Source: Claveliimonas monacensis
Lineage (GTDB): Bacteria > Bacillota > Clostridia > Lachnospirales > Lachnospiraceae
Direction of reading: 5' to 3'
DNA length: 64,000 nucleotides
NCBI RefSeq assembly: GCF_014982975.1
Contig: NZ_JADCKL010000001.1
Location: forward strand, 124,001 to 188,000
Below the pieces are notes generated by a model. That model was given only the letters and a program-made list of their open reading frames with translations. It searched no databases and had not been told where the DNA came from. Shown in pieces: positions 1 to 64,000 of this stretch (positions are counted from its first letter, which is position 1; each line of letters opens with the position of its first letter). The translations under genes were made by a program, and so were the position numbers.

Positions 1-1
1 C

Positions 2-184
2 CAGAACCTGTATGGCTGGTATCTGGATCATATGGAACTGATCCCCCAGCAGTATCTGGACATGGTGGACAGGGGCATAGCTGCAAAGGAGAGAGTGGTC
101 TGCGATTATATAGCAGGGATGACAGACTCTTACGCCGTAAAAAAATTTCAGGAATATTTTATCCCGGAATCATGGAAAAATTAA
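2..184 (+). CDS. dgt: dGTP triphosphohydrolase, C-terminal fragment (runs off left edge)
   Basis: An open frame enters from the left edge and ends at a TAA at 182-184, giving the last 60 residues of a protein. It contains a run resembling the C-terminus of bacterial deoxyguanosinetriphosphate triphosphohydrolases (DYIAGMTDSYAV followed by FQEYFIPESW). These HD-superfamily enzymes cleave dGTP to deoxyguanosine and tripolyphosphate. The HD metal site would lie upstream of the window and cannot be checked. A dgt-like gene directly before dnaG is a common arrangement in Clostridia, which supports the call. Confidence 0.75.
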   Translation, partial: QNLYGWYLDHMELIPQQYLDMVDRGIAAKERVVCDYIAGMTDSYAVKKFQEYFIPESWKN

Positions 185-268
185 AGGAAATCAAGAAGTT
201 TTGTCGAATATTATAAATGTAGGCAATTGGAAAGCCGCAAAAAAATGAGAAGAGGATGACGACAGCTG

Positions 269-2044
269 ATGTATTATCCGGATGAAGTGGTTGAGGAAGT
301 CAGATCAAGAAATGACATTGTGGATGTGATATCAAGCTACATAAAATTACAGAAAAAGGGCAGTTCCTACTTTGGTCTCTGCCCTTTCCATAACGAAAAA
401 TCCCCCTCTTTTTCAGTGAGCCGGGACAAGCAGATGTACTACTGCTTTGGCTGCGGAGCCGGAGGCAACGTGTTTACCTTTCTGATGGAGTACGAGAATT
501 TCTCTTTTGTGGAAGCTCTGAAGTTTCTCGCGGAGAGGGCAGGGGTCCAACTCCCCGAGGAAGAGTATTCCAGGGAGGCAAAACAGAAGGCGGACCTGCG
601 GTCCAGGATCCTGGAGGTCAACAAGCTGGCGGCCAAGTATTTTTACGCCCAGCTCAGGGCGCCCCAGGGAAAGACGGCATATGACTATCTGAAAAAGAGA
701 GAGTTGGGAGACGAGACGATCGTGGCCTTTGGCCTTGGATACGCCAACAAGTACAGCGATGACCTGTACCGGTATCTGAAGACAAAGGGGTACACGGACC
801 AGCTCCTGTCCCAGGCGGGGCTTATCTCCATAGATGAGAAGCATGGCCCCTACGACAAATTCTGGAACAGGGTCATGTTCCCCATTATGGACGCCAACAG
901 CCGTGTCATCGGTTTTGGCGGACGGGTGATGGGAGACGCCAAGCCCAAGTATCTGAATTCTCCGGAGACAGTTGTCTTTGACAAGAGCCGCAACCTGTAC
1001 GGACTGCACAGGGCCCGGACATCGAGAAAGCCCTATTTTCTCCTCTGCGAGGGGTATATGGATGTGATCTCCCTGCACCAGGCCGGATTTACCAATGCGG
1101 TAGCCTCCCTGGGGACTGCTCTGACAGCGGGACATGCCTCCCTGATCAAGCGGTATGTGAAAGAAGTCTATCTCACATATGACAGCGACGAGGCGGGGAC
1201 AAAGGCGGCCCTGCGGGCTGCGCCGATCCTGCGGGCAGCCGGCATCACAGCCAGGGTGATCCGGATGGATCCCTACAAGGATCCTGACGAATTCATCAAA
1301 AATCTGGGGGCGGAGGCGTTCGAGGAGAGGATCCGCAGCGCCAGGAACAGCTTCATGTTTGACCTGGAGGTGCTGGAGAAGGACTACGATATGATCAGCC
1401 CGGAGGGAAAGACAGGATTTCTGAAGGAGGCGGCCCGGCGTCTGACCACCTTTGACGAGGAGATCGAGAGAGGCAATTACATAGACGCTGTGGCAAAGGC
1501 CTACGCAGTCAGCAGTCAGGATCTGCGGAAACTGGTGACCCGCATGGCTGTGGAGGGGGGACTGGCAAAACCGGCCTCCCGGCCGAGGACAAGCGGCGAC
1601 CGGGAGAAAGAGAAGGAGGACAGGCACCTGAAATCCCAGAAGATCCTGCTCACCTGGATGCTGGAGGGGGAGGACATCTTCCGGCAGATCAAAAAGTACA
1701 TCTCTCCTTCGGACTTTACGGAGGATCTGCTGCGCACAGTGGCGGAAAAGCTGTACCAGCAGTATGAAGAGGGAGATGTGAATCCGGCCCGGATCATCAA
1801 CTTTTTTACAGACGAGGAGGAACACCGCCGGGTGGCGGAACTTTTCAACACAAAGATCCGTGAGCTCCCCACTGTGAAGGAGCAGGAGAAGGCTCTGAGG
1901 GAGACGATCCTCCGGGTGAAAGAGAACAGCATAGAGGAGGCAGCCAGGAAGCTGGCCCCCACAGATATTGCCGGACTCCAGAGACTGATGGAGGAGAAGC
2001 GGGCGCTGCAGGCCCCGGACAAACTGCATATTTCTATTAATTAA
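269..2044 (+). CDS. dnaG: DNA primase
   Basis: Synthesises RNA primers for DNA replication at the fork. The 591-residue length is normal for DnaG. Seen in order: a CHC2 zinc ribbon (C38, H41, C59, C62), the DnaG catalytic core, and a Toprim domain with the acidic signature LCEGYMDV near residue 258 and TYDSDEAG near 303. The C-terminal 150 residues are the less conserved helicase-interaction region. The start at 269 follows a GAGGATG-type ribosome binding site. It begins the classical macromolecular-synthesis cluster with rpoD, which starts 40 nt after its stop. Confidence 0.97.
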   Translation: MYYPDEVVEEVRSRNDIVDVISSYIKLQKKGSSYFGLCPFHNEKSPSFSVSRDKQMYYCFGCGAGGNVFTFLMEYENFSFVEALKFLAERAGVQLPEEEYSREAKQKADLRSRILEVNKLAAKYFYAQLRAPQGKTAYDYLKKRELGDETIVAFGLGYANKYSDDLYRYLKTKGYTDQLLSQAGLISIDEKHGPYDKFWNRVMFPIMDANSRVIGFGGRVMGDAKPKYLNSPETVVFDKSRNLYGLHRARTSRKPYFLLCEGYMDVISLHQAGFTNAVASLGTALTAGHASLIKRYVKEVYLTYDSDEAGTKAALRAAPILRAAGITARVIRMDPYKDPDEFIKNLGAEAFEERIRSARNSFMFDLEVLEKDYDMISPEGKTGFLKEAARRLTTFDEEIERGNYIDAVAKAYAVSSQDLRKLVTRMAVEGGLAKPASRPRTSGDREKEKEDRHLKSQKILLTWMLEGEDIFRQIKKYISPSDFTEDLLRTVAEKLYQQYEEGDVNPARIINFFTDEEEHRRVAELFNTKIRELPTVKEQEKALRETILRVKENSIEEAARKLAPTDIAGLQRLMEEKRALQAPDKLHISIN

Positions 2045-2083
2045 GGATAAAATATAAACAAGCAATGAGAGGATGGACACTGC

Positions 2084-3196
2084 ATGGACGAGAACATGAT
2101 AAAATTTACGGAGAAGCTGAATGAACTGAAGGCTCTTGCCAGAAAGAAAAAAAATGTGCTTGAGATCACAGAGATCAATGATTTTTTTGCTGACATGGAT
2201 CTGAATTCCGATCAGATGGACAAAGTCTTCGAGTATCTGGAGGCGAACAATATCGATGTGCTCCGGATAGGAGATGACGATGAGGGACCGGACGATGCGG
2301 ATCTCATGCTGACAGACGAAGATGAGGTGGATATGGAGAAGATCGACCTGTCCGTCCCCGACGGTATCAGCATTGAGGATCCGGTGCGCATGTATTTAAA
2401 AGAGATCGGCAAGGTGCCCCTTCTGTCTGCCGAGGAGGAAGTGGAGCTGGCCAAGAGGATGGCAGATGGAGATGAGGATGCCAAGAAGCGTCTGGCGGAG
2501 GCAAACCTGCGTCTGGTTGTGAGCATTGCCAAGCGCTACGTGGGAAGAGGTATGCTCTTCCTTGACCTGATCCAGGAAGGAAACTTAGGCCTTATCAAGG
2601 CAGTGGAAAAATTTGACTATGAAAAGGGATTTAAGTTCAGTACCTACGCCACATGGTGGATCCGTCAGGCTATCACCCGCGCCATTGCAGACCAGGCAAG
2701 GACCATCCGTATTCCTGTCCATATGGTGGAGACCATCAACAAGCTGATCCGTGTCTCCAGACAGCTGCTCCAGGAGCTGGGGCGCGAACCCACCCCGGAG
2801 GAGATCGCGGAGGAGCTGGACATGCCTGTGGACAGAGTGCGTGAGATCCTGAAGATTTCTCAGGAGCCGGTGTCCCTGGAGACGCCCATTGGCGAGGAGG
2901 AGGACAGCCATCTGGGAGATTTCATTCAGGACGACAATGTGCCGGTTCCGGCTGAGGCAGCAGCTGCCACCCTTCTCAAAGAGCAGCTGGATGAGGTGCT
3001 GGACACACTGACAGACAGAGAGCAGAAAGTGCTCCGGCTTCGTTTTGGCATGAACGACGGACGGGCCCGCACCCTGGAGGAAGTGGGAAAAGAATTCGAC
3101 GTCACAAGAGAGCGTATCCGTCAGATCGAGGCGAAAGCGCTCCGCAAGCTCCGGCATCCAAGCCGCAGCAGAAAACTGAGAGATTATCTGGATTAA
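2084..3196 (+). CDS. rpoD: RNA polymerase primary sigma factor SigA/RpoD
   Basis: Housekeeping sigma-70 that directs RNA polymerase to TTGACA/TATAAT promoters, many of which are visible in this window. The 370 residues match Gram-positive SigA. Region 1.1 lies at residues 1-80. Region 1.2 begins [10 protein letters not shown] near residue 102. Region 2 carries [15 protein letters not shown] and the melting/-10 motif [13 protein letters not shown]. Region 3 follows, and region 4 has the helix-turn-helix [20 protein letters not shown]. Located 40 nt after dnaG and 14 nt before trmK, so probably one operon. Confidence 0.98.
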
Positions 3197-3209
3197 GAAA
3201 GAGGCGCCT

Positions 3210-3911
3210 ATGGAACTATCAAAAAGACTATCTGCCGTGGCAGGTCTTGTGACAGAGGGCGCCTCTGTCGCGGATATAGGCACGGATCATGGATACATAC
3301 CCATCTGGCTGGCCAAAAGGGATCCGGCTGTAAAGCTGATCGCCATGGATGTCAATGAAGGTCCCCTTGAGAGGGCCAGGGAGCACATCCTGGCGGAGGG
3401 GCTGTCGGACAGAATCGATCTGCGGCTGTCAGACGGATTTTCTGCATTAGATCCCGGGGAAGTGCATACGATTATTGCAGCGGGCATGGGAGGCGGACTG
3501 GTGATACATATCCTGGAGGCGAATCCTGCAGTCACGGACTCGGTGCAGGAATTCATCCTCCAGCCCCAGTCTGAGATCGAGAGGGTTCGGGCTTATCTGG
3601 AGAGAGAAGGCTACACCATTGTGCGGGAAGAGATGGTGGAAGAGGATGGAAAGTACTACCCCATGATGAAGGCAGTGCACAGGAGGGAGATCATCCCCTA
3701 CTCCGAAGTGGAGCTTTTGTACGGGAGGGATCTTCTGCGCCGCCGGCATCCGGTGCTGCGAGATTTTCTCCTGCGGGAGGAGCGTATCCGGGAGGACATC
3801 CTGGAGAGGCTGCGCCGGGCGGGAACGCCGGGGGCTGTCCAGAGGCAGGAAGATGTGGAAAGAGAGCTGGCCAGGATTCGGGAGGCTCTGGGCAGATACG
3901 CCTGCCAGTAA
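3210..3911 (+). CDS. trmK: tRNA (adenine-N1) methyltransferase, TrmK family (m1A22)
   Basis: Class I SAM-dependent methyltransferase of the TrmK/YqfN family, which methylates N1 of A22 in bacterial tRNAs. The glycine-rich SAM loop reads VADIGTDHGYIPIWL (about residues 20-34), followed by the acidic MDVNEG ribose-binding position and the family motif AAGMGGGL. The 233 residues fit the family. The C-terminal quarter is helical and charged, as expected for the tRNA-binding coiled region. It begins 14 nt after rpoD and is followed by the Nif3-like gene, the same order as trmK-yqfO in Bacillus. Confidence 0.92.
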   Translation: MELSKRLSAVAGLVTEGASVADIGTDHGYIPIWLAKRDPAVKLIAMDVNEGPLERAREHILAEGLSDRIDLRLSDGFSALDPGEVHTIIAAGMGGGLVIHILEANPAVTDSVQEFILQPQSEIERVRAYLEREGYTIVREEMVEEDGKYYPMMKAVHRREIIPYSEVELLYGRDLLRRRHPVLRDFLLREERIREDILERLRRAGTPGAVQRQEDVERELARIREALGRYACQ

Positions 3912-3934
3912 GGCAGGGAAAGGAGGAGTAGACA

Positions 3935-4714
3935 ATGCTTTGCAAAGAGGTAATGGATATACTGGAGGAGAACTACCCGGCAGACTATGCGCTGGACTGG
4001 GACAATGTAGGGCTTCTTGTAGGGAGAGATGACAAGGAAGTGAGGCGGATCTATGTGGCGCTGGACGCGGACGATGAGACCATCGAGGCTGCAGTCCGGT
4101 GGAAGGCAGATATGCTGGTGACCCACCATCCCATGATCTTCTCCGGGCTGAAGAGGATCAACAATCTGGACTTTATTGGAGCGCGTATCCTGAAGCTGGT
4201 ACAAAACGACATTTCCTACTATGCCATGCACACCAACTATGATGTGCTGGGCATGGCGGAGCTCTCCGGGAGAAAAATGTCCCTGGAAGACCCGGAAGTG
4301 CTGGAAGTGACGAGAGACGGCGAACAGCCGGAGGGCATTGGGAGAGTGGCAGATCTGGCCAGCCCGGCGCCCCTTCGGGAAATCTGCTGGTCTGTGAAGG
4401 ACCGTTTTCACCTGGGGGCTGTGAAAGTCTTTGGGGATATGGATCAGCCTGTTTCAAGGATTGCTATCTCACCGGGCTCCGGCAAGAGCATGATAAAGGC
4501 TGCGCTGGACAAGAAAGCGGATGTCCTCATTACGGGGGACATCGATCATCACACCGGCATCGACGCCGTGGCACAGGGGCTGGCTGTCATTGACGCCGGA
4601 CATTACGGGATCGAGCACATTTTTATAGAAGATGTCAAAGAGTACCTGAAAGAAAAGCTGGAGGGCGTGGAGGTGAAGGCTGCGCCGGTCCGCCACCCCT
4701 TCCAGATCGTGTGA
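3935..4714 (+). CDS. Nif3-like dinuclear metal-centre protein (YqfO/YbgI family)
   Basis: A 259-residue member of the Nif3/DUF34 family, which binds two metal ions and has been linked to GTP cyclohydrolase-like or regulatory roles, without a settled function. Metal-ligand motifs are visible: LDWDNVGLLVG near the N-terminus, THHPMIF, HTNYD, and near the C-terminus TGDIDHHTGIDA and DAGHYGIEH. This is the short form; the Bacillus YqfO protein has an extra PII-like insertion that is absent here. The gene follows trmK by 23 nt with an AAGGAGG ribosome binding site. Confidence 0.9.
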   Translation: MLCKEVMDILEENYPADYALDWDNVGLLVGRDDKEVRRIYVALDADDETIEAAVRWKADMLVTHHPMIFSGLKRINNLDFIGARILKLVQNDISYYAMHTNYDVLGMAELSGRKMSLEDPEVLEVTRDGEQPEGIGRVADLASPAPLREICWSVKDRFHLGAVKVFGDMDQPVSRIAISPGSGKSMIKAALDKKADVLITGDIDHHTGIDAVAQGLAVIDAGHYGIEHIFIEDVKEYLKEKLEGVEVKAAPVRHPFQIV

Positions 4715-4755
4715 CAGCAAGAGATGTCGCAGAGACGTCAGACAGGAGGTAAGAC

Positions 4756-6426
4756 ATGGAGCAGAAGATGTACCGGATCGAGGCCGACGGAGAGACAAGA
4801 GAATACCCGGAGGGCACGCCCTACAGGGTGATCGCCGGGGATTTCCAGAAAAACCATGAAAATGATATTGTGCTTGTCTTTGTGGACGGCAAGCTGCAGG
4901 AGCTCCACAAGACACTGAGCCATGACTGCCGTCTCGTCTTTGAGACGACGGGAGATGACATTGGACATTCGACCTACAAAAGGAGCATGTGCCTTATGCT
5001 GGTCAAAGCCATCTACGATGCCGCCCACCATGAAGGAATCCGCAAGGTGCGTATACAGTATTCTCTTGGAGATGGCTATTACTGCACCATGGATGCGGAT
5101 TTTCCGTTGACCCGGGATTTCCTTGCCCGGGTGGAGGCGAAGATGCGGGCTATGGTGGAAGAAGATATGCCGGTGCGCAAGAGGTCCATACACACAGATG
5201 AGGCGGTGGATCTGTTCCGCAGACATGGCATGTACGATAAGGAGAGACTTTTTGCGTACCGCAGGGTTTCCAAGGTCAATATCTACAGCATGAACGAATT
5301 TGAAGATTACTATTATGGCTACATGGTGCCCTCAGCCGGATATCTGCGGTATTTTGCCCTGTATCTCTATGATGAGGGCTTTGTCATCCAGATGCCCTCG
5401 AGGAAAAATCCCCGCAGTCTGTCCGCCTTTGCGCCCAAGAATAAGCTTTTCCAGGTTATGAAAGAGTCCACCAAGTGGGGAGACATGCAGGGGATCGAGA
5501 CGGTGGGCGCACTCAATGACCGGATCACAAAGGGCGGCGATATGCGGGATATGGTGCTGGTGCAGGAGGCCCTTCAGGAGAAGAAGATTGCCCAGATCGC
5601 AGAGGAGATCGCGGGGAGAAAACAGGCCAAATTTGTGCTCATTGCCGGACCCTCCTCATCCGGGAAGACCACCTTCTCCCACAGGCTGTCCATTCAGCTT
5701 CGGGCGGCAGGCATGGTGCCTCATCCGATTTCTGTGGACAATTATTTTGTGGAAAGGGAGGATAATCCCAAGGACGAAAACGGCAACTATGATTTCGAGT
5801 GCCTTAAGGCGGTGGACACAGACCTCTTCAATGAGCAGATGAACCGGCTTTTGGAGGGCCAGGAAGTGGTCCTGCCTGTCTTTAACTTTAAGACAGGGCA
5901 CAAAGAGTTTGAGGGAAAGCCAAAGAAACTGGGGCCAGAGGACGTGCTTGTGATTGAGGGGATACACTGCCTCAATCCGAAGCTGACCCTCTCTTTGCCG
6001 GATGAGAACAAGTTCCGCATCTACATCAGCGCTCTCACCCAGCTCAACATAGATGAGCACAACCGGATCCCTACCACAGACGGCCGCCTGATCCGGCGGC
6101 TTGTCAGGGATGCCCGTACGAGAGGCTCCTCGGCCCGGAGGACCATAGCCATGTGGCCTTCTGTGCGAAGGGGGGAGGAGAAGAATATCTTCCCCTACCA
6201 GGAGGAGGCGGACGTCATGTTCAATTCGGCTTTGGTCTATGAGCTGGCGGTGCTGAAGCAGTACGTGGAACCCCTGCTTTTCGGAATAGAAAAAGACTGC
6301 CGGGAATATCTGGAGGCGAAGAGGCTGCTGAAATTCCTGGACTATTTTGTGGGAATTGAAAGCACCCTCGTGCCGGCTAATTCCCTGCTGCGGGAATTTA
6401 TCGGCGGAGGATGCTTTCAACTATAG
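4756..6426 (+). CDS. Nucleoside (uridine) kinase-like protein with threonyl-tRNA-synthetase-like N-terminus
   Basis: The 556-residue protein is a two-part fusion typical of Clostridia. The N-terminal half resembles the TGS and second additional domain of threonyl-tRNA synthetases. The C-terminal half, from about residue 280, is a uridine-kinase/phosphoribulokinase-type P-loop kinase with Walker A GPSSSGKTTFS, the substrate-loop region PISVDNYF, and IEGIHCLNP. The likely reaction is ATP-dependent phosphorylation of a nucleoside, but the natural substrate and the purpose of the synthetase-like half are unknown. Its stop overlaps the convergent aroC stop by 6 bp. Confidence 0.88.
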   Translation: MEQKMYRIEADGETREYPEGTPYRVIAGDFQKNHENDIVLVFVDGKLQELHKTLSHDCRLVFETTGDDIGHSTYKRSMCLMLVKAIYDAAHHEGIRKVRIQYSLGDGYYCTMDADFPLTRDFLARVEAKMRAMVEEDMPVRKRSIHTDEAVDLFRRHGMYDKERLFAYRRVSKVNIYSMNEFEDYYYGYMVPSAGYLRYFALYLYDEGFVIQMPSRKNPRSLSAFAPKNKLFQVMKESTKWGDMQGIETVGALNDRITKGGDMRDMVLVQEALQEKKIAQIAEEIAGRKQAKFVLIAGPSSSGKTTFSHRLSIQLRAAGMVPHPISVDNYFVEREDNPKDENGNYDFECLKAVDTDLFNEQMNRLLEGQEVVLPVFNFKTGHKEFEGKPKKLGPEDVLVIEGIHCLNPKLTLSLPDENKFRIYISALTQLNIDEHNRIPTTDGRLIRRLVRDARTRGSSARRTIAMWPSVRRGEEKNIFPYQEEADVMFNSALVYELAVLKQYVEPLLFGIEKDCREYLEAKRLLKFLDYFVGIESTLVPANSLLREFIGGGCFQL

Positions 6427-7524
6427 ATCTCTGTAAAATTTTTTGATGCCAGACAGTCTGGAGCTCATGTTCACCATGAGGAGGTCTGCCACAGTGAGAG
6501 CGGCCATGGCCTCAACGACCACCACGGCTCTGGGGACGATGACAGGATCGTGGCGGCCGTGGATGAAAATCCGGACATTGTTTCCGTTCCTGTCCACGGT
6601 CTCCTGCTCCCTGGAGATGGAGGGAGTAGGTTTGACAGCAGCCCGGAGGATGACCGTGCTGCCGTCGCTGATGCCGCCCAGTGTGCCGCCGGCGTGGTTG
6701 GTCTTTTTCCGCACGGCTGGGCCGTCTGCATAGAACGGATCATTGTTCAGGCTGCCAAAAGACCGGGCTGCCCCAAAGCCGTCGCCGATCTCTACGCCTT
6801 TGACAGCGCCGATGGACATGACGGCACCCGCCAGGGAGGCGTCCAGCTTGCCAAAGACCGGTTCGCCGATACCGGCAGGAAGGCCGTCGATCCTGCACTC
6901 GATGACGCCGCCTGCGGAGTCCTGCTTTTGGATGCACTCTTCCAGAAAAGCGGCCGCCAACTCAGCGTGGGAACGGGAGGGCATATAGAGAGGATTTTCT
7001 GTGATCTGGCTGAAATCATATGCGCCATCGGGGATAGAGATATCTCCGATGGCTTTTGTGTAGGTTGTAAAGTGTATGCCAAGTTCGGCCAGCATCTTGG
7101 CAGCCACGGCGCCGGCAGCCACCCGCCCGGCGGTCTCCCGTCCGGAGGAGCGTCCGCCGCCCCGGTAGTCCCGGATGCCGTATTTTTGGTCGAAGGTGTA
7201 ATCTGCATGCCCCGGACGGCAGCAGTCTTTGATGGCGCTGTAGTCCCGGGATCTCTGGTCTTCATTCTCTATTATAATAGAAATGGGAGTGCCGGTCGTC
7301 TTTCCCTCAAACACGCCGGAAAGGATCTGCGCCCGGTCGCCCTCCTTCCTGGCTGTCGTGTATTTCCCCTGCCCGGGTTTTCTGCGGTCCAGATATTTCT
7401 GTATGTCCTCCTCGCACAGAGAGAGGCCGGCAGGGCATCCGTCCACGACAGCGCCCAGGGCGGCTCCGTGTGACTCACCCCAGGTGGTGACGGTAAAAAG
7501 TGTTCCCAATGTAGAACCTGCCAT
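6421..7524 (-). CDS. aroC: Chorismate synthase
   Basis: Converts 5-enolpyruvylshikimate-3-phosphate to chorismate using reduced FMN, the last shikimate-pathway step. The 367 residues start MAGSTLGTLFTVTTWGESHG, a classic N-terminal signature. Further signatures are RPGHADYTFDQKYGIRDYRGGGRSSGRET near residues 100-130 and the C-terminal IHGRHDPVIVPRAV. The start is supported by an AAAGGAG site 8 nt upstream on the minus strand. It is monocistronic, convergent with the kinase and divergent from the L,D-transpeptidase; no other aro genes lie nearby. Confidence 0.97.
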   Translation of the reverse strand: MAGSTLGTLFTVTTWGESHGAALGAVVDGCPAGLSLCEEDIQKYLDRRKPGQGKYTTARKEGDRAQILSGVFEGKTTGTPISIIIENEDQRSRDYSAIKDCCRPGHADYTFDQKYGIRDYRGGGRSSGRETAGRVAAGAVAAKMLAELGIHFTTYTKAIGDISIPDGAYDFSQITENPLYMPSRSHAELAAAFLEECIQKQDSAGGVIECRIDGLPAGIGEPVFGKLDASLAGAVMSIGAVKGVEIGDGFGAARSFGSLNNDPFYADGPAVRKKTNHAGGTLGGISDGSTVILRAAVKPTPSISREQETVDRNGNNVRIFIHGRHDPVIVPRAVVVVEAMAALTVADLLMVNMSSRLSGIKKFYRDL

Positions 7525-7608
7525 GTTGTATCGCTCCTTTATTTTGTGAAGTATGTGTTAAATCCTGTTAAGATATATTAAGATTTATTATAATCAAGAG
7601 GCGGATTA

Positions 7609-7637
7609 TTGACAAGAGAAAGCCTGGACACTATAAT
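7609..7637 (+). promoter_or_regulatory. Consensus sigma-A promoter for the L,D-transpeptidase gene
   Basis: A perfect -35 TTGACA (7609-7614) and perfect -10 TATAAT (7632-7637) are separated by 17 bp. The start codon follows about 60 bp downstream, preceded by an AGGGAG ribosome binding site. Activity is inferred from the consensus match only. Confidence 0.85.
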
Positions 7638-7699
7638 TACTACGTATTACGAAAAGTGTAGTTATAAGTATATATAATATAAACAGGGAGCAGATTTTT

Positions 7700-9364
7700 A
7701 TGAGTAATAGCGAAAACAGCAGGGAGGATATCGAGCGCTCTTCAGAAGAAATTCTCGAGGAGACCATGCGGGAGATCCGTGATGACCTGCAGAGTTCATC
7801 CCAGGACGATGTTTCCAATGCTTCATCAGAAGAAGATGACGGCGTGATCCGGCTCGACGACAACGAGGAATTCTATGACAGGGCAGAGGACGAAGAGGAT
7901 GCATATTTGTCCGAGGAAGATGGGATAGAAGAGGATGAGCTGGACGAGGAAGAGGAGGAGAGCGGAAAAAAGCGTGGGAAGAAGAAAGCGCTGATTGTTC
8001 TGCTTGTCATTCTCGGTGTTCTCGTGCTGGCCTATCTTGGAACAGCTTTGTTCTTTACAAAGCATTTCTTTTTCTATACAAAGATAAACGGCACGGAGTT
8101 TTCTGCTGAGACTGTCAGCGCCGTGGAGAGTTATATGGAAGAGCAGGTGGAGGGGTACGAGCTCACGCTGGAAGAGATTGACGGGGGTACGGAGACCATT
8201 GTCGGTGACGACATAGACCTGACTTATGTGGACGGGAAGGAAGTGGATGACCTTTTGAAGGATCAGAACCCTCTTCTGTGGATCACAGCTCTCTGGGATC
8301 ACCCGGATATCGAGGCTCCTGTGGGCGTGGAATATGACGCGGACAAGCTGAATGAAGTGATCGCAGGACTGAAATGCATGCAGGCGGAGGAGCAGGTGGC
8401 GCCCCAGTCAGCCCGCCCGGTCTTTCAGGAGACAGAATTTGTGATCCAGGACGAGGTGGTCGGTTCACAGATCGACACAGAGAAGTTCACGGAAGCCGTC
8501 AATGAAGCGATCAGCGGATTTCAGTCCACCCTGGACATGGAGGCGGAAGAATGCTATGTGCTGCCTGCATTCACTGCTGATGCGCCGGAAGTGGCGGCAG
8601 CAAGAGATGCCATGAACAGTTATCTGGGAGCCAGCATTACCTATGACTTCAGTCCTTACACGGAGGTGGTGGATTCTGCGGTCATCTCGCAGTGGGTGAC
8701 GGTTGACGACAGCATGAATGTGACCTTTAACCAGGATGCAGTGCGGGCTTATATCCAGGAGCTTGCAAATAAATATGACACATACGGAAAGAACAGGACC
8801 ATTGTCACAAGCCGCGGAAACACGGTGGAGGTCTCCGGCGGATCTTACGGCTGGCAGATCGATCAGGAGGCAGAGTACAATGCCTTGATCGCTAACATCC
8901 AGAATGCGGAGACAGTGACCAGAGAGCCCCAGTATGCGCGGCGCGCCGCTTCCCACGAGGGAAATGATTACGGCGGCAGCTATGTGGAAATCGATCTGAC
9001 GAACCAGCATGTGTGGGTATACGTAAATGGCCAGTGCGTCGTTGAGACAGACTGCGTCACAGGAAATCCCCAGGAGGGCAACGGCACGCCCCAGGGCGTT
9101 TACTCCATCGCCTACAAGCAGATGAACACAACTCTTCGGGGACCGAAGCTGCCGGACGGGACCTATGAGTGGGAGTCGCCGGTAACCTACTGGATGCCTT
9201 TTAACGGAGGGATCGGACTTCACGATGCCCCCTGGCGTTCTGCCTTTGGCGGGAATATCTACCAGGGCGGGGGATCTCACGGCTGTGTAAACCTTCCCCC
9301 GTCAGTGGCCGGAACAGTATACAATAATATTCAGGCCGGCACACCGGTTGTATGCCACTATTAA
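7700..9364 (+). CDS. Membrane-anchored L,D-transpeptidase (YkuD domain)
   Basis: Predicted peptidoglycan cross-linking enzyme forming 3-3 or lipoprotein-type links. The first 90 residues are a very acidic cytoplasmic region rich in Glu/Asp, ended by a KKRGKKK-type basic stretch. One transmembrane helix follows (about 95-118, VLLVILGVLVLAYLGTALFF). The extracellular part has two repeats of the type found with YoaR/PG-binding-4 domains, then a YkuD catalytic domain from about residue 430. That domain carries the diagnostic HDAPWR and SHGCVNLPP motifs, with the catalytic cysteine in HGC. The 554-residue architecture is common in Clostridia. It ends just before tgt. Confidence 0.92.
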   Translation: MSNSENSREDIERSSEEILEETMREIRDDLQSSSQDDVSNASSEEDDGVIRLDDNEEFYDRAEDEEDAYLSEEDGIEEDELDEEEEESGKKRGKKKALIVLLVILGVLVLAYLGTALFFTKHFFFYTKINGTEFSAETVSAVESYMEEQVEGYELTLEEIDGGTETIVGDDIDLTYVDGKEVDDLLKDQNPLLWITALWDHPDIEAPVGVEYDADKLNEVIAGLKCMQAEEQVAPQSARPVFQETEFVIQDEVVGSQIDTEKFTEAVNEAISGFQSTLDMEAEECYVLPAFTADAPEVAAARDAMNSYLGASITYDFSPYTEVVDSAVISQWVTVDDSMNVTFNQDAVRAYIQELANKYDTYGKNRTIVTSRGNTVEVSGGSYGWQIDQEAEYNALIANIQNAETVTREPQYARRAASHEGNDYGGSYVEIDLTNQHVWVYVNGQCVVETDCVTGNPQEGNGTPQGVYSIAYKQMNTTLRGPKLPDGTYEWESPVTYWMPFNGGIGLHDAPWRSAFGGNIYQGGGSHGCVNLPPSVAGTVYNNIQAGTPVVCHY

Positions 9365-9386
9365 GACAGATGAGGAATTTATAAGA

Positions 9387-10517
9387 ATGTATGAACTTTT
9401 AAAAAGAGACGGAGCGGCCCGCAGAGGCCGGCTCCACACAGTACATGGGGTCATTGAGACCCCTGTATTTATGAATGTGGGAACAGTCGCCGCGATCAAG
9501 GGGGCTGTGTCCACAGAAGATCTGGAGCAGATCGGCACCCAGGTGGAGCTGTCCAACACCTATCACCTGCACGTGAGGCCGGGCGACCAGATCATTAAGA
9601 AGATGGGAGGTCTCCACAGGTTCATGTCCTGGGAGAAGCCTATCCTCACAGACTCGGGCGGGTTCCAGGTGTTTTCCCTGGCAGGCCTTCGAAGGATCAA
9701 GGAGGAGGGCGTCTATTTTAACTCCCATATAGATGGAAGAAAGATCTTTATGGGGCCTGAGGAGAGTATGCAGATTCAGTCCAATCTGGCCTCCACCATT
9801 GCCATGGCGTTCGATGAGTGCCCCTCCAGTGTGGCGGACAGAGAGTACATGGAGCGGTCTGTGGCCCGCACTACCAGGTGGCTGGAGCGCTGCAAAAAAG
9901 AGATGGACAGGCTGAACAGCCTTCCGGATACCATCAACCGTCATCAGATGCTTTTTGGTATTAACCAGGGCGGTGTCTATGAGGATATCCGTATCCTCCA
10001 CGCAAAAGAGATCGCTTCCATGGATCTGGATGGGTATGCTGTGGGCGGTCTGGCTGTGGGAGAGTCCCACGAGGAGATGTACCGCATACTGGATGCTGTA
10101 GTTCCCCAGCTGCCTCAGGAGAAGCCCATTTATCTGATGGGCGTGGGGACGCCTGCCAATATTCTGGAGGCAGTGGATCGGGGCGTGGACTTTTTTGACT
10201 GTGTGTACCCCAGCAGAAACGGACGCCACGGACATGTGTATACAAAACAGGGGAAGAGGAATCTTTTCAACGCAAAATACGAGATGGATGACCGACCCAT
10301 CGAGGAGGGGTGCCAGTGCCCGGCGTGCCGCAGGTATTCCCGGTCCTACATCCGGCATCTCCTGAAAGCCAAAGAGATGCTGGGGATGCGTCTCTGTGTG
10401 CTCCACAACCTGTATTTCTATAACCATCTGATGGAGGAGATCCGTCAGGCCATCGAGGAAGGAAACTATAAAGAGTATAAAAAGAAGACATTAGAGGGCC
10501 TGCAGGGCGGAAAATAA
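9387..10517 (+). CDS. tgt: tRNA-guanine transglycosylase
   Basis: Exchanges guanine at wobble position 34 of GUN-anticodon tRNAs for a queuosine precursor. Motifs: TPVFMNVGTVAAIKG near the N-terminus, catalytic Asp in LTDSGGFQVFSL, GINQGG, and the zinc site C-x-C-x2-C (CQCPACRR) with a later histidine. I placed the start at 9387, since GAGGAA lies 9 nt upstream and the product then begins MYELLKRDG as expected. A longer frame from 9348 would overlap the upstream gene by 17 nt and has no good site. No other queuosine genes are visible. Confidence 0.95.
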   Translation: MYELLKRDGAARRGRLHTVHGVIETPVFMNVGTVAAIKGAVSTEDLEQIGTQVELSNTYHLHVRPGDQIIKKMGGLHRFMSWEKPILTDSGGFQVFSLAGLRRIKEEGVYFNSHIDGRKIFMGPEESMQIQSNLASTIAMAFDECPSSVADREYMERSVARTTRWLERCKKEMDRLNSLPDTINRHQMLFGINQGGVYEDIRILHAKEIASMDLDGYAVGGLAVGESHEEMYRILDAVVPQLPQEKPIYLMGVGTPANILEAVDRGVDFFDCVYPSRNGRHGHVYTKQGKRNLFNAKYEMDDRPIEEGCQCPACRRYSRSYIRHLLKAKEMLGMRLCVLHNLYFYNHLMEEIRQAIEEGNYKEYKKKTLEGLQGGK

Positions 10518-10548
10518 TTGCAAAAAGTCAAATACCGAAAAAAAACTC

Positions 10549-10577
10549 TTGATGAAAACCCGGATATTGTGTATGAT
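10549..10577 (+). promoter_or_regulatory. Candidate sigma-A promoter for yajC
   Basis: TTGATG (10549-10554) and TATGAT (10572-10577) are separated by 17 bp in the 102-bp gap between tgt and yajC. The yajC start follows about 43 bp downstream after a GGAGGAAA ribosome binding site. It suggests yajC can be transcribed independently of tgt. Confidence 0.65.
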
Positions 10578-10619
10578 TACAATAGTGTCAAAAAGTGAGT
10601 GATTTAGGAGGAAATATTT

Positions 10620-10925
10620 ATGTATACTTTAGCAGCTAGCAGCTTTTTGAACAGTCCCATCGGGCTGATCCTTTTATATGCTGTGATCATCGGCGCTTTC
10701 TGGTTTATTCTGATGCGTCCGCAGAAGAAGGAGCAAAAGAGGATTGCAGCCATGATCGCAGACATGGAAGTGGGCGATACAGTTCTCACAACAAGCGGTT
10801 TCTACGGAGTGATCATTGATATCACAGACGACGATGTGATCGTGGAGTTTGGAAGCAACAAGAACTGCCGTATTCCGATGCAGAAGGCAGCTATCGCACA
10901 GGTAGAGAAAGCGGATGCGGAGTAA
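10620..10925 (+). CDS. yajC: Preprotein translocase subunit YajC
   Basis: Small single-pass membrane protein of the Sec translocase accessory complex with SecDF. The 101 residues contain one transmembrane helix at about residues 11-31, then the family motif RPQKKEQKR. The soluble domain includes MEVGDTVLTTSGFYGVI, the usual YajC SH3-like core. The tgt-yajC order is conserved widely. In many bacteria secDF follows, but here a strong terminator and an unrelated surface protein follow instead. Confidence 0.95.
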   Translation: MYTLAASSFLNSPIGLILLYAVIIGAFWFILMRPQKKEQKRIAAMIADMEVGDTVLTTSGFYGVIIDITDDDVIVEFGSNKNCRIPMQKAAIAQVEKADAE

Positions 10926-10942
10926 GAGACATTGACCTGAAG

Positions 10943-10973
10943 AAGGGCCGGTCCAGCGACCGGTTCTTTTTTT
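10943..10973 (+). terminator. Intrinsic terminator after yajC
   Basis: An 11-bp stem (10943-10953 with 10958-10968, two G-U pairs) closes on a CAGC loop and is followed by a run of T. It lies 18 nt after the yajC stop, so transcription should end before the surface-protein gene. Confidence 0.9.
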
Positions 10974-11096
10974 GTCTCAAACTGGCAAAATAAGTAAAAA
11001 GAGGTTATTCCTTGCAGAAAAGGGAAAAGTATGTTACGGTTATTCTGTATCAGTTTATATAAATAATTGAATAAGGGGAAGGAGGAAATCAAACCA

Positions 11097-14000
11097 ATGA
11101 GAAAAAGCAAGTTGCTGATACTCCTGCTTTTCATGTGCATGGTGCTCACAGGACTGCCGGCCATGGAAAGCAAAGCAGAAGAGAGTGCGCAGGGAGGGGA
11201 CGCGTATTCGGAACTGCAGGATGAAAATCCATACCGGACAGAGAATGTCACGGCTATGGATGAAAATGGAAATATCACTGAGGTGGGTGATTCCGACGGA
11301 AGTATGACAGACGGAGACGAGGTGTCTTCCGGCAGCATTTCTACATATGCAAGGTCATCCCGTGCGGCAGTTTCATCTGTCAAGGTGGTGAACTTCAACA
11401 CGAAGAACAACGCGGTCACAGAGTACACAGAGGACGGCACAGGAGCCGCCGGTTACACAAACGGTGACTACGGCGCTGATGCCGCCTACCTTGGGACCAG
11501 CGGTGGAAAAGTAAAATTTATGATGTCCGGCGTGATCGGCTGGGTCAACGCATCGGAGGTGGAGGTCATTGACCTGTCGCAGGCCGCTGTAGTGAGCGGT
11601 TATGAGGTAGAGAATGGGAGACTTCTCCACGGTATCGTGTACACGATGGCCACACCCGGCTACAGGACAAGGCTGGATAACGGCCCGGCGCCCTCTTATC
11701 TGAGCGCAGGAGTCAAATACTACAGCTATGACGGCCACTATTTTTACACAGATTACGGGGTGATGATCTCTGACTATCAGAACAATACCCGTGCAAATTC
11801 TGTCAATCCGGACAATCCGTACTATAACTATTACCAGTATCTTCCGCTCAGGAGCAGTACATCCTACAGTGCGGACGCGCTGAACGCTATGATCGGCAGC
11901 AAAGCGTCGGCAGGATCTCTGATGGCGAACAAAGGAAGCGCTTTTATAGACAGTCAGAATACATATGGCGTCAATGCGCTTCTCATGACCGGTGTAGCAG
12001 CAAACGAGAGCGCCTGGGGGACAAGCAGCATTGCCCGGAACAAGAACAATCTTTTCGGGCTGAATGCGGTGGACTCTTCTCCGGGAACAAGCGCCAGCAC
12101 GTTTGCCAGCGTGGAGGCATGTATCAATGATTTTGCAAATGGCTGGATGTCCAGAGGATATCTCTATCCCGCGGACAGCAGATATAACGGCGGATTCCTT
12201 GGAAATAAGGCAAGCGGTATCAACGTAAAATATGCTTCGGACCCGTACTGGGGCGAGAAGGCGGCCAATGTCGCCTACGCTCTTGACGCGGCCCAGGGCG
12301 GCGCGGATTACGGTCTGTATACTATCGGTGTGAAAGACACCCTGGCCTCCAGCCATCAGACCGTGAACGTGAGAAATGAAAGCAACACATCGTCCACAGT
12401 GCTCTACACTACAGGGCGGGCATCCAATTACTCTGTCCTGATCAAAAACAGCACTTCGGAAAATGGATTTTACAGAATCCAAAGTGACGCGGTGCTGGAC
12501 AGTGGAAGGACCTCCATGGTCAAGGGCAGTGGGTCTTACAGTTTTGATAATATGTATGCCTACATTTCGGCGGACTATGTGCAGATCGTAAACCAGGGAA
12601 CTGTGTCGCAGCCGGAGCCAGAACCGGAGCCAGAGCCGGTACCAGTGACGCTGGACTCCATAACCATTGCAGCAGCGCCGTCCAAGACCGTTTATACGGA
12701 GGGAGAGAGCTTCGATCCCACGGGTATGTCGGTGCAGGCAAACTGGAGTGACGGCTCAGCCAGCGATGTGACTGGAGAAATCAGCTATACAACGGATCCG
12801 CTCACAGCAGATGTGACAGCTGTGGAAATCTCCTACACAAGCGGAGACGTGACAAAGACAGCGTCCCAGCATGTACAGGTAAAAGCAAAGGCAGTCGTTA
12901 CAGGAGTTATGATCAACCCCTCTGAAATTGATCTTTATCCTGGCGATGTAAAGACCTTTGGCGTATCTGTTCAGGGTACAGGGGATCCGTCTCAGGATGT
13001 AACGTGGTCAGTGGAGGGCGCTTTCAGCAGCCAGACAGTGATCGATGGAAATGGAAAACTGACTGTGGGGGCAGACGAGTCGACCCAGCAGCTTGCGGTA
13101 AAAGCCCAGTCGGCCGTGGACCCATCCCAGTATGCGCAGGCGGTGGTGACGGTTCTGCAGAAAGCCAGTGAGGAACCGGACGAAGAGCAGCCTTCACAGC
13201 CTGATGCCGAGGAGCCTGGCACAGGCCAGGAAGGATCTGACGCGGATACAGAGGAGCCGGGAGAGGATGACGGACAGACAGAACCGGACGGCTCCGATGA
13301 AGCGTACCAGTCTATGGAGCTGAAGGCAGAGACAGAGGGCGTCAGTGCAAGCGGCGAATTTGCTGCGGGCACGGAGCTTGTAGTTACGCCTGTAGGGGAA
13401 GAGACAGAAGTGTACCAGACCCTTGTGAAAGAAGTGGGCGGAAAGCCTGTTCTTGGAGTGTTTGACCTGTCCTTGAACGGATCCGCAAAAGAGGGAAGCG
13501 CTATACAGGTTACATTCAGCCTGGATGAGCAGTACAATGGAAAAAGTATTCTGATCCTTCATTTCCCTGAAAAGGATGGTGTCTCTTACATTGAGAGATA
13601 TGAGATGACCGCCCAGGATGGCAGTATCACAGTGGAAGTGGACAGCTTCTCACCTTTTGTTCTTGCACTGAATGAGGAGAGCACCGGGGACGAAGCTGGC
13701 GACGGACAGACACCGGACAACGGGGAGACTGGAGATACAGGTGAACCCGCCGTGCCGGAGGATCCGGGAACATCCGAAGAACCAGGGACAACAGAAGATC
13801 CGGGAACTACAGAAACTCCAGGGACAACAGAAGATCCGGGAACCGCAGAAGATCCGGTTGTGCAGGATCCGGCAGCTACAGGCGGATCTGAAACAACGGA
13901 TCCCGCAGATGTGTCAGGAGGAACAGGCACAGGCCAGTCATCCGGCACATCAGGAAAGACCACAGGAGCAGCAGCTTCAACAAATGTGGTTGGCCAAAAT

Positions 14001-14150
14001 AAGACTGATACAAAGAACGCAGACAACAGTCAGGTGACAGCAGCGCCGAGAACGGGAGATACAGCTTCTCCGGTACTTTGGATCGTGCTTGTCATTGCCG
14101 CAGTAGCGGTGATCATTGCAGCTGTTGTCATCAAAAAAATCAGAAAATAG
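11097..14150 (+). CDS. Secreted cell-wall glucosaminidase with Ig-like domains and C-terminal sorting signal
   Basis: Predicted peptidoglycan hydrolase. Signal peptide: MRKSKLLILLLFMCMVLTGL, cleavage probably after SKA. Residues about 250-410 form a GH73-like glucosaminidase domain (TGVAANESAWGTSSIARNKNNLFG holds the expected catalytic glutamate). An SH3-like segment, a PEPEPEP spacer, a group-3 bacterial Ig-like domain, a group-2-like Ig domain and a low-complexity region of PGTTEDPGT-type repeats follow. The C-terminus is APRTGDTASP, a hydrophobic helix and KKIRK, which looks like a noncanonical sortase signal. Start 11097 has GGAGGA upstream; the frame extends to a TTG at 11067 but that is unlikely. 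Confidence 0.88.
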   Translation: MRKSKLLILLLFMCMVLTGLPAMESKAEESAQGGDAYSELQDENPYRTENVTAMDENGNITEVGDSDGSMTDGDEVSSGSISTYARSSRAAVSSVKVVNFNTKNNAVTEYTEDGTGAAGYTNGDYGADAAYLGTSGGKVKFMMSGVIGWVNASEVEVIDLSQAAVVSGYEVENGRLLHGIVYTMATPGYRTRLDNGPAPSYLSAGVKYYSYDGHYFYTDYGVMISDYQNNTRANSVNPDNPYYNYYQYLPLRSSTSYSADALNAMIGSKASAGSLMANKGSAFIDSQNTYGVNALLMTGVAANESAWGTSSIARNKNNLFGLNAVDSSPGTSASTFASVEACINDFANGWMSRGYLYPADSRYNGGFLGNKASGINVKYASDPYWGEKAANVAYALDAAQGGADYGLYTIGVKDTLASSHQTVNVRNESNTSSTVLYTTGRASNYSVLIKNSTSENGFYRIQSDAVLDSGRTSMVKGSGSYSFDNMYAYISADYVQIVNQGTVSQPEPEPEPEPVPVTLDSITIAAAPSKTVYTEGESFDPTGMSVQANWSDGSASDVTGEISYTTDPLTADVTAVEISYTSGDVTKTASQHVQVKAKAVVTGVMINPSEIDLYPGDVKTFGVSVQGTGDPSQDVTWSVEGAFSSQTVIDGNGKLTVGADESTQQLAVKAQSAVDPSQYAQAVVTVLQKASEEPDEEQPSQPDAEEPGTGQEGSDADTEEPGEDDGQTEPDGSDEAYQSMELKAETEGVSASGEFAAGTELVVTPVGEETEVYQTLVKEVGGKPVLGVFDLSLNGSAKEGSAIQVTFSLDEQYNGKSILILHFPEKDGVSYIERYEMTAQDGSITVEVDSFSPFVLALNEESTGDEAGDGQTPDNGETGDTGEPAVPEDPGTSEEPGTTEDPGTTETPGTTEDPGTAEDPVVQDPAATGGSETTDPADVSGGTGTGQSSGTSGKTTGAAASTNVVGQNKTDTKNADNSQVTAAPRTGDTASPVLWIVLVIAAVAVIIAAVVIKKIRK

Positions 14151-14161
14151 ATTTTTAGGAT

Positions 14162-14198
14162 AAAGGATATCACCGTTTAGGCGGTGGTATCCTTTTTT
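14162..14198 (+). terminator. Intrinsic terminator after the glucosaminidase gene
   Basis: A 14-bp stem (14162-14175 with 14182-14195, one G-U pair) has a 6-nt loop and merges into a T6 run. It begins 12 nt after the stop codon. Confidence 0.92.
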
Positions 14199-14261
14199 GC
14201 CATTTGTACCTGCGCAAAACAGAGGACGCTCTATTTTTTTGCGCTTTTACAGAGTAAAGGG

Positions 14262-14290
14262 TTGAAACACTGATAAAAATGCGATATGAT
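14262..14290 (+). promoter_or_regulatory. Sigma-A promoter for leuB
   Basis: TTGAAA (14262-14267), a 17-bp spacer and TATGAT (14285-14290). The leader to the leuB start is only about 37 nt. That is too short for a T-box or leader-peptide attenuator, so any leucine control would act at the promoter itself. Confidence 0.7.
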
Positions 14291-14333
14291 TATGAAATAG
14301 TTAAATTTGTTGTACATAGAAAGGAAGAAGCAT

Positions 14334-15419
14334 ATGAACCTCAAGATCGGAGTTATCAAAGGGGATGGCATTGGACCGGAGATTGTCACAGAGGCCATGA
14401 AAGTGTTAGATAAAGTGGGAGAAGTATACGGACATACACTGGATTACGATCAGCTGCTTATGGGCGGAGCATCCATCGATGTGCACGGCGTGCCGCTCAC
14501 AGATGACACGATTCGCAGAGCAAAGGAGTGTGACGCAGTGCTTATGGGATCGATAGGAGGAGATGCAAAGACCTCTCCCTGGTATCAGCTGGAGCCGGAC
14601 AAGAGGCCAGAGGCAGGACTTTTGAAGATCCGCAAAGCGCTGAATCTTTTTGCCAATTTGCGGCCCGCTGTTCTCTATGAAGAATTGAAAGGCGCCTGTC
14701 CGTTGAAAGAAGAGATCACAGAAGGCGGGTTTGATATGATGATCATGCGTGAGCTGACAGGAGGTCTCTACTTCGGAGAGCGCAGGACCGTGGAGGAAAA
14801 CGGGGTGATGACAGCCTATGATTCTCTCACGTACAATGAGAACGAGATCCGGCGGATCGCGAAGCGGGCATTTGACATAGCTATGAAGCGCCGCAGAAAA
14901 GTGACAAGTGTGGACAAAGCAAATGTACTGGACTCTTCCAGACTGTGGAGAAAAGTCGTAGAGGAGGTCGCCGGGGAGTATCCGGAAGTGACTTTGGAAC
15001 ATATGCTGGTTGACAACTGTGCTATGCAGCTTGTGAAGGATCCAAAGCAGTTTGATGTCATCCTGACAGAGAACATGTTCGGAGACATCCTCTCCGACGA
15101 GGCGAGCATGGTCACCGGTTCTATCGGAATGCTGGCCAGCGCCAGCCTCAACGAGACAAAGTTTGGACTGTATGAGCCAAGCGGCGGGTCAGCGCCGGAC
15201 ATTGCCGGAAAGGGCATTGCAAATCCCATCGCCACGATCCTCTCCGCAGCCATGATGCTCCGGTTCAGCTTTGACCTGGACGCAGAGGCAGATGCCATAG
15301 AAAAAGCAGTGGCAGACGTCCTGAGAGAAGGATGGAGGACCATCGATATCATGTCCGACGGCAAGAGCCAGGTGGGTACAGAAAAGATGGGAGACCTGAT
15401 TGCTGCGCATATTGCGTAA
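14334..15419 (+). CDS. leuB: 3-isopropylmalate dehydrogenase
   Basis: NAD-dependent oxidative decarboxylation of 3-isopropylmalate in leucine synthesis. N-terminus [18 protein letters not shown] and the C-terminal signature [21 protein letters not shown], followed by the NAD-binding [18 protein letters not shown], identify the beta-decarboxylating dehydrogenase family. The acidic residues and [13 protein letters not shown] favour LeuB over isocitrate dehydrogenase. Start 14334 has AAGGAAGAAG upstream; a TTG at 14307 in the same frame is unlikely. leuC, leuD and leuA are not in the window; ilvD follows after 142 bp. Confidence 0.95.
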
Positions 15420-15475
15420 TGTAGTCAGAATAGTTTGTTTGATCACACACAATGTGACAGGAGTATTTTTATTCC

Positions 15476-15506
15476 GGACGTAATACTTTTAAAGAGGGTT
15501 ACGTCC
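15476..15506 (+). promoter_or_regulatory. Inverted repeat in the leuB-ilvD gap
   Basis: GGACGTAA (15476-15483) and TTACGTCC (15499-15506) form a perfect 8-bp inverted repeat with a 15-nt centre, about 55 bp before the ilvD start. There is no T run, so it is not a terminator. It could be an operator or a leader hairpin for the branched-chain genes; function is inferred only. Confidence 0.35.
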
Positions 15507-15561
15507 CCACTTACATGTATCCCTGTGGAATTGTGTGAATTGTAGATGGAGGTAGAACAAT

Positions 15562-17241
15562 ATGAGAAGTGACAATGTGAAGAAAGGGGCCCAGCAGGCG
15601 CCCCACCGTTCCTTATTTAACGCGTTAGGACTTACGAAGGAGGAGCTGGACCGACCGCTGATCGGCATCGTCAGCTCCCACAATGAGATCGTGCCGGGTC
15701 ACATGAACCTGGACAAGGTCGTGGAGGCTGTAAAAATGGGAGTTGCCATGGCAGGCGGAACGCCCATCGTGTTCCCGGCTATCGCAGTCTGTGACGGCAT
15801 TGCCATGGGACATATCGGCATGAAGTACTCCCTGGTGACAAGAGACCTGATCGCGGACTCCACAGAGGCCATGGCCATGGCCCACCAGTTCGACGGACTG
15901 GTCATGGTGCCCAATTGTGACAAGAACGTGCCGGGACTTCTGATGGCAGCCGCAAGGATCAACATTCCAACGATCTTTGTCAGCGGCGGCCCCATGATGG
16001 CTGGCCGGGTACAGGGAAAGAAGACCAGTCTCTCCAGCATGTTTGAGGCTGTAGGAGCCAACGCGGCGGGCCTTCTGGACGACGAAGGGCTTCTGGAATA
16101 TGAAAATAAGACCTGCCCCACCTGCGGTTCCTGCTCCGGAATGTACACAGCAAACAGCATGAACTGCCTGACAGAGGTGCTGGGTATGGGACTTCGGGGA
16201 AATGGCACCATCCCGGCCGTGTACTCTGAACGCATCCGTCTGGCAAAACATGCCGGTATGCAGGTTATGGAGCTTGTGCGCAAGGATATCCGCCCAAGAG
16301 ATATCATGACAAAGGATGCCATCTTAAACGCCCTGACAGTTGACATGGCTCTTGGATGCTCCACAAACAGCATGCTCCACCTTCCGGCCATTGCCCACGA
16401 GATCGGCATGGACTTTGAGATCGATTTCGCAAACGGCATCAGTGAGCGTACACCGAACTTGTGCCACCTGGCGCCGGCTGGCCCCACCTACATAGAGGAC
16501 CTCAACGAGGCGGGCGGTGTGTACGCTGTCATGGCGGAGCTGAACAAGAAGGATCTTCTCCACACAGACTGTCTGACCGTCACAGGAAAGACCGTGGGAG
16601 AGAATATAGCAGGCGTTGTCAATAAAAACCCCGAAGTCATCCGGCCCATTGACAATCCGTACAGCCAGACAGGCGGCCTGGCTGTTCTGAAAGGCAACCT
16701 TGCACCGGACGGAAGCGTGGTAAAACGCTCCGCCGTGGTGGAGGAGATGCTGGTGCATGAAGGCCCTGCCAGAGTGTTTGACTGTGAGGAAGATGCTATT
16801 GCAGCCATCAAGGGAGGCCAGATCAAAGAGGGAGATGTGGTTGTCATCCGCTATGTGGGACCCAAAGGCGGTCCGGGTATGCCGGAGATGCTCAATCCTA
16901 CCTCTGCCATTGCGGGCATGGGACTTGGCTCCAGCGTGGCCCTCATCACAGACGGGCGCTTCAGCGGTGCATCCCGCGGCGCTTCCATTGGACACGTATC
17001 GCCGGAAGCAGCAGTGGGCGGCCCCATCGCTCTTGTAGAAGAGGGGGATATCATTAAGATCGATATTCCGTCACTGAAGATCGAGCTGGATGTTCCGGAC
17101 GAAGTGCTGGCCAAGAGAAAGGCCAACTGGCAGCCCCGCAAGCCCAGGATCACCACAGGCTATCTCGCAAGATATGCCGCTATGGTCACATCCGGCAACA
17201 GAGGAGCTGTCCTGGAGGTTCCGAAGAGCAGCCAGCAGTAA
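15562..17241 (+). CDS. ilvD: Dihydroxy-acid dehydratase
   Basis: Fe-S-dependent dehydratase producing 2-ketoisovalerate and 2-keto-3-methylvalerate in valine/isoleucine synthesis. The 559 residues contain the cluster-ligand cysteines in [13 protein letters not shown] and [20 protein letters not shown], and the C-terminal signatures [11 protein letters not shown] and [11 protein letters not shown]. The start at 15562 has a GGAGGT site 8-10 nt upstream. It is followed 48 nt later by ilvB in the same direction, so both are probably cotranscribed. Confidence 0.97.
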
Positions 17242-17289
17242 AGAGCTGTAAAAGGATGGAATAATCATAGAAAAGAGGAAGAGAGATTT

Positions 17290-18972
17290 ATGCAGTTAAC
17301 AGGTGCAGAAATTGTAGTTGAATGTTTGAAGGAGCAGGGCGTTGACACTGTGTTCGGATACCCGGGCGGCGCCATCCTTAATGTATATGATGAGCTGTAT
17401 AAGCATAGTAATGAAATCAGGCATATTCTCACCTCCCACGAGCAGGGAGCGTCCCATGCGGCGGACGGATATGCCAGGGCTACAGGCAAAGTGGGCGTCT
17501 GCTTTGCCACAAGCGGTCCGGGTGCGACTAACCTGGTGACAGGGATAGCCACTGCCTACATGGACTCCATCCCGCTTGTGGCTATCACCTGCAATGTAGG
17601 TGTGTCCCTCCTTGGAAAAGACAGTTTCCAGGAAATCGATATAGCGGGCATCACCATGCCCATCACAAAGCATAATTATATTGTAAAGGATATAAATCAG
17701 CTGGCAGACACCATCCGCAAGTCCTTTATTATTGCCAAGAAAGGACGTCCCGGCCCGGTGCTGATCGATATTCCCAAGGATGTGACAGCAGCGAAGACAG
17801 AGTATACGCCTCAGCCCGCTGTTCAGGTGATGCCCTCCAGCGATATAGACGAGAGGGATCTGGAGACGGCTCTTGCCATGATCCGCAGGTCCGAAAGACC
17901 TTTTATCTGTGTGGGTGGCGGTGCCATCCTGTCCGATGCGGCAGAGGAATTTTACAGATTTGCCAAGAAGGTGGACGCTCCTGTGACAGATACGCTGATG
18001 GGACACGGCGCCTTCCCGGAGACAGATGAACTCTACACGGGCATGGTGGGCATGCACGGAACCAAGGCGTCAGACTACGGCGTGGATGAGTGCGATCTCC
18101 TGATCGTGGCGGGCGCCCGTTTCAGCGACAGAGTCACCGGCAATGTAAATGAATTTGCGAAAAATGCAGAGATCCTGCAGTTTGACATTGATGCGGCGGA
18201 AATGAATAAAAATGTACTGATCACCGAAGGAGTGATCGGTGATCTGAAAGTGATCCTGGAGAAGCTGAACAGCAGGCTGGAACAGCAGGATCACACGCAG
18301 TGGAAAGAGAGGATCAACAGCTACAAAGAAAAATATCCGCTGGTTTATCCGGCAGAAGGACTTTCCGGCCCCTGGGTGGTGGAGGAGATCTATCGCCAGA
18401 CAGAGGGAGACGCCATTGTGGTGACAGAGGTGGGACAGCATCAGATGTGGGCTGCCCAGTTCTACCAGTTCACAGAGCCCCGCACGTTCCTTACATCTGG
18501 AGGACTGGGAACCATGGGATATGGCCTGGGAGCCTCCATCGGAGCCAAAATGGGACGCCCGGATAAGACAGTAGTCAATATTGCAGGGGACGGCTGCCTT
18601 CGCATGAACATGAACGAGATCGCCACAGCGGCCAGAAACAATATACCGATCATTGAGGTGGTCATCAACAACCATGTGCTTGGCATGGTGCGCCAGTGGC
18701 AGGATCTGTTCTATGAGCAGAGGTATTCCCAGACTGTGCTGAACGATGCGGTGGACTTTGTCAAACTGGCGGAGGCAATGGGGGCTGTAGGATACAGAGC
18801 CCAGACAAGAGAGGAGTTCCAGAAGGCATTCGCCGAAGCCCTCACTCTTGGCAGGCCCGTGCTTATTGACTGCCAGATCGATAAAGATGAGAAAGTCTGG
18901 CCCATGGTGGCTCCCGGCGCGGCGATTCGGGACGCCTTTGACGAGGCTGACATGAAGAAAAAAGCTGACTAG
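17290..18972 (+). CDS. ilvB: Acetolactate synthase, large (catalytic) subunit
   Basis: Thiamine-diphosphate enzyme condensing pyruvate (or pyruvate and 2-ketobutyrate). Seen: catalytic glutamate context SHEQGASHAADGYARATGK near residue 47-65, GKDSFQE, and the ThDP-binding GDGCLRMNMNEIATA...NN motif near residue 430-460. Length 560 is standard for the large subunit. No small regulatory subunit gene (ilvN/ilvH) follows; serC begins 37 nt downstream instead. A regulatory subunit must therefore be encoded elsewhere, or this enzyme works without one. Confidence 0.95.
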   Translation: MQLTGAEIVVECLKEQGVDTVFGYPGGAILNVYDELYKHSNEIRHILTSHEQGASHAADGYARATGKVGVCFATSGPGATNLVTGIATAYMDSIPLVAITCNVGVSLLGKDSFQEIDIAGITMPITKHNYIVKDINQLADTIRKSFIIAKKGRPGPVLIDIPKDVTAAKTEYTPQPAVQVMPSSDIDERDLETALAMIRRSERPFICVGGGAILSDAAEEFYRFAKKVDAPVTDTLMGHGAFPETDELYTGMVGMHGTKASDYGVDECDLLIVAGARFSDRVTGNVNEFAKNAEILQFDIDAAEMNKNVLITEGVIGDLKVILEKLNSRLEQQDHTQWKERINSYKEKYPLVYPAEGLSGPWVVEEIYRQTEGDAIVVTEVGQHQMWAAQFYQFTEPRTFLTSGGLGTMGYGLGASIGAKMGRPDKTVVNIAGDGCLRMNMNEIATAARNNIPIIEVVINNHVLGMVRQWQDLFYEQRYSQTVLNDAVDFVKLAEAMGAVGYRAQTREEFQKAFAEALTLGRPVLIDCQIDKDEKVWPMVAPGAAIRDAFDEADMKKKAD

Positions 18973-19009
18973 AATCAAGAGAACAAAAAAGAAATCGGAG
19001 GGATCAACA

Positions 19010-20092
19010 ATGAGCAGAGTGTACAATTTTTCAGCAGGACCGGCTGTGCTGCCGGAAGAAGTCCTCAAAGAAGCAGCAGACGAGATGTTAGATTACAGGG
19101 GAACGGGGATGTCCGTGATGGAAATGAGTCACCGCTCAAAGGCTTTTGCCGGGATCATCCAGGAGGCAGAGGCGGACCTGCGGGAGCTGATGCATATTCC
19201 TGACAATTACAAGGTCCTCTTCCTGCAGGGAGGGGCATCCCAGCAGTTTGCCATGATCCCCATGAATTTGATGAAAAACAGGGTGGCGGATTACATTGTC
19301 ACCGGGCAGTGGGCGAAAAAGGCGTACCAGGAGGCCCAGAAGTACGGGAAAGTGAATAAGATCGCCTCATCGGAAGACAAGACATTTTCCTATATTCCGG
19401 ACTGCTCGGATCTGCCTGTATCCCCGGATGCGGACTATGTGTACATATGTGAGAACAACACCATCTACGGTACAAAATTCAAGACCCTGCCCAACACAAA
19501 GGGAAAGACACTGGTGGCAGATGTGTCCTCCTGCTTCCTCTCTGAGCCGGTAGATGTGACAAAATACGGCCTGATCTACGGAGGCGTGCAAAAAAACATC
19601 GGTCCCGCCGGCGTCGTTATTGCCATCATCCGGGAAGATCTGATCACAGATGACGTGCTCCCGGGGACACCCACGATGCTGAAGTACAAGACCCATGCGG
19701 ACGCAGGGTCCCTCTACAATACGCCGCCTGCCTACGGCATCTACATCTGCGGGAAGGTGTTCAAATGGCTGAAGGTCCAGGGCGGCCTGGAGGCGATGAA
19801 GGAGAGAAATGAGAAAAAGGCGGCTCTTCTCTATGATTTCCTGGACCAGAGCAGCCTGTTCAAGGGCACCGTCCGCAAAGAAGACCGCTCTCTTATGAAT
19901 GTGCCCTTTGTGACAGGAGATGAAAAGCTGGACGCAAAATTTGTGGAGGAAGCGAAGAAAGCGGGACTTGAAAACCTGAAAGGACACCGCACAGTTGGCG
20001 GCATGAGAGCCAGCATTTACAACGCAATGCCTTACGAGGGCGTGCAGGCACTGGTAGACTTTATGGCACAATTTGAAAAGGAGAACTTATAA
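19010..20092 (+). CDS. serC: Phosphoserine aminotransferase
   Basis: PLP-dependent conversion of 3-phosphohydroxypyruvate to phosphoserine. The protein begins MSRVYNFSAGPAVLPEEVL, the standard SerC N-terminus, and has the PLP-lysine context YGGVQKNIGPAG near residue 190-200 and the C-terminal GHRTVGGMRASIYNAMP. Length 360 is typical. A GGAGGGA ribosome binding site precedes the ATG. serA begins 2 nt after the stop, indicating tight coupling of the first two serine-synthesis steps. Confidence 0.97.
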   Translation: MSRVYNFSAGPAVLPEEVLKEAADEMLDYRGTGMSVMEMSHRSKAFAGIIQEAEADLRELMHIPDNYKVLFLQGGASQQFAMIPMNLMKNRVADYIVTGQWAKKAYQEAQKYGKVNKIASSEDKTFSYIPDCSDLPVSPDADYVYICENNTIYGTKFKTLPNTKGKTLVADVSSCFLSEPVDVTKYGLIYGGVQKNIGPAGVVIAIIREDLITDDVLPGTPTMLKYKTHADAGSLYNTPPAYGIYICGKVFKWLKVQGGLEAMKERNEKKAALLYDFLDQSSLFKGTVRKEDRSLMNVPFVTGDEKLDAKFVEEAKKAGLENLKGHRTVGGMRASIYNAMPYEGVQALVDFMAQFEKENL

Positions 20093-20094
20093 TC

Positions 20095-21258
20095 ATGTAT
20101 CACTATTACTGCCTCAACCCTATTTCCGAAGTGGGAATAGATGCTATGACTGAAAATTATGTACCTGTTAGTGATCCTAAGAAGGCAGATGCACTTCTTG
20201 TCCGCAGCGCCGGCATGCACGATATGGAATTTTCACCGGAGCTGAAAGCCATTGCCCGGGCCGGTGCCGGCGTCAACAATATCCCCCTTGAGCGCTGCGC
20301 AGAGGAAGGCATTGTTGTGTTCAACACGCCGGGGGCCAACGCCAACGGTGTGAAAGAGCTGGTGGTTGCCGGCATGCTCCTGGCTTCCAGAGATATTATC
20401 GGGGGTATCAACTGGGTTCAGGAGAACGAGGAGGACGGCAACATTGCCAAGGATACGGAGAAGGCCAAGAAGGCCTTTGCCGGCTGTGAGCTGGAGGGCA
20501 AGAAGCTGGGTGTGATCGGCCTGGGGGCCATAGGCGGCCTGGTGGCCAACGCAGGCATCCACCTGGGCATGGAAGTCTTCGGATACGATCCCTATGTGTC
20601 CGTGGATGCGGCCTGGAGGCTGTCACGCAATATCCATCATGCCAAGACCGTGGATGAGCTCTACAAGAACTGCGACTACATCACGCTCCATGTGCCGGCT
20701 ACGGAGAGCAACCGGGGGATGATCGACAAAAATTCCCTGGGGCTTATGAAAAAAGGCGTAGTTGTGCTGAACTTTGCCAGGGATGTCCTGGTCAATGAGG
20801 AAGACATGATCGACGCGCTGGAGAGCGGCCAGGTCAAGCATTATGTGTCCGACTTTCCAACCCCTGTCATAGCCGGGGTGAAGGGGGCCATCGTAATCCC
20901 CCATCTGGGAGCTTCTACGGCGGAGTCGGAGGACAACTGTGCCAGGATGGCAGTGCGTGAGCTGATGGATTACCTGGAATACGGCAATATCAAAAACTCT
21001 GTCAACTATCCGGACTGCGATATGGGAATGCCGGGGGACAACAAGCGTATCGTACTCCTGCATTACAACAAGCCTAACATGCTGGGACAGTTTACCAAGA
21101 TCCTGGCGGACGACAATATGAATATCGCGGATCTGTCCAATAAGAGCAAAGGCGCCTACGCCTACACGATGATCGACATTGACTCAGATATCCCTGCAAA
21201 CGTGGAGCGGGATCTGAGAAATATTAAGGGTGTTTTAAAAGTAAGGGTTCTGAATTAG
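20095..21258 (+). CDS. serA: D-3-phosphoglycerate dehydrogenase
   Basis: First committed enzyme of serine synthesis. The 387 residues show the NAD-binding Rossmann signature GVIGLGAIGGLVA near residue 138, the catalytic His in IVIPHLGASTAESE, and a C-terminal ACT domain (HYNKPNMLGQFTKILADDN...) for likely feedback by serine. This is the shorter SerA class without the intervening ASB domain. It starts 2 nt after serC. The stop codon itself lies in the loop of the following terminator. Confidence 0.96.
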   Translation: MYHYYCLNPISEVGIDAMTENYVPVSDPKKADALLVRSAGMHDMEFSPELKAIARAGAGVNNIPLERCAEEGIVVFNTPGANANGVKELVVAGMLLASRDIIGGINWVQENEEDGNIAKDTEKAKKAFAGCELEGKKLGVIGLGAIGGLVANAGIHLGMEVFGYDPYVSVDAAWRLSRNIHHAKTVDELYKNCDYITLHVPATESNRGMIDKNSLGLMKKGVVVLNFARDVLVNEEDMIDALESGQVKHYVSDFPTPVIAGVKGAIVIPHLGASTAESEDNCARMAVRELMDYLEYGNIKNSVNYPDCDMGMPGDNKRIVLLHYNKPNMLGQFTKILADDNMNIADLSNKSKGAYAYTMIDIDSDIPANVERDLRNIKGVLKVRVLN

Positions 21259-21274
21259 ATCAGAACCCTTTTTT
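21243..21274 (+). terminator. Intrinsic terminator overlapping the serA stop codon
   Basis: Perfect 11-bp stem: AAGGGTTCTGA (21243-21253) with TCAGAACCCTT (21260-21270), then continuing T residues to 21274. The loop ATTAGA holds the serA TAG stop (21256-21258), so the last codons of serA form the ascending arm. Confidence 0.93.
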
Positions 21275-21434
21275 ATTAACAAACTGTTACATGAAAGATA
21301 ATAAATATTACATCTTCGTCACTTTTGTTGCAGGATACTGTATATAGTGTTATTCTCTACAATATAAAACAATTCTTTGTATTTTTCGGCAAATAGAGAC
21401 AAAAGAGAAAGATTGCCGGACAGAAGGGGTACAT

Positions 21435-22907
21435 ATGTCAAAGAGGAGTAGAAATATCCGGTCTATGAATGCCAGGAAGAGATGGCTCGTCCACAGGCTG
21501 AGAAGAAGGAGGATACTCGGGGCACTGATCTTGCTTCTCATCATAGTGGCCGGGGTAGTGACTGTGACAGCGGCAGCAAGGGCTGCCATGACAGATATCA
21601 CGCTGAAGGTACAGTCTGTATCGATAAAGCAGGGGGAGCAGATGCCGGCTCTGCAGGCTGAGGTGTCCTGTGATAAGAAAGAGAAAAAACTGAAAAAGAA
21701 GGTGCTGGATAAAAAGACCGGCTATACAGCATGGAATCTTGTGGAAGATCTGAAAGCGGGAAAACTTTATCAGCTGCTCTGTGACAGTGACGGCGTGACA
21801 GAGGGCAAGTACCCGATACGCATCGAGCTGGACGGGGAGCTGAAGAAAAAGCTGGAAGATAAAGGCAGCTGGAAAAAGAAAGTGACACTTCACATCGAGG
21901 AGGGAACCTTCCAGGTACTCAACCAGGTGGGGAAATGGGATGGAGATAAATTCAAAAAGTGGGACGGAACCTATGTGCAGAACGATTTTGTAAATGCCAA
22001 GGGGAAGACTTACTACTTTGGAGAAGACGGCGTTAAGGTGACGGGCTGGAAGGAGATAGGCGTTACATACTACCATTTTGACAAGGACGGGGTCATGCAG
22101 ACCGATATGTGGCTGGACAAAGGAGAAAGCAAGGCCTATCTGCAGTCGGATGGCAAGGCGGCGGCCGGGTGGTTTGACCTGGATGGGGCCACCTACTACT
22201 TTACCCAGGAAGGGGAGATGGTTACCGGGAAAAAACGGGTCGGTACCCTGGACTGTGTCTTCTCGGAAGATGGGAAGCTGGAATCCCAGAAAAGCAGCAT
22301 TGATCCGGACAAGCCCATGATGGCACTGACCTTTGACGACGGACCGGGCGACAGGACCGGAGAGCTTCTGGATATGCTGGAGAAATATGACGCCCACGCT
22401 ACCTTCTTTATGCAGGGGGTGAGCATTCCGGGAAGAGAGAGCCTTATTGCGCGGATGTTGGAGGCGGACTGTGAGCTTGGCAATCACTCTTACAACCACC
22501 CGGAGCTGACAAAGATCAGCGATGCGGATATCAGATCCCAGATCGGTACTACTGATGATCTGATCAAAGATGCCTGCGGGGAGGGGGCTACGCTCATGCG
22601 CCCGCCCTACGGTTCTATCAACGATGCAGTGAAAAAGAATGTGGGTATGCCCATGATCCTGTGGAATGTGGATACACTGGACTGGAAGGGAGACACCCAG
22701 TCTGTGATCAATTCCGTGCTCCAGAATGCTGATGACGGAGACATTGTTCTCATGCACGATATACACAGCACCACCGTGGATGCGGCCCTGCAGCTGATCC
22801 CTAAGCTGGTGGATCAGGGGTACCAGCTTGTGACTGTGTCCGAGATGGCTCAGGCAAGGGGCATCAACATGAAGGCAGGAGAGACGTACACAGACTTCAA
22901 TAAATAA
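21435..22907 (+). CDS. Membrane-anchored polysaccharide deacetylase with cell-wall-binding-like repeats
   Basis: NodB-type deacetylase, probably acting on peptidoglycan or a cell-surface glycan. A basic N-terminus is followed by a membrane helix at about residues 32-54 (ILLLIIVAGVVTVTA). Residues about 165-275 contain glycine/tryptophan repeats of the choline-binding type (for example TGWKEIGVTYYHFDKDG and AGWFDLDGATYYFTQEG). The NodB domain follows from about residue 295: metal motifs TFDDGPGD and NHSYNHPEL, then RPPYGS. It is monocistronic and convergent with the ABC-F gene. Confidence 0.9.
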   Translation: MSKRSRNIRSMNARKRWLVHRLRRRRILGALILLLIIVAGVVTVTAAARAAMTDITLKVQSVSIKQGEQMPALQAEVSCDKKEKKLKKKVLDKKTGYTAWNLVEDLKAGKLYQLLCDSDGVTEGKYPIRIELDGELKKKLEDKGSWKKKVTLHIEEGTFQVLNQVGKWDGDKFKKWDGTYVQNDFVNAKGKTYYFGEDGVKVTGWKEIGVTYYHFDKDGVMQTDMWLDKGESKAYLQSDGKAAAGWFDLDGATYYFTQEGEMVTGKKRVGTLDCVFSEDGKLESQKSSIDPDKPMMALTFDDGPGDRTGELLDMLEKYDAHATFFMQGVSIPGRESLIARMLEADCELGNHSYNHPELTKISDADIRSQIGTTDDLIKDACGEGATLMRPPYGSINDAVKKNVGMPMILWNVDTLDWKGDTQSVINSVLQNADDGDIVLMHDIHSTTVDAALQLIPKLVDQGYQLVTVSEMAQARGINMKAGETYTDFNK

Positions 22908-22918
22908 AAAGACAGACA

Positions 22919-22952
22919 AAAAAGAGAAGACCGATGTGAGTCTTCTCTTTTT
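22919..22952. terminator. Bidirectional terminator between convergent genes
   Basis: Perfect 13-bp stem, AAAAAGAGAAGAC (22919-22931) with GTCTTCTCTTTTT (22940-22952). A-rich on one side and T-rich on the other, it can end transcription of both the deacetylase (+) and the ABC-F gene (-), whose stops flank it closely. Confidence 0.93.
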
Positions 22953-22962
22953 GCTACGATCT

Positions 22963-24597
22963 TTAGTTGTCATCGCCTTCCACGACAGTGTAAGTCTGGC
23001 GTTTTCTGGCCATCTCGTCGCTCTCAAGATACTCGTCGTATGTGGTGATCTTGTCGATGAGCTTTCCGCCGGGGACGATCTCCATGATCCGGTTTGCTGT
23101 TGTCTGTACGATCTGATGATCCCTGGAGGAGAAGAGGATGACGCCCGGGAATTTGATCATTCCGTTGTTGAGTGCGGTGATGGACTCCATATCCAGGTGG
23201 TTGGTGGGCTCGTTCAGAAGAAGTACGTTTGCACCGGAGATCATCATCTTGGAGAGAAGACATCTCACCTTCTCGCCTCCGGAGAGAACCTTCACACGCT
23301 TCACGCCGTCGTCGCCGGAGAAGAGCATACGTCCAAGGAAACCGCGCACATAGGTGGCATCCTTCTCCTCGGAGTACTGGGTCAGCCACTCCACGATAGT
23401 GTAGTCGTTGTCAAACTCATTGCCGTGATCCAGAGGGAAGTAAGCCTGGGTGGTGGTCACGCCCCACTTGTATGTTCCCTCATCCGGCTCCATCTCTCCC
23501 ATAAGGATCTGGAAGAGGGTGGTCTTTGCCAGCTCATTGCCGCCTACAAAAGCTACTTTGTCCTCCCTGTTCAGGGTGAAGGAGATATTGTCCAGCACTT
23601 TCTCTCCATCGATGGTCTTGGAGAGGCCGTCCACAGTGAGCACCTCGTTTCCTATCTCCCTGTTGGGGCGGAAGTCGATGTAGGGGTATTTTCTGCTGGA
23701 TGGCTGGATGTCGTCAAGCTGGATCTTTTCCAGAGCACGCTTTCTGGATGTAGCCTGCTTGGATTTTGAGGCGTTGGCGCTGAACCGGGAGATAAATTCC
23801 TGCAGCTCCTTGATCTTTTCCTCTTTCTTTTTGTTGGCTTCTTTCATCTGGCGGATGAGAAGCTGGCTGGACTCGTACCAGAAATCATAGTTTCCGGCAT
23901 AGAGTTTGATCTTTCCGTAGTCGATATCCGCGATCTGTGTGCAGACCTTATTCAGGAAATAACGGTCGTGGGATACCACGATGACCGTGTTCTCAAAACC
24001 GATGAGGAACTCCTCCAGCCAGGCGATGGCGTCCAGATCCAGGTGGTTGGTAGGCTCGTCCAGAAGAAGGATGTCCGGGTTGCCAAAGAGTGCCTGGGCC
24101 AGAAGGACCTTCACCTTCTCGGGACCGTTTAAGTCCTTCATCAGTTTGTAGTGCATATCTGTGTCAATGCCAAGACCGTTTAAGAGAGAGGCAGCGTCGG
24201 ACTCGGCCTCCCAGCCGTTCATGGTGGCGAACTCAGCTTCCAGCTCGCTGGCCTTGATGCCGTCCTCGTCTGTGAAATCCTCTTTGGCGTAGAGCACTTC
24301 CTTTTCCTTCATGATCTCATAGAGTCTTGCATTTCCCATGATGACCGTGTCAAGCACAGGGAACTCGTCATATTTAAAATGATCCTGCTGCAGGAAGGAA
24401 AGGCGCTCACCGGGTGTGATGATGACCTCGCCGCTTGTTGGATCAAGCTGTCCGGAAAGGATCTTGAGAAAGGTGGATTTTCCGGCTCCGTTGGCTCCGA
24501 TCAGGCCGTAGCAGTTTCCTTCCGTGAATTTAATATTTACATCTTCAAACAATGCTTTTTTACCGACACGCAGTGTCACATTACTTGTACTGATCAT
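22963..24597 (-). CDS. ABC-F family ATPase (YkpA/YbiT-like)
   Basis: Soluble protein with two ABC ATPase domains and no membrane segments, as in ABC-F translation factors that act at the ribosomal E site. Domain 1 has Walker A GANGAGKSTF and Walker B ILLLDEPTNHLD. Its signature is LNGPEK rather than LSGGE. Domain 2 has GGNELAKTT at the Walker A position, a normal LSGGEK, and LLLNEPTNHLD, with Asn where Asp is usual. A charged linker of about 80 residues lies between them. YkpA/YbiT-type members often have variant motifs. Assigned as housekeeping rather than antibiotic resistance, but not certain. Confidence 0.88.
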   Translation of the reverse strand: MISTSNVTLRVGKKALFEDVNIKFTEGNCYGLIGANGAGKSTFLKILSGQLDPTSGEVIITPGERLSFLQQDHFKYDEFPVLDTVIMGNARLYEIMKEKEVLYAKEDFTDEDGIKASELEAEFATMNGWEAESDAASLLNGLGIDTDMHYKLMKDLNGPEKVKVLLAQALFGNPDILLLDEPTNHLDLDAIAWLEEFLIGFENTVIVVSHDRYFLNKVCTQIADIDYGKIKLYAGNYDFWYESSQLLIRQMKEANKKKEEKIKELQEFISRFSANASKSKQATSRKRALEKIQLDDIQPSSRKYPYIDFRPNREIGNEVLTVDGLSKTIDGEKVLDNISFTLNREDKVAFVGGNELAKTTLFQILMGEMEPDEGTYKWGVTTTQAYFPLDHGNEFDNDYTIVEWLTQYSEEKDATYVRGFLGRMLFSGDDGVKRVKVLSGGEKVRCLLSKMMISGANVLLLNEPTNHLDMESITALNNGMIKFPGVILFSSRDHQIVQTTANRIMEIVPGGKLIDKITTYDEYLESDEMARKRQTYTVVEGDDN

Positions 24598-24767
24598 AAA
24601 TCCTGCTCCTTATCAATCTGTTTACAAGGTTTTTTACATACAAAGCCTATATTAGCAAAAAAAGGCGGAAATAGCAAGGAGAAAAGCGGCTTTGACAAAA
24701 CAAAAAACAGTGGTTTCCAACCGGAAAAAATCCGTATATAATATAGGTTGAAAAGGAGGCTGACAAT

Positions 24768-25625
24768 ATGGTAAAAGCAACACTGGTACTGGAAGGCGGA
24801 GCCACCAGGGGAGTATTTACCTCGGGAGCTCTTGACTATCTGATGGAAAAGGATTTCTATACATCCTACGTTATCGGCGTCTCGGCCGGAAGCTGCAATG
24901 CGGTGGGTTACGTGTCAAAACAGCCCGGCAGGACAAGGGACTGCATGATCCAGAAGGATAAGGAATACAGTTATTACTACGGATTCAGAAAATTTATCAA
25001 AGAAAAAAGCCTGATGGATATGGACATGGTCTTTGACCGTTATCCCAACGAGATCTATCCTTTTGACTATGACACATACTTTGCCTCGGACATAGAGTGC
25101 GAGATCGTGACAACCAACTGCGTGACAGGGCGTGCAGAGTATATGACTGAGGATTCAGACAAACAGAGGCTGATGAAGATCTGCCGGGCTTCCTGCAGCA
25201 TGCCCCTCATTTGCCCTATGGTCAACGTGGACGGTATCCCCTACCTGGACGGCGGTCTTGCGGACTCCATCCCCATAGAGAGGGCCATGGAGATCGGCAA
25301 CGGAAAGAGTATTGTGATCCTTACGAGAAACCCGGGCTACCGCAAGAAGATGCCTTCCCGGGCCACTGTACAGCTCTACCGCAGAGCCTACAAAAAATAT
25401 CCAAACCTGATCCGGAGCATCGTGAACAGGAGCATTGTGTACAACAGGACCATGAAACTTCTGGAGCAGCAGGAGGCGGAGGGGAAGATCTTTGTCCTTA
25501 GGCCTCTGATCCCCACGGTGTCCAGGCTGGAGAAGGACTACGACGCCCTGATGCATTTCTATGAGCACGGCTACAGACTGATGAGAAAACAGTACGATGA
25601 GCTCATGAGATTTCTGGAGAAATAA
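24768..25625 (+). CDS. Patatin-like phospholipase (RssA/YjjU type)
   Basis: Predicted cytoplasmic serine lipid acyl hydrolase. The oxyanion motif GGATRGVFTSG is at residues 10-20, the nucleophile elbow GVSAGSCNA near residue 40, and the catalytic aspartate in LDGGLADSIP near residue 160. Length 285 and the C-terminal charged region match the YjjU-type group. An AAGGAGG ribosome binding site precedes the ATG. A YjbQ-family gene and an HD hydrolase follow closely in the same direction; no functional link among the three is obvious. Confidence 0.9.
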   Translation: MVKATLVLEGGATRGVFTSGALDYLMEKDFYTSYVIGVSAGSCNAVGYVSKQPGRTRDCMIQKDKEYSYYYGFRKFIKEKSLMDMDMVFDRYPNEIYPFDYDTYFASDIECEIVTTNCVTGRAEYMTEDSDKQRLMKICRASCSMPLICPMVNVDGIPYLDGGLADSIPIERAMEIGNGKSIVILTRNPGYRKKMPSRATVQLYRRAYKKYPNLIRSIVNRSIVYNRTMKLLEQQEAEGKIFVLRPLIPTVSRLEKDYDALMHFYEHGYRLMRKQYDELMRFLEK

Positions 25626-25641
25626 TAAGGAGGACAAAGAT

Positions 25642-26046
25642 ATGCATTTGTTTGAACATCACATTTCCACGAGAGGATCACAGCAGATGACCAAGGTGAC
25701 GGACATGGTGAGGGAGGACATTGAGAAGAGCGGCGTAAAAGACGGCATCGTGGTAGTTTTCTCCCCTCACACGACAGCAGGATTTACCATCAATGAGAAC
25801 GCGGATCCGGATGTGGTGCGGGACATGCTCCAGGGCTTTGAGAAAGCCTTCCCCACAAAGACGGACTATTACAGACACGCGGAGGGCAATTCCCACGCCC
25901 ACATGAAGACCACCCTGTTCGGCCCCTCCCAGACCATGATCTTAAGCGGCGGGGAGCTGATCCTGGGGATCTGGCAGGACCTGTATTTCTGCGACTTTGA
26001 CGGCCCAAGAAACCGGACATACTACGTTAAGATACTGGAAGGATAA
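25642..26046 (+). CDS. YjbQ/UPF0047 family protein
   Basis: A 134-residue YjbQ-family protein. Members have been associated with weak thiamine-phosphate synthase activity, but the physiological role is not settled. Motifs: GIVVVFSPHTTAGFTINENADPDV and HAEGNSHAHMKTTLFGPSQ, which carry the conserved histidines of a small metal-binding fold, and LGIWQDLYFCDFDGPR. It lies 16 nt after the patatin gene and 6 nt before the HD gene. Confidence 0.9.
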   Translation: MHLFEHHISTRGSQQMTKVTDMVREDIEKSGVKDGIVVVFSPHTTAGFTINENADPDVVRDMLQGFEKAFPTKTDYYRHAEGNSHAHMKTTLFGPSQTMILSGGELILGIWQDLYFCDFDGPRNRTYYVKILEG

Positions 26047-26052
26047 AACAGC

Positions 26053-26619
26053 ATGATGGATCACGATACATTGCTTGGGTTCCTTGGACTGGCGGAAAAG
26101 CTGAAATGCCGCACCCGCCATTCCTGGACAAGCAGCGGGCGCCATGAGAGTGTGGCGGAGCATGTATACCGCCTCATGGTTTTTGCCTGGCTTGTGAGGG
26201 ATGAGTTCCCGGATGTGGATATGAACCGGGTCATGGAGCTGGCCCTCTTTCACGATATGGGGGAGGCGGTCACAGGGGACATCCCTGCCTTTGAAAAGAC
26301 CGGGGAGGATGAAAAGACGGAAGGAGAGGCGCAGGAAGAGATTGCCGGCCTTCTGCCGGGCCCCCGCGGGGAAAAGCTGCGGGAAATTTTCCGGGAGGTC
26401 CGGGAGAAGCAGACGCCGGAGGCACGGCTTGTGAACGCCATGGACAAGCTGGAGGCGCTGATCCAGCACAATGAGGCGGACCTTTCCACCTGGCTGCCCC
26501 TGGAGTACGACCTGCAGCTCACCTACGGGGAGAAGGAGACGAGGGATATCCCCTGGATGGCGGCGCTTCGGGAGAGGGTGAACCGGGACTCGGTGGAGAA
26601 AATAAAAAAGGAGGATTAG
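26053..26619 (+). CDS. HD-domain hydrolase (YfbR-like 5'-nucleotidase family)
   Basis: A 188-residue HD phosphohydrolase. Metal-binding motifs appear as RHSWTSSGRHESVAEHVYR (residues about 21-38), ALFHDMGEAVTGDIP (about 74-88) and NAMDKLEA late in the protein. This pattern fits YfbR-type deoxyribonucleoside 5'-monophosphatases and related dNMP hydrolases. The substrate cannot be read from sequence. Its stop codon overlaps that of the convergent GntR gene by 4 bp. Confidence 0.85.
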   Translation: MMDHDTLLGFLGLAEKLKCRTRHSWTSSGRHESVAEHVYRLMVFAWLVRDEFPDVDMNRVMELALFHDMGEAVTGDIPAFEKTGEDEKTEGEAQEEIAGLLPGPRGEKLREIFREVREKQTPEARLVNAMDKLEALIQHNEADLSTWLPLEYDLQLTYGEKETRDIPWMAALRERVNRDSVEKIKKED

Positions 26620-27260
26620 AGATCCTCCAGGTTGATGCCCCTTGGCACATCCATATGGCGCAGGGTAATGTCGTAGATATGGGCTGTGTCCCCGGCCTCC
26701 ATGGCTTCCAGGATGGCGAGGTGCTCGTTGTACGTGTCCTCCATACGTCCCGGGTGGGAGAGGGACATCTGGGCCAGCCGCTGCATCCGGTACATAAAGG
26801 TGTCAAATATAGCGGAGAACTGCTGGTTCTCCAGATAGCGGACCACCGCCACATGAAACTGAAAATCGTAGGTACAGAAATCCTGGATAGACTGTGTTGT
26901 GTCCAGGATTTCTTTCATTTCTTCCATATTGAAGCAAAGCTCCCTGAACAGCCGCTTTGCTTTCCTGGAGGTGTGGGTGCGGGTGATCTCCATGGTGCAG
27001 TAGGTCTCCAGAGCGGAGCGGACCTGGAAGGTCTCTGTCACATCCTGCTTTGTGAGCTGGTGAAGGCGGAATCCCTTGCTTGGGATGATGTCGATGTAAC
27101 CCTCCTGCACCAGCCTGTGGATGGCGTCCCGGAATGGGGTGCGGGAGATGCCCAGCTCTTTCGCAAGTTTTGTCTCCGAGTAGATCTCCTGGTAGGAGAG
27201 CTGATCTTCCGTGATCATCTTTTTTAAATGTTCATAGGCTTGTTCGTTCAATGTCATCAT
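26616..27260 (-). CDS. GntR family transcriptional regulator (FCD/FadR subfamily)
   Basis: A 214-residue repressor-type regulator. The N-terminal winged helix shows ETKLAKELGISRTPFRDAIHRLVQEGYID (about residues 27-55). The C-terminal all-helical FCD ligand-binding domain includes residues that usually coordinate a metal (for example FQFHVAVVRY and HLAILEAMEAGD). FCD regulators commonly respond to organic acids or acid sugars. It is transcribed away from the GarR-like gene across a 378-bp regulatory gap, so it most probably controls that gene and the DUF1537 kinase beyond it. Confidence 0.9.
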   Translation of the reverse strand: MMTLNEQAYEHLKKMITEDQLSYQEIYSETKLAKELGISRTPFRDAIHRLVQEGYIDIIPSKGFRLHQLTKQDVTETFQVRSALETYCTMEITRTHTSRKAKRLFRELCFNMEEMKEILDTTQSIQDFCTYDFQFHVAVVRYLENQQFSAIFDTFMYRMQRLAQMSLSHPGRMEDTYNEHLAILEAMEAGDTAHIYDITLRHMDVPRGINLEDL

Positions 27261-27334
27261 GTCTTAGGGCTCCTTTTTGGCAATCGTTTATGTTTTGTCA
27301 AAGATAGATGCAAATTCTAAAAAAATCTAGTTCT

Positions 27335-27364
27335 ATTGTACACTGTTTCCTGTATAAAATCCAA
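27335..27364 (-). promoter_or_regulatory. Candidate minus-strand promoter for the GntR gene
   Basis: On the minus strand, TTGGAT (27359-27364) and TACAAT (27335-27340) are separated by 18 bp, with TG just before the -10. The GntR start codon lies about 75 bp downstream. The rest of the 378-bp gap (27261-27638) contains no ORF. Confidence 0.55.
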
Positions 27365-27513
27365 TAGAAACCTGTGAAAAATCCACTTTTTATCCATCCG
27401 CCACAGGTGGGATGGAGTGTTAATAAAATAACGCACAAATTCAGTGTTTATGGGGATTCTGCCCAAATTTGAAAGGCCTGAATTGGCAAAAACAGAGAAA
27501 GAAATTTAGGGGA

Positions 27514-27542
27514 TTGACCGGTATACCGGTATGTAGTAAAGT
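27514..27542 (+). promoter_or_regulatory. Promoter and palindromic operator for the GarR-like/DUF1537 operon
   Basis: TTGACC (27514-27519), a 17-bp spacer and TAAAGT (27537-27542) form a plausible sigma-A promoter. A perfect 14-bp palindrome, ACCGGTATACCGGT (27517-27530), overlaps the -35 element and fills much of the spacer. A repressor bound there would block polymerase. The GTATAC core resembles sites used by some FCD-type GntR regulators, which makes the divergent GntR protein the likely binder. Confidence 0.65.
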
Positions 27543-27638
27543 GTAAGCATAAGGAACAAAAAGTAACAAATATGTACGGATAATGTGTGACTTTTTGTGC
27601 AAAACAATCAAAAACATATGTAAAGGAGAGAACGAAGT

Positions 27639-28526
27639 ATGAAAGCAGGATTTATCGGACTTGGGATCATGGGACGTCCCATGGCAAAGAACCTTCTGAA
27701 GGCAGGCGTGGAGCTTCTGGTGACAGACCTCAATAAAGAGGCTGTGGCAGATGTGGTGGCAGCCGGTGCAAAGGCAGCCAGCTACGCACAGATCGGAGAA
27801 GAGTGCAGTACAGTGTTCATTATCGTGCCCAACGGTGATATTACAAAATCCATCCTCTTCGATGAGGGAGGTGTGGCATCCACCATTAAAGAGGGCAGTA
27901 TCGTGTGCGACATGAGCTCCGTCACACCTGTGGAGTCAAAAGAGTGCTATGAGAGACTGAAAAAACAGGGCGTAGGTTTTGTGGATGCTCCCGTGTCGGG
28001 CGGAGAGCCGGGAGCTGTGGCAGGCACGCTGGCTATCATGGCCGGAGGCGAGGAGAAGGATTTCGAGGCCCTGAAGCCTTACTTTGATATCCTTGGATCT
28101 TCTGCTCTTCTCATCGGCGAGGCAGGCAGCGGCAGCGTCACCAAGCTGGCCAACCAGATCATTGTAAACAATACCATCGCTGTTGTGTCCGAGGCCTTTG
28201 TCCTGGCTGTGAAGGCAGGGGCAGATCCGGTGAAAGTCTACGAGGCCATCCGCGGCGGACTGGCAGGCAGCGCCGTGCTGGATGCCAAGATCCCTATGAT
28301 CGTGGAGCGCAACTTCAAACCCGGCGGACCGATCCGCATCAATCACAAGGATATCAAGAATGTTGTCAATACAGCTCACGCCATTGACGTGCCCATTCCC
28401 TACACAGCGCAGCTCTACGAGATCATGCAGACACTGAAGATCCACGGGCATATGGAGGACGATCACGGCGGCATTGTACAGTACTTTGAGAAACTGGCAG
28501 ATGTGGAAGTAAAGAAAGTGGATTAG
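27639..28526 (+). CDS. 2-hydroxy-3-oxopropionate reductase-like dehydrogenase (GarR/LtnD family)
   Basis: A beta-hydroxyacid dehydrogenase of 295 residues. The dinucleotide-binding motif is GFIGLGIMGRPMAKNLLKAG at the N-terminus. The substrate motif DAPVSGGEPGA is near residue 117 and the catalytic lysine is in TKLANQIIVNN. Close similarity to GarR extends to AIRGGLAGSAVLDAKIPM and the C-terminal EKLADVEVKK. GarR reduces tartronate semialdehyde; relatives next to DUF1537 kinases (LtnD) oxidise L-threonate. Context with a DUF1537 kinase favours an acid-sugar role, but the substrate is undecided. Confidence 0.85.
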   Translation: MKAGFIGLGIMGRPMAKNLLKAGVELLVTDLNKEAVADVVAAGAKAASYAQIGEECSTVFIIVPNGDITKSILFDEGGVASTIKEGSIVCDMSSVTPVESKECYERLKKQGVGFVDAPVSGGEPGAVAGTLAIMAGGEEKDFEALKPYFDILGSSALLIGEAGSGSVTKLANQIIVNNTIAVVSEAFVLAVKAGADPVKVYEAIRGGLAGSAVLDAKIPMIVERNFKPGGPIRINHKDIKNVVNTAHAIDVPIPYTAQLYEIMQTLKIHGHMEDDHGGIVQYFEKLADVEVKKVD

Positions 28527-28540
28527 AGGAGGAAAGACAT

Positions 28541-29965
28541 ATGTCCATCAGTGCAGATGTGATCACTTCTTATAAAAAGATAGACGAGGCTTACATTGAC
28601 AGCCTTCTGGAGGCGGAGATCAAAGCCAGCAACAAAAAGATCGTAGTCCTGGACGACGACCCCACCGGCGTGCAGACGGTCCACGATATCTCTGTCTACA
28701 CAAGCTGGGATAAGGACAGCATCCGGGCAGGCTTTGACGAGGAAAACAGCCTGTTCTACGTGCTCACCAACTCCAGAGGATTTACGGCGGAGCAGACCAC
28801 AAAGGCGCACCATGAGATCGCGGCTGTGGTAGACGAGGTGGCAAAGGAGACAGGAAAAGAGTATATCTTTATCAGCCGCAGCGACAGCACCCTGCGGGGA
28901 CACTACCCGCTGGAGACCGAGCTGTTGAAAGCGGACTATGAAAAGAACACCGGCAAGGTGATAGACGGGGAGATCCTCTGCCCCTTCTTCAAAGAGGGCG
29001 GAAGGTTCACCATAGAAAATGTCCACTATGTCAAATACGGCGATGAGCTGGTTCCTGCCAACGAGACCGAGTTCGCGAAAGACAAGACCTTCGGGTACAC
29101 GGCGGCCACCATGCCGGAGTATGTGGAGGAAAAGACAAAAGGAGCGTACAAGAAAGAGGACGTAACCTGCATCTCCCTGGAAGATATCCACAACATGGAG
29201 ATCGACAAGATCGAGGAGCAGCTCCTGGCTGTGCATGATTTCAACAAGATCATTGTCAACGCAGTGGACTATGTGGACGTGAAGGTGTTCTGCGTGGCCC
29301 TCTACCGCGCCATGAGAAAAGGAAAAGTCTACATGATGCGCACAGCGGCTGCCATTGTCAAGGTCATGGGCGGCGTTACAAGCCAGCCCCTCCTTACAAG
29401 AGAGCAGATGGTGGTGAAGGAGACAGAGAACGGCGGCATTATCGTGGTGGGCTCCCACACCGAGAAGACCACCCGCCAGGTGGAGGCTTTAAAAGAGCTG
29501 AAAGAGATCGAGTTCATCGAGCTTGACGCCACTCTGGTAAAGGATGATGCGGCATTTGAAGCGGAAGTGCAGCGCTGCCTTGAAAAGGAAGAGGCCTGCA
29601 TAAAGAGCGGCAGGACCGTGTGCTGCTACACCACGAGAGCGCTCATCACAGCGGACACAGGGGACAAGGAGGACGAGCTGCGTCTCTCCGTGAAGATCTC
29701 CGACGCGGTCCAGTCCCTGGTGGGAAGATTGTCTGTGACACCTGCCTTTGTCATCGCTAAGGGAGGCATCACCTCCAGCGATGTGGGCACAAAGGCGCTG
29801 GCTGTAAAACGCGCCAATGTGCTGGGACAGATCCGTCCCGGTATCCCGGTGTGGCAGACGGGAGATGAGAGCAGATTTCCACTGACGCCTTACGTGATCT
29901 TCCCGGGCAACGTGGGAGATGACGAGACTCTCAGAGAGGCTGTGGAGATTCTGATCGGGAAATAA
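28541..29965 (+). CDS. Four-carbon acid sugar kinase family protein (DUF1537), first copy
   Basis: A 474-residue DUF1537 protein. The family phosphorylates acid sugars such as threonate, erythronate or 2-oxo-tetronates. N-terminal domain: VVLDDDPTGVQTVHD near residue 32 and FISRSDSTLRGHYPLE near 109-124. The C-terminal nucleotide-binding domain includes GGIIVVGSHTEKTTRQ and FVIAKGGITSSDVGTKAL. It is only distantly similar to the second kinase at 30202. It starts 14 nt after the GarR-like gene with a GAGGAGG site, so the pair is one operon, closed by a terminator at 30001. Confidence 0.9.
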   Translation: MSISADVITSYKKIDEAYIDSLLEAEIKASNKKIVVLDDDPTGVQTVHDISVYTSWDKDSIRAGFDEENSLFYVLTNSRGFTAEQTTKAHHEIAAVVDEVAKETGKEYIFISRSDSTLRGHYPLETELLKADYEKNTGKVIDGEILCPFFKEGGRFTIENVHYVKYGDELVPANETEFAKDKTFGYTAATMPEYVEEKTKGAYKKEDVTCISLEDIHNMEIDKIEEQLLAVHDFNKIIVNAVDYVDVKVFCVALYRAMRKGKVYMMRTAAAIVKVMGGVTSQPLLTREQMVVKETENGGIIVVGSHTEKTTRQVEALKELKEIEFIELDATLVKDDAAFEAEVQRCLEKEEACIKSGRTVCCYTTRALITADTGDKEDELRLSVKISDAVQSLVGRLSVTPAFVIAKGGITSSDVGTKALAVKRANVLGQIRPGIPVWQTGDESRFPLTPYVIFPGNVGDDETLREAVEILIGK

Positions 29966-30000
29966 GCGGATTGACAAATATATAACGGGAAAAGAAAGGG

Positions 30001-30033
30001 AAAGGCCTGGCTCTGGGCAGGTCTTTCTTTTTT
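30001..30033 (+). terminator. Intrinsic terminator after the first DUF1537 kinase
   Basis: AAAGGCCTG (30001-30009) pairs with CAGGTCTTT (30018-30026, one G-U) around an 8-nt loop, followed by CTTTTTT. It separates the GarR-like/DUF1537 operon from the second DUF1537 operon. Confidence 0.8.
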
Positions 30034-30046
30034 AAAGGCATAATAG

Positions 30047-30080
30047 ACGAAAACAAACGTAAAAAACAACGAAAACAAAC
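30047..30080 (+). promoter_or_regulatory. Direct repeats ACGAAAACAAAC, candidate DeoR-family operator
   Basis: The 12-mer ACGAAAACAAAC occurs exactly at 30047-30058 and again at 30069-30080, 22 bp apart (about two helical turns), 50-80 bp upstream of a consensus promoter. A related AAAACGAACAAC lies within that promoter's spacer. DeoR-type sugar regulators often use A-rich direct repeats of this kind, and a DeoR-family gene closes this operon. Binding is inferred. Confidence 0.5.
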
Positions 30081-30129
30081 ATTTTATTTGTTAGTTTTGT
30101 ATAACTATATTGATAAAAATTAGATTAAA

Positions 30130-30158
30130 TTGACAAAAACGAACAACAGAAGTACAAT
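30130..30158 (+). promoter_or_regulatory. Consensus sigma-A promoter for the second acid-sugar operon
   Basis: Perfect TTGACA (30130-30135), 17-bp spacer, TACAAT (30153-30158). Transcription would begin near 30165, which rules out an ATG at 30169 as a normally led start and supports 30202. Confidence 0.85.
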
Positions 30159-30201
30159 ATAAACAGAAATGAACATACAAAGCGCAAAGGAGGAACAAGA
30201 C

Positions 30202-31506
30202 ATGCCTCAGTGTGTTGTAATTGCAGATGATCTGACAGGGGCAAATGCCACTGGTGTACTTCTGAAGAAGATGAACTATACAGCCTACACGGTCATGAAT
30301 GCGGAGAGGATCGAACTGAGCACTCTGAAGGACTGCGACTGTGTACTGTATCCCACGGACAGCAGAGGTGTAGATCCGGAGATAGCCTACAACCGTGTAC
30401 ACAATGTCTGCAGCCTGCTCAAAAACGATGATGTAAAGGTTTATTCCAAGAGGATCGACAGCACCCTTCGGGGAAACTTAGGAAGCGAGACAGATGCTAT
30501 GCTGGACTGTCTGGGCGAGGACTATGTGGCCATTGTGGCACCCTGTTTCCCGTCATCGGGACGCATTGTCATCGGCGGCTACATGCTCGTAAACGGGTTG
30601 CCGCTGCACAAGACAGACATTGCCATTGACCCAAAGACACCGGTCACTATATCAGAAGACGCGGTGCTCTTTGAACAGCAGAGCAAGTACAAAGTGGCAT
30701 CCATCCTGATGAAGGATCTGATGCACGGGAAGCATTATCTTGCGGACCTGATGAAAAAGCATGTGGCGGAAGGATGCAGGATCCTCACCATTGACTGTGT
30801 GACCCAGGAAGACCTGGATCTTATCGCAGACGCGGTGATCACAAGCAAGCTGAAAGTAGTGGCAGTGGATCCGGGCGTCTTTACAGCTACCCTGGCCAGA
30901 AAGCTGATCACACCTTCCCAGAAGCAGGAAAAGAGCCGTATCCTGGCAGTGGTCGGGAGCGTGCATCCAAATACAAAGAACCAGATGGAGGAGCTGTGGC
31001 TCTCCCAGAGGACGCACAATGTATTTGTGAACACAAAAGAACTTCTGGAGGACGAGGAGAGAAGGGAAAAAGAGATCAGCCGGGTAACGGAGGAGATCCT
31101 GAAAAAATGTAAGCTGAATGTAGTCTCCACAGTGACAGGGGACGGCATCTACCCGGAGAACCGCATTGACTTTAAGCCCTACATGGAGAAGTACAACTGC
31201 TCCATGGACGATGTGACAGGGCGCATCAATTCCGGATTTGCAGAGATCACCTACCGGATCTTCAAAGCGGAGCCTGAATTCAAGGGGCTCTACACAAGCG
31301 GCGGAGACATTACAGTAGCTGTGTGCGCCAAGTTTGACACGGCGGGCCTGAGCCTGATGGACGAAGTGCTCCCGCTGGCAGCCTACGGGCAGTTCCTGAA
31401 AGGAGAGTTCGAGGGCGTCCACATTATCACCAAGGGCGGCAGCCAGGGACAGAATGATGCCATCAACCGGTGTATCACCTATCTGAAGGAGAAATTGTAC
31501 ATCTAA
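30202..31506 (+). CDS. Four-carbon acid sugar kinase family protein (DUF1537), DtnK-like second copy
   Basis: Predicted tetronate kinase, most simply D-threonate or D-erythronate kinase. N-terminus MPQCVVIADDLTGANATGV, then KRIDSTLRGNLGSETDAML, and the C-terminal nucleotide-binding GLYTSGGDITVAV and IITKGGSQGQNDAI. Length 434. The pairing with a PdxA2-like gene 51 nt downstream matches the known DtnK-PdxA2 route from D-threonate to dihydroxyacetone phosphate. Start 30202 has an AAAGGAGGAA site; an in-frame ATG at 30169 would sit almost at the transcription start. Confidence 0.9.
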   Translation: MPQCVVIADDLTGANATGVLLKKMNYTAYTVMNAERIELSTLKDCDCVLYPTDSRGVDPEIAYNRVHNVCSLLKNDDVKVYSKRIDSTLRGNLGSETDAMLDCLGEDYVAIVAPCFPSSGRIVIGGYMLVNGLPLHKTDIAIDPKTPVTISEDAVLFEQQSKYKVASILMKDLMHGKHYLADLMKKHVAEGCRILTIDCVTQEDLDLIADAVITSKLKVVAVDPGVFTATLARKLITPSQKQEKSRILAVVGSVHPNTKNQMEELWLSQRTHNVFVNTKELLEDEERREKEISRVTEEILKKCKLNVVSTVTGDGIYPENRIDFKPYMEKYNCSMDDVTGRINSGFAEITYRIFKAEPEFKGLYTSGGDITVAVCAKFDTAGLSLMDEVLPLAAYGQFLKGEFEGVHIITKGGSQGQNDAINRCITYLKEKLYI

Positions 31507-31557
31507 GATGTACAGTATAGACAGCAACCATGCAGACAAAAAAAGGAGGACGAGAAT

Positions 31558-32556
31558 ATGAGTAAACCGCTTATTGCAGTGACCATGGGGGATCCCGCCG
31601 GCGTAGGCCCGGAGATCGTGGCAAAATCGCTGGCATCTGAGGAGGTCACAGACGTGGCGGACTGCGTCATCGTGGGAGACAGAAAATGTATGGAGAACGC
31701 GATCCGCATTGTGGGCGCGGATCTGAAGATCAACGTGATCCAGAAGCCGGCCGAGGGGCAGTACGAGAAGGGGATCCTGAACCTGATCGATCTGGACAAT
31801 GTGGACATGGATGCTTTTGCATTCGGAAAAGTCAGCGGCATGTGCGGAAAAGCGGCCTATGACTACATTGCCAGGAGCATCGAGCTTGCCAATGCCGGGG
31901 AGGTGGACGCAGTGTCCACTACACCTATCAACAAAGAGGCCCTTAAGGCAGGGGATGTTCACTTTATCGGACACACAGAGATCTTCGGAGCCCTGACCGG
32001 CACGGAAGATCCGCTGACCATGTTTGAGACAAACGGCATGCGGGTATTTTTCCTGACAAGGCATGTGTCCCTGCGGCAGATGCTGGACATGATCAAGAAG
32101 GACCGCATCGTGGACTATGTGGTAAGGTGTACAGAAGCCTTAAGAAGGCTGGGTGTGAAGGAAGGAACTATGGCTATCGCAGGATTAAATCCCCACAGCG
32201 GAGAGCACGGACTCTTCGGCTGGGAGGAGGTGGAGGAGATCATCCCCGCCATTGAGGAGCTGAAAAAGATGGGCTACGACGTGGCAGGACCTGTGGGCGC
32301 TGACTCTGTCTTCCACCAGGCGGCTATCGGAAAATACAACAGCGTTCTCTCCCTGTATCACGACCAGGGACACATCGCCACAAAGACACTGGATTTTGAA
32401 AAAACCATCGCGATTACAAATGGAATGCCGATCCTGCGGACATCCGTGGATCACGGCACTGCATTTGATATAGCGGGCACCGGAAAAGTGAGTGCCGTGA
32501 GCATGATCGAAGCCATCCGGCTGGCCGCAAAATACGCACCTCATTTTACAAAGTAA
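31558..32556 (+). CDS. pdxA2: 4-hydroxythreonine-4-phosphate dehydrogenase family (PdxA2-like)
   Basis: NAD-dependent metal-binding dehydrogenase of 332 residues. It begins [21 protein letters not shown] and has [34 protein letters not shown] and the metal-ligand [14 protein letters not shown]. PdxA proper serves vitamin B6 synthesis. PdxA2 copies beside DUF1537 kinases oxidatively decarboxylate 4-phospho-D-threonate or -erythronate to dihydroxyacetone phosphate. Context (kinase upstream, GntP permease downstream) supports PdxA2. Confidence 0.9.
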
Positions 32557-32586
32557 AAAGAAACATATCTAAAGGAGGAAATTGTT

Positions 32587-33990
32587 ATGATAGGAGGACT
32601 GGACGGCAACAGGATGCTGATCGGACTTTTGATCGGTATCGTTGTACTTATTTTCCTTGTGCTTAAGACAAAAGTGCAGGCGTTTCTCGCACTGATCATT
32701 TGTACAGTTATCGTGGGCGTTGTGGGTGGCATGCCGCTCTCGAACACGACGCTGGATGACGGCACTACATTGGGTATTGTCAACTCCATAACAGGAGGAT
32801 TTGGAAGCACCCTGGGCAGCATCGGTATCATCATCGGCTTCGGCGTTATGATGGGGCAGATATTTGAGGCCACAGGAGCAGCCAAGCGGATGGCGTTTAC
32901 CTTCCTGAAACTTTTTGGCAAGAAGAGAGAGGAGGAAGCTCTGTGTCTGACAGGTTTCCTTGTATCTATCCCGATCTTCTGTGACTCCGGTTTCGTGGTT
33001 CTTTCACCTATCGCAAAAGCGATTTCAAAGGCTACGAAGAAATCAGTCATCGGACTGGGTGTGGCCCTGGCGGCAGGTCTTGTTATCACCCACTCCCTTG
33101 TGCCCCCTACACCGGGACCTCTCGGTGTGTGCGGTATCTTCGGCATTGATGTAGGATCCTTTATCCTTCTCACTATCGTGCTGGGTATCCCGATGGCTAT
33201 CGGATGTATCGCTTATTCCAGATTATATCTGAGCAAAAAGTATTTTCAGATTCCGGACGACAATGGGGACTTTATCTCCATGCCCTACCAGGAGCCTGAC
33301 TATGAGAACGCATTCCACATGGACGAAGAAGGACTGCCGGGAACATTTTCATCCTTTGCACCGCTTCTTCTGCCTATCGTGCTGATCCTTATCAACACAG
33401 TTGCAACAGCCCTTGGCGCAACGACAGGCATCATGGAGGTGCTGATCTTCCTTGGGCAGCCCATTATCGCAGTGGGCCTTGGACTCGTGCTTGCCATCTT
33501 TACGCTGGGCAGGGTGCTTGACAGACATACAGCCCTGACAGAGATGGAGAAAGGTATGGAGTCAGCCGGTATCATCATGCTGGTAACAGGTGGTGGCGGA
33601 GCCCTCGGACAGATCATCAAGGACTCCGGACTTGGCACATACATGGCAGAGGGACTGGCGCAGACTGCTATCCCGATCATCGTGCTGCCTCTTATCATTT
33701 CCACACTGATGCGCTTCATCCAGGGATCAGGAACAGTTGCCATGACAACGGCTGCAAGTATCTCTGCGCCGATTATTATCGCGGCAGGTGTGAATCCCAC
33801 ACTGGGCGCCATCGCATGCTGCGTGGGCTCCCTGTTCTTCGGATACTTCAACGACAGTTATTTCTGGGTTGTAAACAGGACACTGGGTGTAAAAGAGGCG
33901 AAAGATCAGCTTATAACCTGGTCTGTCACATCCACCATCGCATGGGCTATCGGAGTTGTTGAAGTCCTGATATTGAGTATTTTCATGTAA
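32587..33990 (+). CDS. GntP family permease (putative acid-sugar importer)
   Basis: A 467-residue polytopic membrane protein of the gluconate:H+ symporter family with 12 or more hydrophobic segments. Family motifs include GFGSTLGSIGIIIGFGVMMG, PIFCDSGFVVLSPIAKAI, HSLVPPTPGPLG and FIQGSGTVAMTTAASI. Position after the DUF1537-PdxA2 pair suggests it imports the tetronate substrate of that pathway. It starts 30 nt after pdxA2 with an AAGGAGG site and ends 32 nt before the DeoR regulator. Confidence 0.92.
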   Translation: MIGGLDGNRMLIGLLIGIVVLIFLVLKTKVQAFLALIICTVIVGVVGGMPLSNTTLDDGTTLGIVNSITGGFGSTLGSIGIIIGFGVMMGQIFEATGAAKRMAFTFLKLFGKKREEEALCLTGFLVSIPIFCDSGFVVLSPIAKAISKATKKSVIGLGVALAAGLVITHSLVPPTPGPLGVCGIFGIDVGSFILLTIVLGIPMAIGCIAYSRLYLSKKYFQIPDDNGDFISMPYQEPDYENAFHMDEEGLPGTFSSFAPLLLPIVLILINTVATALGATTGIMEVLIFLGQPIIAVGLGLVLAIFTLGRVLDRHTALTEMEKGMESAGIIMLVTGGGGALGQIIKDSGLGTYMAEGLAQTAIPIIVLPLIISTLMRFIQGSGTVAMTTAASISAPIIIAAGVNPTLGAIACCVGSLFFGYFNDSYFWVVNRTLGVKEAKDQLITWSVTSTIAWAIGVVEVLILSIFM

Positions 33991-34022
33991 TCGTGTACAA
34001 TAATCCTTAAGAGGTGATTTGT

Positions 34023-34769
34023 ATGCTGGCAGCAGAGAGGCAGGCAAAGATAGCGGAATTGATCAGAGTGCAGGGGAGTGTGCAGGTGGATGACCTGGCT
34101 CACGACCTGAAAGTCAGCACAATGACGATCAGAAGGGATCTGGAAAAACTGCAGGAAGACAATATACTTGAGCGATGCCATGGAGGTGCGGTGGCAAAGC
34201 AGGAAGTGACTTACGCAGACAAGAGTACCAGCCATATGCAGGACAAGGTGAGACTGGCCGCCAGGTGCGCGCCCCTCGTCTCGGCGGGAGACAACATTTA
34301 TCTGGACGCCGGGACGACCACCTATGAAATTGCAAAAGCTATCCAGAACGTGCCAGATATCATGGTCATGACCAATGACCTGGAGATTGCCGGACTTCTG
34401 AAAAACAGCCAGGCTGAGCTGTTGCTGTGCGGCGGAATGGTACAGAAAAGTACCGGAAGCATGCTGGGCTATTATGCGACGCAGATGCTGGAAGATTTCC
34501 GATTTGATGTGGGCTTTTTCGGGGCCGCATCCATCAATGAAGAGCTGGAGGTTTTCACACCGACGGTAGACAAGGCTTTTCTGAAGAGGAAAGCTCTCCA
34601 GAGATGCCGGAAGGCGTATCTGGTAGTGGATGAATCCAAATTCGGAAAACAGGCCGTGACAAAAGTCAACCATCTGGCGGATTATACGGCTGTGATCACT
34701 ACAGGCAGGCTGAGCGCAGAAGACCGGAAAAAAGCAGAAAAGTCGGATGTACGGCTGATATATGTGTAA
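34023..34769 (+). CDS. DeoR family transcriptional regulator
   Basis: A 248-residue DeoR/GlpR-type regulator. The N-terminal helix-turn-helix reads VDDLAHDLKVSTMTIRRDLEKLQ (residues about 20-42). The C-terminal DeoRC sensor domain has the phosphosugar-binding pattern DAGTTTYEIAKAI and FGAASIN, and typically binds a phosphorylated intermediate. Start 34023 follows AGAGGTGA; an in-frame GTG at 34014 is less likely. As last gene of the operon it probably autoregulates it, perhaps through the repeats at 30047-30080. Confidence 0.92.
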   Translation: MLAAERQAKIAELIRVQGSVQVDDLAHDLKVSTMTIRRDLEKLQEDNILERCHGGAVAKQEVTYADKSTSHMQDKVRLAARCAPLVSAGDNIYLDAGTTTYEIAKAIQNVPDIMVMTNDLEIAGLLKNSQAELLLCGGMVQKSTGSMLGYYATQMLEDFRFDVGFFGAASINEELEVFTPTVDKAFLKRKALQRCRKAYLVVDESKFGKQAVTKVNHLADYTAVITTGRLSAEDRKKAEKSDVRLIYV

Positions 34770-34775
34770 AGAGTG

Positions 34776-34820
34776 AACCGCTGTGCGGCAGAGGCAGATC
34801 TGCCCTCACAGCGGTTTTTT
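34776..34820. terminator. Terminator between deoR-type and merR-type genes
   Basis: AACCGCTGTG (34776-34785) pairs with CACAGCGGTT (34807-34816), with an inner GGCAGA/TCTGCC helix, then TTTT. It lies between the convergent DeoR and MerR genes and probably serves the plus-strand operon. Confidence 0.88.
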
Positions 34821-35679
34821 ACTGCCTTTCTTTATGGCCGCATAATAGAGAAATTCTTGTGAGATAGTGTTCCTCATCTGCCGAGAGCTCATCCAGCACG
34901 GCTTCCTTGTAGATAAAACTGCCAGGAGACAGGCCATTTTCCCCTGCAAAGGCAAGAAGCCGGCGGCAGGCTTCCTCGGAACGGTAGTAGTCGCCCCGCA
35001 GGTAGACGGCGGCATAGGTGCCGGCCGGCTTGATGTGTACCTGTGTGTCCGGCGGGAGTGCGTCCACGGAGAAAGAAGTCTTGGTGAAAAAATATGCATA
35101 AGTCTCATAGTCTCCCTCCTGCAGAGCCGGGGTGGGGAGCATGGCGCCGTAGGGGTGGCCGCAGTTGAGATGTTCACGGCTGCACAGGCCGATGTGGCTG
35201 CAGAGCACGGAGAAGATTTTGTCATGGTCAGATGTATACAGAGGACTGCTGAGTACCAGCAGTTCTTTTTTTGTCTGCTCTTCCAGGAGAACAGGGGAGA
35301 GGCATTGTACATCCTGAAAGTCTCTGGCCTGTCTGACAAGGGAGAGCTTTGTCTCAATGACGGTGCGGATGCGCCGGAGCTGAGCCAGCTCTGCCTCCAC
35401 CTTTTCCTGCTGTGTGAGCAGAAGTCTTTCTAAGCTGTCCGGGCTGCGGTGGTCTATGTAGTCCTTGATCTTCTTAAGAGGCATGCCCAGCTCTTTCAGG
35501 CAGGTGATGGTGAAAAAGACATCGCACTGGTTTTCGCTGTAATAGCGGTATCCTTTTTCATCTGTGAGAGCGGGAGAGAAAAGGCCGATCTCGTCGTAGT
35601 GAAAGAGGGTCCGCTTGTTGGTGCCGCACAGAGCGGCAAATTCCCCGGTTTTTATGCATGGAATGTCTAATTTTTGCAT
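34819..35679 (-). CDS. MerR family transcriptional regulator with C-terminal effector-binding domain
   Basis: A 286-residue MerR-type regulator. Winged helix: IKTGEFAALCGTNKRTLFHYDEIGLFSPALTDEKGYRYY (residues about 9-47). A long dimerisation helix follows (about 80-115), then a GyrI-like effector-binding domain of the BmrR/BltR kind. MerR proteins of this class activate by untwisting promoters with 19-bp spacers; exactly such a promoter lies between this gene and the divergent aminotransferase operon. The ribosome binding site is AAGGAGGAA. Confidence 0.92.
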   Translation of the reverse strand: MQKLDIPCIKTGEFAALCGTNKRTLFHYDEIGLFSPALTDEKGYRYYSENQCDVFFTITCLKELGMPLKKIKDYIDHRSPDSLERLLLTQQEKVEAELAQLRRIRTVIETKLSLVRQARDFQDVQCLSPVLLEEQTKKELLVLSSPLYTSDHDKIFSVLCSHIGLCSREHLNCGHPYGAMLPTPALQEGDYETYAYFFTKTSFSVDALPPDTQVHIKPAGTYAAVYLRGDYYRSEEACRRLLAFAGENGLSPGSFIYKEAVLDELSADEEHYLTRISLLCGHKERQ

Positions 35680-35696
35680 AATTATACATTTCCTCC

Positions 35697-35727
35697 TTGA
35701 CTATACCGTAACGGTATACTTTATTAT
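35697..35727 (+). promoter_or_regulatory. MerR-type promoter with 19-bp spacer and central palindrome
   Basis: TTGACT (35697-35702) and TATTAT (35722-35727) are separated by 19 bp. TATACCGT-A-ACGGTATA, a perfect 17-nt hyphenated palindrome, occupies 35702-35718 inside the spacer. The long spacer and central dyad are the hallmark of MerR-activated promoters. It reads toward the aminotransferase gene 53 bp downstream. Confidence 0.8.
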
Positions 35728-35751
35728 AATCGGGATAGACAGGACAGTCAA
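35723..35751 (-). promoter_or_regulatory. Minus-strand sigma-A promoter for the MerR gene
   Basis: On the minus strand, TTGACT (35746-35751), a 17-bp spacer and TATAAT (35723-35728). Transcription would begin near 35716, within the palindrome, so bound MerR protein should also restrain its own gene. Confidence 0.75.
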
Positions 35752-35779
35752 TTTTAAATAGATGAGGAGACAAACGATT

Positions 35780-36958
35780 ATGCCAAAATTAAGTGAGAGA
35801 GTGGGCACATTTACCGACTCAGTGATCCGCAGGATGACCCGGATCAGCGATGAATACGGAGCGATCAATTTATCCCAGGGATTTCCGGATTTTGATCCGC
35901 CGCAGGAGATCATGGACGCCCTGGCAGAGGCGGCCTACAAGGGACCTCACCAGTATTCCATTACATTCGGGGCGGGAAATTTCCGCCAGGCCCTGGCAAG
36001 AAAGCAGGAGAAAGCCATCGGGCGGGCCATTGACCCGGAGACGGAGATCGTGGTGACATGCGGCGGCACAGAGGCCATGATGTGTGCCATGATGACCATC
36101 TGCAATCCCGGGGACAAGGTGATGGTGTTCTCGCCTTTCTATGAAAATTACGGGGCGGACGCTATCTTGTCCGGTGCGGATCCTATCTATATCCCCCTGG
36201 TGCCGCCGGCGTACACTTTCGATATCTCCCTTGTGGAGGAGGGATTTAAGGCGGGGGCGAAAGCTATCATTGTCTGCAATCCTTCCAACCCCTGTGGAAA
36301 GGTGTTCTCCAGGGAAGAGCTGATGGCCATCGGAGAGCTGGCTGTGAAGTATGACGCCTTTGTGGTGACAGACGAGGTGTACGAACACATGGTGTACGAG
36401 CCCTATCACCACACATGTATGGCTTCCCTGCCGGGCATGTATGAACACACCATCACCTGCAATTCCCTCTCCAAGACTTACTCCATCACCGGATGGCGCC
36501 TTGGATATCTCATCGGGCCGGAGGAAGTGGTGGAAGCGGCCAAGAAGGTCCACGATTTCCTGACGGTGGGAGCGGCAGCGCCCCTCCAGGAGGCAGCTGT
36601 GGCGGGGCTGAACTTCCCGGACAGCTACTATGAAGACCTGAAAAAGATCTACACAGAAAAGAGGGACTATTTCCTGGCCGGGCTGGACCGCATCGGACTG
36701 GCTCACAATGTTCCACAAGGTACCTATTTTGTCCTGATCGATATACAGAAATTCCTGGATCTGCCCAGATTTGCGGGCTGCACGGACCTGGAGTTCTGCG
36801 AGTGGATGATCAAAAATATCGGTGTGGCCGCTGTGCCGGGTTCCAGCTTCTTTAAAGAAGAAGTGAACCATCTGATCCGGCTGCATTTTGCCAGAGAAAA
36901 AGAGACCATCGACGAGGCGATCAGCCGCCTTGGAAAGTTACAGGAGTTGTTATCATGA
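35780..36958 (+). CDS. Pyridoxal-phosphate aminotransferase, class I/II
   Basis: Fold-type I aminotransferase of 392 residues, close in pattern to kynurenine/aspartate-type enzymes. Motifs: INLSQGFPDFDPP, GPHQYSITFGAGNFR, CNPSNPCGKVFS (substrate and PLP ring), DEVYEHMVY, and the PLP lysine in SLSKTYSITGWRLGY. The amino donor is not evident. I used 35780, preceded by GAGGAG; an in-frame ATG at 35762 lies within the likely leader. It overlaps the dehydrogenase gene by 4 bp (ATGA), so the products are probably functionally coupled. Confidence 0.92.
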   Translation: MPKLSERVGTFTDSVIRRMTRISDEYGAINLSQGFPDFDPPQEIMDALAEAAYKGPHQYSITFGAGNFRQALARKQEKAIGRAIDPETEIVVTCGGTEAMMCAMMTICNPGDKVMVFSPFYENYGADAILSGADPIYIPLVPPAYTFDISLVEEGFKAGAKAIIVCNPSNPCGKVFSREELMAIGELAVKYDAFVVTDEVYEHMVYEPYHHTCMASLPGMYEHTITCNSLSKTYSITGWRLGYLIGPEEVVEAAKKVHDFLTVGAAAPLQEAAVAGLNFPDSYYEDLKKIYTEKRDYFLAGLDRIGLAHNVPQGTYFVLIDIQKFLDLPRFAGCTDLEFCEWMIKNIGVAAVPGSSFFKEEVNHLIRLHFAREKETIDEAISRLGKLQELLS

Positions 36959-38034
36959 GATCATATTCAGTATTTTTTGCAAATTACACCATCGGGGAGG
37001 ACGCCTACGGGCAGGTGCCCCAGGTCTGCCGTCCTTTTGGAACAAAGATCTTCCTGATCGGCGGGCGAAAAGCCATGGACGCCGCAGGCGGGCTTCTTGA
37101 GGAGGTCCTGAAAGGGACGGACCTTGTCGTTTTGGAGTCTGTGGAGTTCGGAGCGGACTGCACCTACAAGGATATTGACCGGTGGGCGGACCGGGCGAAG
37201 GAGCTGGGAGCGGACATGATCTTTGGCATGGGCGGTGGCAAGGCGCTGGACACAGCAAAGGGAGCTGCCGAGAGAGCCGGACTTCCGGTCTTTACCTTCC
37301 CAACCATTGCAGCCACCTGTGCGGCAACGACAGCCCTGTCTGTGGTGTACAGGGAAGATGGAAATTTTGACAGCTTTTACTTTTATGACAAGCCGGCAAG
37401 GCACTGTTTTATCAATACCCGCGTCATTGCGGATGCGCCTTGGGAGTATCTGCGGGCCGGCATGGGAGATACGATGGGTAAATTTTTTGAGTGTCACTTC
37501 GCGGCCAGAGGAGACAGGCTGGATCACAGCTCTGCCCTGGGCAGGGAGATCAGCAACCTGTGTTATGGCCCCCTCCTGGAACACGGTGTCCAGGCCCTTG
37601 CGGACTGCAAAAGACATGAGCCATCCTTTGCCCTGCAGCAGGCGGTGCTGGCCAATATCGTCAGCACAGGCATGGTGTCCCTGATGGTGCTGGATGACTA
37701 CAACTGTGCCATCGCCCACTCGGTATATTACGGGCTTGTGCTCCTCCCGGGCTTTGAGGAGAAGTACCTCCACGGAGACGTGGTGGCCTACGGCGTTCTG
37801 GTGCAGCTTGCGGTGGACCAGGACAGAGAGCGCCTCGGGGAGGCGAAGAAGTTTCTTGAAAAGCTGGGTATTCCCTCCACGCTGAAAGAGATGGGCGTTC
37901 CCCTTGACAGGGAGTATCTGGCGGCGGTCCTGAGGGAGACGGTGACAGGTCCTGACATGGAGCATATTCCCTACCCGGTGACGGAGGATATGATCTTTGA
38001 GGCCATGAGAGAAGTGGAGGAGCTGGGAGAATAA
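36955..38034 (+). CDS. Iron-containing alcohol/glycerol dehydrogenase-like oxidoreductase
   Basis: A 359-residue member of the type III (iron-containing) alcohol dehydrogenase superfamily, nearest in style to glycerol dehydrogenase. NAD-binding GMGGGKALDTAKGAA is near residue 90-104, then FPTIAATCAATTALSVVY. Metal-ligand positions appear in the central helical half (for example NCAIAHSVYYG and LHGDVVAYGV). Coupled by a 4-bp overlap to an aminotransferase, it may reduce the resulting 2-oxo acid, but this is inference. Confidence 0.85.
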   Translation: MRSYSVFFANYTIGEDAYGQVPQVCRPFGTKIFLIGGRKAMDAAGGLLEEVLKGTDLVVLESVEFGADCTYKDIDRWADRAKELGADMIFGMGGGKALDTAKGAAERAGLPVFTFPTIAATCAATTALSVVYREDGNFDSFYFYDKPARHCFINTRVIADAPWEYLRAGMGDTMGKFFECHFAARGDRLDHSSALGREISNLCYGPLLEHGVQALADCKRHEPSFALQQAVLANIVSTGMVSLMVLDDYNCAIAHSVYYGLVLLPGFEEKYLHGDVVAYGVLVQLAVDQDRERLGEAKKFLEKLGIPSTLKEMGVPLDREYLAAVLRETVTGPDMEHIPYPVTEDMIFEAMREVEELGE

Positions 38035-39392
38035 TGGAAAATACAGCAGAAAAAACTTATATAAATAAGAAGAATCTTTTGAAATTTATTTTCGGGTCAG
38101 CCTTCGGCGTGCTCATGTTCCTGGTGCCCATCCCCTATGAGTCCTCTTTTACGACTCTGCTGGACTTTGTGAAAATGTGGCTCCAGGCTCTCTTTGGGGG
38201 CAGTCTGATCTACATTGTGGTGACGCTGATCGTGGCGTCCGCGGTGCTCAGCACCTATGACTTTTTCGCAAAGCCGGATCTTATCCGGAAGAACCGCTAC
38301 CTGAGCAAGGCTTTCTGCACCACGCCTCTGTATCTTGTGTCCAAGATCATTGGAGCCGTGGCGGGCGTCATGGTTGTGACAGGTGTGGGGCCGGAAGTGG
38401 TGGTCTCCCCGGATACAGGCGGGACTATCATTGACCTGTGCGGAACACTGTTCTGCATCCTGATCGCCTTCAGCTTTGTCCTTCCTTTCCTGACCGACTG
38501 CGGGATCATGGAATTCCTGGGCGTCATCGCCCGGCCTGTGGTGCGGCCACTGTTCCACGTGCCGGGAAGGGCCTCCGTTGACCTGATCGCATCCTGGTTC
38601 GGAGCGGCCAATGCAGCGGTCATCCTGACAAGAGAGCAGTATATGAAAGGGTATTACACGAAGAGGGAAGCAGCCTACATTATGACCAACTTCTCCCTTG
38701 TGTCCGTGCCCTTCTGCCTGATGGTGGCAAACACCATTGGACTGGACCCTATTTTCCCGGTCTTTTATCTCTGCATCTGCGTCATCGGCATCATCCTGGC
38801 GGTTATCATTGTGCGCATCCCGCCCATCCGCACGATCCCGGATACATACCGGGAGGTGACAGGCCGGCAGGTGGCTGAGGACAGACCCCAGGAAAAAGGA
38901 TTGTGGAAATTTGCCCTGGAGTCCAGCTGTAAGAGAGCGTCCCAGTTCCATCTGGACACCGTGCTGACCAATGGTCTGGAAGTCATGATGGGAACCCTCT
39001 TTGATCTGATCCCCATTGTGGCGTCCTGGGGTGTTGTGGCCCTGGTCATTGCCACCTACACACCATTCTTTGACTGGATCTCCTATCCTATGGGGCTGTA
39101 TCTGCAGCTCTTCGGCGTGGAGGATGCATTTGCTGTGGCGCCGGCCACACTGGTCGGGTTTACAGACATGTTCATCCCGGCCCTCCTGATCGCGGGGACC
39201 GAGGTGGCTGTAAAGACAAAATTCATCATCGGTGTCCTGTCCCTTGTGCAGATCATCTATCTGACCGAGGTGGGAACAGTGGTCATCAAGAGCGAAGTGC
39301 CGATGGGCTTCTGGAAGCTCTTTGCTGTCTTCATGGAGAGGACCCTGATCGCTATACCGTTTATCGTGCTTTTTGCCAATCTGATCTATTGA
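38034..39392 (+). CDS. YjiH family membrane protein (nucleoside-recognition/Gate domain)
   Basis: A 452-residue polytopic membrane protein with about 10 hydrophobic segments, matching the YjiH family: FGVLMFLVPIPY near the N-terminus, FLTDCGIMEFLGVIARPVVRPLF and FGAANAAVILTREQYMKGYY in the middle. The family carries Gate/nucleoside-recognition domains; transport is suspected but unproven. Its ATG overlaps the dehydrogenase stop, so it is the third gene of the MerR-controlled operon and might move the substrate or product of the aminotransferase-dehydrogenase pair. It is convergent with the TruA gene, overlapping by 7 bp. Confidence 0.85.
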   Translation: MENTAEKTYINKKNLLKFIFGSAFGVLMFLVPIPYESSFTTLLDFVKMWLQALFGGSLIYIVVTLIVASAVLSTYDFFAKPDLIRKNRYLSKAFCTTPLYLVSKIIGAVAGVMVVTGVGPEVVVSPDTGGTIIDLCGTLFCILIAFSFVLPFLTDCGIMEFLGVIARPVVRPLFHVPGRASVDLIASWFGAANAAVILTREQYMKGYYTKREAAYIMTNFSLVSVPFCLMVANTIGLDPIFPVFYLCICVIGIILAVIIVRIPPIRTIPDTYREVTGRQVAEDRPQEKGLWKFALESSCKRASQFHLDTVLTNGLEVMMGTLFDLIPIVASWGVVALVIATYTPFFDWISYPMGLYLQLFGVEDAFAVAPATLVGFTDMFIPALLIAGTEVAVKTKFIIGVLSLVQIIYLTEVGTVVIKSEVPMGFWKLFAVFMERTLIAIPFIVLFANLIY

Positions 39393-40126
39393 TCGTACCG
39401 CACTTCCTGCAGATACATTCCCTTGGGGTCGCAGGGCGCACTGGCCGGCTGCTCACCGGCAAAGATGGCGGTGATATCTTCCGGCTTCCTTGTGCCAAGG
39501 CCGATCTCAAGAAGCGTGCCCACGATGGTCCGCTGCATGTTGTGAAGGAAGTCGTCTGCATGCATGGAGATCTGCATCTCCTCCCCGTCATCGTAGATGT
39601 CGATCTGGTACATCTCCCGCTCGGTGGACTTGTTGTGTTTTACCGTGGAGAAATTTTTAAAGTCATGCCTTCCGAGAAGAAGCTGTGCCGCCGCCTTCAT
39701 GGCATCCATATCCGGCCTGCGGAAGCAGTGGTAGGTGTACTTGAAGTCAAAGACGCTGGGCACGTCGCTGATGGTGGCGCGGTAGATGTAGATCTTTGAC
39801 CTGGCGTTCAGCTGGGCGTGGAAGCGCTCCGGCATATCTTCCACAGAGGTGATGGCGATATCCATAGGCAGATACCGGTTCAGATAGTGCTGGATCTCGT
39901 AGTCTTTCATGTCCGTGTTTGTCTTAAAGCTGGCGGTCTGAGCGTAGGCGTGGACACCCACCTCTGTGCGGGCGCCGCAGAAGAGCTCCACGTCCTCGCC
40001 GGTCATTTTCCGGATGACCTCCAGGATCTTGTTGGAGATGGTGTTGGTGGACTCGTTTTTTCCGAGACGGACCCAGCCCTGGTAGCGGCTGCCGTCGTAT
40101 TCTATGGTAAGCTTGATATTGCGCAT
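39386..40126 (-). CDS. truA: TruA-family tRNA pseudouridine synthase with Asp-to-Glu change in the catalytic motif
   Basis: A 246-residue TruA homologue; TruA forms pseudouridine at tRNA positions 38-40. Family features: IKLTIEYDGSRYQGWVR, NRYLPMDIAI, FHAQLNARSKIYIYR and FLHNMQRTIVGTLLEIG. The catalytic motif, normally GRTDAGVHA, reads ARTEVGVHA here: Glu55 replaces the essential Asp, while the preceding Arg is kept. The codon is GAG on the minus strand. This may be a second, divergent TruA; many Clostridia have a canonical copy in the ribosomal-protein cluster. Start 40126 has AGGAGGAG upstream. Confidence 0.85.
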   Translation of the reverse strand: MRNIKLTIEYDGSRYQGWVRLGKNESTNTISNKILEVIRKMTGEDVELFCGARTEVGVHAYAQTASFKTNTDMKDYEIQHYLNRYLPMDIAITSVEDMPERFHAQLNARSKIYIYRATISDVPSVFDFKYTYHCFRRPDMDAMKAAAQLLLGRHDFKNFSTVKHNKSTEREMYQIDIYDDGEEMQISMHADDFLHNMQRTIVGTLLEIGLGTRKPEDITAIFAGEQPASAPCDPKGMYLQEVRYDQ

Positions 40127-40244
40127 GGTTCTCCTCCTATCACGATATGAAATCACAAAAACATCTAAAATCAGTTTTAGTATAGCAGATTATCTGATAT
40201 ACTGTCCAGTGAACAAAGAAATGACAGACAGGAGAGATTGCAAA

Positions 40245-40709
40245 ATGACAGAGAGCAGAAAAGTATCAGAGTCCGTATCGGAGACTGTCCACATGGTGCG
40301 TCCCAACCACCTCAATGCGGCGGGACGACTGTTCGGAGGGATCCTCATGCAGTGGATGGACGAGCTGGCCGGGCTTGTGGCGAAACGGCATACAAGAAAA
40401 AATGTGATCACCGCCTCCGTGGACAACTTAAGCTTCCTGCGGGGCGCCTATCAGAAAGATGTGGTTGTGATCACGGGAAAGGTGACGTACGTGGGAAATA
40501 CATCCATGGAAGTAAAAGTGGACTCCTGCGTGGAGGATCTGGATCGCAACCGGACCCTCATCAACCGGGCCTACTTTACCATGGTGGCGCTGGACGAGAA
40601 TGACCATCCAACCAGAGTGCCCAGGCTGGAGCTGGAGACAGAGGAAGAGAAAGAAGAGTGGAGAAATGCAGAAAAAAGGCGGGAGATGCGGAAACACTAC
40701 AGACTGTGA
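40245..40709 (+). CDS. Acyl-CoA thioesterase (hotdog fold, YciA/YkhA type)
   Basis: A 154-residue hotdog-fold thioesterase that hydrolyses acyl-CoAs. Motifs: HMVRPNHLNAAGRLFGGILMQWMDELAGLVA (with the catalytic Asp/Glu region) and ASVDNLSFLRGAYQKDVV. The start at 40245 is preceded by AGGAGA; the frame is open further upstream to 40104 but that would overlap the TruA start. It is monocistronic and followed by a strong terminator. Confidence 0.9.
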   Translation: MTESRKVSESVSETVHMVRPNHLNAAGRLFGGILMQWMDELAGLVAKRHTRKNVITASVDNLSFLRGAYQKDVVVITGKVTYVGNTSMEVKVDSCVEDLDRNRTLINRAYFTMVALDENDHPTRVPRLELETEEEKEEWRNAEKRREMRKHYRL

Positions 40710-40735
40710 TCCGCCACCCGCCCGGATATGCCCAT

Positions 40736-40781
40736 GCCGGCGCAAGGGGACCTGGTCCCTTATGCGCCGGCCTTATTTTTT
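40736..40781 (+). terminator. Intrinsic terminator after the thioesterase
   Basis: GCCGGCGCA (40736-40744) pairs with TGCGCCGGC (40763-40771), with a further inner GGGACC/GGTCCC helix, followed by TTATTTTTT. It also ends close to the stop of the convergent minus-strand gene at 40773. Confidence 0.9.
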
Positions 40782-41060
40782 CCTGCGGTTCATCTGGGCC
40801 ATCACAAGGCTGACCATGCTGTCGATCTGCTTTTTCTCCTCTGGGGAGCGTCCCTCCTTCAGGATTTCAAGGATAAGGGATGTCTCTTCCGGGGAGAACC
40901 GGATGCCCTCCCTGTTTGCGGAGGAGATGAGAGCCATCATGGCCGCTGCCAGGCTGTTTCCGCTCTTGCCGGAAGTCTGGGCGGCAGCTGTCTTGATGAG
41001 TTCCAGTTTGACAGGATCAATATGTTTCATTGCCGGATGATCCATCCATTCCTGCGCCAT
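40773..41060 (-). CDS. Conserved hypothetical protein, lysine-rich C-terminus
   Basis: Not recognised. About 95 residues beginning MAQEWMDHPAMKH or at an internal ATG (41045 or 41030). It is helical by composition, with KLELIKTAAAQTSGKSGNSL, SPEETSLILEILKEGRSPEEKKQIDSMVSLV and a basic NRRKK end. The gene overlaps the end of the upstream minus-strand gene by about 44 nt, with AAAGGAAATGA before the ATG at 41060. The coupled arrangement suggests the two work together. No signal peptide or membrane segment is visible. Confidence 0.6.
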   Translation of the reverse strand: MAQEWMDHPAMKHIDPVKLELIKTAAAQTSGKSGNSLAAAMMALISSANREGIRFSPEETSLILEILKEGRSPEEKKQIDSMVSLVMAQMNRRKK

Positions 41061-41547
41061 TGTCATTCATTTCCTTTCTGCTATGATCATTGCCGTCTTC
41101 CGTGTCTTCCCGGGTGTCCCCGCCCGGAGGTGGGGACTGGAACATGTGCATCATATTTAAGATGTCTTCCATATTTCCACCGTCGGCTGCGGACAGATCG
41201 GGGGAAGACATCCCGGACAGATCCATGTCCTTCATCATCTCCATCATACTCATGGCGGAGAGGATGCTGTCCACAGTCTCACTGCTTTCCCCCATGTAGG
41301 GCTTCAGCTCTTCCAGTATTTCCGGAAAGGAGGGAGCTGAGCCCTGGAATTCCTCCCGCACCGGTGCGCGGGAGAAGACGCCGAAGTAGCGGACCGTGTT
41401 CTGAAGCTCAGTGAATTTGATGAAAAAGGCCAGCATCCTCTGAATGGCAGGGGGAGTATAGGGGAGTAAAAGCTTCACCATCTGCAGTTCCCCGGAGGAT
41501 GTGAGGGTGTCAAAAGGAGTCATGGGAAGCGGCGTGCGTTTATCCAT
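41017..41547 (-). CDS. Hypothetical protein, methionine/acid-rich
   Basis: Not recognised. About 176 residues from ATG 41547, preceded by AGGTGGG. The N-terminal part, MDKRTPLPMTPFDTLTSSGE and LLLPYTPPAIQRMLAFFIKFTEL, looks folded. The middle is acidic and rich in Met (ILSAMSMMEMMKDMDLSGM). The tail (about the last 45 residues) is disordered, with GGDTREDTEDGNDHSRKE, and its coding sequence is shared with the start of the downstream gene in another frame. No membrane segment. The two-gene unit is probably specific to this family of bacteria. Confidence 0.6.
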   Translation of the reverse strand: MDKRTPLPMTPFDTLTSSGELQMVKLLLPYTPPAIQRMLAFFIKFTELQNTVRYFGVFSRAPVREEFQGSAPSFPEILEELKPYMGESSETVDSILSAMSMMEMMKDMDLSGMSSPDLSAADGGNMEDILNMMHMFQSPPPGGDTREDTEDGNDHSRKEMNDNGAGMDGSSGNETY

Positions 41548-41670
41548 ACAGCCCACCTGTCTTGAGTGTTGTAACTATATATATGGAAAAAAAGAAAAAA
41601 GTATGACACCTAAAAGGGGCTGCGCCCGACAGACGCATATGTCCATCGGCCGCAGCCCTCCTATCTGCCA

Positions 41671-41910
41671 TTAGCAGCAGCCGTTTCCTCCGAAACCGCC
41701 GCAGCAGCACAGAAGAAGGATGATCCACAGGCAGCTGTCATTGCCGCATCCGCATCCGTAGTCGCCGCCGCTGCGTCCGAAGCCGCCGCAGCAGCACAGA
41801 AGAAGGATGATCCACAGGCAGCTGTTTCCTCCAAATCCGCTTCCGCATCCACAGCCGGAACGTACACCAGAGTCACATCCGCATCCGCAGTTTGCTGATA
41901 AGTCGCTCAT
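41671..41910 (-). CDS. Small Cys/Gly-rich protein with internal duplication
   Basis: A 79-residue protein with two copies of SCLWIILLLCCCGGFG, each preceded by a GCGCG-type segment. The strong ribosome binding site TTGGAGG upstream of ATG 41910 argues it is expressed. The hydrophobic CLWIILLLCCC cores look like short membrane-inserting or aggregating segments, reminiscent of small spore-coat or envelope proteins of Firmicutes, but no function can be assigned. At the DNA level an exact 43-bp direct repeat underlies the duplication. Very high cysteine content (over 20%). Confidence 0.65.
   Translation of the reverse strand: MSDLSANCGCGCDSGVRSGCGCGSGFGGNSCLWIILLLCCCGGFGRSGGDYGCGCGNDSCLWIILLLCCCGGFGGNGCC
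41696..41825. repeat. Exact 43-bp direct repeat within the Cys-rich gene
   Basis: 41696-41738 and 41783-41825 are identical over 43 bp, offset by 87 bp (29 codons), so the reading frame is kept. This indicates a recent in-frame duplication or gene conversion and a likely site of copy-number variation. Confidence 0.9.
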
Positions 41911-42005
41911 ATGATTGCCTCCAACATATTTTGTTTACAGTACATCATATGCTTGGGGCTGAGATGTGTGAAAAATAAATTTTGCGTGGTGTCAAGAAAA
42001 AATGC

Positions 42006-42034
42006 TTGACAGCAAGAAAACTTTGTTATATGAT
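42006..42034 (+). promoter_or_regulatory. Sigma-A promoter for the ylxM-ffh operon
   Basis: Perfect TTGACA (42006-42011), 17-bp spacer and TATGAT (42029-42034), 18 bp before the ylxM start codon. The leader is very short, with the AGGTGAT ribosome binding site immediately after the -10. Confidence 0.8.
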
Positions 42035-42051
42035 AACACAGGTGATTTGAG

Positions 42052-42396
42052 ATGGATGATTTTTTAAAGCAGACATTGTTATATGATTTCTACGGAGAAC
42101 TTCTGACCAGTCACCAGAAAGAGATCTACGAACAGTCCGTGCTGGAGGACCTCTCTTTGAGTGAGATCGCCCAGGCGGCGGGGATCAGCCGGCAGGGGGT
42201 CCACGATCTGGTAAAGCGCTGCGACAAGACGCTCCAGGGCTATGAAGACAAGCTCCACCTGGTGGAGAAATTCCTGGCAGTCCGGGAGAAAGTGCACCGG
42301 ATCGATCAGGTGCTGGATCAGTATGACCCGGAGGACGACAGCCAGCTTGCCCGGGAGATCCGAAAGATAGCAAGAGAGATCATAGATGAGTTGTAA
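42052..42396 (+). CDS. ylxM: YlxM family DNA-binding/SRP-associated protein (UPF0122)
   Basis: A 114-residue protein with a sigma-70 region-4-like helix-turn-helix: LSLSEIAQAAGISRQGVHDLVKRCDKTL (about residues 35-62). YlxM proteins are encoded directly before ffh and are considered accessory to the signal recognition particle. Here the 41-nt gap to ffh is typical. The C-terminal helices are acidic. Confidence 0.92.
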   Translation: MDDFLKQTLLYDFYGELLTSHQKEIYEQSVLEDLSLSEIAQAAGISRQGVHDLVKRCDKTLQGYEDKLHLVEKFLAVREKVHRIDQVLDQYDPEDDSQLAREIRKIAREIIDEL

Positions 42397-42436
42397 TTTG
42401 TAATATGTGTAATAGAGAGGCAAAGAGGAGTTAAGA

Positions 42437-43789
42437 ATGGCTTTTGACAGTCTGACAGAAAAACTTCAGAATGTGTTCCGCAATCTGCGGAGCAAGGGAC
42501 GGCTGACAGAGGACGACGTCAAAGAGGCTATGAAGGAGATCAAGCGGGCGCTTCTGGCCGCGGATGTCAACTTCAAAGTCGTAAAGAGCTTCATTAAGAA
42601 TGTGCAGGAGCGTGCCATCGGGCAGGACGTGATGAACGGGCTGAACCCGGGACAGATGGTCATCAAGATCGTCAATGAGGAGCTGGTTGCCCTCATGGGA
42701 TCCGAGACCACAGAGATCAAGCTCCAGCCCGGAAGCGCCATCACTGTTATTATGATGGCAGGTCTCCAGGGGGCAGGTAAGACAACGACCACCGCAAAAC
42801 TGGCGGGAAAATATAAACTGAAAGGGAAGAAACCTCTCCTTGTGGCCTGTGACGTATACCGTCCGGCCGCTATCAAACAGCTCCAGGTGAATGGAGAAAA
42901 GCAGGGAGTGGAAGTCTTTTCCATGGGTGACAGCCACAAGCCGGCGGACATCGCCAGGGCAGCTCTGGAGCATGCCCGCAAGAACGGCAACAATCTGGTG
43001 ATCCTGGATACAGCGGGCCGTCTTCACATTGATGAGGACATGATGGCAGAGCTCCAGGAGATCAAGGAGACTGTGGAAGTACACCAGACGATCCTGGTGA
43101 TCGATGCCATGACCGGACAGGATGCGGTCAATGTGGCGGAGGAATTCAACCAGAAGATCGGCATCGACGGTGTCATCGTCACCAAGCTGGACGGCGACAC
43201 AAGAGGCGGTGCGGCCCTGTCTGTCAAGGCAGTGACCGGCAAGCCGATCCTCTACGTGGGTATGGGAGAGAAGCTGTCGGATCTGGAGCAGTTCTATCCG
43301 GACCGGATGGCGTCCCGAATCCTTGGCATGGGCGATGTGCTGACCCTCATCGAGAAGGCAGGAGCCGAGATCGACGAGGAGAAGGCCAAAGAGATGACCC
43401 GCAAGATGAAAAAAAACCAGTTCGATTTCGACGACTTCCTGGAGAGCACCAAGCAGATGAAGAAGATGGGCGGGCTCTCCGGTATCATGAGCATGCTTCC
43501 CGGCATGGGCGCCATGGGCGGTAAAAAGGGCATGCAGTTAGATGACAGCCAGGCCGAGGAGGCCGAGAAAAAGATGGCGCGGATGGAGGCCATGATCTAT
43601 TCCATGACTCCGGCGGAGCGCCGCGACCCGGATCTTCTGAATCCTTCAAGAAAGCACCGCATCGCAAAAGGCGCAGGTGTGGACATCAGCGAGGTAAACC
43701 GCATGGTCAAGCAGTTTAACGAGATGAAGAAGATGATGAAGATGATCGGAAAAGGTGGTAAAAAGGGAAAATTCAGATTACCTTTTTAA
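42437..43789 (+). CDS. ffh: Signal recognition particle GTPase Ffh (SRP54)
   Basis: Targets nascent membrane and secreted proteins to the Sec translocon together with the 4.5S RNA. The NG domain shows GLQGAGKTTTTAKLAGKY (G1, about residue 107), DVYRPAAIKQL, DTAGRLHID (G3) and TKLDGDTRGGAAL (G4). The C-terminal M domain is methionine-rich, with GGLSGIMSMLPGMG and NPSRKHRIAKGAG. Length 450 is standard. It is followed by rpsP, khpA, rimM and trmD in the same direction. Confidence 0.98.
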   Translation: MAFDSLTEKLQNVFRNLRSKGRLTEDDVKEAMKEIKRALLAADVNFKVVKSFIKNVQERAIGQDVMNGLNPGQMVIKIVNEELVALMGSETTEIKLQPGSAITVIMMAGLQGAGKTTTTAKLAGKYKLKGKKPLLVACDVYRPAAIKQLQVNGEKQGVEVFSMGDSHKPADIARAALEHARKNGNNLVILDTAGRLHIDEDMMAELQEIKETVEVHQTILVIDAMTGQDAVNVAEEFNQKIGIDGVIVTKLDGDTRGGAALSVKAVTGKPILYVGMGEKLSDLEQFYPDRMASRILGMGDVLTLIEKAGAEIDEEKAKEMTRKMKKNQFDFDDFLESTKQMKKMGGLSGIMSMLPGMGAMGGKKGMQLDDSQAEEAEKKMARMEAMIYSMTPAERRDPDLLNPSRKHRIAKGAGVDISEVNRMVKQFNEMKKMMKMIGKGGKKGKFRLPF

Positions 43790-43852
43790 CCAGCACAGGC
43801 GTGTACAGCGCATGTGCCATATAGATTAATAAATATGTGGAGGTGAAACAAA

Positions 43853-44098
43853 ATGGCAGTAAAGATCAGATTAAAGAGAATGGGACAGAAGAAGGCTCCT
43901 TTCTATAGAATTGTTGTAGCTGACTCCAGATCCCCAAGAGATGGCAGATTCATCGAGGAAATCGGCACTTACGATCCGAATCAGGATCCCAGCGTCTTCA
44001 AAGTAGACGAGGAGGCCGCTAAGAGATGGCTGAACAACGGTGCGCAGCCTACAGAGGTAGTAGGAAAGATTTTCAAGGCAGCAGGCATTGAAAAATAA
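43853..44098 (+). CDS. rpsP: 30S ribosomal protein S16
   Basis: An 81-residue ribosomal protein beginning [42 protein letters not shown], unmistakably bS16. A GGAGGTG site precedes the ATG. The 63-nt gap after ffh contains no clear terminator. Confidence 0.98.
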
Positions 44099-44116
44099 TA
44101 CTGGGAGGTGCGCAGT

Positions 44117-44347
44117 ATGAAAGAACTAGTGGAAGTCATCGTCAAAGCACTTGTAGATGATCCCGAGAGCGTTGTTGTGACAGAGAAGGAAGAAGGCCGC
44201 ACAACCATAGTGGAAGTGAAAGTGGCTGACTCAGATATGGGTAAAGTCATCGGCAAGCAGGGGCGTATCGCCAAGGCAATCCGCGCTGTCGTGAAAGCAG
44301 CAGCCTCAAAAGAAGATAAGAAAGTGGTAGTAGATATCGCTGGCTAA
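44117..44347 (+). CDS. khpA: KH-domain RNA-binding protein KhpA (YlqC)
   Basis: A 76-residue KH protein with the RNA-binding loop GKVIGKQGRIAKAIRAVV. In Firmicutes KhpA pairs with KhpB/Jag and affects cell elongation and RNA metabolism. Start 44117 is supported by GGGAGGTG; the GTG at 44108 is part of that site. It lies between rpsP and rimM as usual. Confidence 0.95.
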   Translation: MKELVEVIVKALVDDPESVVVTEKEEGRTTIVEVKVADSDMGKVIGKQGRIAKAIRAVVKAAASKEDKKVVVDIAG

Positions 44348-44416
44348 GAAAAAGAGCGGGTCCAGGAAGGGACAAAGAGACAGTATGTCGGGATCTTCCG
44401 GGACACGCTTTTCTTT
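44346..44416 (+). promoter_or_regulatory. Possible attenuator between khpA and rimM
   Basis: 44346-44369 and 44395-44416 can pair over about 20 bp (CGGGTCCAGGAAG opposite CTTCCGGGACACG, with a bulge and two mismatches), ending in TTTTCTTT. This resembles an intrinsic terminator placed within the operon, which could lower expression of rimM and trmD relative to rpsP. Confidence 0.45.
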
Positions 44417-44431
44417 ACAAGGAGAATAAAG

Positions 44432-44944
44432 ATGGAAAAACAACTGCAGGCAGGCGTCATCACCTCCACCCACGGCATCCGCGGCGAGGTGAAGGTATTT
44501 CCCACCACAGATGACGCACAGTATTTCAGAGAGCTGAAAAAAGTATATCTTGACACAGGAAAAGAACAGATCCCCCTGGAGATCGAACATGTAAAATTCT
44601 TCAAACAGTTCGCTATCCTGAAATTCAAGGGGATCGATAACATAAACGACATAGAAAAATACAAAGGGAAGAGCCTTATGATCGACAGGGAGGACGCCTC
44701 ACCCCTGGGCGAAGACGAGTACTACATCGGCGACATGATCGGCATGGACGTCTACACGGACGATCCGGCAGAGCACTTTGGCGTCCTTCGGGACGTGCTG
44801 GAGACCGGGGCCAATGACGTCTACATCATCGATTCGGACCGGCACGGGGAAGTCCTCGTCCCGGCCATCCGCCAGTGCATCCTCCGTGTGGACACGGAAA
44901 AAAATGAGATGCACATCCATCTGATGGAGGGACTTCTGCCATGA
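44432..44944 (+). CDS. rimM: 16S rRNA processing protein RimM
   Basis: Assembly factor for the 30S head that binds ribosomal protein S19. The 170 residues contain the N-terminal GVITSTHGIRGEVKVFPTTDD motif and a C-terminal PRC-barrel region (GVLRDVLETGANDVYII and VLVPAI). Its stop overlaps the trmD start by 4 bp, as in most bacteria. Confidence 0.96.
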   Translation: MEKQLQAGVITSTHGIRGEVKVFPTTDDAQYFRELKKVYLDTGKEQIPLEIEHVKFFKQFAILKFKGIDNINDIEKYKGKSLMIDREDASPLGEDEYYIGDMIGMDVYTDDPAEHFGVLRDVLETGANDVYIIDSDRHGEVLVPAIRQCILRVDTEKNEMHIHLMEGLLP

Positions 44945-45756
44945 TGCATTTTCATATTATGACACTATTCCCGGACATGGTGATGGCCGGCCTTGGCACC
45001 AGCATCACCGGGCGGGCCATCGCGAAGGGCCTTCTCTCTATCGAGGCTGTCAACATCCGGGACTATGCTTTCAATAAACACAACAGCGTGGACGACTATC
45101 CCTACGGCGGCGGAGCCGGCATGCTGATGCAGGCAGAGCCGGTATATCTGGCTTACCAGGCCATTGAGGAGCAGATCCAGAAGCGAAAAGAAGACACGGA
45201 GGCGCACGAAGCGGAAGGCGCCGCATCTGCCCAGCCTAAGAGGACAAGGGTTATCTACCTCTCCCCCCAGGGGCAGACATTCAGCCAGGAGATGGCCCAG
45301 GAGCTGGCAGAAGAGGAAGATCTGGTGCTGCTGTGCGGCCACTACGAGGGCATCGACGAGAGGGTGCTGGAGGAGATCGTGACAGACTATGTCTCCATCG
45401 GAGACTACGTGCTCACCGGCGGCGAGCTCCCCGCCATGGTCATGGTAGATACCATCTCCCGCCTTGTGCCGGGAGTCCTTCACAATGACGTGTCCGCGGA
45501 ATTTGAGAGCTTCCAGGACAACCTCCTTGAGTATCCCCAGTATTCCAGGCCGGAGGTATGGCACGACAAGCAGGTGCCCCCCATCCTCCTGTCCGGACAC
45601 CACGCCAATATCGAGAAGTGGCGGAGGGAGCAGTCTGTCATCCGCACGGCCAGGAGAAGGCCGGACCTTCTTGAGAAGGCGGAGCTGACAGCGGACGAGA
45701 AGAAGCTGGCGGCGGAGATCCTGAGGGAGAAGGAAATGGAAGAAGAGGAAGAATAA
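44941..45756 (+). CDS. trmD: tRNA (guanine37-N1)-methyltransferase
   Basis: SPOUT methyltransferase making m1G37. MMHFHIMTLFPDMV N-terminus, DDYPYGGGAGMLMQAEP, LLCGHYEGIDERV and IGDYVLTGGELPAMVMVD, the trefoil-knot SAM site. A charged insertion of about 20 residues (KRKEDTEAHEAEGAAS region, about 80-100) precedes the knot. rplS would normally follow directly but is found 12 kb downstream; here a terminator-like hairpin follows. Confidence 0.97.
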   Translation: MMHFHIMTLFPDMVMAGLGTSITGRAIAKGLLSIEAVNIRDYAFNKHNSVDDYPYGGGAGMLMQAEPVYLAYQAIEEQIQKRKEDTEAHEAEGAASAQPKRTRVIYLSPQGQTFSQEMAQELAEEEDLVLLCGHYEGIDERVLEEIVTDYVSIGDYVLTGGELPAMVMVDTISRLVPGVLHNDVSAEFESFQDNLLEYPQYSRPEVWHDKQVPPILLSGHHANIEKWRREQSVIRTARRRPDLLEKAELTADEKKLAAEILREKEMEEEEE

Positions 45757-45774
45757 AACAGAAATTTTTATGGA

Positions 45775-45833
45775 AACTGTCAGGAATATGTGCTAGTATA
45801 TATGTAAAGCATTATATTTCTGGCAGTTTTTCT
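45775..45833 (+). terminator. Terminator-like hairpin after trmD
   Basis: AACTGTCAGGAATAT (45775-45789) pairs with ATATTTCTGGCAGTT (45814-45828; two wobble pairs) around a 24-nt loop, followed by TTTTCTC. It would end the ffh-trmD transcript before the accessory block. Confidence 0.6.
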
Positions 45834-45985
45834 CTTACGGCGTCTGCCGCATCTGAAGTTCTACAAAATTCAAAAGAAATCTCAATGCTTTTGTTTCCAT
45901 TACACAAAGCAGAGAGGTTTCCTGAGCAAAATGCTTCTTTCCAGGCAGGATACCTCCTGCAGATCTTAACAAGAAGGAGGTACAT

Positions 45986-46864
45986 ATGAGGAAAAGAAGC
46001 TACCCGATTCCGAACCGGAATTACAAGTCATCCATATTTACGATGCTGTTCAGCGAAAAAGAGAGACTGTTGGAGCTGTATAATGCAGTAAGAGGAACCG
46101 ACTATAAGGATCCGGAGCTTTTGGAGATCAATACTTTGGAGAATGCGATCTACATGGCCATCAAGAATGACCTGTCCTTTGTGATCGACTCCCGGCTGTC
46201 CCTCTATGAGCACCAGTCCACCTACAGTCCCAACCTCCCTCTCAGAATGCTTTTGTATCTTTCGGATCTGTACGCGGACATGACAAGAGATGAAAATCTG
46301 TACGGAATGAAAGCAGTAAAGATCCCTTCGCCTCAGTTCATTATTTTTTATAATGGAGAGGAAGAGCAGCCGGACAGGCAGATACTTAAGATGTCAGATC
46401 TCTACGAGGCAGAGGAGGACGAGCATAAGCTGGAGCTTACTGTGTTGATGCTGAACATTAACGCGGGACATAATCCGGAGCTGATGAACGCCAGCAGAAC
46501 ACTGGCAGATTATGCTGCCTATACATCCAGGGTGCGAAGATACGCAAAAGAGCAGTCTATAGAAGAGGCAGTTGAGAATGCGATCACAGAATGTATCCGG
46601 GAGGGGATCCTTGCAGAGTTTCTGATGAAGAACCGAGCGGAGGCGAAGAGAATGAGTATCTACGAATATGACCAGGCAAAGCATATCCGCCAGGAGCGGC
46701 AGGAGGCCTGGGAGGAAGGAAGAGAAGCAGGACGAGTGTCTTTACTAAAGGAGCAGATTGGCAAGAAACTATCCAGGGGAAAGAGTATATCGGAGATTGC
46801 TGAGGATCTGGAGATGGAGGAGAGTGAGCTCACCAGGCTGATAGAAGAACTACACTGCAGATAA
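45986..46864 (+). CDS. Rpn family PD-(D/E)XK nuclease/putative transposase
   Basis: A 292-residue member of the recombination-promoting nuclease (Rpn/YhgA-like) group, common as dispersed genes in Lachnospiraceae. The N-terminal part carries the nuclease-type core: FTMLFSEKERLLELYNAV, then DLSFVIDSRLSLYEHQSTY, where Asp and Glu-x-Gln form the PD-(D/E)XK-like active site. The C-terminal region is a charged coiled coil ending in a short helix-turn-helix-like segment (KSISEIAEDLEMEESELTRLIEE). AAGGAGG precedes the ATG. These genes are thought to be mobile or involved in recombination; it marks the left side of the accessory block. Confidence 0.85.
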   Translation: MRKRSYPIPNRNYKSSIFTMLFSEKERLLELYNAVRGTDYKDPELLEINTLENAIYMAIKNDLSFVIDSRLSLYEHQSTYSPNLPLRMLLYLSDLYADMTRDENLYGMKAVKIPSPQFIIFYNGEEEQPDRQILKMSDLYEAEEDEHKLELTVLMLNINAGHNPELMNASRTLADYAAYTSRVRRYAKEQSIEEAVENAITECIREGILAEFLMKNRAEAKRMSIYEYDQAKHIRQERQEAWEEGREAGRVSLLKEQIGKKLSRGKSISEIAEDLEMEESELTRLIEELHCR

Positions 46865-46870
46865 ATAAAA

Positions 46871-46980
46871 GGGGTTGTCGGTTAATACCGAATTTTAATC
46901 CCTGACATGCAAGGAAGAGACAATCCCAGAGAATTCGGCCTTTTTTAAGAACCGATCCTCTGTCAGACTGTCTCTTCCTT
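46871..46980. repeat. Cluster of overlapping inverted repeats next to the IS
   Basis: Three pairings compete: GGGGTTGTC (46871-46879) with GACAATCCC (46919-46927, one mismatch); CCGAATT (46888-46894) with AATTCGG (46932-46938), followed by CCTTTTTT; and a perfect 12-bp AAGGAAGAGACA (46911-46922) with TGTCTCTTCCTT (46969-46980). The area is probably the downstream end of the insertion sequence. Confidence 0.55.
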
Positions 46981-47043
46981 TTTCTTCTTCATATTTTAGG
47001 ACGCAAAAGTCCCTTGTTTGGATTTTGAGGAGCGCTCCATCTC

Positions 47044-48798
47044 TTAAGCGGCTTTCTGATCCTTTTTCCCTTCGTATTTCTCGATTTCATGATGCAAAAA
47101 GCGATGGTATTTCAAGATGTTACGACCGATCACATACAGCATGAACTCTTTATACACTTTTTCCCCCGAACGGTAGTTAAACCGCCGGAAGTGTTCATTC
47201 TCTTTGATATCTCCAAAGTGTCCTTCTGTCTGGATTGAACGTGTCTGCCGTTTCATGATCCCTTCTTCACTCTGGATGTTCGCATGGGACTCTTCCTTCA
47301 GCTCCTCCCACTGTTCGTTGATCTTCATCACTTTATTCCGATCGGAATCCTTTTCCGCATTGTATCTGTAAAGACATCTGGATTTATGCTCACAGCCGCT
47401 GCAGTCCGCACAGCCATAGACCTCCACCGTCTGGGTATAGCCGTCCTGCTCTTTGCTTTCCGTCTGGATATGGCGGAGCTCCCTTCCGTCATGGCAGATG
47501 TAATAATGCTCATCTTCAAAGACCGCGTATGTCATGTTGTAATACTTTCCGATCTCTTCTCTGTAAGCACGGGTTTTCCGTTTCTCATGGTCCTGGAGTT
47601 TGACGAAGCTTTTGATCTCATTCTCTTTGAGATACAGCAGGTTCTTTTCGATGCAGTAGCCGCTGTCGGCAGTCACCGCTTCCAACATATCCCCAAACGC
47701 GTTCTGGTGCTTTTCCAGAACCGGGATCAGCGTATTATAGTCTGTCCGGTCATTGCTCACATATCCGTGGACGATGAAGTAATTCTCTACTGCGATCTGG
47801 ACATTGTATGCCGGTTTTAACTGTCCGTTCATCATATGATCTTCTTTCATCCGCATGAATGTCGCTTCCAGGTCTGTTTTGGAATAGCTGTTGCGGTCTT
47901 TCCCCATGATCTCAAAACATTCCTTATATTCCATCAGACGAATCCCGCATTCCTCCAGTTCCTCGTAGAGCTTCTGGATTTCCGGTTTATGCTTTCCTTT
48001 TCCGTAAACGAATCCGATCCCTTCCCCTTCTGCAATCCGTTCCAGGTTCTTCTGCAGCTTCAGGATCTCAAGCGGAGAGCAGTGATCGATCTCAATGACG
48101 GTGTTATTGGATATCTTCTTATGCTTTGTCAGTTTCCGTCTCCTGTTTTCGTTAATGACTTTCCTGACTTTCCCCATTCCTTCGATCACGAACATGTGGG
48201 CATCCCCGAGGTCATATCTGGGGCCATACCCATTCTCGGACAGAAAGGCATTGTACTTTGCATAAAGGGCATCTATGGTGTCCAGAAGCCCCGCAAGGTG
48301 ATAGTTGAGGCTGCCCCGCCAGACGAACGTATATCTGTTTGCGTTTGCTTCAATCTTGGTCCCATCGATGTAGAGCTCTTTCAGCGTAATAAGGCCTTCC
48401 TTTTCCAGACGGCGCATGAACTGATAATTTAATTCATCCAGGACTTCTCCTGTCAGCTTTTTCCCTTTAAAATCGTAAAAGACATCCCTTTGGGGTTTCT
48501 GCCCTCTGGTCAGCCAGATGAATGCAAGGTCTCGCTGACACAGGTCAACAATACGGTCAACAGCCCTGACTCCGCGCATGTTTGCATAGGTCACAACAGC
48601 ATACAGCATGATTGGGTTAAACCCGGTTCTTCCCTTATCTGAATAACAGGCCAGCAGGCCCGAAAAATCCAACTCCTCCATCACGTTTTTCAGGGTATAG
48701 ACTGGATCGTCGTCGGGTAAACTCAATTCGAAGAAACTGAAGTTAATTTTCTGTTGCCCAAACTCAAAAAAATCGTTATAATAATCTTGTTTTAGCAT
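47044..48798 (-). CDS. IS1182 family transposase
   Basis: A full-length 584-residue DDE transposase with no frameshift. Typical features: an N-terminal region with YTLKNVMEELDFSGLLACY and GFNPIMLYAVVTYANMRGVR, the first catalytic aspartate in ELYIDGTKIEANANRYTFVW, the second in AVTADSGYCIE, and a C-terminal DRNKVMKINEQ and SIQTEGHFGDIKENEHFRRFNYRS region holding the glutamate. It may still be active. No passenger genes are inside. Confidence 0.93.
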   Translation of the reverse strand: MLKQDYYNDFFEFGQQKINFSFFELSLPDDDPVYTLKNVMEELDFSGLLACYSDKGRTGFNPIMLYAVVTYANMRGVRAVDRIVDLCQRDLAFIWLTRGQKPQRDVFYDFKGKKLTGEVLDELNYQFMRRLEKEGLITLKELYIDGTKIEANANRYTFVWRGSLNYHLAGLLDTIDALYAKYNAFLSENGYGPRYDLGDAHMFVIEGMGKVRKVINENRRRKLTKHKKISNNTVIEIDHCSPLEILKLQKNLERIAEGEGIGFVYGKGKHKPEIQKLYEELEECGIRLMEYKECFEIMGKDRNSYSKTDLEATFMRMKEDHMMNGQLKPAYNVQIAVENYFIVHGYVSNDRTDYNTLIPVLEKHQNAFGDMLEAVTADSGYCIEKNLLYLKENEIKSFVKLQDHEKRKTRAYREEIGKYYNMTYAVFEDEHYYICHDGRELRHIQTESKEQDGYTQTVEVYGCADCSGCEHKSRCLYRYNAEKDSDRNKVMKINEQWEELKEESHANIQSEEGIMKRQTRSIQTEGHFGDIKENEHFRRFNYRSGEKVYKEFMLYVIGRNILKYHRFLHHEIEKYEGKKDQKAA

Positions 48799-48874
48799 AG
48801 TTCCATTATAACATGGAGCGGAGAGGAAGATGGTTGTCGTTAGCCATCTTTTTCTCTTTTTAGAGGATAAATTT

Positions 48875-48914
48875 CAGGGGCAGATGTGACTCATGCGAGT
48901 CACGTCTGCCCCTG
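48875..48914. repeat. Long perfect-type hairpin, 18-bp stem with 4-nt loop
   Basis: 48875-48892 pairs with 48897-48914 through 18 bp (one G-U) around ATGC. The arms begin CAGGGGCAG and end CTGCCCCTG. No T run follows, so it is not an ordinary terminator. It lies between the IS and the CBASS operon and may be a miniature element or an IS scar. Confidence 0.7.
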
Positions 48915-48987
48915 ATTTGGACTATCTATTTCCCGACAGCCCCTTCTTTTATACTTTTGCGGTCTTGCTTCCTTGCGGTGTTACACT

Positions 48988-49030
48988 CATAAAATAAACC
49001 GCAAGGTATCAATCTTCCCTGCGGTTTTTC
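48988..49030 (-). terminator. Candidate terminator of the CBASS operon
   Basis: Read on the minus strand, AACCGCAGGG pairs with CCTTGCGGTT around a short loop and is followed by TATTTTAT. It begins just after the cyclase stop codon at 49039. Confidence 0.6.
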
Positions 49031-49038
49031 TGTTGAAA

Positions 49039-50412
49039 CTAAATACTTGCCTCGCCAATATGAACACTTATCCGTTTCATGGCAACACATTCTCCATTTT
49101 TTATTACATAGCACTCTACAAAATGCGGTCCTCCAAATAGTGTGTTTTCTGTCTTATAATTCCACCATTTTTTCTCGATTTGCCCTCGTATATCGTTCTT
49201 ACGTTCAGCTATCTCGCCAACATTTCGAACCTTCCACCATATTGCATCTGGATTTGGTACATCTGTAATAGCTTCAAAATGTAACTTCATGCCATGCGGA
49301 ATCAGTTTATAAAATTGTGGATACGTTTCTAAGAATCTGCTCAAAAATTGTTTCCTTATTCCATTCGCTTCCACCTGACACTTAATATCCACATTATAAC
49401 AATCATTAATTGAAACCAAATCTTCAATATACTCTTCAGTATCACTAAATACTGACTTCTGAATTGATGCACACTCACATAATGATGTACCCAGCTCGCT
49501 CCAAAAAGAATGATTAAAAAATATTTCCCATGCAGCAACAGCCTCTTTGTACGTACAATCATCGCTTTCCAAAACACTAAGTTTTTCAAGCTTATCATTC
49601 AGCCTTGATAACCAATTATCCATTTTGTCATAATGATTCTGTGCTGTTAGCAAAGATATATCCGGATCTGTAGGATTATATACCTCTGTTGATTCCTGCA
49701 GTCTGTCTCTGACATTAAGCATTGTATGATAAAATATTTCGTCTATCCTACTATACTCACTGGCAAAAACTTCATCACATAAAACAGATTGAATTAAGCC
49801 TCCAGGCATATTAACCCATCCGTTTCGAGATTTACAAAACATCTTTGATAATCTCACAACCTGCCTTAATTCCGTTCCGTTATCTTTTACCTCATCTTGA
49901 AACCATTTTGTGATCGCTGCCGGATCTCGAGCTGTCCATTTGCTTCCACCAGAATGTTCATAAGAATACTCGGAAGATTCTTCCTCTCTAAATCTTCGGT
50001 AAACCGCAAAATCTACATGATATCCATCTGCATACTGAATTCTGACACAATTAGTTTTACACTCTGGCGTAACTTTAAACTGTCCACATTTCTTTTCAAG
50101 AGCCTTACACACCAATCGTCTGGCTTGTAATGGTGATAGATCGCCAATATTGTTCTGATCAAACACAATTGCAACATCAATGTCATAATCATTGCTATCG
50201 TTTTGTACAACTGTTGCCATTGCCATGCTGCCTTGAACTCTTTTCTCTGCTATTGCATAATGTGTATCATTTTCCTGATTATACAAATCTAAGCCATCTT
50301 CCAATCGCTTAATATTTAAGTCTTTTTTGTCCCTTAAATTTTGCTGCTTTTCACTTTGTAAAACGACACAATTCTTATAAAATTTTCTAAAATCCTTTGA
50401 TACATCATACAT
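49039..50412 (-). CDS. CBASS CD-NTase (cyclic oligonucleotide synthase) with AGS-C-like C-terminal domain
   Basis: Predicted phage-sensing cyclase that makes a cyclic di- or trinucleotide second messenger. The nucleotidyltransferase core has GS at residues 61-62, catalytic DYDID (D77, D79) and a third aspartate in YHVDF (D134). The last 90 residues, with LHFEAI, PDAIWWKVRN, GGPHFVECYVIKN and AMKRISVHI, fit the AGS-C domain seen on a subset of CD-NTases. Its start is coupled to the upstream effector: the effector stop lies inside the GGGGTGA ribosome binding site. Strongly AT-rich relative to the host. The product identity cannot be read from sequence. Confidence 0.88.
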   Translation of the reverse strand: MYDVSKDFRKFYKNCVVLQSEKQQNLRDKKDLNIKRLEDGLDLYNQENDTHYAIAEKRVQGSMAMATVVQNDSNDYDIDVAIVFDQNNIGDLSPLQARRLVCKALEKKCGQFKVTPECKTNCVRIQYADGYHVDFAVYRRFREEESSEYSYEHSGGSKWTARDPAAITKWFQDEVKDNGTELRQVVRLSKMFCKSRNGWVNMPGGLIQSVLCDEVFASEYSRIDEIFYHTMLNVRDRLQESTEVYNPTDPDISLLTAQNHYDKMDNWLSRLNDKLEKLSVLESDDCTYKEAVAAWEIFFNHSFWSELGTSLCECASIQKSVFSDTEEYIEDLVSINDCYNVDIKCQVEANGIRKQFLSRFLETYPQFYKLIPHGMKLHFEAITDVPNPDAIWWKVRNVGEIAERKNDIRGQIEKKWWNYKTENTLFGGPHFVECYVIKNGECVAMKRISVHIGEASI

Positions 50413-50421
50413 CTATAAACA

Positions 50422-51516
50422 TCACCCCTTCACAAAACTTCCCTTTCCTGCTGATCCATCCGAAACAATCACACCAAATGGATATTTTGGTGTTTCTGTA
50501 TTCACAAAATGATAAGATATAATCTGTGGCAACCGATGTGTGTTCAGAGCAAATCTTTTTCCAATCTCTATTGACAAACAACTCGGTATAGATGCCACAA
50601 AGTGCACTTTCTGAATCGAAGGATATTTTTGCTTCAATCCCTCTATCTGATTTAATACTTCCCCTGCATACTCATCCAATTGCACTAATGATTGAATAAT
50701 ATTGTCATCTGGAGTCGGTAATCCAATTTCAACAACATCCATTACTCCAAATTGATTCAAATCAACTTTTTGCACCTTTCTTGTTACCGAAAGTGCTACC
50801 ACTACTTCTGTAGATGCCACATTCAGCTGGTTGGGATAACTAGTATTTAACTTCTGATAATCTTTCTTTTTCCTTTTGGACAACTCATAATACTTTGAAT
50901 CTGCTCTTCTATATTCAAAATATCTTCTTACTTTTCCAGATGCTAAATATGTACCCGCCAGAATGGTATAAGGAATAGGTGCCATACCTGTAAAACAAGA
51001 CTTGAATCCATTACTTCTATTTACAAACGCAGTACATACTTTTTCTATTTTCTTTACAATTATTTCATTAATTTTTGCTGTCATTTTCACATTGAACACA
51101 TCAACAATATCAATGATAATTTCTTTAACCTTGAAATCTGCAAGATTTAATTCTTTTACATTTGAGTCATCGCTGATTTCCTTTTGCACCGGAATTCCAA
51201 ACATATTAAGAATGTATATTCTATCCCGAATATTCTTCTTATACAAAAAGCCGAATGCTATTAAAACCATTCCACAGATAATCATTGCATAATCCGTTTC
51301 ATAAATCACATTTTTATCGGCCATTTCTGCAATAAATGACAGTATTATCTCTTTTGTCCCAGGAAAAGCAGCTACAATCAAAGATATTCCTGTTGTTATC
51401 ATTGTCGTAGATATATCTGTCTCAGAATTTGATTTTGTAAAACATTTTTTTATCATTAAGACTATACCTACAATTGCTATTACTATTATGCCTACTAGAA
51501 TAATGTAAGTTTTCAT
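50422..51516 (-). CDS. CBASS effector: transmembrane-SAVED domain protein
   Basis: A 364-residue membrane effector. Hydrophobic segments: about 4-22, 38-63 and 76-92, so two or three membrane helices. A linker follows (about 95-160), then a SAVED sensor domain (about 165-340). Recognisable SAVED features are GMAPIPYTILAGTYL, a mid-domain beta-rich stretch, and the C-terminal HFVASIPSCLSIEIGKRFAL and ISYHF. SAVED binds cyclic oligonucleotides; TM-SAVED effectors are thought to damage the membrane when triggered. It precedes the cyclase by 9 nt, an effector-first order. RBS AAAGGA lies close downstream of the CIRCE element. Confidence 0.83.
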   Translation of the reverse strand: MKTYIILVGIIVIAIVGIVLMIKKCFTKSNSETDISTTMITTGISLIVAAFPGTKEIILSFIAEMADKNVIYETDYAMIICGMVLIAFGFLYKKNIRDRIYILNMFGIPVQKEISDDSNVKELNLADFKVKEIIIDIVDVFNVKMTAKINEIIVKKIEKVCTAFVNRSNGFKSCFTGMAPIPYTILAGTYLASGKVRRYFEYRRADSKYYELSKRKKKDYQKLNTSYPNQLNVASTEVVVALSVTRKVQKVDLNQFGVMDVVEIGLPTPDDNIIQSLVQLDEYAGEVLNQIEGLKQKYPSIQKVHFVASIPSCLSIEIGKRFALNTHRLPQIISYHFVNTETPKYPFGVIVSDGSAGKGSFVKG

Positions 51517-51536
51517 TCATTTTTTCCTTTCTTTTA

Positions 51537-51563
51537 TTAGCACTCTATTTTGTTGAGTGCTAA
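51537..51563 (-). promoter_or_regulatory. CIRCE element (HrcA operator) in the CBASS leader
   Basis: TTAGCACTC (51537-51545), a 9-bp centre, and GAGTGCTAA (51555-51563): a perfect match to the CIRCE consensus, including spacing. It starts at or within 2 bp of the predicted CBASS transcription start and ends 20 bp before the effector start codon. This is the arrangement seen at HrcA-repressed groESL and dnaK operons. HrcA needs GroEL to bind, so chaperonin titration should derepress the operon. Regulation is inferred from the exact motif. Confidence 0.92.
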
Positions 51564-51567
51564 TAAA

Positions 51568-51596
51568 ATTGTAACATACTTCTTATTTTTTTGCAA
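51568..51596 (-). promoter_or_regulatory. CBASS operon promoter
   Basis: On the minus strand, TTGCAA (51591-51596), 17-bp spacer and extended -10 TGTTACAAT (-10 hexamer at 51568-51573). The predicted start falls at about 51561, inside the edge of the CIRCE element. Confidence 0.75.
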
Positions 51597-51597
51597 T

Positions 51598-51945
51598 CTA
51601 TATAATAAGGAAATAAGACAATCGAAATAAGACCATAAATCGCATTATGATTTCATCTAAAATAGTTTCTTCCTGCATCAGTACCTGTTCCACATCAGAA
51701 GAATCCAAGTGAATACCATAATTTTGTTGAATTGCATTCGATATTTCAGAACGGAGAACTGCCATACCAGAACGATCACTGACACGAACGGATAAATCCG
51801 GTTTTCCATTTCTGATTACTAAAAGATCCACTGTACCATCCCCAATATCAATACAGTTTACTGTGCGATATTTTTTCAAGAGACTTGATTTAAAACACAT
51901 AACTGCTGGGATGCTCTGGCTGAAAACAGCATGAGACAGGAAAAG
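51598..51945 (-). pseudogene. ParM/StbA-like actin-family fragment
   Basis: A decayed piece of a plasmid-segregation actin (ParM/StbA-like). The frame is open from 51945, just after an in-frame TAG, and the recognisable part runs through CIDIGDGTVDLLVIRNGKPD (the second phosphate loop) and SGMAVLRSEI. Similarity continues upstream of the first ATG (51900) to FSQSIPAV, showing that the N-terminal half is missing rather than unstarted. It then degenerates at the C-terminus. It shares strand with the CBASS genes. Most likely a remnant of the plasmid or integrative element that brought the island. Confidence 0.7.
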
Positions 51946-52270
51946 CTACTGTATGAATGAGGAATGAGACACGTTTTTTATGGATGTGTCTTATTTTTAT
52001 GCGGATTTTTCAGAAAAGAGGTGAGATATGGGAAGTGTACATAACCGGGGACCGCCCACAAAACCGATATAAGGAAAACCAAAATTTTATCTCAAAACAA
52101 TAAAAAAATAATTTAAAGAAAGGAAATATTCAGTTTTCAAGGTGCATCGTAGGGGAAAGAAAAACGAAATGTTTAAAACGGATTGGTTTTTACCGAACCC
52201 CTCTCTTGGTGCTTTATACTGGAACGGTCAGCAGGTTATCCTGCTAAGCCTGTCCTATAAAGTGAAACAA
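51946..52270. other. AT-rich noncoding stretch, remnant of mobile DNA
   Basis: No convincing gene. A 14-codon start-like frame (MGSVHNRGPPTKPI, near 52028) follows a good AGAGGTGAG site but stops immediately. A plus-strand frame at 52142-52339 (65 codons) lacks a ribosome binding site and recognisable content. Poly-A and poly-T tracts dominate 52080-52130. Confidence 0.5.
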
Positions 52271-52402
52271 TTATTTTTGCTGTGGAGTTTTCTCCGAATC
52301 TGTTTGAGTTTCCTTGTGCTTTTCTTCACGAAACACTGAAAAATCTCCCATCGCATCATAGGGCAAAGCCATCATATATGTGTTTATTTCTTCCTGTGTC
52401 AT
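52271..52402 (-). CDS. Small ORF, 43 residues, unknown
   Basis: Begins MTQEEINTYMMALPYDAMGD and ends in a lysine/glutamate-rich tail. The start at 52402 has an unusually strong CGGAGGTGAAAAA ribosome binding site. No similarity recognised; it could be a small protein of a former conjugative element or a degraded gene start. Confidence 0.4.
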   Translation of the reverse strand: MTQEEINTYMMALPYDAMGDFSVFREEKHKETQTDSEKTPQQK

Positions 52403-52644
52403 TTTTTCACCTCCGAAAGTTGTTAAAATAAGTGTATCAAAATACCCGCTCTCTAAGTTCCACATCTCCGATACCATTGCTCGTCAAATTCAACATTTAT
52501 GTAGAATTTGATATTAAGGTATTTATCAGAATATGGTATGATATTTTCAAGAGCATTTCTTTGCTATATGCATACATTACTCTCATAAGTGGAAAATGTC
52601 GGTAACAACGAATGGTACAAATAAGTAACAAGGAGATGATTGGC

Positions 52645-53754
52645 ATGATATTAAGTGATGTCCTGAAAGCATTATCAACGCATTGTAAAAAATTAGGGAT
52701 TGAACATAAAGACTTATATTTGATGCTCTTTGAAGAAGAAGATATAAATATAGAACAAACAGTAAAAAATGTTTTTGGCAAAAGAGCTCTGAATCAGCGC
52801 ATCTTTAAAAAAATCATAACGGATGATGGTTTTGTACATTTAACAAATATTATTAAATCCAAATTACTCTCTACAATTGGAGGGCACCAAGCTCTGTATC
52901 AGAGCCTTTATCAGCTTGTTGAAAATGACAACCATCTATCACATACTGATAATGTTCGTATTATTACAACAAGCAGAGAAACACAGGCTGCATACTATGC
53001 TTCCAGTTTTAAAAATATCCGTTTGATTGGTCTGGAAAATAATGATATTATTGCTTACTTGAAAAAATGTAAGATGTCTGAAACAAAAATTGGACTCATT
53101 ATGGCAAGTAAACCTTTAGTAGAATGCTTGAGAATCCCACTGTATATCTGTATGTTCTGTGCCGAAGACACCAATTCTGATTTACCGGAAACACCCGGCG
53201 AGATATTATACAGTTTCTTTCATCGCAATTCTTCATTTTACAACATACGGAGAAGGGCAACCGACACGAGAACAAATCCTCTTGATGCGCAGCAAACAGC
53301 TTTCATCCTTGATTTTGTTCTTCCTTATATTGGATGGCATTTTGAAAAAGAAGATTGTTTTTCTGTGAATGAAACAGATTTTGAAGAGATGATCAAAAAT
53401 TCCATTTTTGTAATCAGATCGTTTTGCAACGGGTTATCTACCATTCCTTTTATGGATTTCCAGTATAAATCTATTTGCTTGATAAAAGTGGCTGATTCTC
53501 TTTATAGAACGCATTCGGCAAATATGCCATGTAATGACTCCATGTTACCAAAAATAATAGATTGCATTTTTAGCTATCTTGGCATTGTATACCAGTATCA
53601 AACTACAGATGGCTCTTTTCAAGAACGCAATCGTTACGCTTTCACCCATCATCAATTCCGAGATTATTTTTCAGCCATAAATAAGCGTATCCAGGAGTAT
53701 GAAGAGTGCCAGGCAATGAGTATCAAAAAGGCAGGGCAAATGCGTTTGCGGTAA
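52645..53754 (+). pseudogene. STAND/NACHT-like NTPase lacking the P-loop (probable deletion derivative)
   Basis: The 369-residue product looks like two ends of a larger protein. The N-terminal 90 residues (ILSDVLKALSTHCKKLGIEH...) resemble the front of a long STAND/NACHT protein. Then comes RIITTSRETQAAYY, which is the strand and arginine finger region found after Walker B, followed by IRLIGLENNDIIAYL, a winged-helix-like part, and YAFTHHQFRDYFSAI near the end. No Walker A or B is present, so an internal in-frame deletion around residue 95 is likely. Start 52645 has AAGGAG; the frame opens at 52612. Low GC, like the CBASS genes. Confidence 0.6.
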
Positions 53755-53832
53755 TTGTAAATAGAAGTTTGGCATAAAGATTTTAGCAATTGCAGGCAGG
53801 ATTTTATCGGGAGTACCGTGTCTTGTGATTAA

Positions 53833-54687
53833 ATGATCATAAAAAATCAAGAAAAAGCAGAGATGCTGACCCGCGAGGAGCGGGTTCGGGAGATCCAGAA
53901 GTTTACGCTGCTGAGTGACGTATTCATGTCAGTGGCTCTGGAGGACATCCCGGCCTGCGAGTATGTGCTGCGGATATTCACGGGGAAAAAGGAACTGACT
54001 CTCCGGAGAGTGAAGACCCAGTACAGCATCTCGAAAATTGCGACAAAGAGTGTCCGACTGGACGTGCTGGCAGAGGATATATGCGGAGCTCTCTACGCCA
54101 TTGAGGTACAGCGGAAGGCCTATGTGGATCACGCCCGGAGAGTCCGGTTCTACAGCGCGATGACAGACAGCAGTCTCCTTGGAAAGGGAGAGGATTACAG
54201 CGGAATGCCGGACCGATACATTTTTTACGTGAGTGAGACAGATATCTGGAATGTGGGCAGGACGGTGTGTCATGTCAGCAAATCTCTGACAGAGGGGCAA
54301 AAGCCATGTCTGAGGTTGTATGAGGATGGCAGTCATGTCACTTATATTAATGCACAGGTGGATGACGGGTCAGAAGTGGCAGCTCTGATGCGCTATTTCA
54401 AGACGGCGGATCCGGAGGATGACAGCCAGGGAGCCTTATCCCGGCGAGTAAAATTTTTAAAAGGTGAAGAAGGAGGCGTGGAGCGTATGTGTGAATTGAC
54501 GGATATGATAGAGAAGAGGGGAGAACTCCGAGGCGAAAATCGAGGCAGACAGGAAGGCAAACGAGCCGTGGCGATCAACCTTGCAGGCATGGGAATGACC
54601 GTAGACAGGATCGCCCAGGCAGTGGAGGAGAATGTGTCCGTTGTGCGGCAGTGGCTCTCTGCGGAGAGTTTGCCAGAGAACCGATAA
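53833..54687 (+). CDS. Rpn family PD-(D/E)XK nuclease/putative transposase, second gene
   Basis: A 284-residue Rpn-like protein of a different subgroup from the one at 45986. FTLLSDVFMSVALEDIPACEYVL, then the nuclease-like core SVRLDVLAEDICGALYAIEVQRK, with Asp and Glu-x-Gln at the expected spacing. The tail contains an HTH-like segment, GMTVDRIAQAVEENVSVVRQWL. GC content is host-like again, so it marks the right edge of the AT-rich island. The ATG at 53833 has no strong ribosome binding site; an internal start at 53872 is possible. Confidence 0.85.
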   Translation: MIIKNQEKAEMLTREERVREIQKFTLLSDVFMSVALEDIPACEYVLRIFTGKKELTLRRVKTQYSISKIATKSVRLDVLAEDICGALYAIEVQRKAYVDHARRVRFYSAMTDSSLLGKGEDYSGMPDRYIFYVSETDIWNVGRTVCHVSKSLTEGQKPCLRLYEDGSHVTYINAQVDDGSEVAALMRYFKTADPEDDSQGALSRRVKFLKGEEGGVERMCELTDMIEKRGELRGENRGRQEGKRAVAINLAGMGMTVDRIAQAVEENVSVVRQWLSAESLPENR

Positions 54688-54722
54688 GTTTTTGCTGCTG
54701 ACAGAAAAATTCCGAAAAATAG

Positions 54723-54751
54723 TTGCGAAAGGCAGTGGAAAATGCTATGAT
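54723..54751 (+). promoter_or_regulatory. Promoter for the M20/YfcC operon
   Basis: TTGCGA (54723-54728), 17-bp spacer, TATGAT (54746-54751). It gives a leader of about 185 nt before the M20 gene, with no gene inside. Confidence 0.6.
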
Positions 54752-54846
54752 AATCGCGATCATATTTTTGTAAAGATCGTACATACTTACAGTACAGTAT
54801 ATAGAGACAATGCGCAGCGGAGTGTTATGGGCAGTTGTCAGTTCGA

Positions 54847-54878
54847 AGAGTTCCGTCAGAGGGGCTCTTTTCTTTTTT
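54847..54878 (+). terminator. Leader terminator (possible attenuator) before the M20 gene
   Basis: AGAGTTCC (54847-54854) pairs with GGGGCTCT (54861-54868; two wobble pairs) around GTCAGA, followed by a T-rich tract TTTCTTTTTT. It sits between the promoter and the start codon, so transcription may be attenuated. Confidence 0.5.
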
Positions 54879-54943
54879 ATAGAGCGTGCAGACTTTTTGC
54901 GGCATACCAGGGCATTGGAATTAGGAAAGACAGGTGAGAGATT

Positions 54944-56176
54944 ATGGGAGTGACAGCGGCCGAGATCAGAAGGAGAGCGGAGGAGCTCCGAGGACAGATC
55001 ACAGCGGACAGGCGGTACCTTCACCAGATACCGGAGATCGGGATGGAGCTGCCAAAGACAGCGGATTATATCAGAAAACGGCTGGATGAGATGGGAATAC
55101 CGTGGGAGAACTGCGGCGGGGATCTGCCGGAACAAGTGACCAGGGATTTTATGGAAGCAGGTTTCCCCAGGATGGAGCGGGCCGAGGGAGTGACAGCCGT
55201 GATCGGACATGGCAGCCCCTGCATCTTGCTGCGGGCGGATATGGACGCCCTTCCTATCCGGGAGGACAGTGATCTGGCGTTTAGATCCGGGAATGGATAT
55301 GGACATATGTGCGGCCATGACAGCCACGCGGCCATGCTCCTGGGGGCGGCGCAGATCCTCAAAGAGAGGGAGGACTCCCTTGCCGGGAGTGTCAAGCTGG
55401 TGTTCCAGCCCGGGGAGGAGACTGGCGCCGGGGCGAGAGTTCTGGTGGAGAATGGTCTTCTGGAGAACCCGAAGGTGGACGCCGCATTCGGGCTCCATGT
55501 CCAGTCCGTCACAAGAACAGGGGAACTGGGGTATGCAGTGGGCGTCAATTCGGCTTCCCTGGATACGTTTATCCTGAAGATCAGGGGCAGCGGCGGCCAC
55601 AGCTCCCAGCCACAGCTCTGCATTGATCCCCTGATGATCATGAACCAGGTGTACCAGGCTGTCAACCTGCTTGTTACAAGGGAGGCGGACCCTGCGGCCA
55701 TGGTGGCTCTGACCTGCGGCGTGGCAAAGGGAGGCACAGCTGTCAATATCATTCCCGGGGAGGCGGAGCTCCATATCGGGGTGCGGACTTTGGATGTCCA
55801 GGCAGCAGACCATCTGACAAGGCGGATACCGGAGGTCATCGACCACTATGTGAAGGCCTGGAGGGGGGCGTATGACCTGACTGTGTTCCACACGCCCTGC
55901 ACTTACAGCGACGAAGCGCTGTGCCGGGAGCTTGTCTCCTTTGCGGAAGAGATACTGGGGAAAGAGAATGTCTGCCAGATCCCGCCTATGACGGGGACAG
56001 AGGATTTCGGATATATCACCAGGGAAGTGCCGGGCATGTTTGCCTTTATTGGAGCGGGACAGCCGGGAAATGCGCCCCTCCACAATCCCCATATGGTGCT
56101 GGACGAGGAGGTGCTTCCTCTGGGAGCTGCCCTTCACGCTTACACAGCCATCTCATGGCTGGCTTCCCGCAGATAG
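54944..56176 (+). CDS. M20 family amidohydrolase (N-acyl-amino-acid/hippurate hydrolase type)
   Basis: A 410-residue M20D metallopeptidase that probably deacylates N-acyl amino acids or dipeptides. Metal motifs: RADMDALPI, GHMCGHDSHAAMLLGAA, PGEETGAGARVLVENGLL and the C-terminal TGTEDFGYI and HNPHMVLDE. Start 54944 follows a GAGAGA-type site. A YfcC-type transporter begins 52 nt downstream, suggesting uptake of the substrate or export of the freed acid. Confidence 0.9.
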   Translation: MGVTAAEIRRRAEELRGQITADRRYLHQIPEIGMELPKTADYIRKRLDEMGIPWENCGGDLPEQVTRDFMEAGFPRMERAEGVTAVIGHGSPCILLRADMDALPIREDSDLAFRSGNGYGHMCGHDSHAAMLLGAAQILKEREDSLAGSVKLVFQPGEETGAGARVLVENGLLENPKVDAAFGLHVQSVTRTGELGYAVGVNSASLDTFILKIRGSGGHSSQPQLCIDPLMIMNQVYQAVNLLVTREADPAAMVALTCGVAKGGTAVNIIPGEAELHIGVRTLDVQAADHLTRRIPEVIDHYVKAWRGAYDLTVFHTPCTYSDEALCRELVSFAEEILGKENVCQIPPMTGTEDFGYITREVPGMFAFIGAGQPGNAPLHNPHMVLDEEVLPLGAALHAYTAISWLASRR

Positions 56177-56228
56177 GCGGGAGGCGAAGGCGTTATCGTT
56201 ATCTATAGAGAGAAAGAGAGTGAAGAAA

Positions 56229-57632
56229 ATGGATAAGAAAACATCCAGGAGCAAAGGCTTCCACATGCCCCATGTATTTATCATCCTCCTGCTCATCATG
56301 CTGTTGGTGGTGGCGCTGTCCTACGTGATCCCAAGCGGAAGCTACGAGCGGATCACCGATGAGACGACGGGGATATCGGTGGTGGATCCGGATACGTTCC
56401 GATATGTGGAAAATGAGAATCCTATCACATTTATGAACTACTTTGAGGCGGTGTACAACGGGTTTGTGAACGGTGCCACTATCATGGGAACTCTGTTCAT
56501 CAGTTCCGGCGTCATCTACCTTTTGGAGGTCAGCGGGGCATTCGGCGCGGGGATCGGCGCTATCTTAAAGCGGACCAGGGGCCGGGAATTTTCCGTTGTG
56601 TGGATCTTTTACACCATCTTTGTGGTGTTTGGAGTCCTGGGATACGGGGAGGCTGCCTATCCTTTTTACCCGCTGGCAGTGAGCATCGGTTTTGCCCTTG
56701 GGTATGACAGGATCGTGGGCGCCGGTCTGGCTATCGTGGGAAGCACGGTGGGCTTTACATCGGGCCTTATGAACATGTTCACCACCGGCGTGTCCCAGCA
56801 GATCGTGGGGCTGCCCATGTTTTCCGGCATCGGTTACCGGGCTGTGGGGCTGGTGGTGTTCTATCTGATCGGCCTTGCGGGCCTGTACAGCTATTGCCGA
56901 AAGATACGGAAGGATCCGGCAAAAAGTATCGTGAGCGAAGAGTACATGGGGCAGAAGACGGAGGATGAGATGGAGCACACGGAGGAGATGACCGGGCGAA
57001 GAGTGCTGGGACTGCTGGCCTTTCTTGCGGTCATCGTCATCCAGGGGTACGGCTGTATCACACAGGGATGGTCCTTTGCCCAGATCGCGGCTCTCTATGT
57101 CATGTTTGGCATGGTGCTGACCGTTATTTTCCGGTTCAGCCCAAGTGAGGCCTGCCAGCTTTTCTGTAAAGGCGCCACCAGAGTGTTCGCGGCGGCCTTT
57201 GCCGTGGGCCTTGCCCAGTCAGTAGTGGTGCTTATGAACCAGGCCTGCATCATGGACACCATTGTCCACGCCATGGGAGAGCTGCTGGAGAACAAGAGCG
57301 CGATCCTGGCGCTGCTGATCATCTTTGTGTTTGTGACCCTCTTTAATTTCCTGGTGGTATCGGGAAGCGGAAAAGCGGTCATTATCATGCCTATTCTCCA
57401 GCCCCTGGGAAAGATCCTGCATATCAACCAGCAGGTGCTGGTGCTCACGTACCAGTACGGCGACGGCATCACCAACAGCTTCTGGCCGGGCAGCTCCCTT
57501 GTCCAGCTGTCCATGTGCGGGGTGGACTATGGCTCCTGGATCAGATTCTGCTGGAAGATCTATCTCTCTTTCATAGTGAGTGCCTTTATCCTGATCATGG
57601 TGGCACACGGCATCGGCTATGGCCCGTTCTGA
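56229..57632 (+). CDS. YfcC family transporter (C4-dicarboxylate/amino-acid anaerobic carrier family)
   Basis: A 467-residue polytopic membrane protein with about 12 helices. MPHVFIILLLIMLLVVALSYVIPSGSYER is the N-terminal family signature, with VVFGVLGYGEAAYPFYPLAVSIG and FLVVSGSGKAVIIMPILQPLG later. Family members are proposed to move arginine/ornithine, dipeptides or C4 acids; substrate unknown here. I used ATG 56229; the frame continues upstream to 56040 inside the M20 gene but lacks a site there. Confidence 0.88.
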   Translation: MDKKTSRSKGFHMPHVFIILLLIMLLVVALSYVIPSGSYERITDETTGISVVDPDTFRYVENENPITFMNYFEAVYNGFVNGATIMGTLFISSGVIYLLEVSGAFGAGIGAILKRTRGREFSVVWIFYTIFVVFGVLGYGEAAYPFYPLAVSIGFALGYDRIVGAGLAIVGSTVGFTSGLMNMFTTGVSQQIVGLPMFSGIGYRAVGLVVFYLIGLAGLYSYCRKIRKDPAKSIVSEEYMGQKTEDEMEHTEEMTGRRVLGLLAFLAVIVIQGYGCITQGWSFAQIAALYVMFGMVLTVIFRFSPSEACQLFCKGATRVFAAAFAVGLAQSVVVLMNQACIMDTIVHAMGELLENKSAILALLIIFVFVTLFNFLVVSGSGKAVIIMPILQPLGKILHINQQVLVLTYQYGDGITNSFWPGSSLVQLSMCGVDYGSWIRFCWKIYLSFIVSAFILIMVAHGIGYGPF

Positions 57633-57697
57633 CAGGTCCGACGGATGCGGGTCCTTGAGAATGTCCTAAAAAGAGGGGAAGATGGCGGAAATTTTCC

Positions 57698-57726
57698 TTG
57701 CAATTCTCCTGTACATATGCTATGAT
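57698..57726 (+). promoter_or_regulatory. Separate promoter for rplS
   Basis: TTGCAA (57698-57703), 17-bp spacer and TATGAT (57721-57726), about 105 bp before the rplS start. It gives rplS its own transcription after separation from trmD. The 105-nt leader could hold an L19 autoregulatory structure, but I did not establish one. Confidence 0.65.
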
Positions 57727-57831
57727 AAAATGCGTTGTGAGAAGAAAGAGATGGTCCTCTGATACGCTTCCGCGCTGAGGCGGGAATAGAAAAATGTATT
57801 AAGAACGTCCGAATAACAAGGAGGTCACACA

Positions 57832-58179
57832 ATGAACGATATTATCAAGAACATTGAAGCTGAACAGCTCAAAGAGAACGCGCCTGAGTTCAGAGTAGGC
57901 GACACCGTAAAAGTTTACGGAAAGATCAAAGAGGGTAACCGTGAAAGGATCCAGGTTTTCGAGGGAACAGTCCTGAAGAAACAGGGTGGCAGCACAAGAG
58001 CAACATTTACTGTAAGAAAGAATTCTAACGGCGTAGGTGTTGAGAAGACATGGCCGCTTCATTCTCCTAACGTAGAGAAGGTTGAAGTTGTACGCAGAGG
58101 TAAAGTAAGACGTGCAAAACTGAACTACTTAAGAGACCGCGTAGGAAAAGCAGCCAAGGTAAAAGAATTAGTAAAATAA
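57832..58179 (+). CDS. rplS: 50S ribosomal protein L19
   Basis: A 115-residue protein with [56 protein letters not shown] and a C-terminal [14 protein letters not shown], all diagnostic for bL19. Ribosome binding site AAGGAGGT. Normally next to trmD, it is separated here by 12 kb. It is followed by a terminator and the signal peptidase gene. Confidence 0.98.
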
Positions 58180-58192
58180 GAAAACAAAGAGG

Positions 58193-58227
58193 AAGGGACA
58201 AATACATACTGTATCTTGTCCCTTTTA
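58193..58227 (+). terminator. Terminator after rplS
   Basis: AAGGGACAA (58193-58201) pairs with TTGTCCCTT (58216-58224), followed by TTAT. The tail is short, so readthrough into lepB is plausible. Confidence 0.65.
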
Positions 58228-58264
58228 TGCTATACAGACAGGAGTTTCTGACAGGGAAAGATTT

Positions 58265-58852
58265 ATGAGAGGATTGAAATTCAGAAGAAGACGACGCAGA
58301 AGAAGAAATACATTTCGGATCGAGATGCTGAAACCGGTGGCAGTGTGGGCGGGCAAGATCGCCGTCGTTTGTCTGTTTGCCTTTGTCTTTGTGTGGTATT
58401 TCGGGCAGAGGGTGGCTGTGGTGGGGGACTCCATGAGCCCCATTCTCAGCAACGGAGACGTGACGCTTGTGAACCGGATCGTATATGACGCCACAGCGCC
58501 GAAGCGAGGAGACATTATCGTATTTAAGCCCAAGGGAAATGAGAACTCCCATTACTATATCAAGCGTATCATCGGCCTTCCGGGAGAGACAGTGCAGATC
58601 CTGGAAGGGGAGATCTACATTGACGGCGAAAAGCTGGAGGAGGATTACGGGATCAGCGAGATCACGGACCCCGGCATTGCAGCGGAGGAGATCGAACTGG
58701 CAGGAGACGAATTCTTTGTGCTTGGAGATGACAGGGAGAACAGCGAAGACAGCCGCATGGCGGACGTGGGGGCTGTGAAACGGTCCTATATATACGGGAA
58801 AGTCTGGTTTATCGTCTCGCCCTGGGAAGATTTTGGGCTGGTGCGTTCTTAG
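58265..58852 (+). CDS. lepB: Signal peptidase I (first copy)
   Basis: A 195-residue type I signal peptidase. A highly basic N-terminus (RRRRRRRN-type) is followed by one membrane helix at about 30-50. The catalytic serine is in GDSMSPILSNGD and the lysine in YYIKRIIGLPGETV; the third box is GDDRENSEDSR. It cleaves signal peptides of exported proteins such as the wall hydrolases in this window. A second copy lies 0.9 kb downstream beyond rbgA. Confidence 0.93.
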   Translation: MRGLKFRRRRRRRRNTFRIEMLKPVAVWAGKIAVVCLFAFVFVWYFGQRVAVVGDSMSPILSNGDVTLVNRIVYDATAPKRGDIIVFKPKGNENSHYYIKRIIGLPGETVQILEGEIYIDGEKLEEDYGISEITDPGIAAEEIELAGDEFFVLGDDRENSEDSRMADVGAVKRSYIYGKVWFIVSPWEDFGLVRS

Positions 58853-58879
58853 AGCACATTTATTATAAGGAGGAAACAC

Positions 58880-59728
58880 ATGCATTTTCAATGGTATCCA
58901 GGCCATATGACAAAGGCCAAGCGGATGATGCAGGAGAATATAAAACTGATCGATCTGGTGATCGAACTGACAGACGCCCGGGTCCCTGTGAGCAGCCGGA
59001 ATCCGGACATTGACGAACTTGGAAAGAACAAGGCCAGACTGATCCTTCTTAATAAGGCGGATCTGGCGGAGGAGAAGTGGAATGACGCCTGGATGGAGTA
59101 TTTCCAGGGGCAAGGCTTTTCCTGTGTCAAGGTCAACTCGAAAAAAGGAGGCGGGATGAAGAGCATCCACGCGGTTATACAGGAGGCCTGCAAGGAGAAG
59201 ATCGAGAGAGACAGGAAGAGAGGCATTCTGAACAGGCCGGTGCGCGCCATGGTGGTGGGGATCCCCAATGTGGGCAAGTCCACCTTTATCAACAGTCTGG
59301 CGGGGAAGGCCTGCGCCAAGACGGGAAATAAACCTGGCGTGACAAAGGGGAAACAGTGGATACGGCTCAATAAAAATGTGGAGCTGCTGGATACGCCGGG
59401 CATTCTCTGGCCTAAATTCGAGGATCAGTCCGTGGGCATGAAGCTGGCTTTTATAGGCTCCATCAAGGATGAGATCCTGCAGAGGACAGAGCTTGCCGCA
59501 GAGTTCGTAAAGTTCATGCAGCAGAACTACCCGGGTGTCCTTGCGGAGAAATACAGTGTAGAGGAGGACGGGGACGCCTATGGCATCCTGGAAGGGATCG
59601 CCAGGAGCCGTCACTGCCTTGTGCGGGGAAGCGAGCTGGATATGGAGAAGGCGTCCACTCTGTTGCTGGATGACTTCCGGGATGGAAGGCTGGGAAGGCT
59701 GACGCTGGAATATCCGGATCAGATATGA
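58880..59728 (+). CDS. rbgA: Ribosome biogenesis GTPase RbgA (YlqF)
   Basis: A circularly permuted GTPase needed for late 50S assembly. Order of motifs is permuted: NKADLAE (G4) first, then GIPNVGKSTFINSL (G1) and DTPGILWPK (G3). The N-terminal MHFQWYPGHMTKAKRMM is diagnostic. Length 282. Ribosome binding site AAGGAGG. Confidence 0.96.
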   Translation: MHFQWYPGHMTKAKRMMQENIKLIDLVIELTDARVPVSSRNPDIDELGKNKARLILLNKADLAEEKWNDAWMEYFQGQGFSCVKVNSKKGGGMKSIHAVIQEACKEKIERDRKRGILNRPVRAMVVGIPNVGKSTFINSLAGKACAKTGNKPGVTKGKQWIRLNKNVELLDTPGILWPKFEDQSVGMKLAFIGSIKDEILQRTELAAEFVKFMQQNYPGVLAEKYSVEEDGDAYGILEGIARSRHCLVRGSELDMEKASTLLLDDFRDGRLGRLTLEYPDQI

Positions 59729-59758
59729 TAAAATGATTGGAAGTAAGAAAAAGGCAGG

Positions 59759-60331
59759 ATGAATAAAATGGCAAGACGCAGACGAGAGAAAGAACACGGT
59801 ATATTCCGGGAGCTCCTGGGATGGATCGTTTATATACTGATCATTATAGGACTAAGCTACCTGATCATCACCTATGTGGGGCAGAGGACCATGGTCAGCG
59901 GACAGTCCATGGAACCCACATTAAGTAACGGGGACAATCTGATCGTGGATAAGATTTCCTACAGGTTCCGTGATCCACAGAGATATGACATCATCGTATT
60001 TCCTTATAAATATGAGGAGGACACATACTACATCAAAAGGATCATCGGCATGCCGGGGGAGACGGTCCAGGTCATCGGGGGCTATGTCTATATCAATGGG
60101 GAGCTGCTGGAGAGCGACATCTACGGAGCGGAGCCCATGGAGAGCGGACAGCTTGCGGACCAGCCTATCACCCTGGGAGCGGATGAGTATTTTGTGCTGG
60201 GTGACAACCGGAACCACAGCTCCGACAGCCGTGACCCCAGCGTGGGGGTGCTGAAAAGGAGCGACCTTCTGGGCCGGGCCTGGGTGCGCATCTATCCATT
60301 TGACAAGATAGGATTTATCAGACATGAATAA
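59759..60331 (+). CDS. lepB: Signal peptidase I (second copy)
   Basis: A 190-residue signal peptidase. One N-terminal membrane helix at about 17-40 (LLGWIVYILIIIGLSYLIITYV). The catalytic serine is in SGQSMEPTLSNGD and the lysine in YYIKRIIGMPGETVQ; GDNRNHSSDSRD is box E. It differs from the first copy and is probably not a tandem duplicate of recent origin. An in-frame ATG at 59768 with AGGA upstream is an equally good start. Its end overlaps rnhB by 8 nt. Confidence 0.92.
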   Translation: MNKMARRRREKEHGIFRELLGWIVYILIIIGLSYLIITYVGQRTMVSGQSMEPTLSNGDNLIVDKISYRFRDPQRYDIIVFPYKYEEDTYYIKRIIGMPGETVQVIGGYVYINGELLESDIYGAEPMESGQLADQPITLGADEYFVLGDNRNHSSDSRDPSVGVLKRSDLLGRAWVRIYPFDKIGFIRHE

Positions 60332-60986
60332 GCGGGAAGAAGAAAAGAAGAGAAGGCAGGAAGAGAAGCTGAAAAAGGAGCTGGACCGGCTGGAAGCCAT
60401 GAGTGTGTACGAGAGAGAGTATGCCGGCTGGGGGGCGGTCTGCGGCATCGACGAAGCCGGGCGCGGTCCTCTTGCCGGCCCTGTGGTGGCGGGAGCTGTC
60501 ATTCTTCCAAAGGACGAAAAGATACTATATGTAAATGACTCCAAGAAGCTGTCGGAGAAGAAGCGGGAGATGCTCTACGATGAGATCATGAGCCGGGCCC
60601 TGGCAGTGGGAGTGGGTGTCGTGGGGCCGGAGCGCATCGATGAGATCAATATCCTGCAGGCCACCTATGAGGCCATGCGGATGGCGGTGGCGCAGCTGAA
60701 GGTACAGCCGGATATCCTTTTAAACGATGCGGTCACCATACCGGATCTAAAGGTCCGCCAGGTCCCCATCGTCAAGGGGGATGCCAAGAGTGTCTCCATC
60801 GCAGCGGCCAGCATTATTGCCAAGGTGACAAGGGACAGACTGATGCGGGAGTATGGTCAGGTCTTTCCCGAATATGAGTTTGCATCCAACAAAGGATACG
60901 GGACAAAGAGCCACATCGAGGCTCTGAAGACATACGGTCCCACTCCCATCCACAGAAGGACATTTATCCAGCATTTCGTACAGTGA
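60324..60986 (+). CDS. rnhB: Ribonuclease HII
   Basis: Removes ribonucleotides from RNA-DNA hybrids. After a charged N-terminal coiled segment, the core begins CGIDEAGRGPLAGPVVAGAV with the first catalytic Asp-Glu pair, then YVNDSKKLSEKKRE, ILLNDAV and KGDAKSVSIAAASIIAKVTRDR. The 220 residues are typical. Confidence 0.96.
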   Translation: MNKREEEKKRRQEEKLKKELDRLEAMSVYEREYAGWGAVCGIDEAGRGPLAGPVVAGAVILPKDEKILYVNDSKKLSEKKREMLYDEIMSRALAVGVGVVGPERIDEINILQATYEAMRMAVAQLKVQPDILLNDAVTIPDLKVRQVPIVKGDAKSVSIAAASIIAKVTRDRLMREYGQVFPEYEFASNKGYGTKSHIEALKTYGPTPIHRRTFIQHFVQ

Positions 60987-61037
60987 CAAAGGCTGGCCTG
61001 TGGACAGGGCGGGAGCGGCCATGCCAGAGATACAAAA

Positions 61038-61424
61038 TTGGTGAGAGAGCAGGCATACAGGCAGACATACAACAAAAGACAGATGGGAGCTGACTGGGAG
61101 AGAAAAGCGGGGGCTTATCTGGAGGGGCAGGGCTATCAGATCCTGCAGTTCAACTACAGATGCCGGGCAGGAGAGGTTGACATTGTGGCCCGGGACGGTT
61201 CCTTTTTTGTCTTCTGCGAAGTGAAATACAGAAAGACAGCCAGAAAGGGCGGATCGCTGGAGGCTGTGACGCCCCGGAAGCAGAGGATCATTTCAAGGTG
61301 CGCCCTCTTTTATCTGATGGAGCATCACCTGGCAGGGGTTCCCTGCCGTTTTGACGTTGTAGGCATTGAGGGCAGCCGGGAAAAGATCACACTGATCAAA
61401 GGCGCTTTTGAGTATGAGGAGTGA
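61038..61424 (+). CDS. YraN family (UPF0102) endonuclease-like protein
   Basis: A PD-(D/E)XK-like protein of 120-128 residues; the family's function is unresolved. Motifs: GADWERKAGAYLEGQGYQILQFNYRCRAGEVDIVARDGSFFVFCEVKYR, with the active-site-like Glu, Asp and E-V-K, identify it. The start is uncertain because TTG 61038 and GTG 61041 lie together without a strong ribosome binding site. It follows rnhB, as in most Firmicutes. Confidence 0.88.
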   Translation: MVREQAYRQTYNKRQMGADWERKAGAYLEGQGYQILQFNYRCRAGEVDIVARDGSFFVFCEVKYRKTARKGGSLEAVTPRKQRIISRCALFYLMEHHLAGVPCRFDVVGIEGSREKITLIKGAFEYEE

Positions 61425-61428
61425 ATGT

Positions 61429-62277
61429 ATGGGTATTGGATTGAAATACAAAGATCAGAGACATATGATCGATGAAAAGGAAAAGGGCGGTGTGCCCTAT
61501 CTTTCCTTCCCCCTTCTGGAGGAGACGGGCATCGTGAATCAGGGATTTTCTACCAGGCTGGGAGGAGTCAGTAAGGGAGGATGCGCTTCCATGAACATCA
61601 GCATCCACAGAGGCGATGATCCGGAGGCTGTGGAGGAGAACCGGAGAAGGATTGCCGCGGCCATCGGTGTGGACAGGGAGAAGATGGTCTACACATGCCA
61701 GACTCACACCACCAATGTGGCGCTGGTCACAGAGGAGGACGCCGGGAAGAGCCTGTCGGAGACTGACGGCATGATCACAGAGACGCCGGGGCTGTGCCTT
61801 GTCACCTTTTACGCGGACTGTGTTCCCCTCTACTTTGTGGACCCGGTCCGCAAGGCGGTGGGGCTTTCCCACTCCGGATGGAGGGGGACGGTGCACAATA
61901 TGGCGGGTGTGACTGTCAGAAAGATGGAGGAGGCATTTGGAAGCAGGCCGGAGGATATCCTGGCTGCGGTGGGTCCTTCGATCTGCCAGGACTGCTATGA
62001 AGTGAGCGAGGATGTGATCGGACAGTTCAAGGAGAACTACGATCCGTCCGTGTGGGGGGAACTGTTTTACCAGAAAGAGGAGCAGAAAGGCAGGGGGAAG
62101 TACCAGCTTGATCTGTGGAAAGCCAATGAGCTCAATCTTTTAGGAGCCGGGCTTTTGCCGGAGCACATCGCTGTGACGAACCTGTGTACCTGCTGCAATC
62201 CCCGGATTTTGTTTTCCCACCGGGTGTCCGGGTGGAACAGGGGGAACCTGAGCGCTTTTCTGGCCCTGAAGGAGTAG
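61429..62277 (+). CDS. pgeF: YfiH/YlmD family protein (polyphenol oxidase/purine nucleoside phosphorylase type)
   Basis: A 282-residue member of the multicopper-oxidase-like DUF152 family. Members have been described with purine nucleoside phosphorylase/adenosine deaminase activity or peptidoglycan-editing roles. Key residues: QGFSTRLGGVSKGG, CQTHTTNV, TFYADCVPLYFVDP, GLSHSGWRGTVHNM (zinc-binding His and Cys) and GPSICQDCYEVS. The start at 61429 has GAGGAG upstream. It is directly downstream of yraN. Confidence 0.88.
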   Translation: MGIGLKYKDQRHMIDEKEKGGVPYLSFPLLEETGIVNQGFSTRLGGVSKGGCASMNISIHRGDDPEAVEENRRRIAAAIGVDREKMVYTCQTHTTNVALVTEEDAGKSLSETDGMITETPGLCLVTFYADCVPLYFVDPVRKAVGLSHSGWRGTVHNMAGVTVRKMEEAFGSRPEDILAAVGPSICQDCYEVSEDVIGQFKENYDPSVWGELFYQKEEQKGRGKYQLDLWKANELNLLGAGLLPEHIAVTNLCTCCNPRILFSHRVSGWNRGNLSAFLALKE

Positions 62278-62302
62278 ACTGATTCTATATCATAAGGAGG
62301 AG

Positions 62303-63187
62303 ATGCCTGTGAATACAGAAGAAATTGCTGAGACAACAGAGGAGACCGTAGAGAATGTGAACATGTTTCTCCAGTTTATAGAGGACCATATCCCGGATAT
62401 GATCGGTTTTGGGTTTAAGATCCTCTTTGCGGTGATCCTGATCATTGCAGGAAAATATATCATCAAGGCAGTCCGCAGATTTGCGGCAAGAGCTTTTGCC
62501 CGTTCCAACGCAGATACAGGGGTGAGCCAGTTTACAGACTCTATCATCAAGTACGGCCTGTACACAGTGCTGGTGATCCTGGTGATTACAAGTTTCGGAG
62601 TGAATCTTTCATCCATTACGGCCATTCTGGCTGCGGCAGGCGTGGCGGTCAGCCTGGCTTTGCAGGGAGTGATCTCCAATTTTGCAGGCGGCGTGCTGAT
62701 TCTGACACTGAAGCCTTTTGTCGTGGGCGACTATATCGTAGAGGACAATAACAAGAATGAGGGAACGGTCAAGGAAATCCAGCTTTTTCATACAAAGCTG
62801 ACCACTGTGGACAATAAGACCATTGTCATCCCCAACGGCATGCTGACGAACAACAGCCTGACCAACGTGACTGCCAAGGATGAGCGCCAGCTTGACCTGC
62901 GGATTGATATTTCCTACGAGTCGGATCTTCGAAAGGCCAAGAAGATACTGGAGGATATGCTCCAGAATACGCCCGGCATACTGAAAGACATGGAGATGTC
63001 CGTCTTCGTGGACTCCCTGGGGACAAGCAGCGTAGTCCTGGGGATACGGGCCTGGACAAGGATGGAGGAGTACTGGGGAATACGTTGGAAGCTGCTGGAG
63101 GATATCAAGTTGACTTTTGATGAGGAGGGGATCAATATCCCCTACACGCAGATTACTGTCCACAGCGCTGGAAAAGACCAGATGTGA
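62303..63187 (+). CDS. mscS: Small-conductance mechanosensitive channel (MscS family)
   Basis: A 294-residue channel that opens on hypo-osmotic shock. Three helices at about 33-58, 83-103 and the pore helix TM3 (LAAAGVAVSLALQGVISNFAGGVLILTLKPF). The MscS beta domain follows: GDYIVEDNNKNEGTVKEIQLFHTKLTTVDNKTIVIPNG. AAGGAGG precedes the start. Length and domain order are standard for short MscS. Confidence 0.95.
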   Translation: MPVNTEEIAETTEETVENVNMFLQFIEDHIPDMIGFGFKILFAVILIIAGKYIIKAVRRFAARAFARSNADTGVSQFTDSIIKYGLYTVLVILVITSFGVNLSSITAILAAAGVAVSLALQGVISNFAGGVLILTLKPFVVGDYIVEDNNKNEGTVKEIQLFHTKLTTVDNKTIVIPNGMLTNNSLTNVTAKDERQLDLRIDISYESDLRKAKKILEDMLQNTPGILKDMEMSVFVDSLGTSSVVLGIRAWTRMEEYWGIRWKLLEDIKLTFDEEGINIPYTQITVHSAGKDQM

Positions 63188-63212
63188 CACAGCGAAAAGA
63201 GGGGGAAGAAAC

Positions 63213-64000
63213 ATGCCTACGAGAAAAGAGATGAAGCGCAGGGCGAGGAGAGCCCTGAAAAGACATTATATCCTGTATGTGGCAATCTGCCTGATTGCAG
63301 CCTATATAGGCTCTGAGTTTGCCTCCTCCCTGAATGTGCTGGAGATATCCCCTGCCTCCGGGTATGAGGCGCAGACTCGTCTGGAGAAACCTTCCGGGAC
63401 CAGAGAGGGCTTTGCGGACGTTATGTACGATATCCTGGAAGACGGCGAGGAAGAGGGAAGAGCGCTGTCCCAGGAGATTAAGGAGGAAGAGGTGGAGAGG
63501 TCCAGAAGCGGGAATCCTGCTTTTGGAAGGACAAGGGGGGTGCTGGCCGGCCTGGTGAACAGCGTGACCTCCGGCTCCATACTGGTCAGCATGCTGGCGG
63601 CTCTCCACTCTCTGACGGGCTCTGAAAACCTTGCCGTTTTGTGCCTTATCCTTCTGGGAGCGGCGTTTCTCTTTGTGGTATGGTTTTTCTTTGTCAATAT
63701 ATTTAAAGTGATCTCCAGGCGTGTGTTCCTGGAGGGGCGCATCTACGAGAAGGTTCCGTTCCAGCGTATGCTGTTCCTTCTGCGGGTGAAGAAGTGGACA
63801 AAGGTGTGCTGTACTATGTTCCGCACCTCCCTCTACCAGATGCTCTGGAATTTCACCATCATTGGCGGTGTGATCAAGTACTATTCTTATTACCTGGTGC
63901 CCTATATTGCCGCGGAGAACCCGGATATTTCCTCCAGGGAGGCCATCAGCCTGTCACGCAGGATGATGAAGGGACACAAATGGGAGTGTTTCGTCTACGA
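63213..64000 (+). CDS. DUF975 family membrane protein (runs off right edge)
   Basis: Open from ATG 63213 to the window end (262 codons). The N-terminus is basic (MPTRKEMKRRARRALKRHY), followed by a membrane helix at about 20-35, a hydrophilic loop of 75 residues, and further helices near 110-145 and 175-215. The later ENPDISSREAISLSRRMMKGHKWE segment is characteristic of DUF975 integral membrane proteins. Function unknown. The C-terminus lies outside the window. Confidence 0.8.
   Translation, partial: MPTRKEMKRRARRALKRHYILYVAICLIAAYIGSEFASSLNVLEISPASGYEAQTRLEKPSGTREGFADVMYDILEDGEEEGRALSQEIKEEEVERSRSGNPAFGRTRGVLAGLVNSVTSGSILVSMLAALHSLTGSENLAVLCLILLGAAFLFVVWFFFVNIFKVISRRVFLEGRIYEKVPFQRMLFLLRVKKWTKVCCTMFRTSLYQMLWNFTIIGGVIKYYSYYLVPYIAAENPDISSREAISLSRRMMKGHKWECFVY

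What the first reader, a model, noticed from the sequence alone, without database searches (positions are those of the whole stretch)
51537..51563. CBASS anti-phage operon under a perfect CIRCE/HrcA heat-shock operator
The sequence shows TTAGCACTC-N9-GAGTGCTAA immediately after an extended -10 promoter (51568-51596), 20 bp before the TM-SAVED effector start. CIRCE is the established operator of HrcA, the chaperonin-controlled repressor of groESL and dnaK in Firmicutes. Its presence in front of a cyclase/effector pair suggests that CBASS is coupled to proteostasis: unfolded phage or host protein that titrates GroEL would release HrcA and raise CBASS expression. An 18/18 match with correct spacing is very unlikely by chance. 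HrcA control of CBASS is, to my knowledge, not an established mechanism.
Basis: partly seen in the sequence, partly recalled or inferred. Interest (0 to 1): 0.96.

Follow-up and report, generated by a model that had tools for sequence, protein, structure and literature searches.

The report
Heat-shock switch before antiphage operon
A bacterial antiphage (CBASS) operon carries, right at its promoter, the predicted binding site of the heat-shock repressor HrcA, and the same arrangement turns up before some other, quite different CBASS operons in related bacteria, which suggests that this immune system can be wired to the cell's protein-folding alarm.

Summary
Confirmed: a perfect CIRCE (18 of 18 arm bases) at 51537-51563, four bases after a predicted promoter and 20 before a two-gene CBASS operon (TM-SAVED effector, DncV-like CD-NTase). 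The genome has hrcA; its six other CIRCE sites (up to 3 mismatches) precede HrcA or chaperone genes. Elsewhere I found CIRCE with at most 1 mismatch before three more CBASS operons, one homologous (G551) and two of other types (G126, G815), and weak sites (3 mismatches) before two (G341, G937). Of 26 loci with a better-supported cyclase-family match, 6 have a site, window included; 0 of 16 plasmid and 0 of 6 viral regions do. In 546 kb around candidate CBASS genes those six are the only sites with up to 4 mismatches. hrcA is in all five other carriers. HrcA control is the best reading. Release by phage through GroEL titration is an untested inference: one published infection profile does not fit it simply, and predicted CIRCE genes do not always respond to HrcA loss. 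Searches of one open-access library found no paper holding both HrcA and CBASS. I judge it a new regulatory variant of a known immune system.

The parts
51537..51563 (-). CIRCE, predicted HrcA operator, 18 of 18 arm bases
51532..51568 (-). whole dyad: CIRCE with 5 further paired bases on each side; overlaps the last base of the -10
   Evidence: the stretch 51512-51567 as RNA folds at -16.1 kcal/mol, z -7.62
51568..51573 (-). predicted -10 TACAAT (extended, TG upstream)
51591..51596 (-). predicted -35 TTGCAA, 17-base spacer
50422..51516 (-). TM-SAVED effector, 364 aa
   Evidence: Pfam SAVED 1.8e-25; PADLOC 2TM effector 2e-78; solved relatives 9om7 and 9wq2 at about 8e-44
49039..50412 (-). DncV-like CD-NTase with AGS_C domain, 457 aa
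   Evidence: Pfam AGS_C 7.1e-35 and DncV-like 2.2e-17; PADLOC cyclase 1.5e-187; solved CD-NTase 7ljo 5.4e-20

Best explanation
The CBASS operon is a member of the host's HrcA regulon. HrcA, with GroEL as its helper, binds CIRCE just downstream of the promoter and holds transcription down; when unfolded protein occupies GroEL, HrcA loses activity and the operon is expressed together with the chaperones. Shown here: operator, position, presence of hrcA, recurrence before other CBASS operons, and its presence in a homologue whose unconstrained sites have largely diverged. Inferred: binding, repression, and release under protein-folding stress. More speculative: that phage infection itself is the releasing stress.
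For: Perfect site, 0 of 100 shuffles. In the genome 7 sites with up to 3 mismatches, reversed pattern 0; the other 6 precede HrcA, HSP90, Cpn10, two HSP20 and a ClpB-like gene by Pfam. hrcA 6.1e-97. Two operons of other types have it: G126 (1 mismatch; CD-NTase, E1-E2, JAB, 2TM effector) and G815, another family (0 mismatches; SAVED-PDDEXK effector, CD-NTase, E1-E2, JAB). In 51 fetched regions, 546,159 bases, the six sites with up to 4 mismatches are all in leaders of CBASS genes; reversed pattern 0; shuffles of 3.28 Mb gave 0 at up to 2 mismatches, 1 at up to 3, 14 at up to 4. In the six carrier genomes 34 sites with up to 3 mismatches: 26 before Pfam-confirmed HrcA or chaperone genes, 6 before CBASS, 2 unassigned. 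GroE-dependent HrcA repression is described in PMC3842655 and PMC8533110 (passages).
Against: No binding or expression data. CIRCE (up to 4 mismatches) is missing from 20 of the 26 better-supported loci, including the next homologues L029 (cyclase 66%) and G435 (49%), and two further CD-NTase loci of the same genome. 0 of 16 plasmid and 0 of 6 viral regions have it; the Paenibacillus plasmid has one stretch with 5 mismatches. The window site is the one I was given, so it is no independent test; the 4-mismatch cut-off was set after hits were seen. In Lactobacillus plantarum, loss of hrcA raised groEL and groES only about 2-fold at 28 C, and most of the predicted CIRCE genes beyond the chaperones did not change much (PMC3842655, section 11): a predicted CIRCE is no proof of control. 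In Lactococcus infected by sk1, dnaK and grpE rise but groES and groEL fall at 5 min (PMC10986495, passages), which does not fit simple release of HrcA.
Confidence: 0.78

Rival explanations
1. HrcA binds, but CIRCE serves as a silencer only (a narrower form of the best explanation, not exclusive of it): a mobile, potentially toxic operon uses a repressor that its hosts already have, so that it stays low on arrival; stress release is a by-product and plays no part in immunity.
For: The TM-SAVED family is sporadic: matches in 8 of 397 family genomes, only 3 of them strong; of 11 genus genomes only the window's own has a close match and one other a weaker one (4.9e-12). Transposase-family genes lie nearby; a recombinase-like frame lies near the G551 operon (read by eye). 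hrcA was found in 9 of 9 genomes tested. CapW represses CBASS, yet the CapW-dependent rise is not needed for defence (PMC9122588, abstract).
Against: Same operator, so sequence alone cannot tell it from the best explanation; a true HrcA target would be released by protein-folding stress whether or not that serves immunity.
Confidence: 0.4
2. The inverted repeat acts as RNA: a 5' hairpin that protects the message or tunes translation.
For: The transcribed leader would fold into one strong hairpin, -16.1 kcal/mol, z -7.62, 0 of 200 shuffles as good.
Against: The arm letters themselves are kept across unrelated operons, and they are those of CIRCE; a hairpin needs only pairing. The same letters precede the chaperone genes.
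Confidence: 0.08
3. Chance or hitch-hiking: a chaperone promoter was captured and means nothing for CBASS.
For: Transposase-family genes lie nearby.
Against: Recurrence before unrelated CBASS types in two host families; the -10 to CIRCE distance is 4 in the four strong CBASS sites against 14 for groES and hrcA of the same genome, so the window promoter is not a plain copy of those. That distance is not unique to CBASS: htpG of G126 and of G937 also score 4.
Confidence: 0.05

Closest known systems
HrcA/CIRCE class I heat-shock regulon (groESL, hrcA-grpE-dnaK)
   Same: Operator sequence, position at the promoter, repressor gene in the genome
   Different: Target is an immune operon, not a chaperone
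CapW/BrxR and CapH+CapP control of CBASS and other immune operons (PMC13373217, passages; PMC9122588, abstract)
   Same: A repressor keeps an immune operon low until a stress signal
   Different: Those regulators are encoded beside the operon and answer to DNA damage; here the repressor is the host's own, encoded elsewhere, and the signal would be unfolded protein
HsdC, a restriction-modification controller of Mollicutes whose site overlaps the CIRCE of clpB (PMC5282649, passages)
   Same: Meeting point of a defence system's control and HrcA/CIRCE
   Different: There a defence regulator binds a chaperone promoter; here the chaperone regulator's site lies on a defence promoter
bNACHT25, whose phage sensing needs the chaperone DnaJ (PMC12169576, abstract)
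   Same: A chaperone links infection to immunity
   Different: There the sensor protein is activated; here transcription would be

Membership tests
CBASS | CD-NTase cyclase gene | tested here: met
CBASS | adjacent effector with a cyclic-oligonucleotide sensor domain | tested here: met
   SAVED, 2TM effector model
CBASS | defence against phage through a cyclic nucleotide | not testable with these tools
   none
HrcA/CIRCE regulon | TTAGCACTC-N9-GAGTGCTAA at the promoter | tested here: met
HrcA/CIRCE regulon | hrcA in the genome, itself behind CIRCE | tested here: met
HrcA/CIRCE regulon | operator kept in homologous operons | tested here: inconclusive
   kept in G551; absent in L029, G435 and four plasmid relatives
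HrcA/CIRCE regulon | HrcA binds and represses; heat releases | not testable with these tools
   none
CapW or CapH+CapP controlled CBASS | regulator gene next to the operon | tested here: inconclusive
   Pfam scan of 7 larger frames between 45986 and 54687 showed no WYL, HTH or peptidase domain, but 2 of the 7 matched no family and smaller frames were not scanned

The most novel reading that the evidence does not exclude
In Clostridia several CBASS lineages have separately been wired to the host's chaperonin-sensing repressor, so that phage proteins which occupy GroEL, such as capsid subunits, release HrcA and raise the immune system at the moment of virion production: immunity gated by protein folding rather than by DNA damage.
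Probability: 0.3. Interest if true: 0.92.

Novelty: new variant of a known kind. Interest (0 to 1): 0.8.

Why it matters
The transcriptional controllers of CBASS that I read of (CapW, CapH+CapP) answer to DNA damage. A link to the folding alarm would be a second kind of danger signal, would use a repressor that the host already has, and makes a direct prediction that can be tested with heat, GroEL depletion or capsid expression.

Tried and rejected
Searches for close relatives by single protein gave nothing in viral contigs, nor did alignments A3 and A1; A4 and A5 gave 4 and 2 loci, none with CIRCE. The one scan of genome contigs gave 3 loci, two of them G551 and G435 again. tblastn-type search of the effector over 392 genomes found only the window's own; profile searches did better, while the effector profile over 391 genomes of the class gave 3 weak matches beside the window. 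In phage records the effector and the L205 cyclase gave nothing, and the window and L160 cyclases one Enterococcus phage record, not examined further. A scan of viral contigs for perfect CIRCE found 104 stretches (80 listed, all 104 held); the genes behind the sites, read by eye, include groES, htpG and Hsp20 and others unknown; tblastn of ten CBASS proteins of the carriers against the 104 gave no hit.

I first wrote '51 CBASS' regions in a note and corrected it: the 51 regions include weak hits never confirmed. The 26 are: 11 places at E up to 1e-10 (two of them, G456 and G450, match only the C-terminal domain), 11 further places above the cut-off, L029, and three below the cut-off confirmed by PADLOC, G815, G761 and a third G000 locus; recounted. 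G815 was looked at because it had a site; the other two were then checked in the same way. I rejected the claim that a 4-base gap from -10 to CIRCE is special to CBASS (the score weights were my own, and several chaperone promoters were not found by it). Likewise the longer dyad: 5, 6, 6 and 0 extra pairs in the four strong sites, but clpB of G937 has 6 and of G126 has 4. Two sites remain unassigned: G551 C174 at a contig end and G937 C1:13268, which lies inside the start of a 472-aa frame that reads by eye as a radical SAM protein. No structure was predicted.

Full report
Observation. The window holds one CIRCE with up to 3 mismatches, at 51537-51563, and it is perfect; 100 shuffles gave none. 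It lies on the leader of a minus-strand operon: TTGCAA, 17 bases, TACAAT, 4 bases, CIRCE, 20 bases, ATG. The dyad runs five bases further on either side. The genes are a TM-SAVED effector and a DncV-like CD-NTase, with solved relatives. The island lies between frames that read by eye as trmD and rplS, with transposase-family genes nearby.

The host's CIRCE regulon. The assembly (3.0 Mb, 36 contigs) has hrcA (6.1e-97) and seven CIRCE sites with up to 3 mismatches; the reversed pattern has none. Six precede HrcA, HSP90, Cpn10, two HSP20 genes and a ClpB-like gene. The seventh is the CBASS operon. So the operator appears to be in use in this genome and is not scattered.

Homologues. Fourfold sites agree at 32 of 79 and 36 of 99, so the operator is present where unconstrained sites have largely diverged; transfer and regain cannot be excluded. 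Next homologues lack it: L029, cyclase 66%, G435, 49%, and four plasmid regions, of which one has a stretch with 5 mismatches.

Other CBASS types. Profile searches for cyclases in 397 genomes of the family (matches in 13) and 391 of the class (matches in 16) brought more CBASS loci, whose surroundings I fetched. G126 has CIRCE with 1 mismatch just before a type II operon: CD-NTase, E1-E2, JAB, 2TM effector. G815, of another family, has a perfect CIRCE 74 bases before a SAVED-PDDEXK effector followed by CD-NTase, E1-E2 and JAB. G341 and G937 have sites with 3 mismatches between a predicted promoter and the first CBASS gene, 7 bases from the -10; I call these weak. All five of these genomes have hrcA, and so do three genomes with cyclase-family matches but no site (G435, G005, G450).

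Numbers. Among 26 loci with a better-supported cyclase-family match, 6 have a site with up to 4 mismatches, 4 of them strong (loci); without the window, 5 and 3 of 25. In 51 fetched regions of 546,159 bases, not all of them confirmed CBASS, the only six sites with up to 4 mismatches are these; single-base shuffles within 100-base blocks, 3.28 Mb in all, gave 0, 1 and 14 at up to 2, 3 and 4 mismatches. Over the six carriers 34 sites with up to 3 mismatches divide into 26 before HrcA or chaperone genes by Pfam, 6 before CBASS and 2 unassigned. 0 of 16 plasmid and 0 of 6 viral regions have one with up to 4 mismatches. Of 104 viral contigs stretches with a perfect CIRCE none has a relative of ten CBASS proteins of the carriers.

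Mechanism. Established and read here: CIRCE is TTAGCACTC-N9-GAGTGCTAA, bound by HrcA, whose repression depends on GroELS and is lifted when non-native protein accumulates (PMC3842655, passages; a like model for Campylobacter in PMC8533110, passages). From this it follows, as inference, that the CBASS operon would be low in calm cells and rise with the chaperones. Two cautions. In L. plantarum, loss of hrcA raised groEL and groES about 2-fold at 28 C, and most other predicted CIRCE genes changed little (PMC3842655, section 11). And whether phage infection releases HrcA is open: GroEL serves some phage capsids (stated in PMC10986495), but in that study groES and groEL fell in infected Lactococcus while dnaK and grpE rose.

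Comparison. Controllers of CBASS that I read of, CapW and CapH+CapP, are encoded beside the operon and answer to DNA damage, as does CapK+CapS for Bub and other immune operons (PMC13373217, passages; PMC9122588, abstract and outline). The CapW-dependent rise is not needed for defence, a caution for this case too. A restriction-modification controller of Mollicutes binds over the CIRCE of clpB, the converse arrangement (PMC5282649, passages). Searches for papers with HrcA and CBASS, with CIRCE, HrcA and CBASS, and with HrcA, CIRCE and phage defense gave none; the library lacks most subscription journals and preprints. Six papers hold HrcA and abortive infection and 19 hold four of five wider terms; of these I opened two, PMC10986495 and PMC12169576, and saw the rest as listings.

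Verdict. HrcA control is likely; the phage trigger is a good and testable guess.

Noticed in passing
window 51598-51900: 100-aa frame just upstream of the promoter with a sub-threshold match to an MreB-like C-terminal domain (2.4e-5); may be a remnant of a mobile element.
   Followed up: no
window 45757-57831: CBASS, transposase-family genes and others lie between frames that read by eye as trmD and rplS, which usually adjoin (recalled).
   Followed up: no
L202 (G000 C7) and L204:4859-5953 (G000 C31): Two further CD-NTase loci in the same genome, without CIRCE.
   Followed up: partly
L019:5954-5962: The G551 leader has a third CIRCE half-site between the CIRCE and the effector gene.
   Followed up: no
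viral contigs L033, L042, L054, L060, L075, L083 and others: Perfect CIRCE before genes that read by eye as viral Hsp20, also before groES and htpG; some contigs have two or three CIRCE close together (L057, L068).
   Followed up: no
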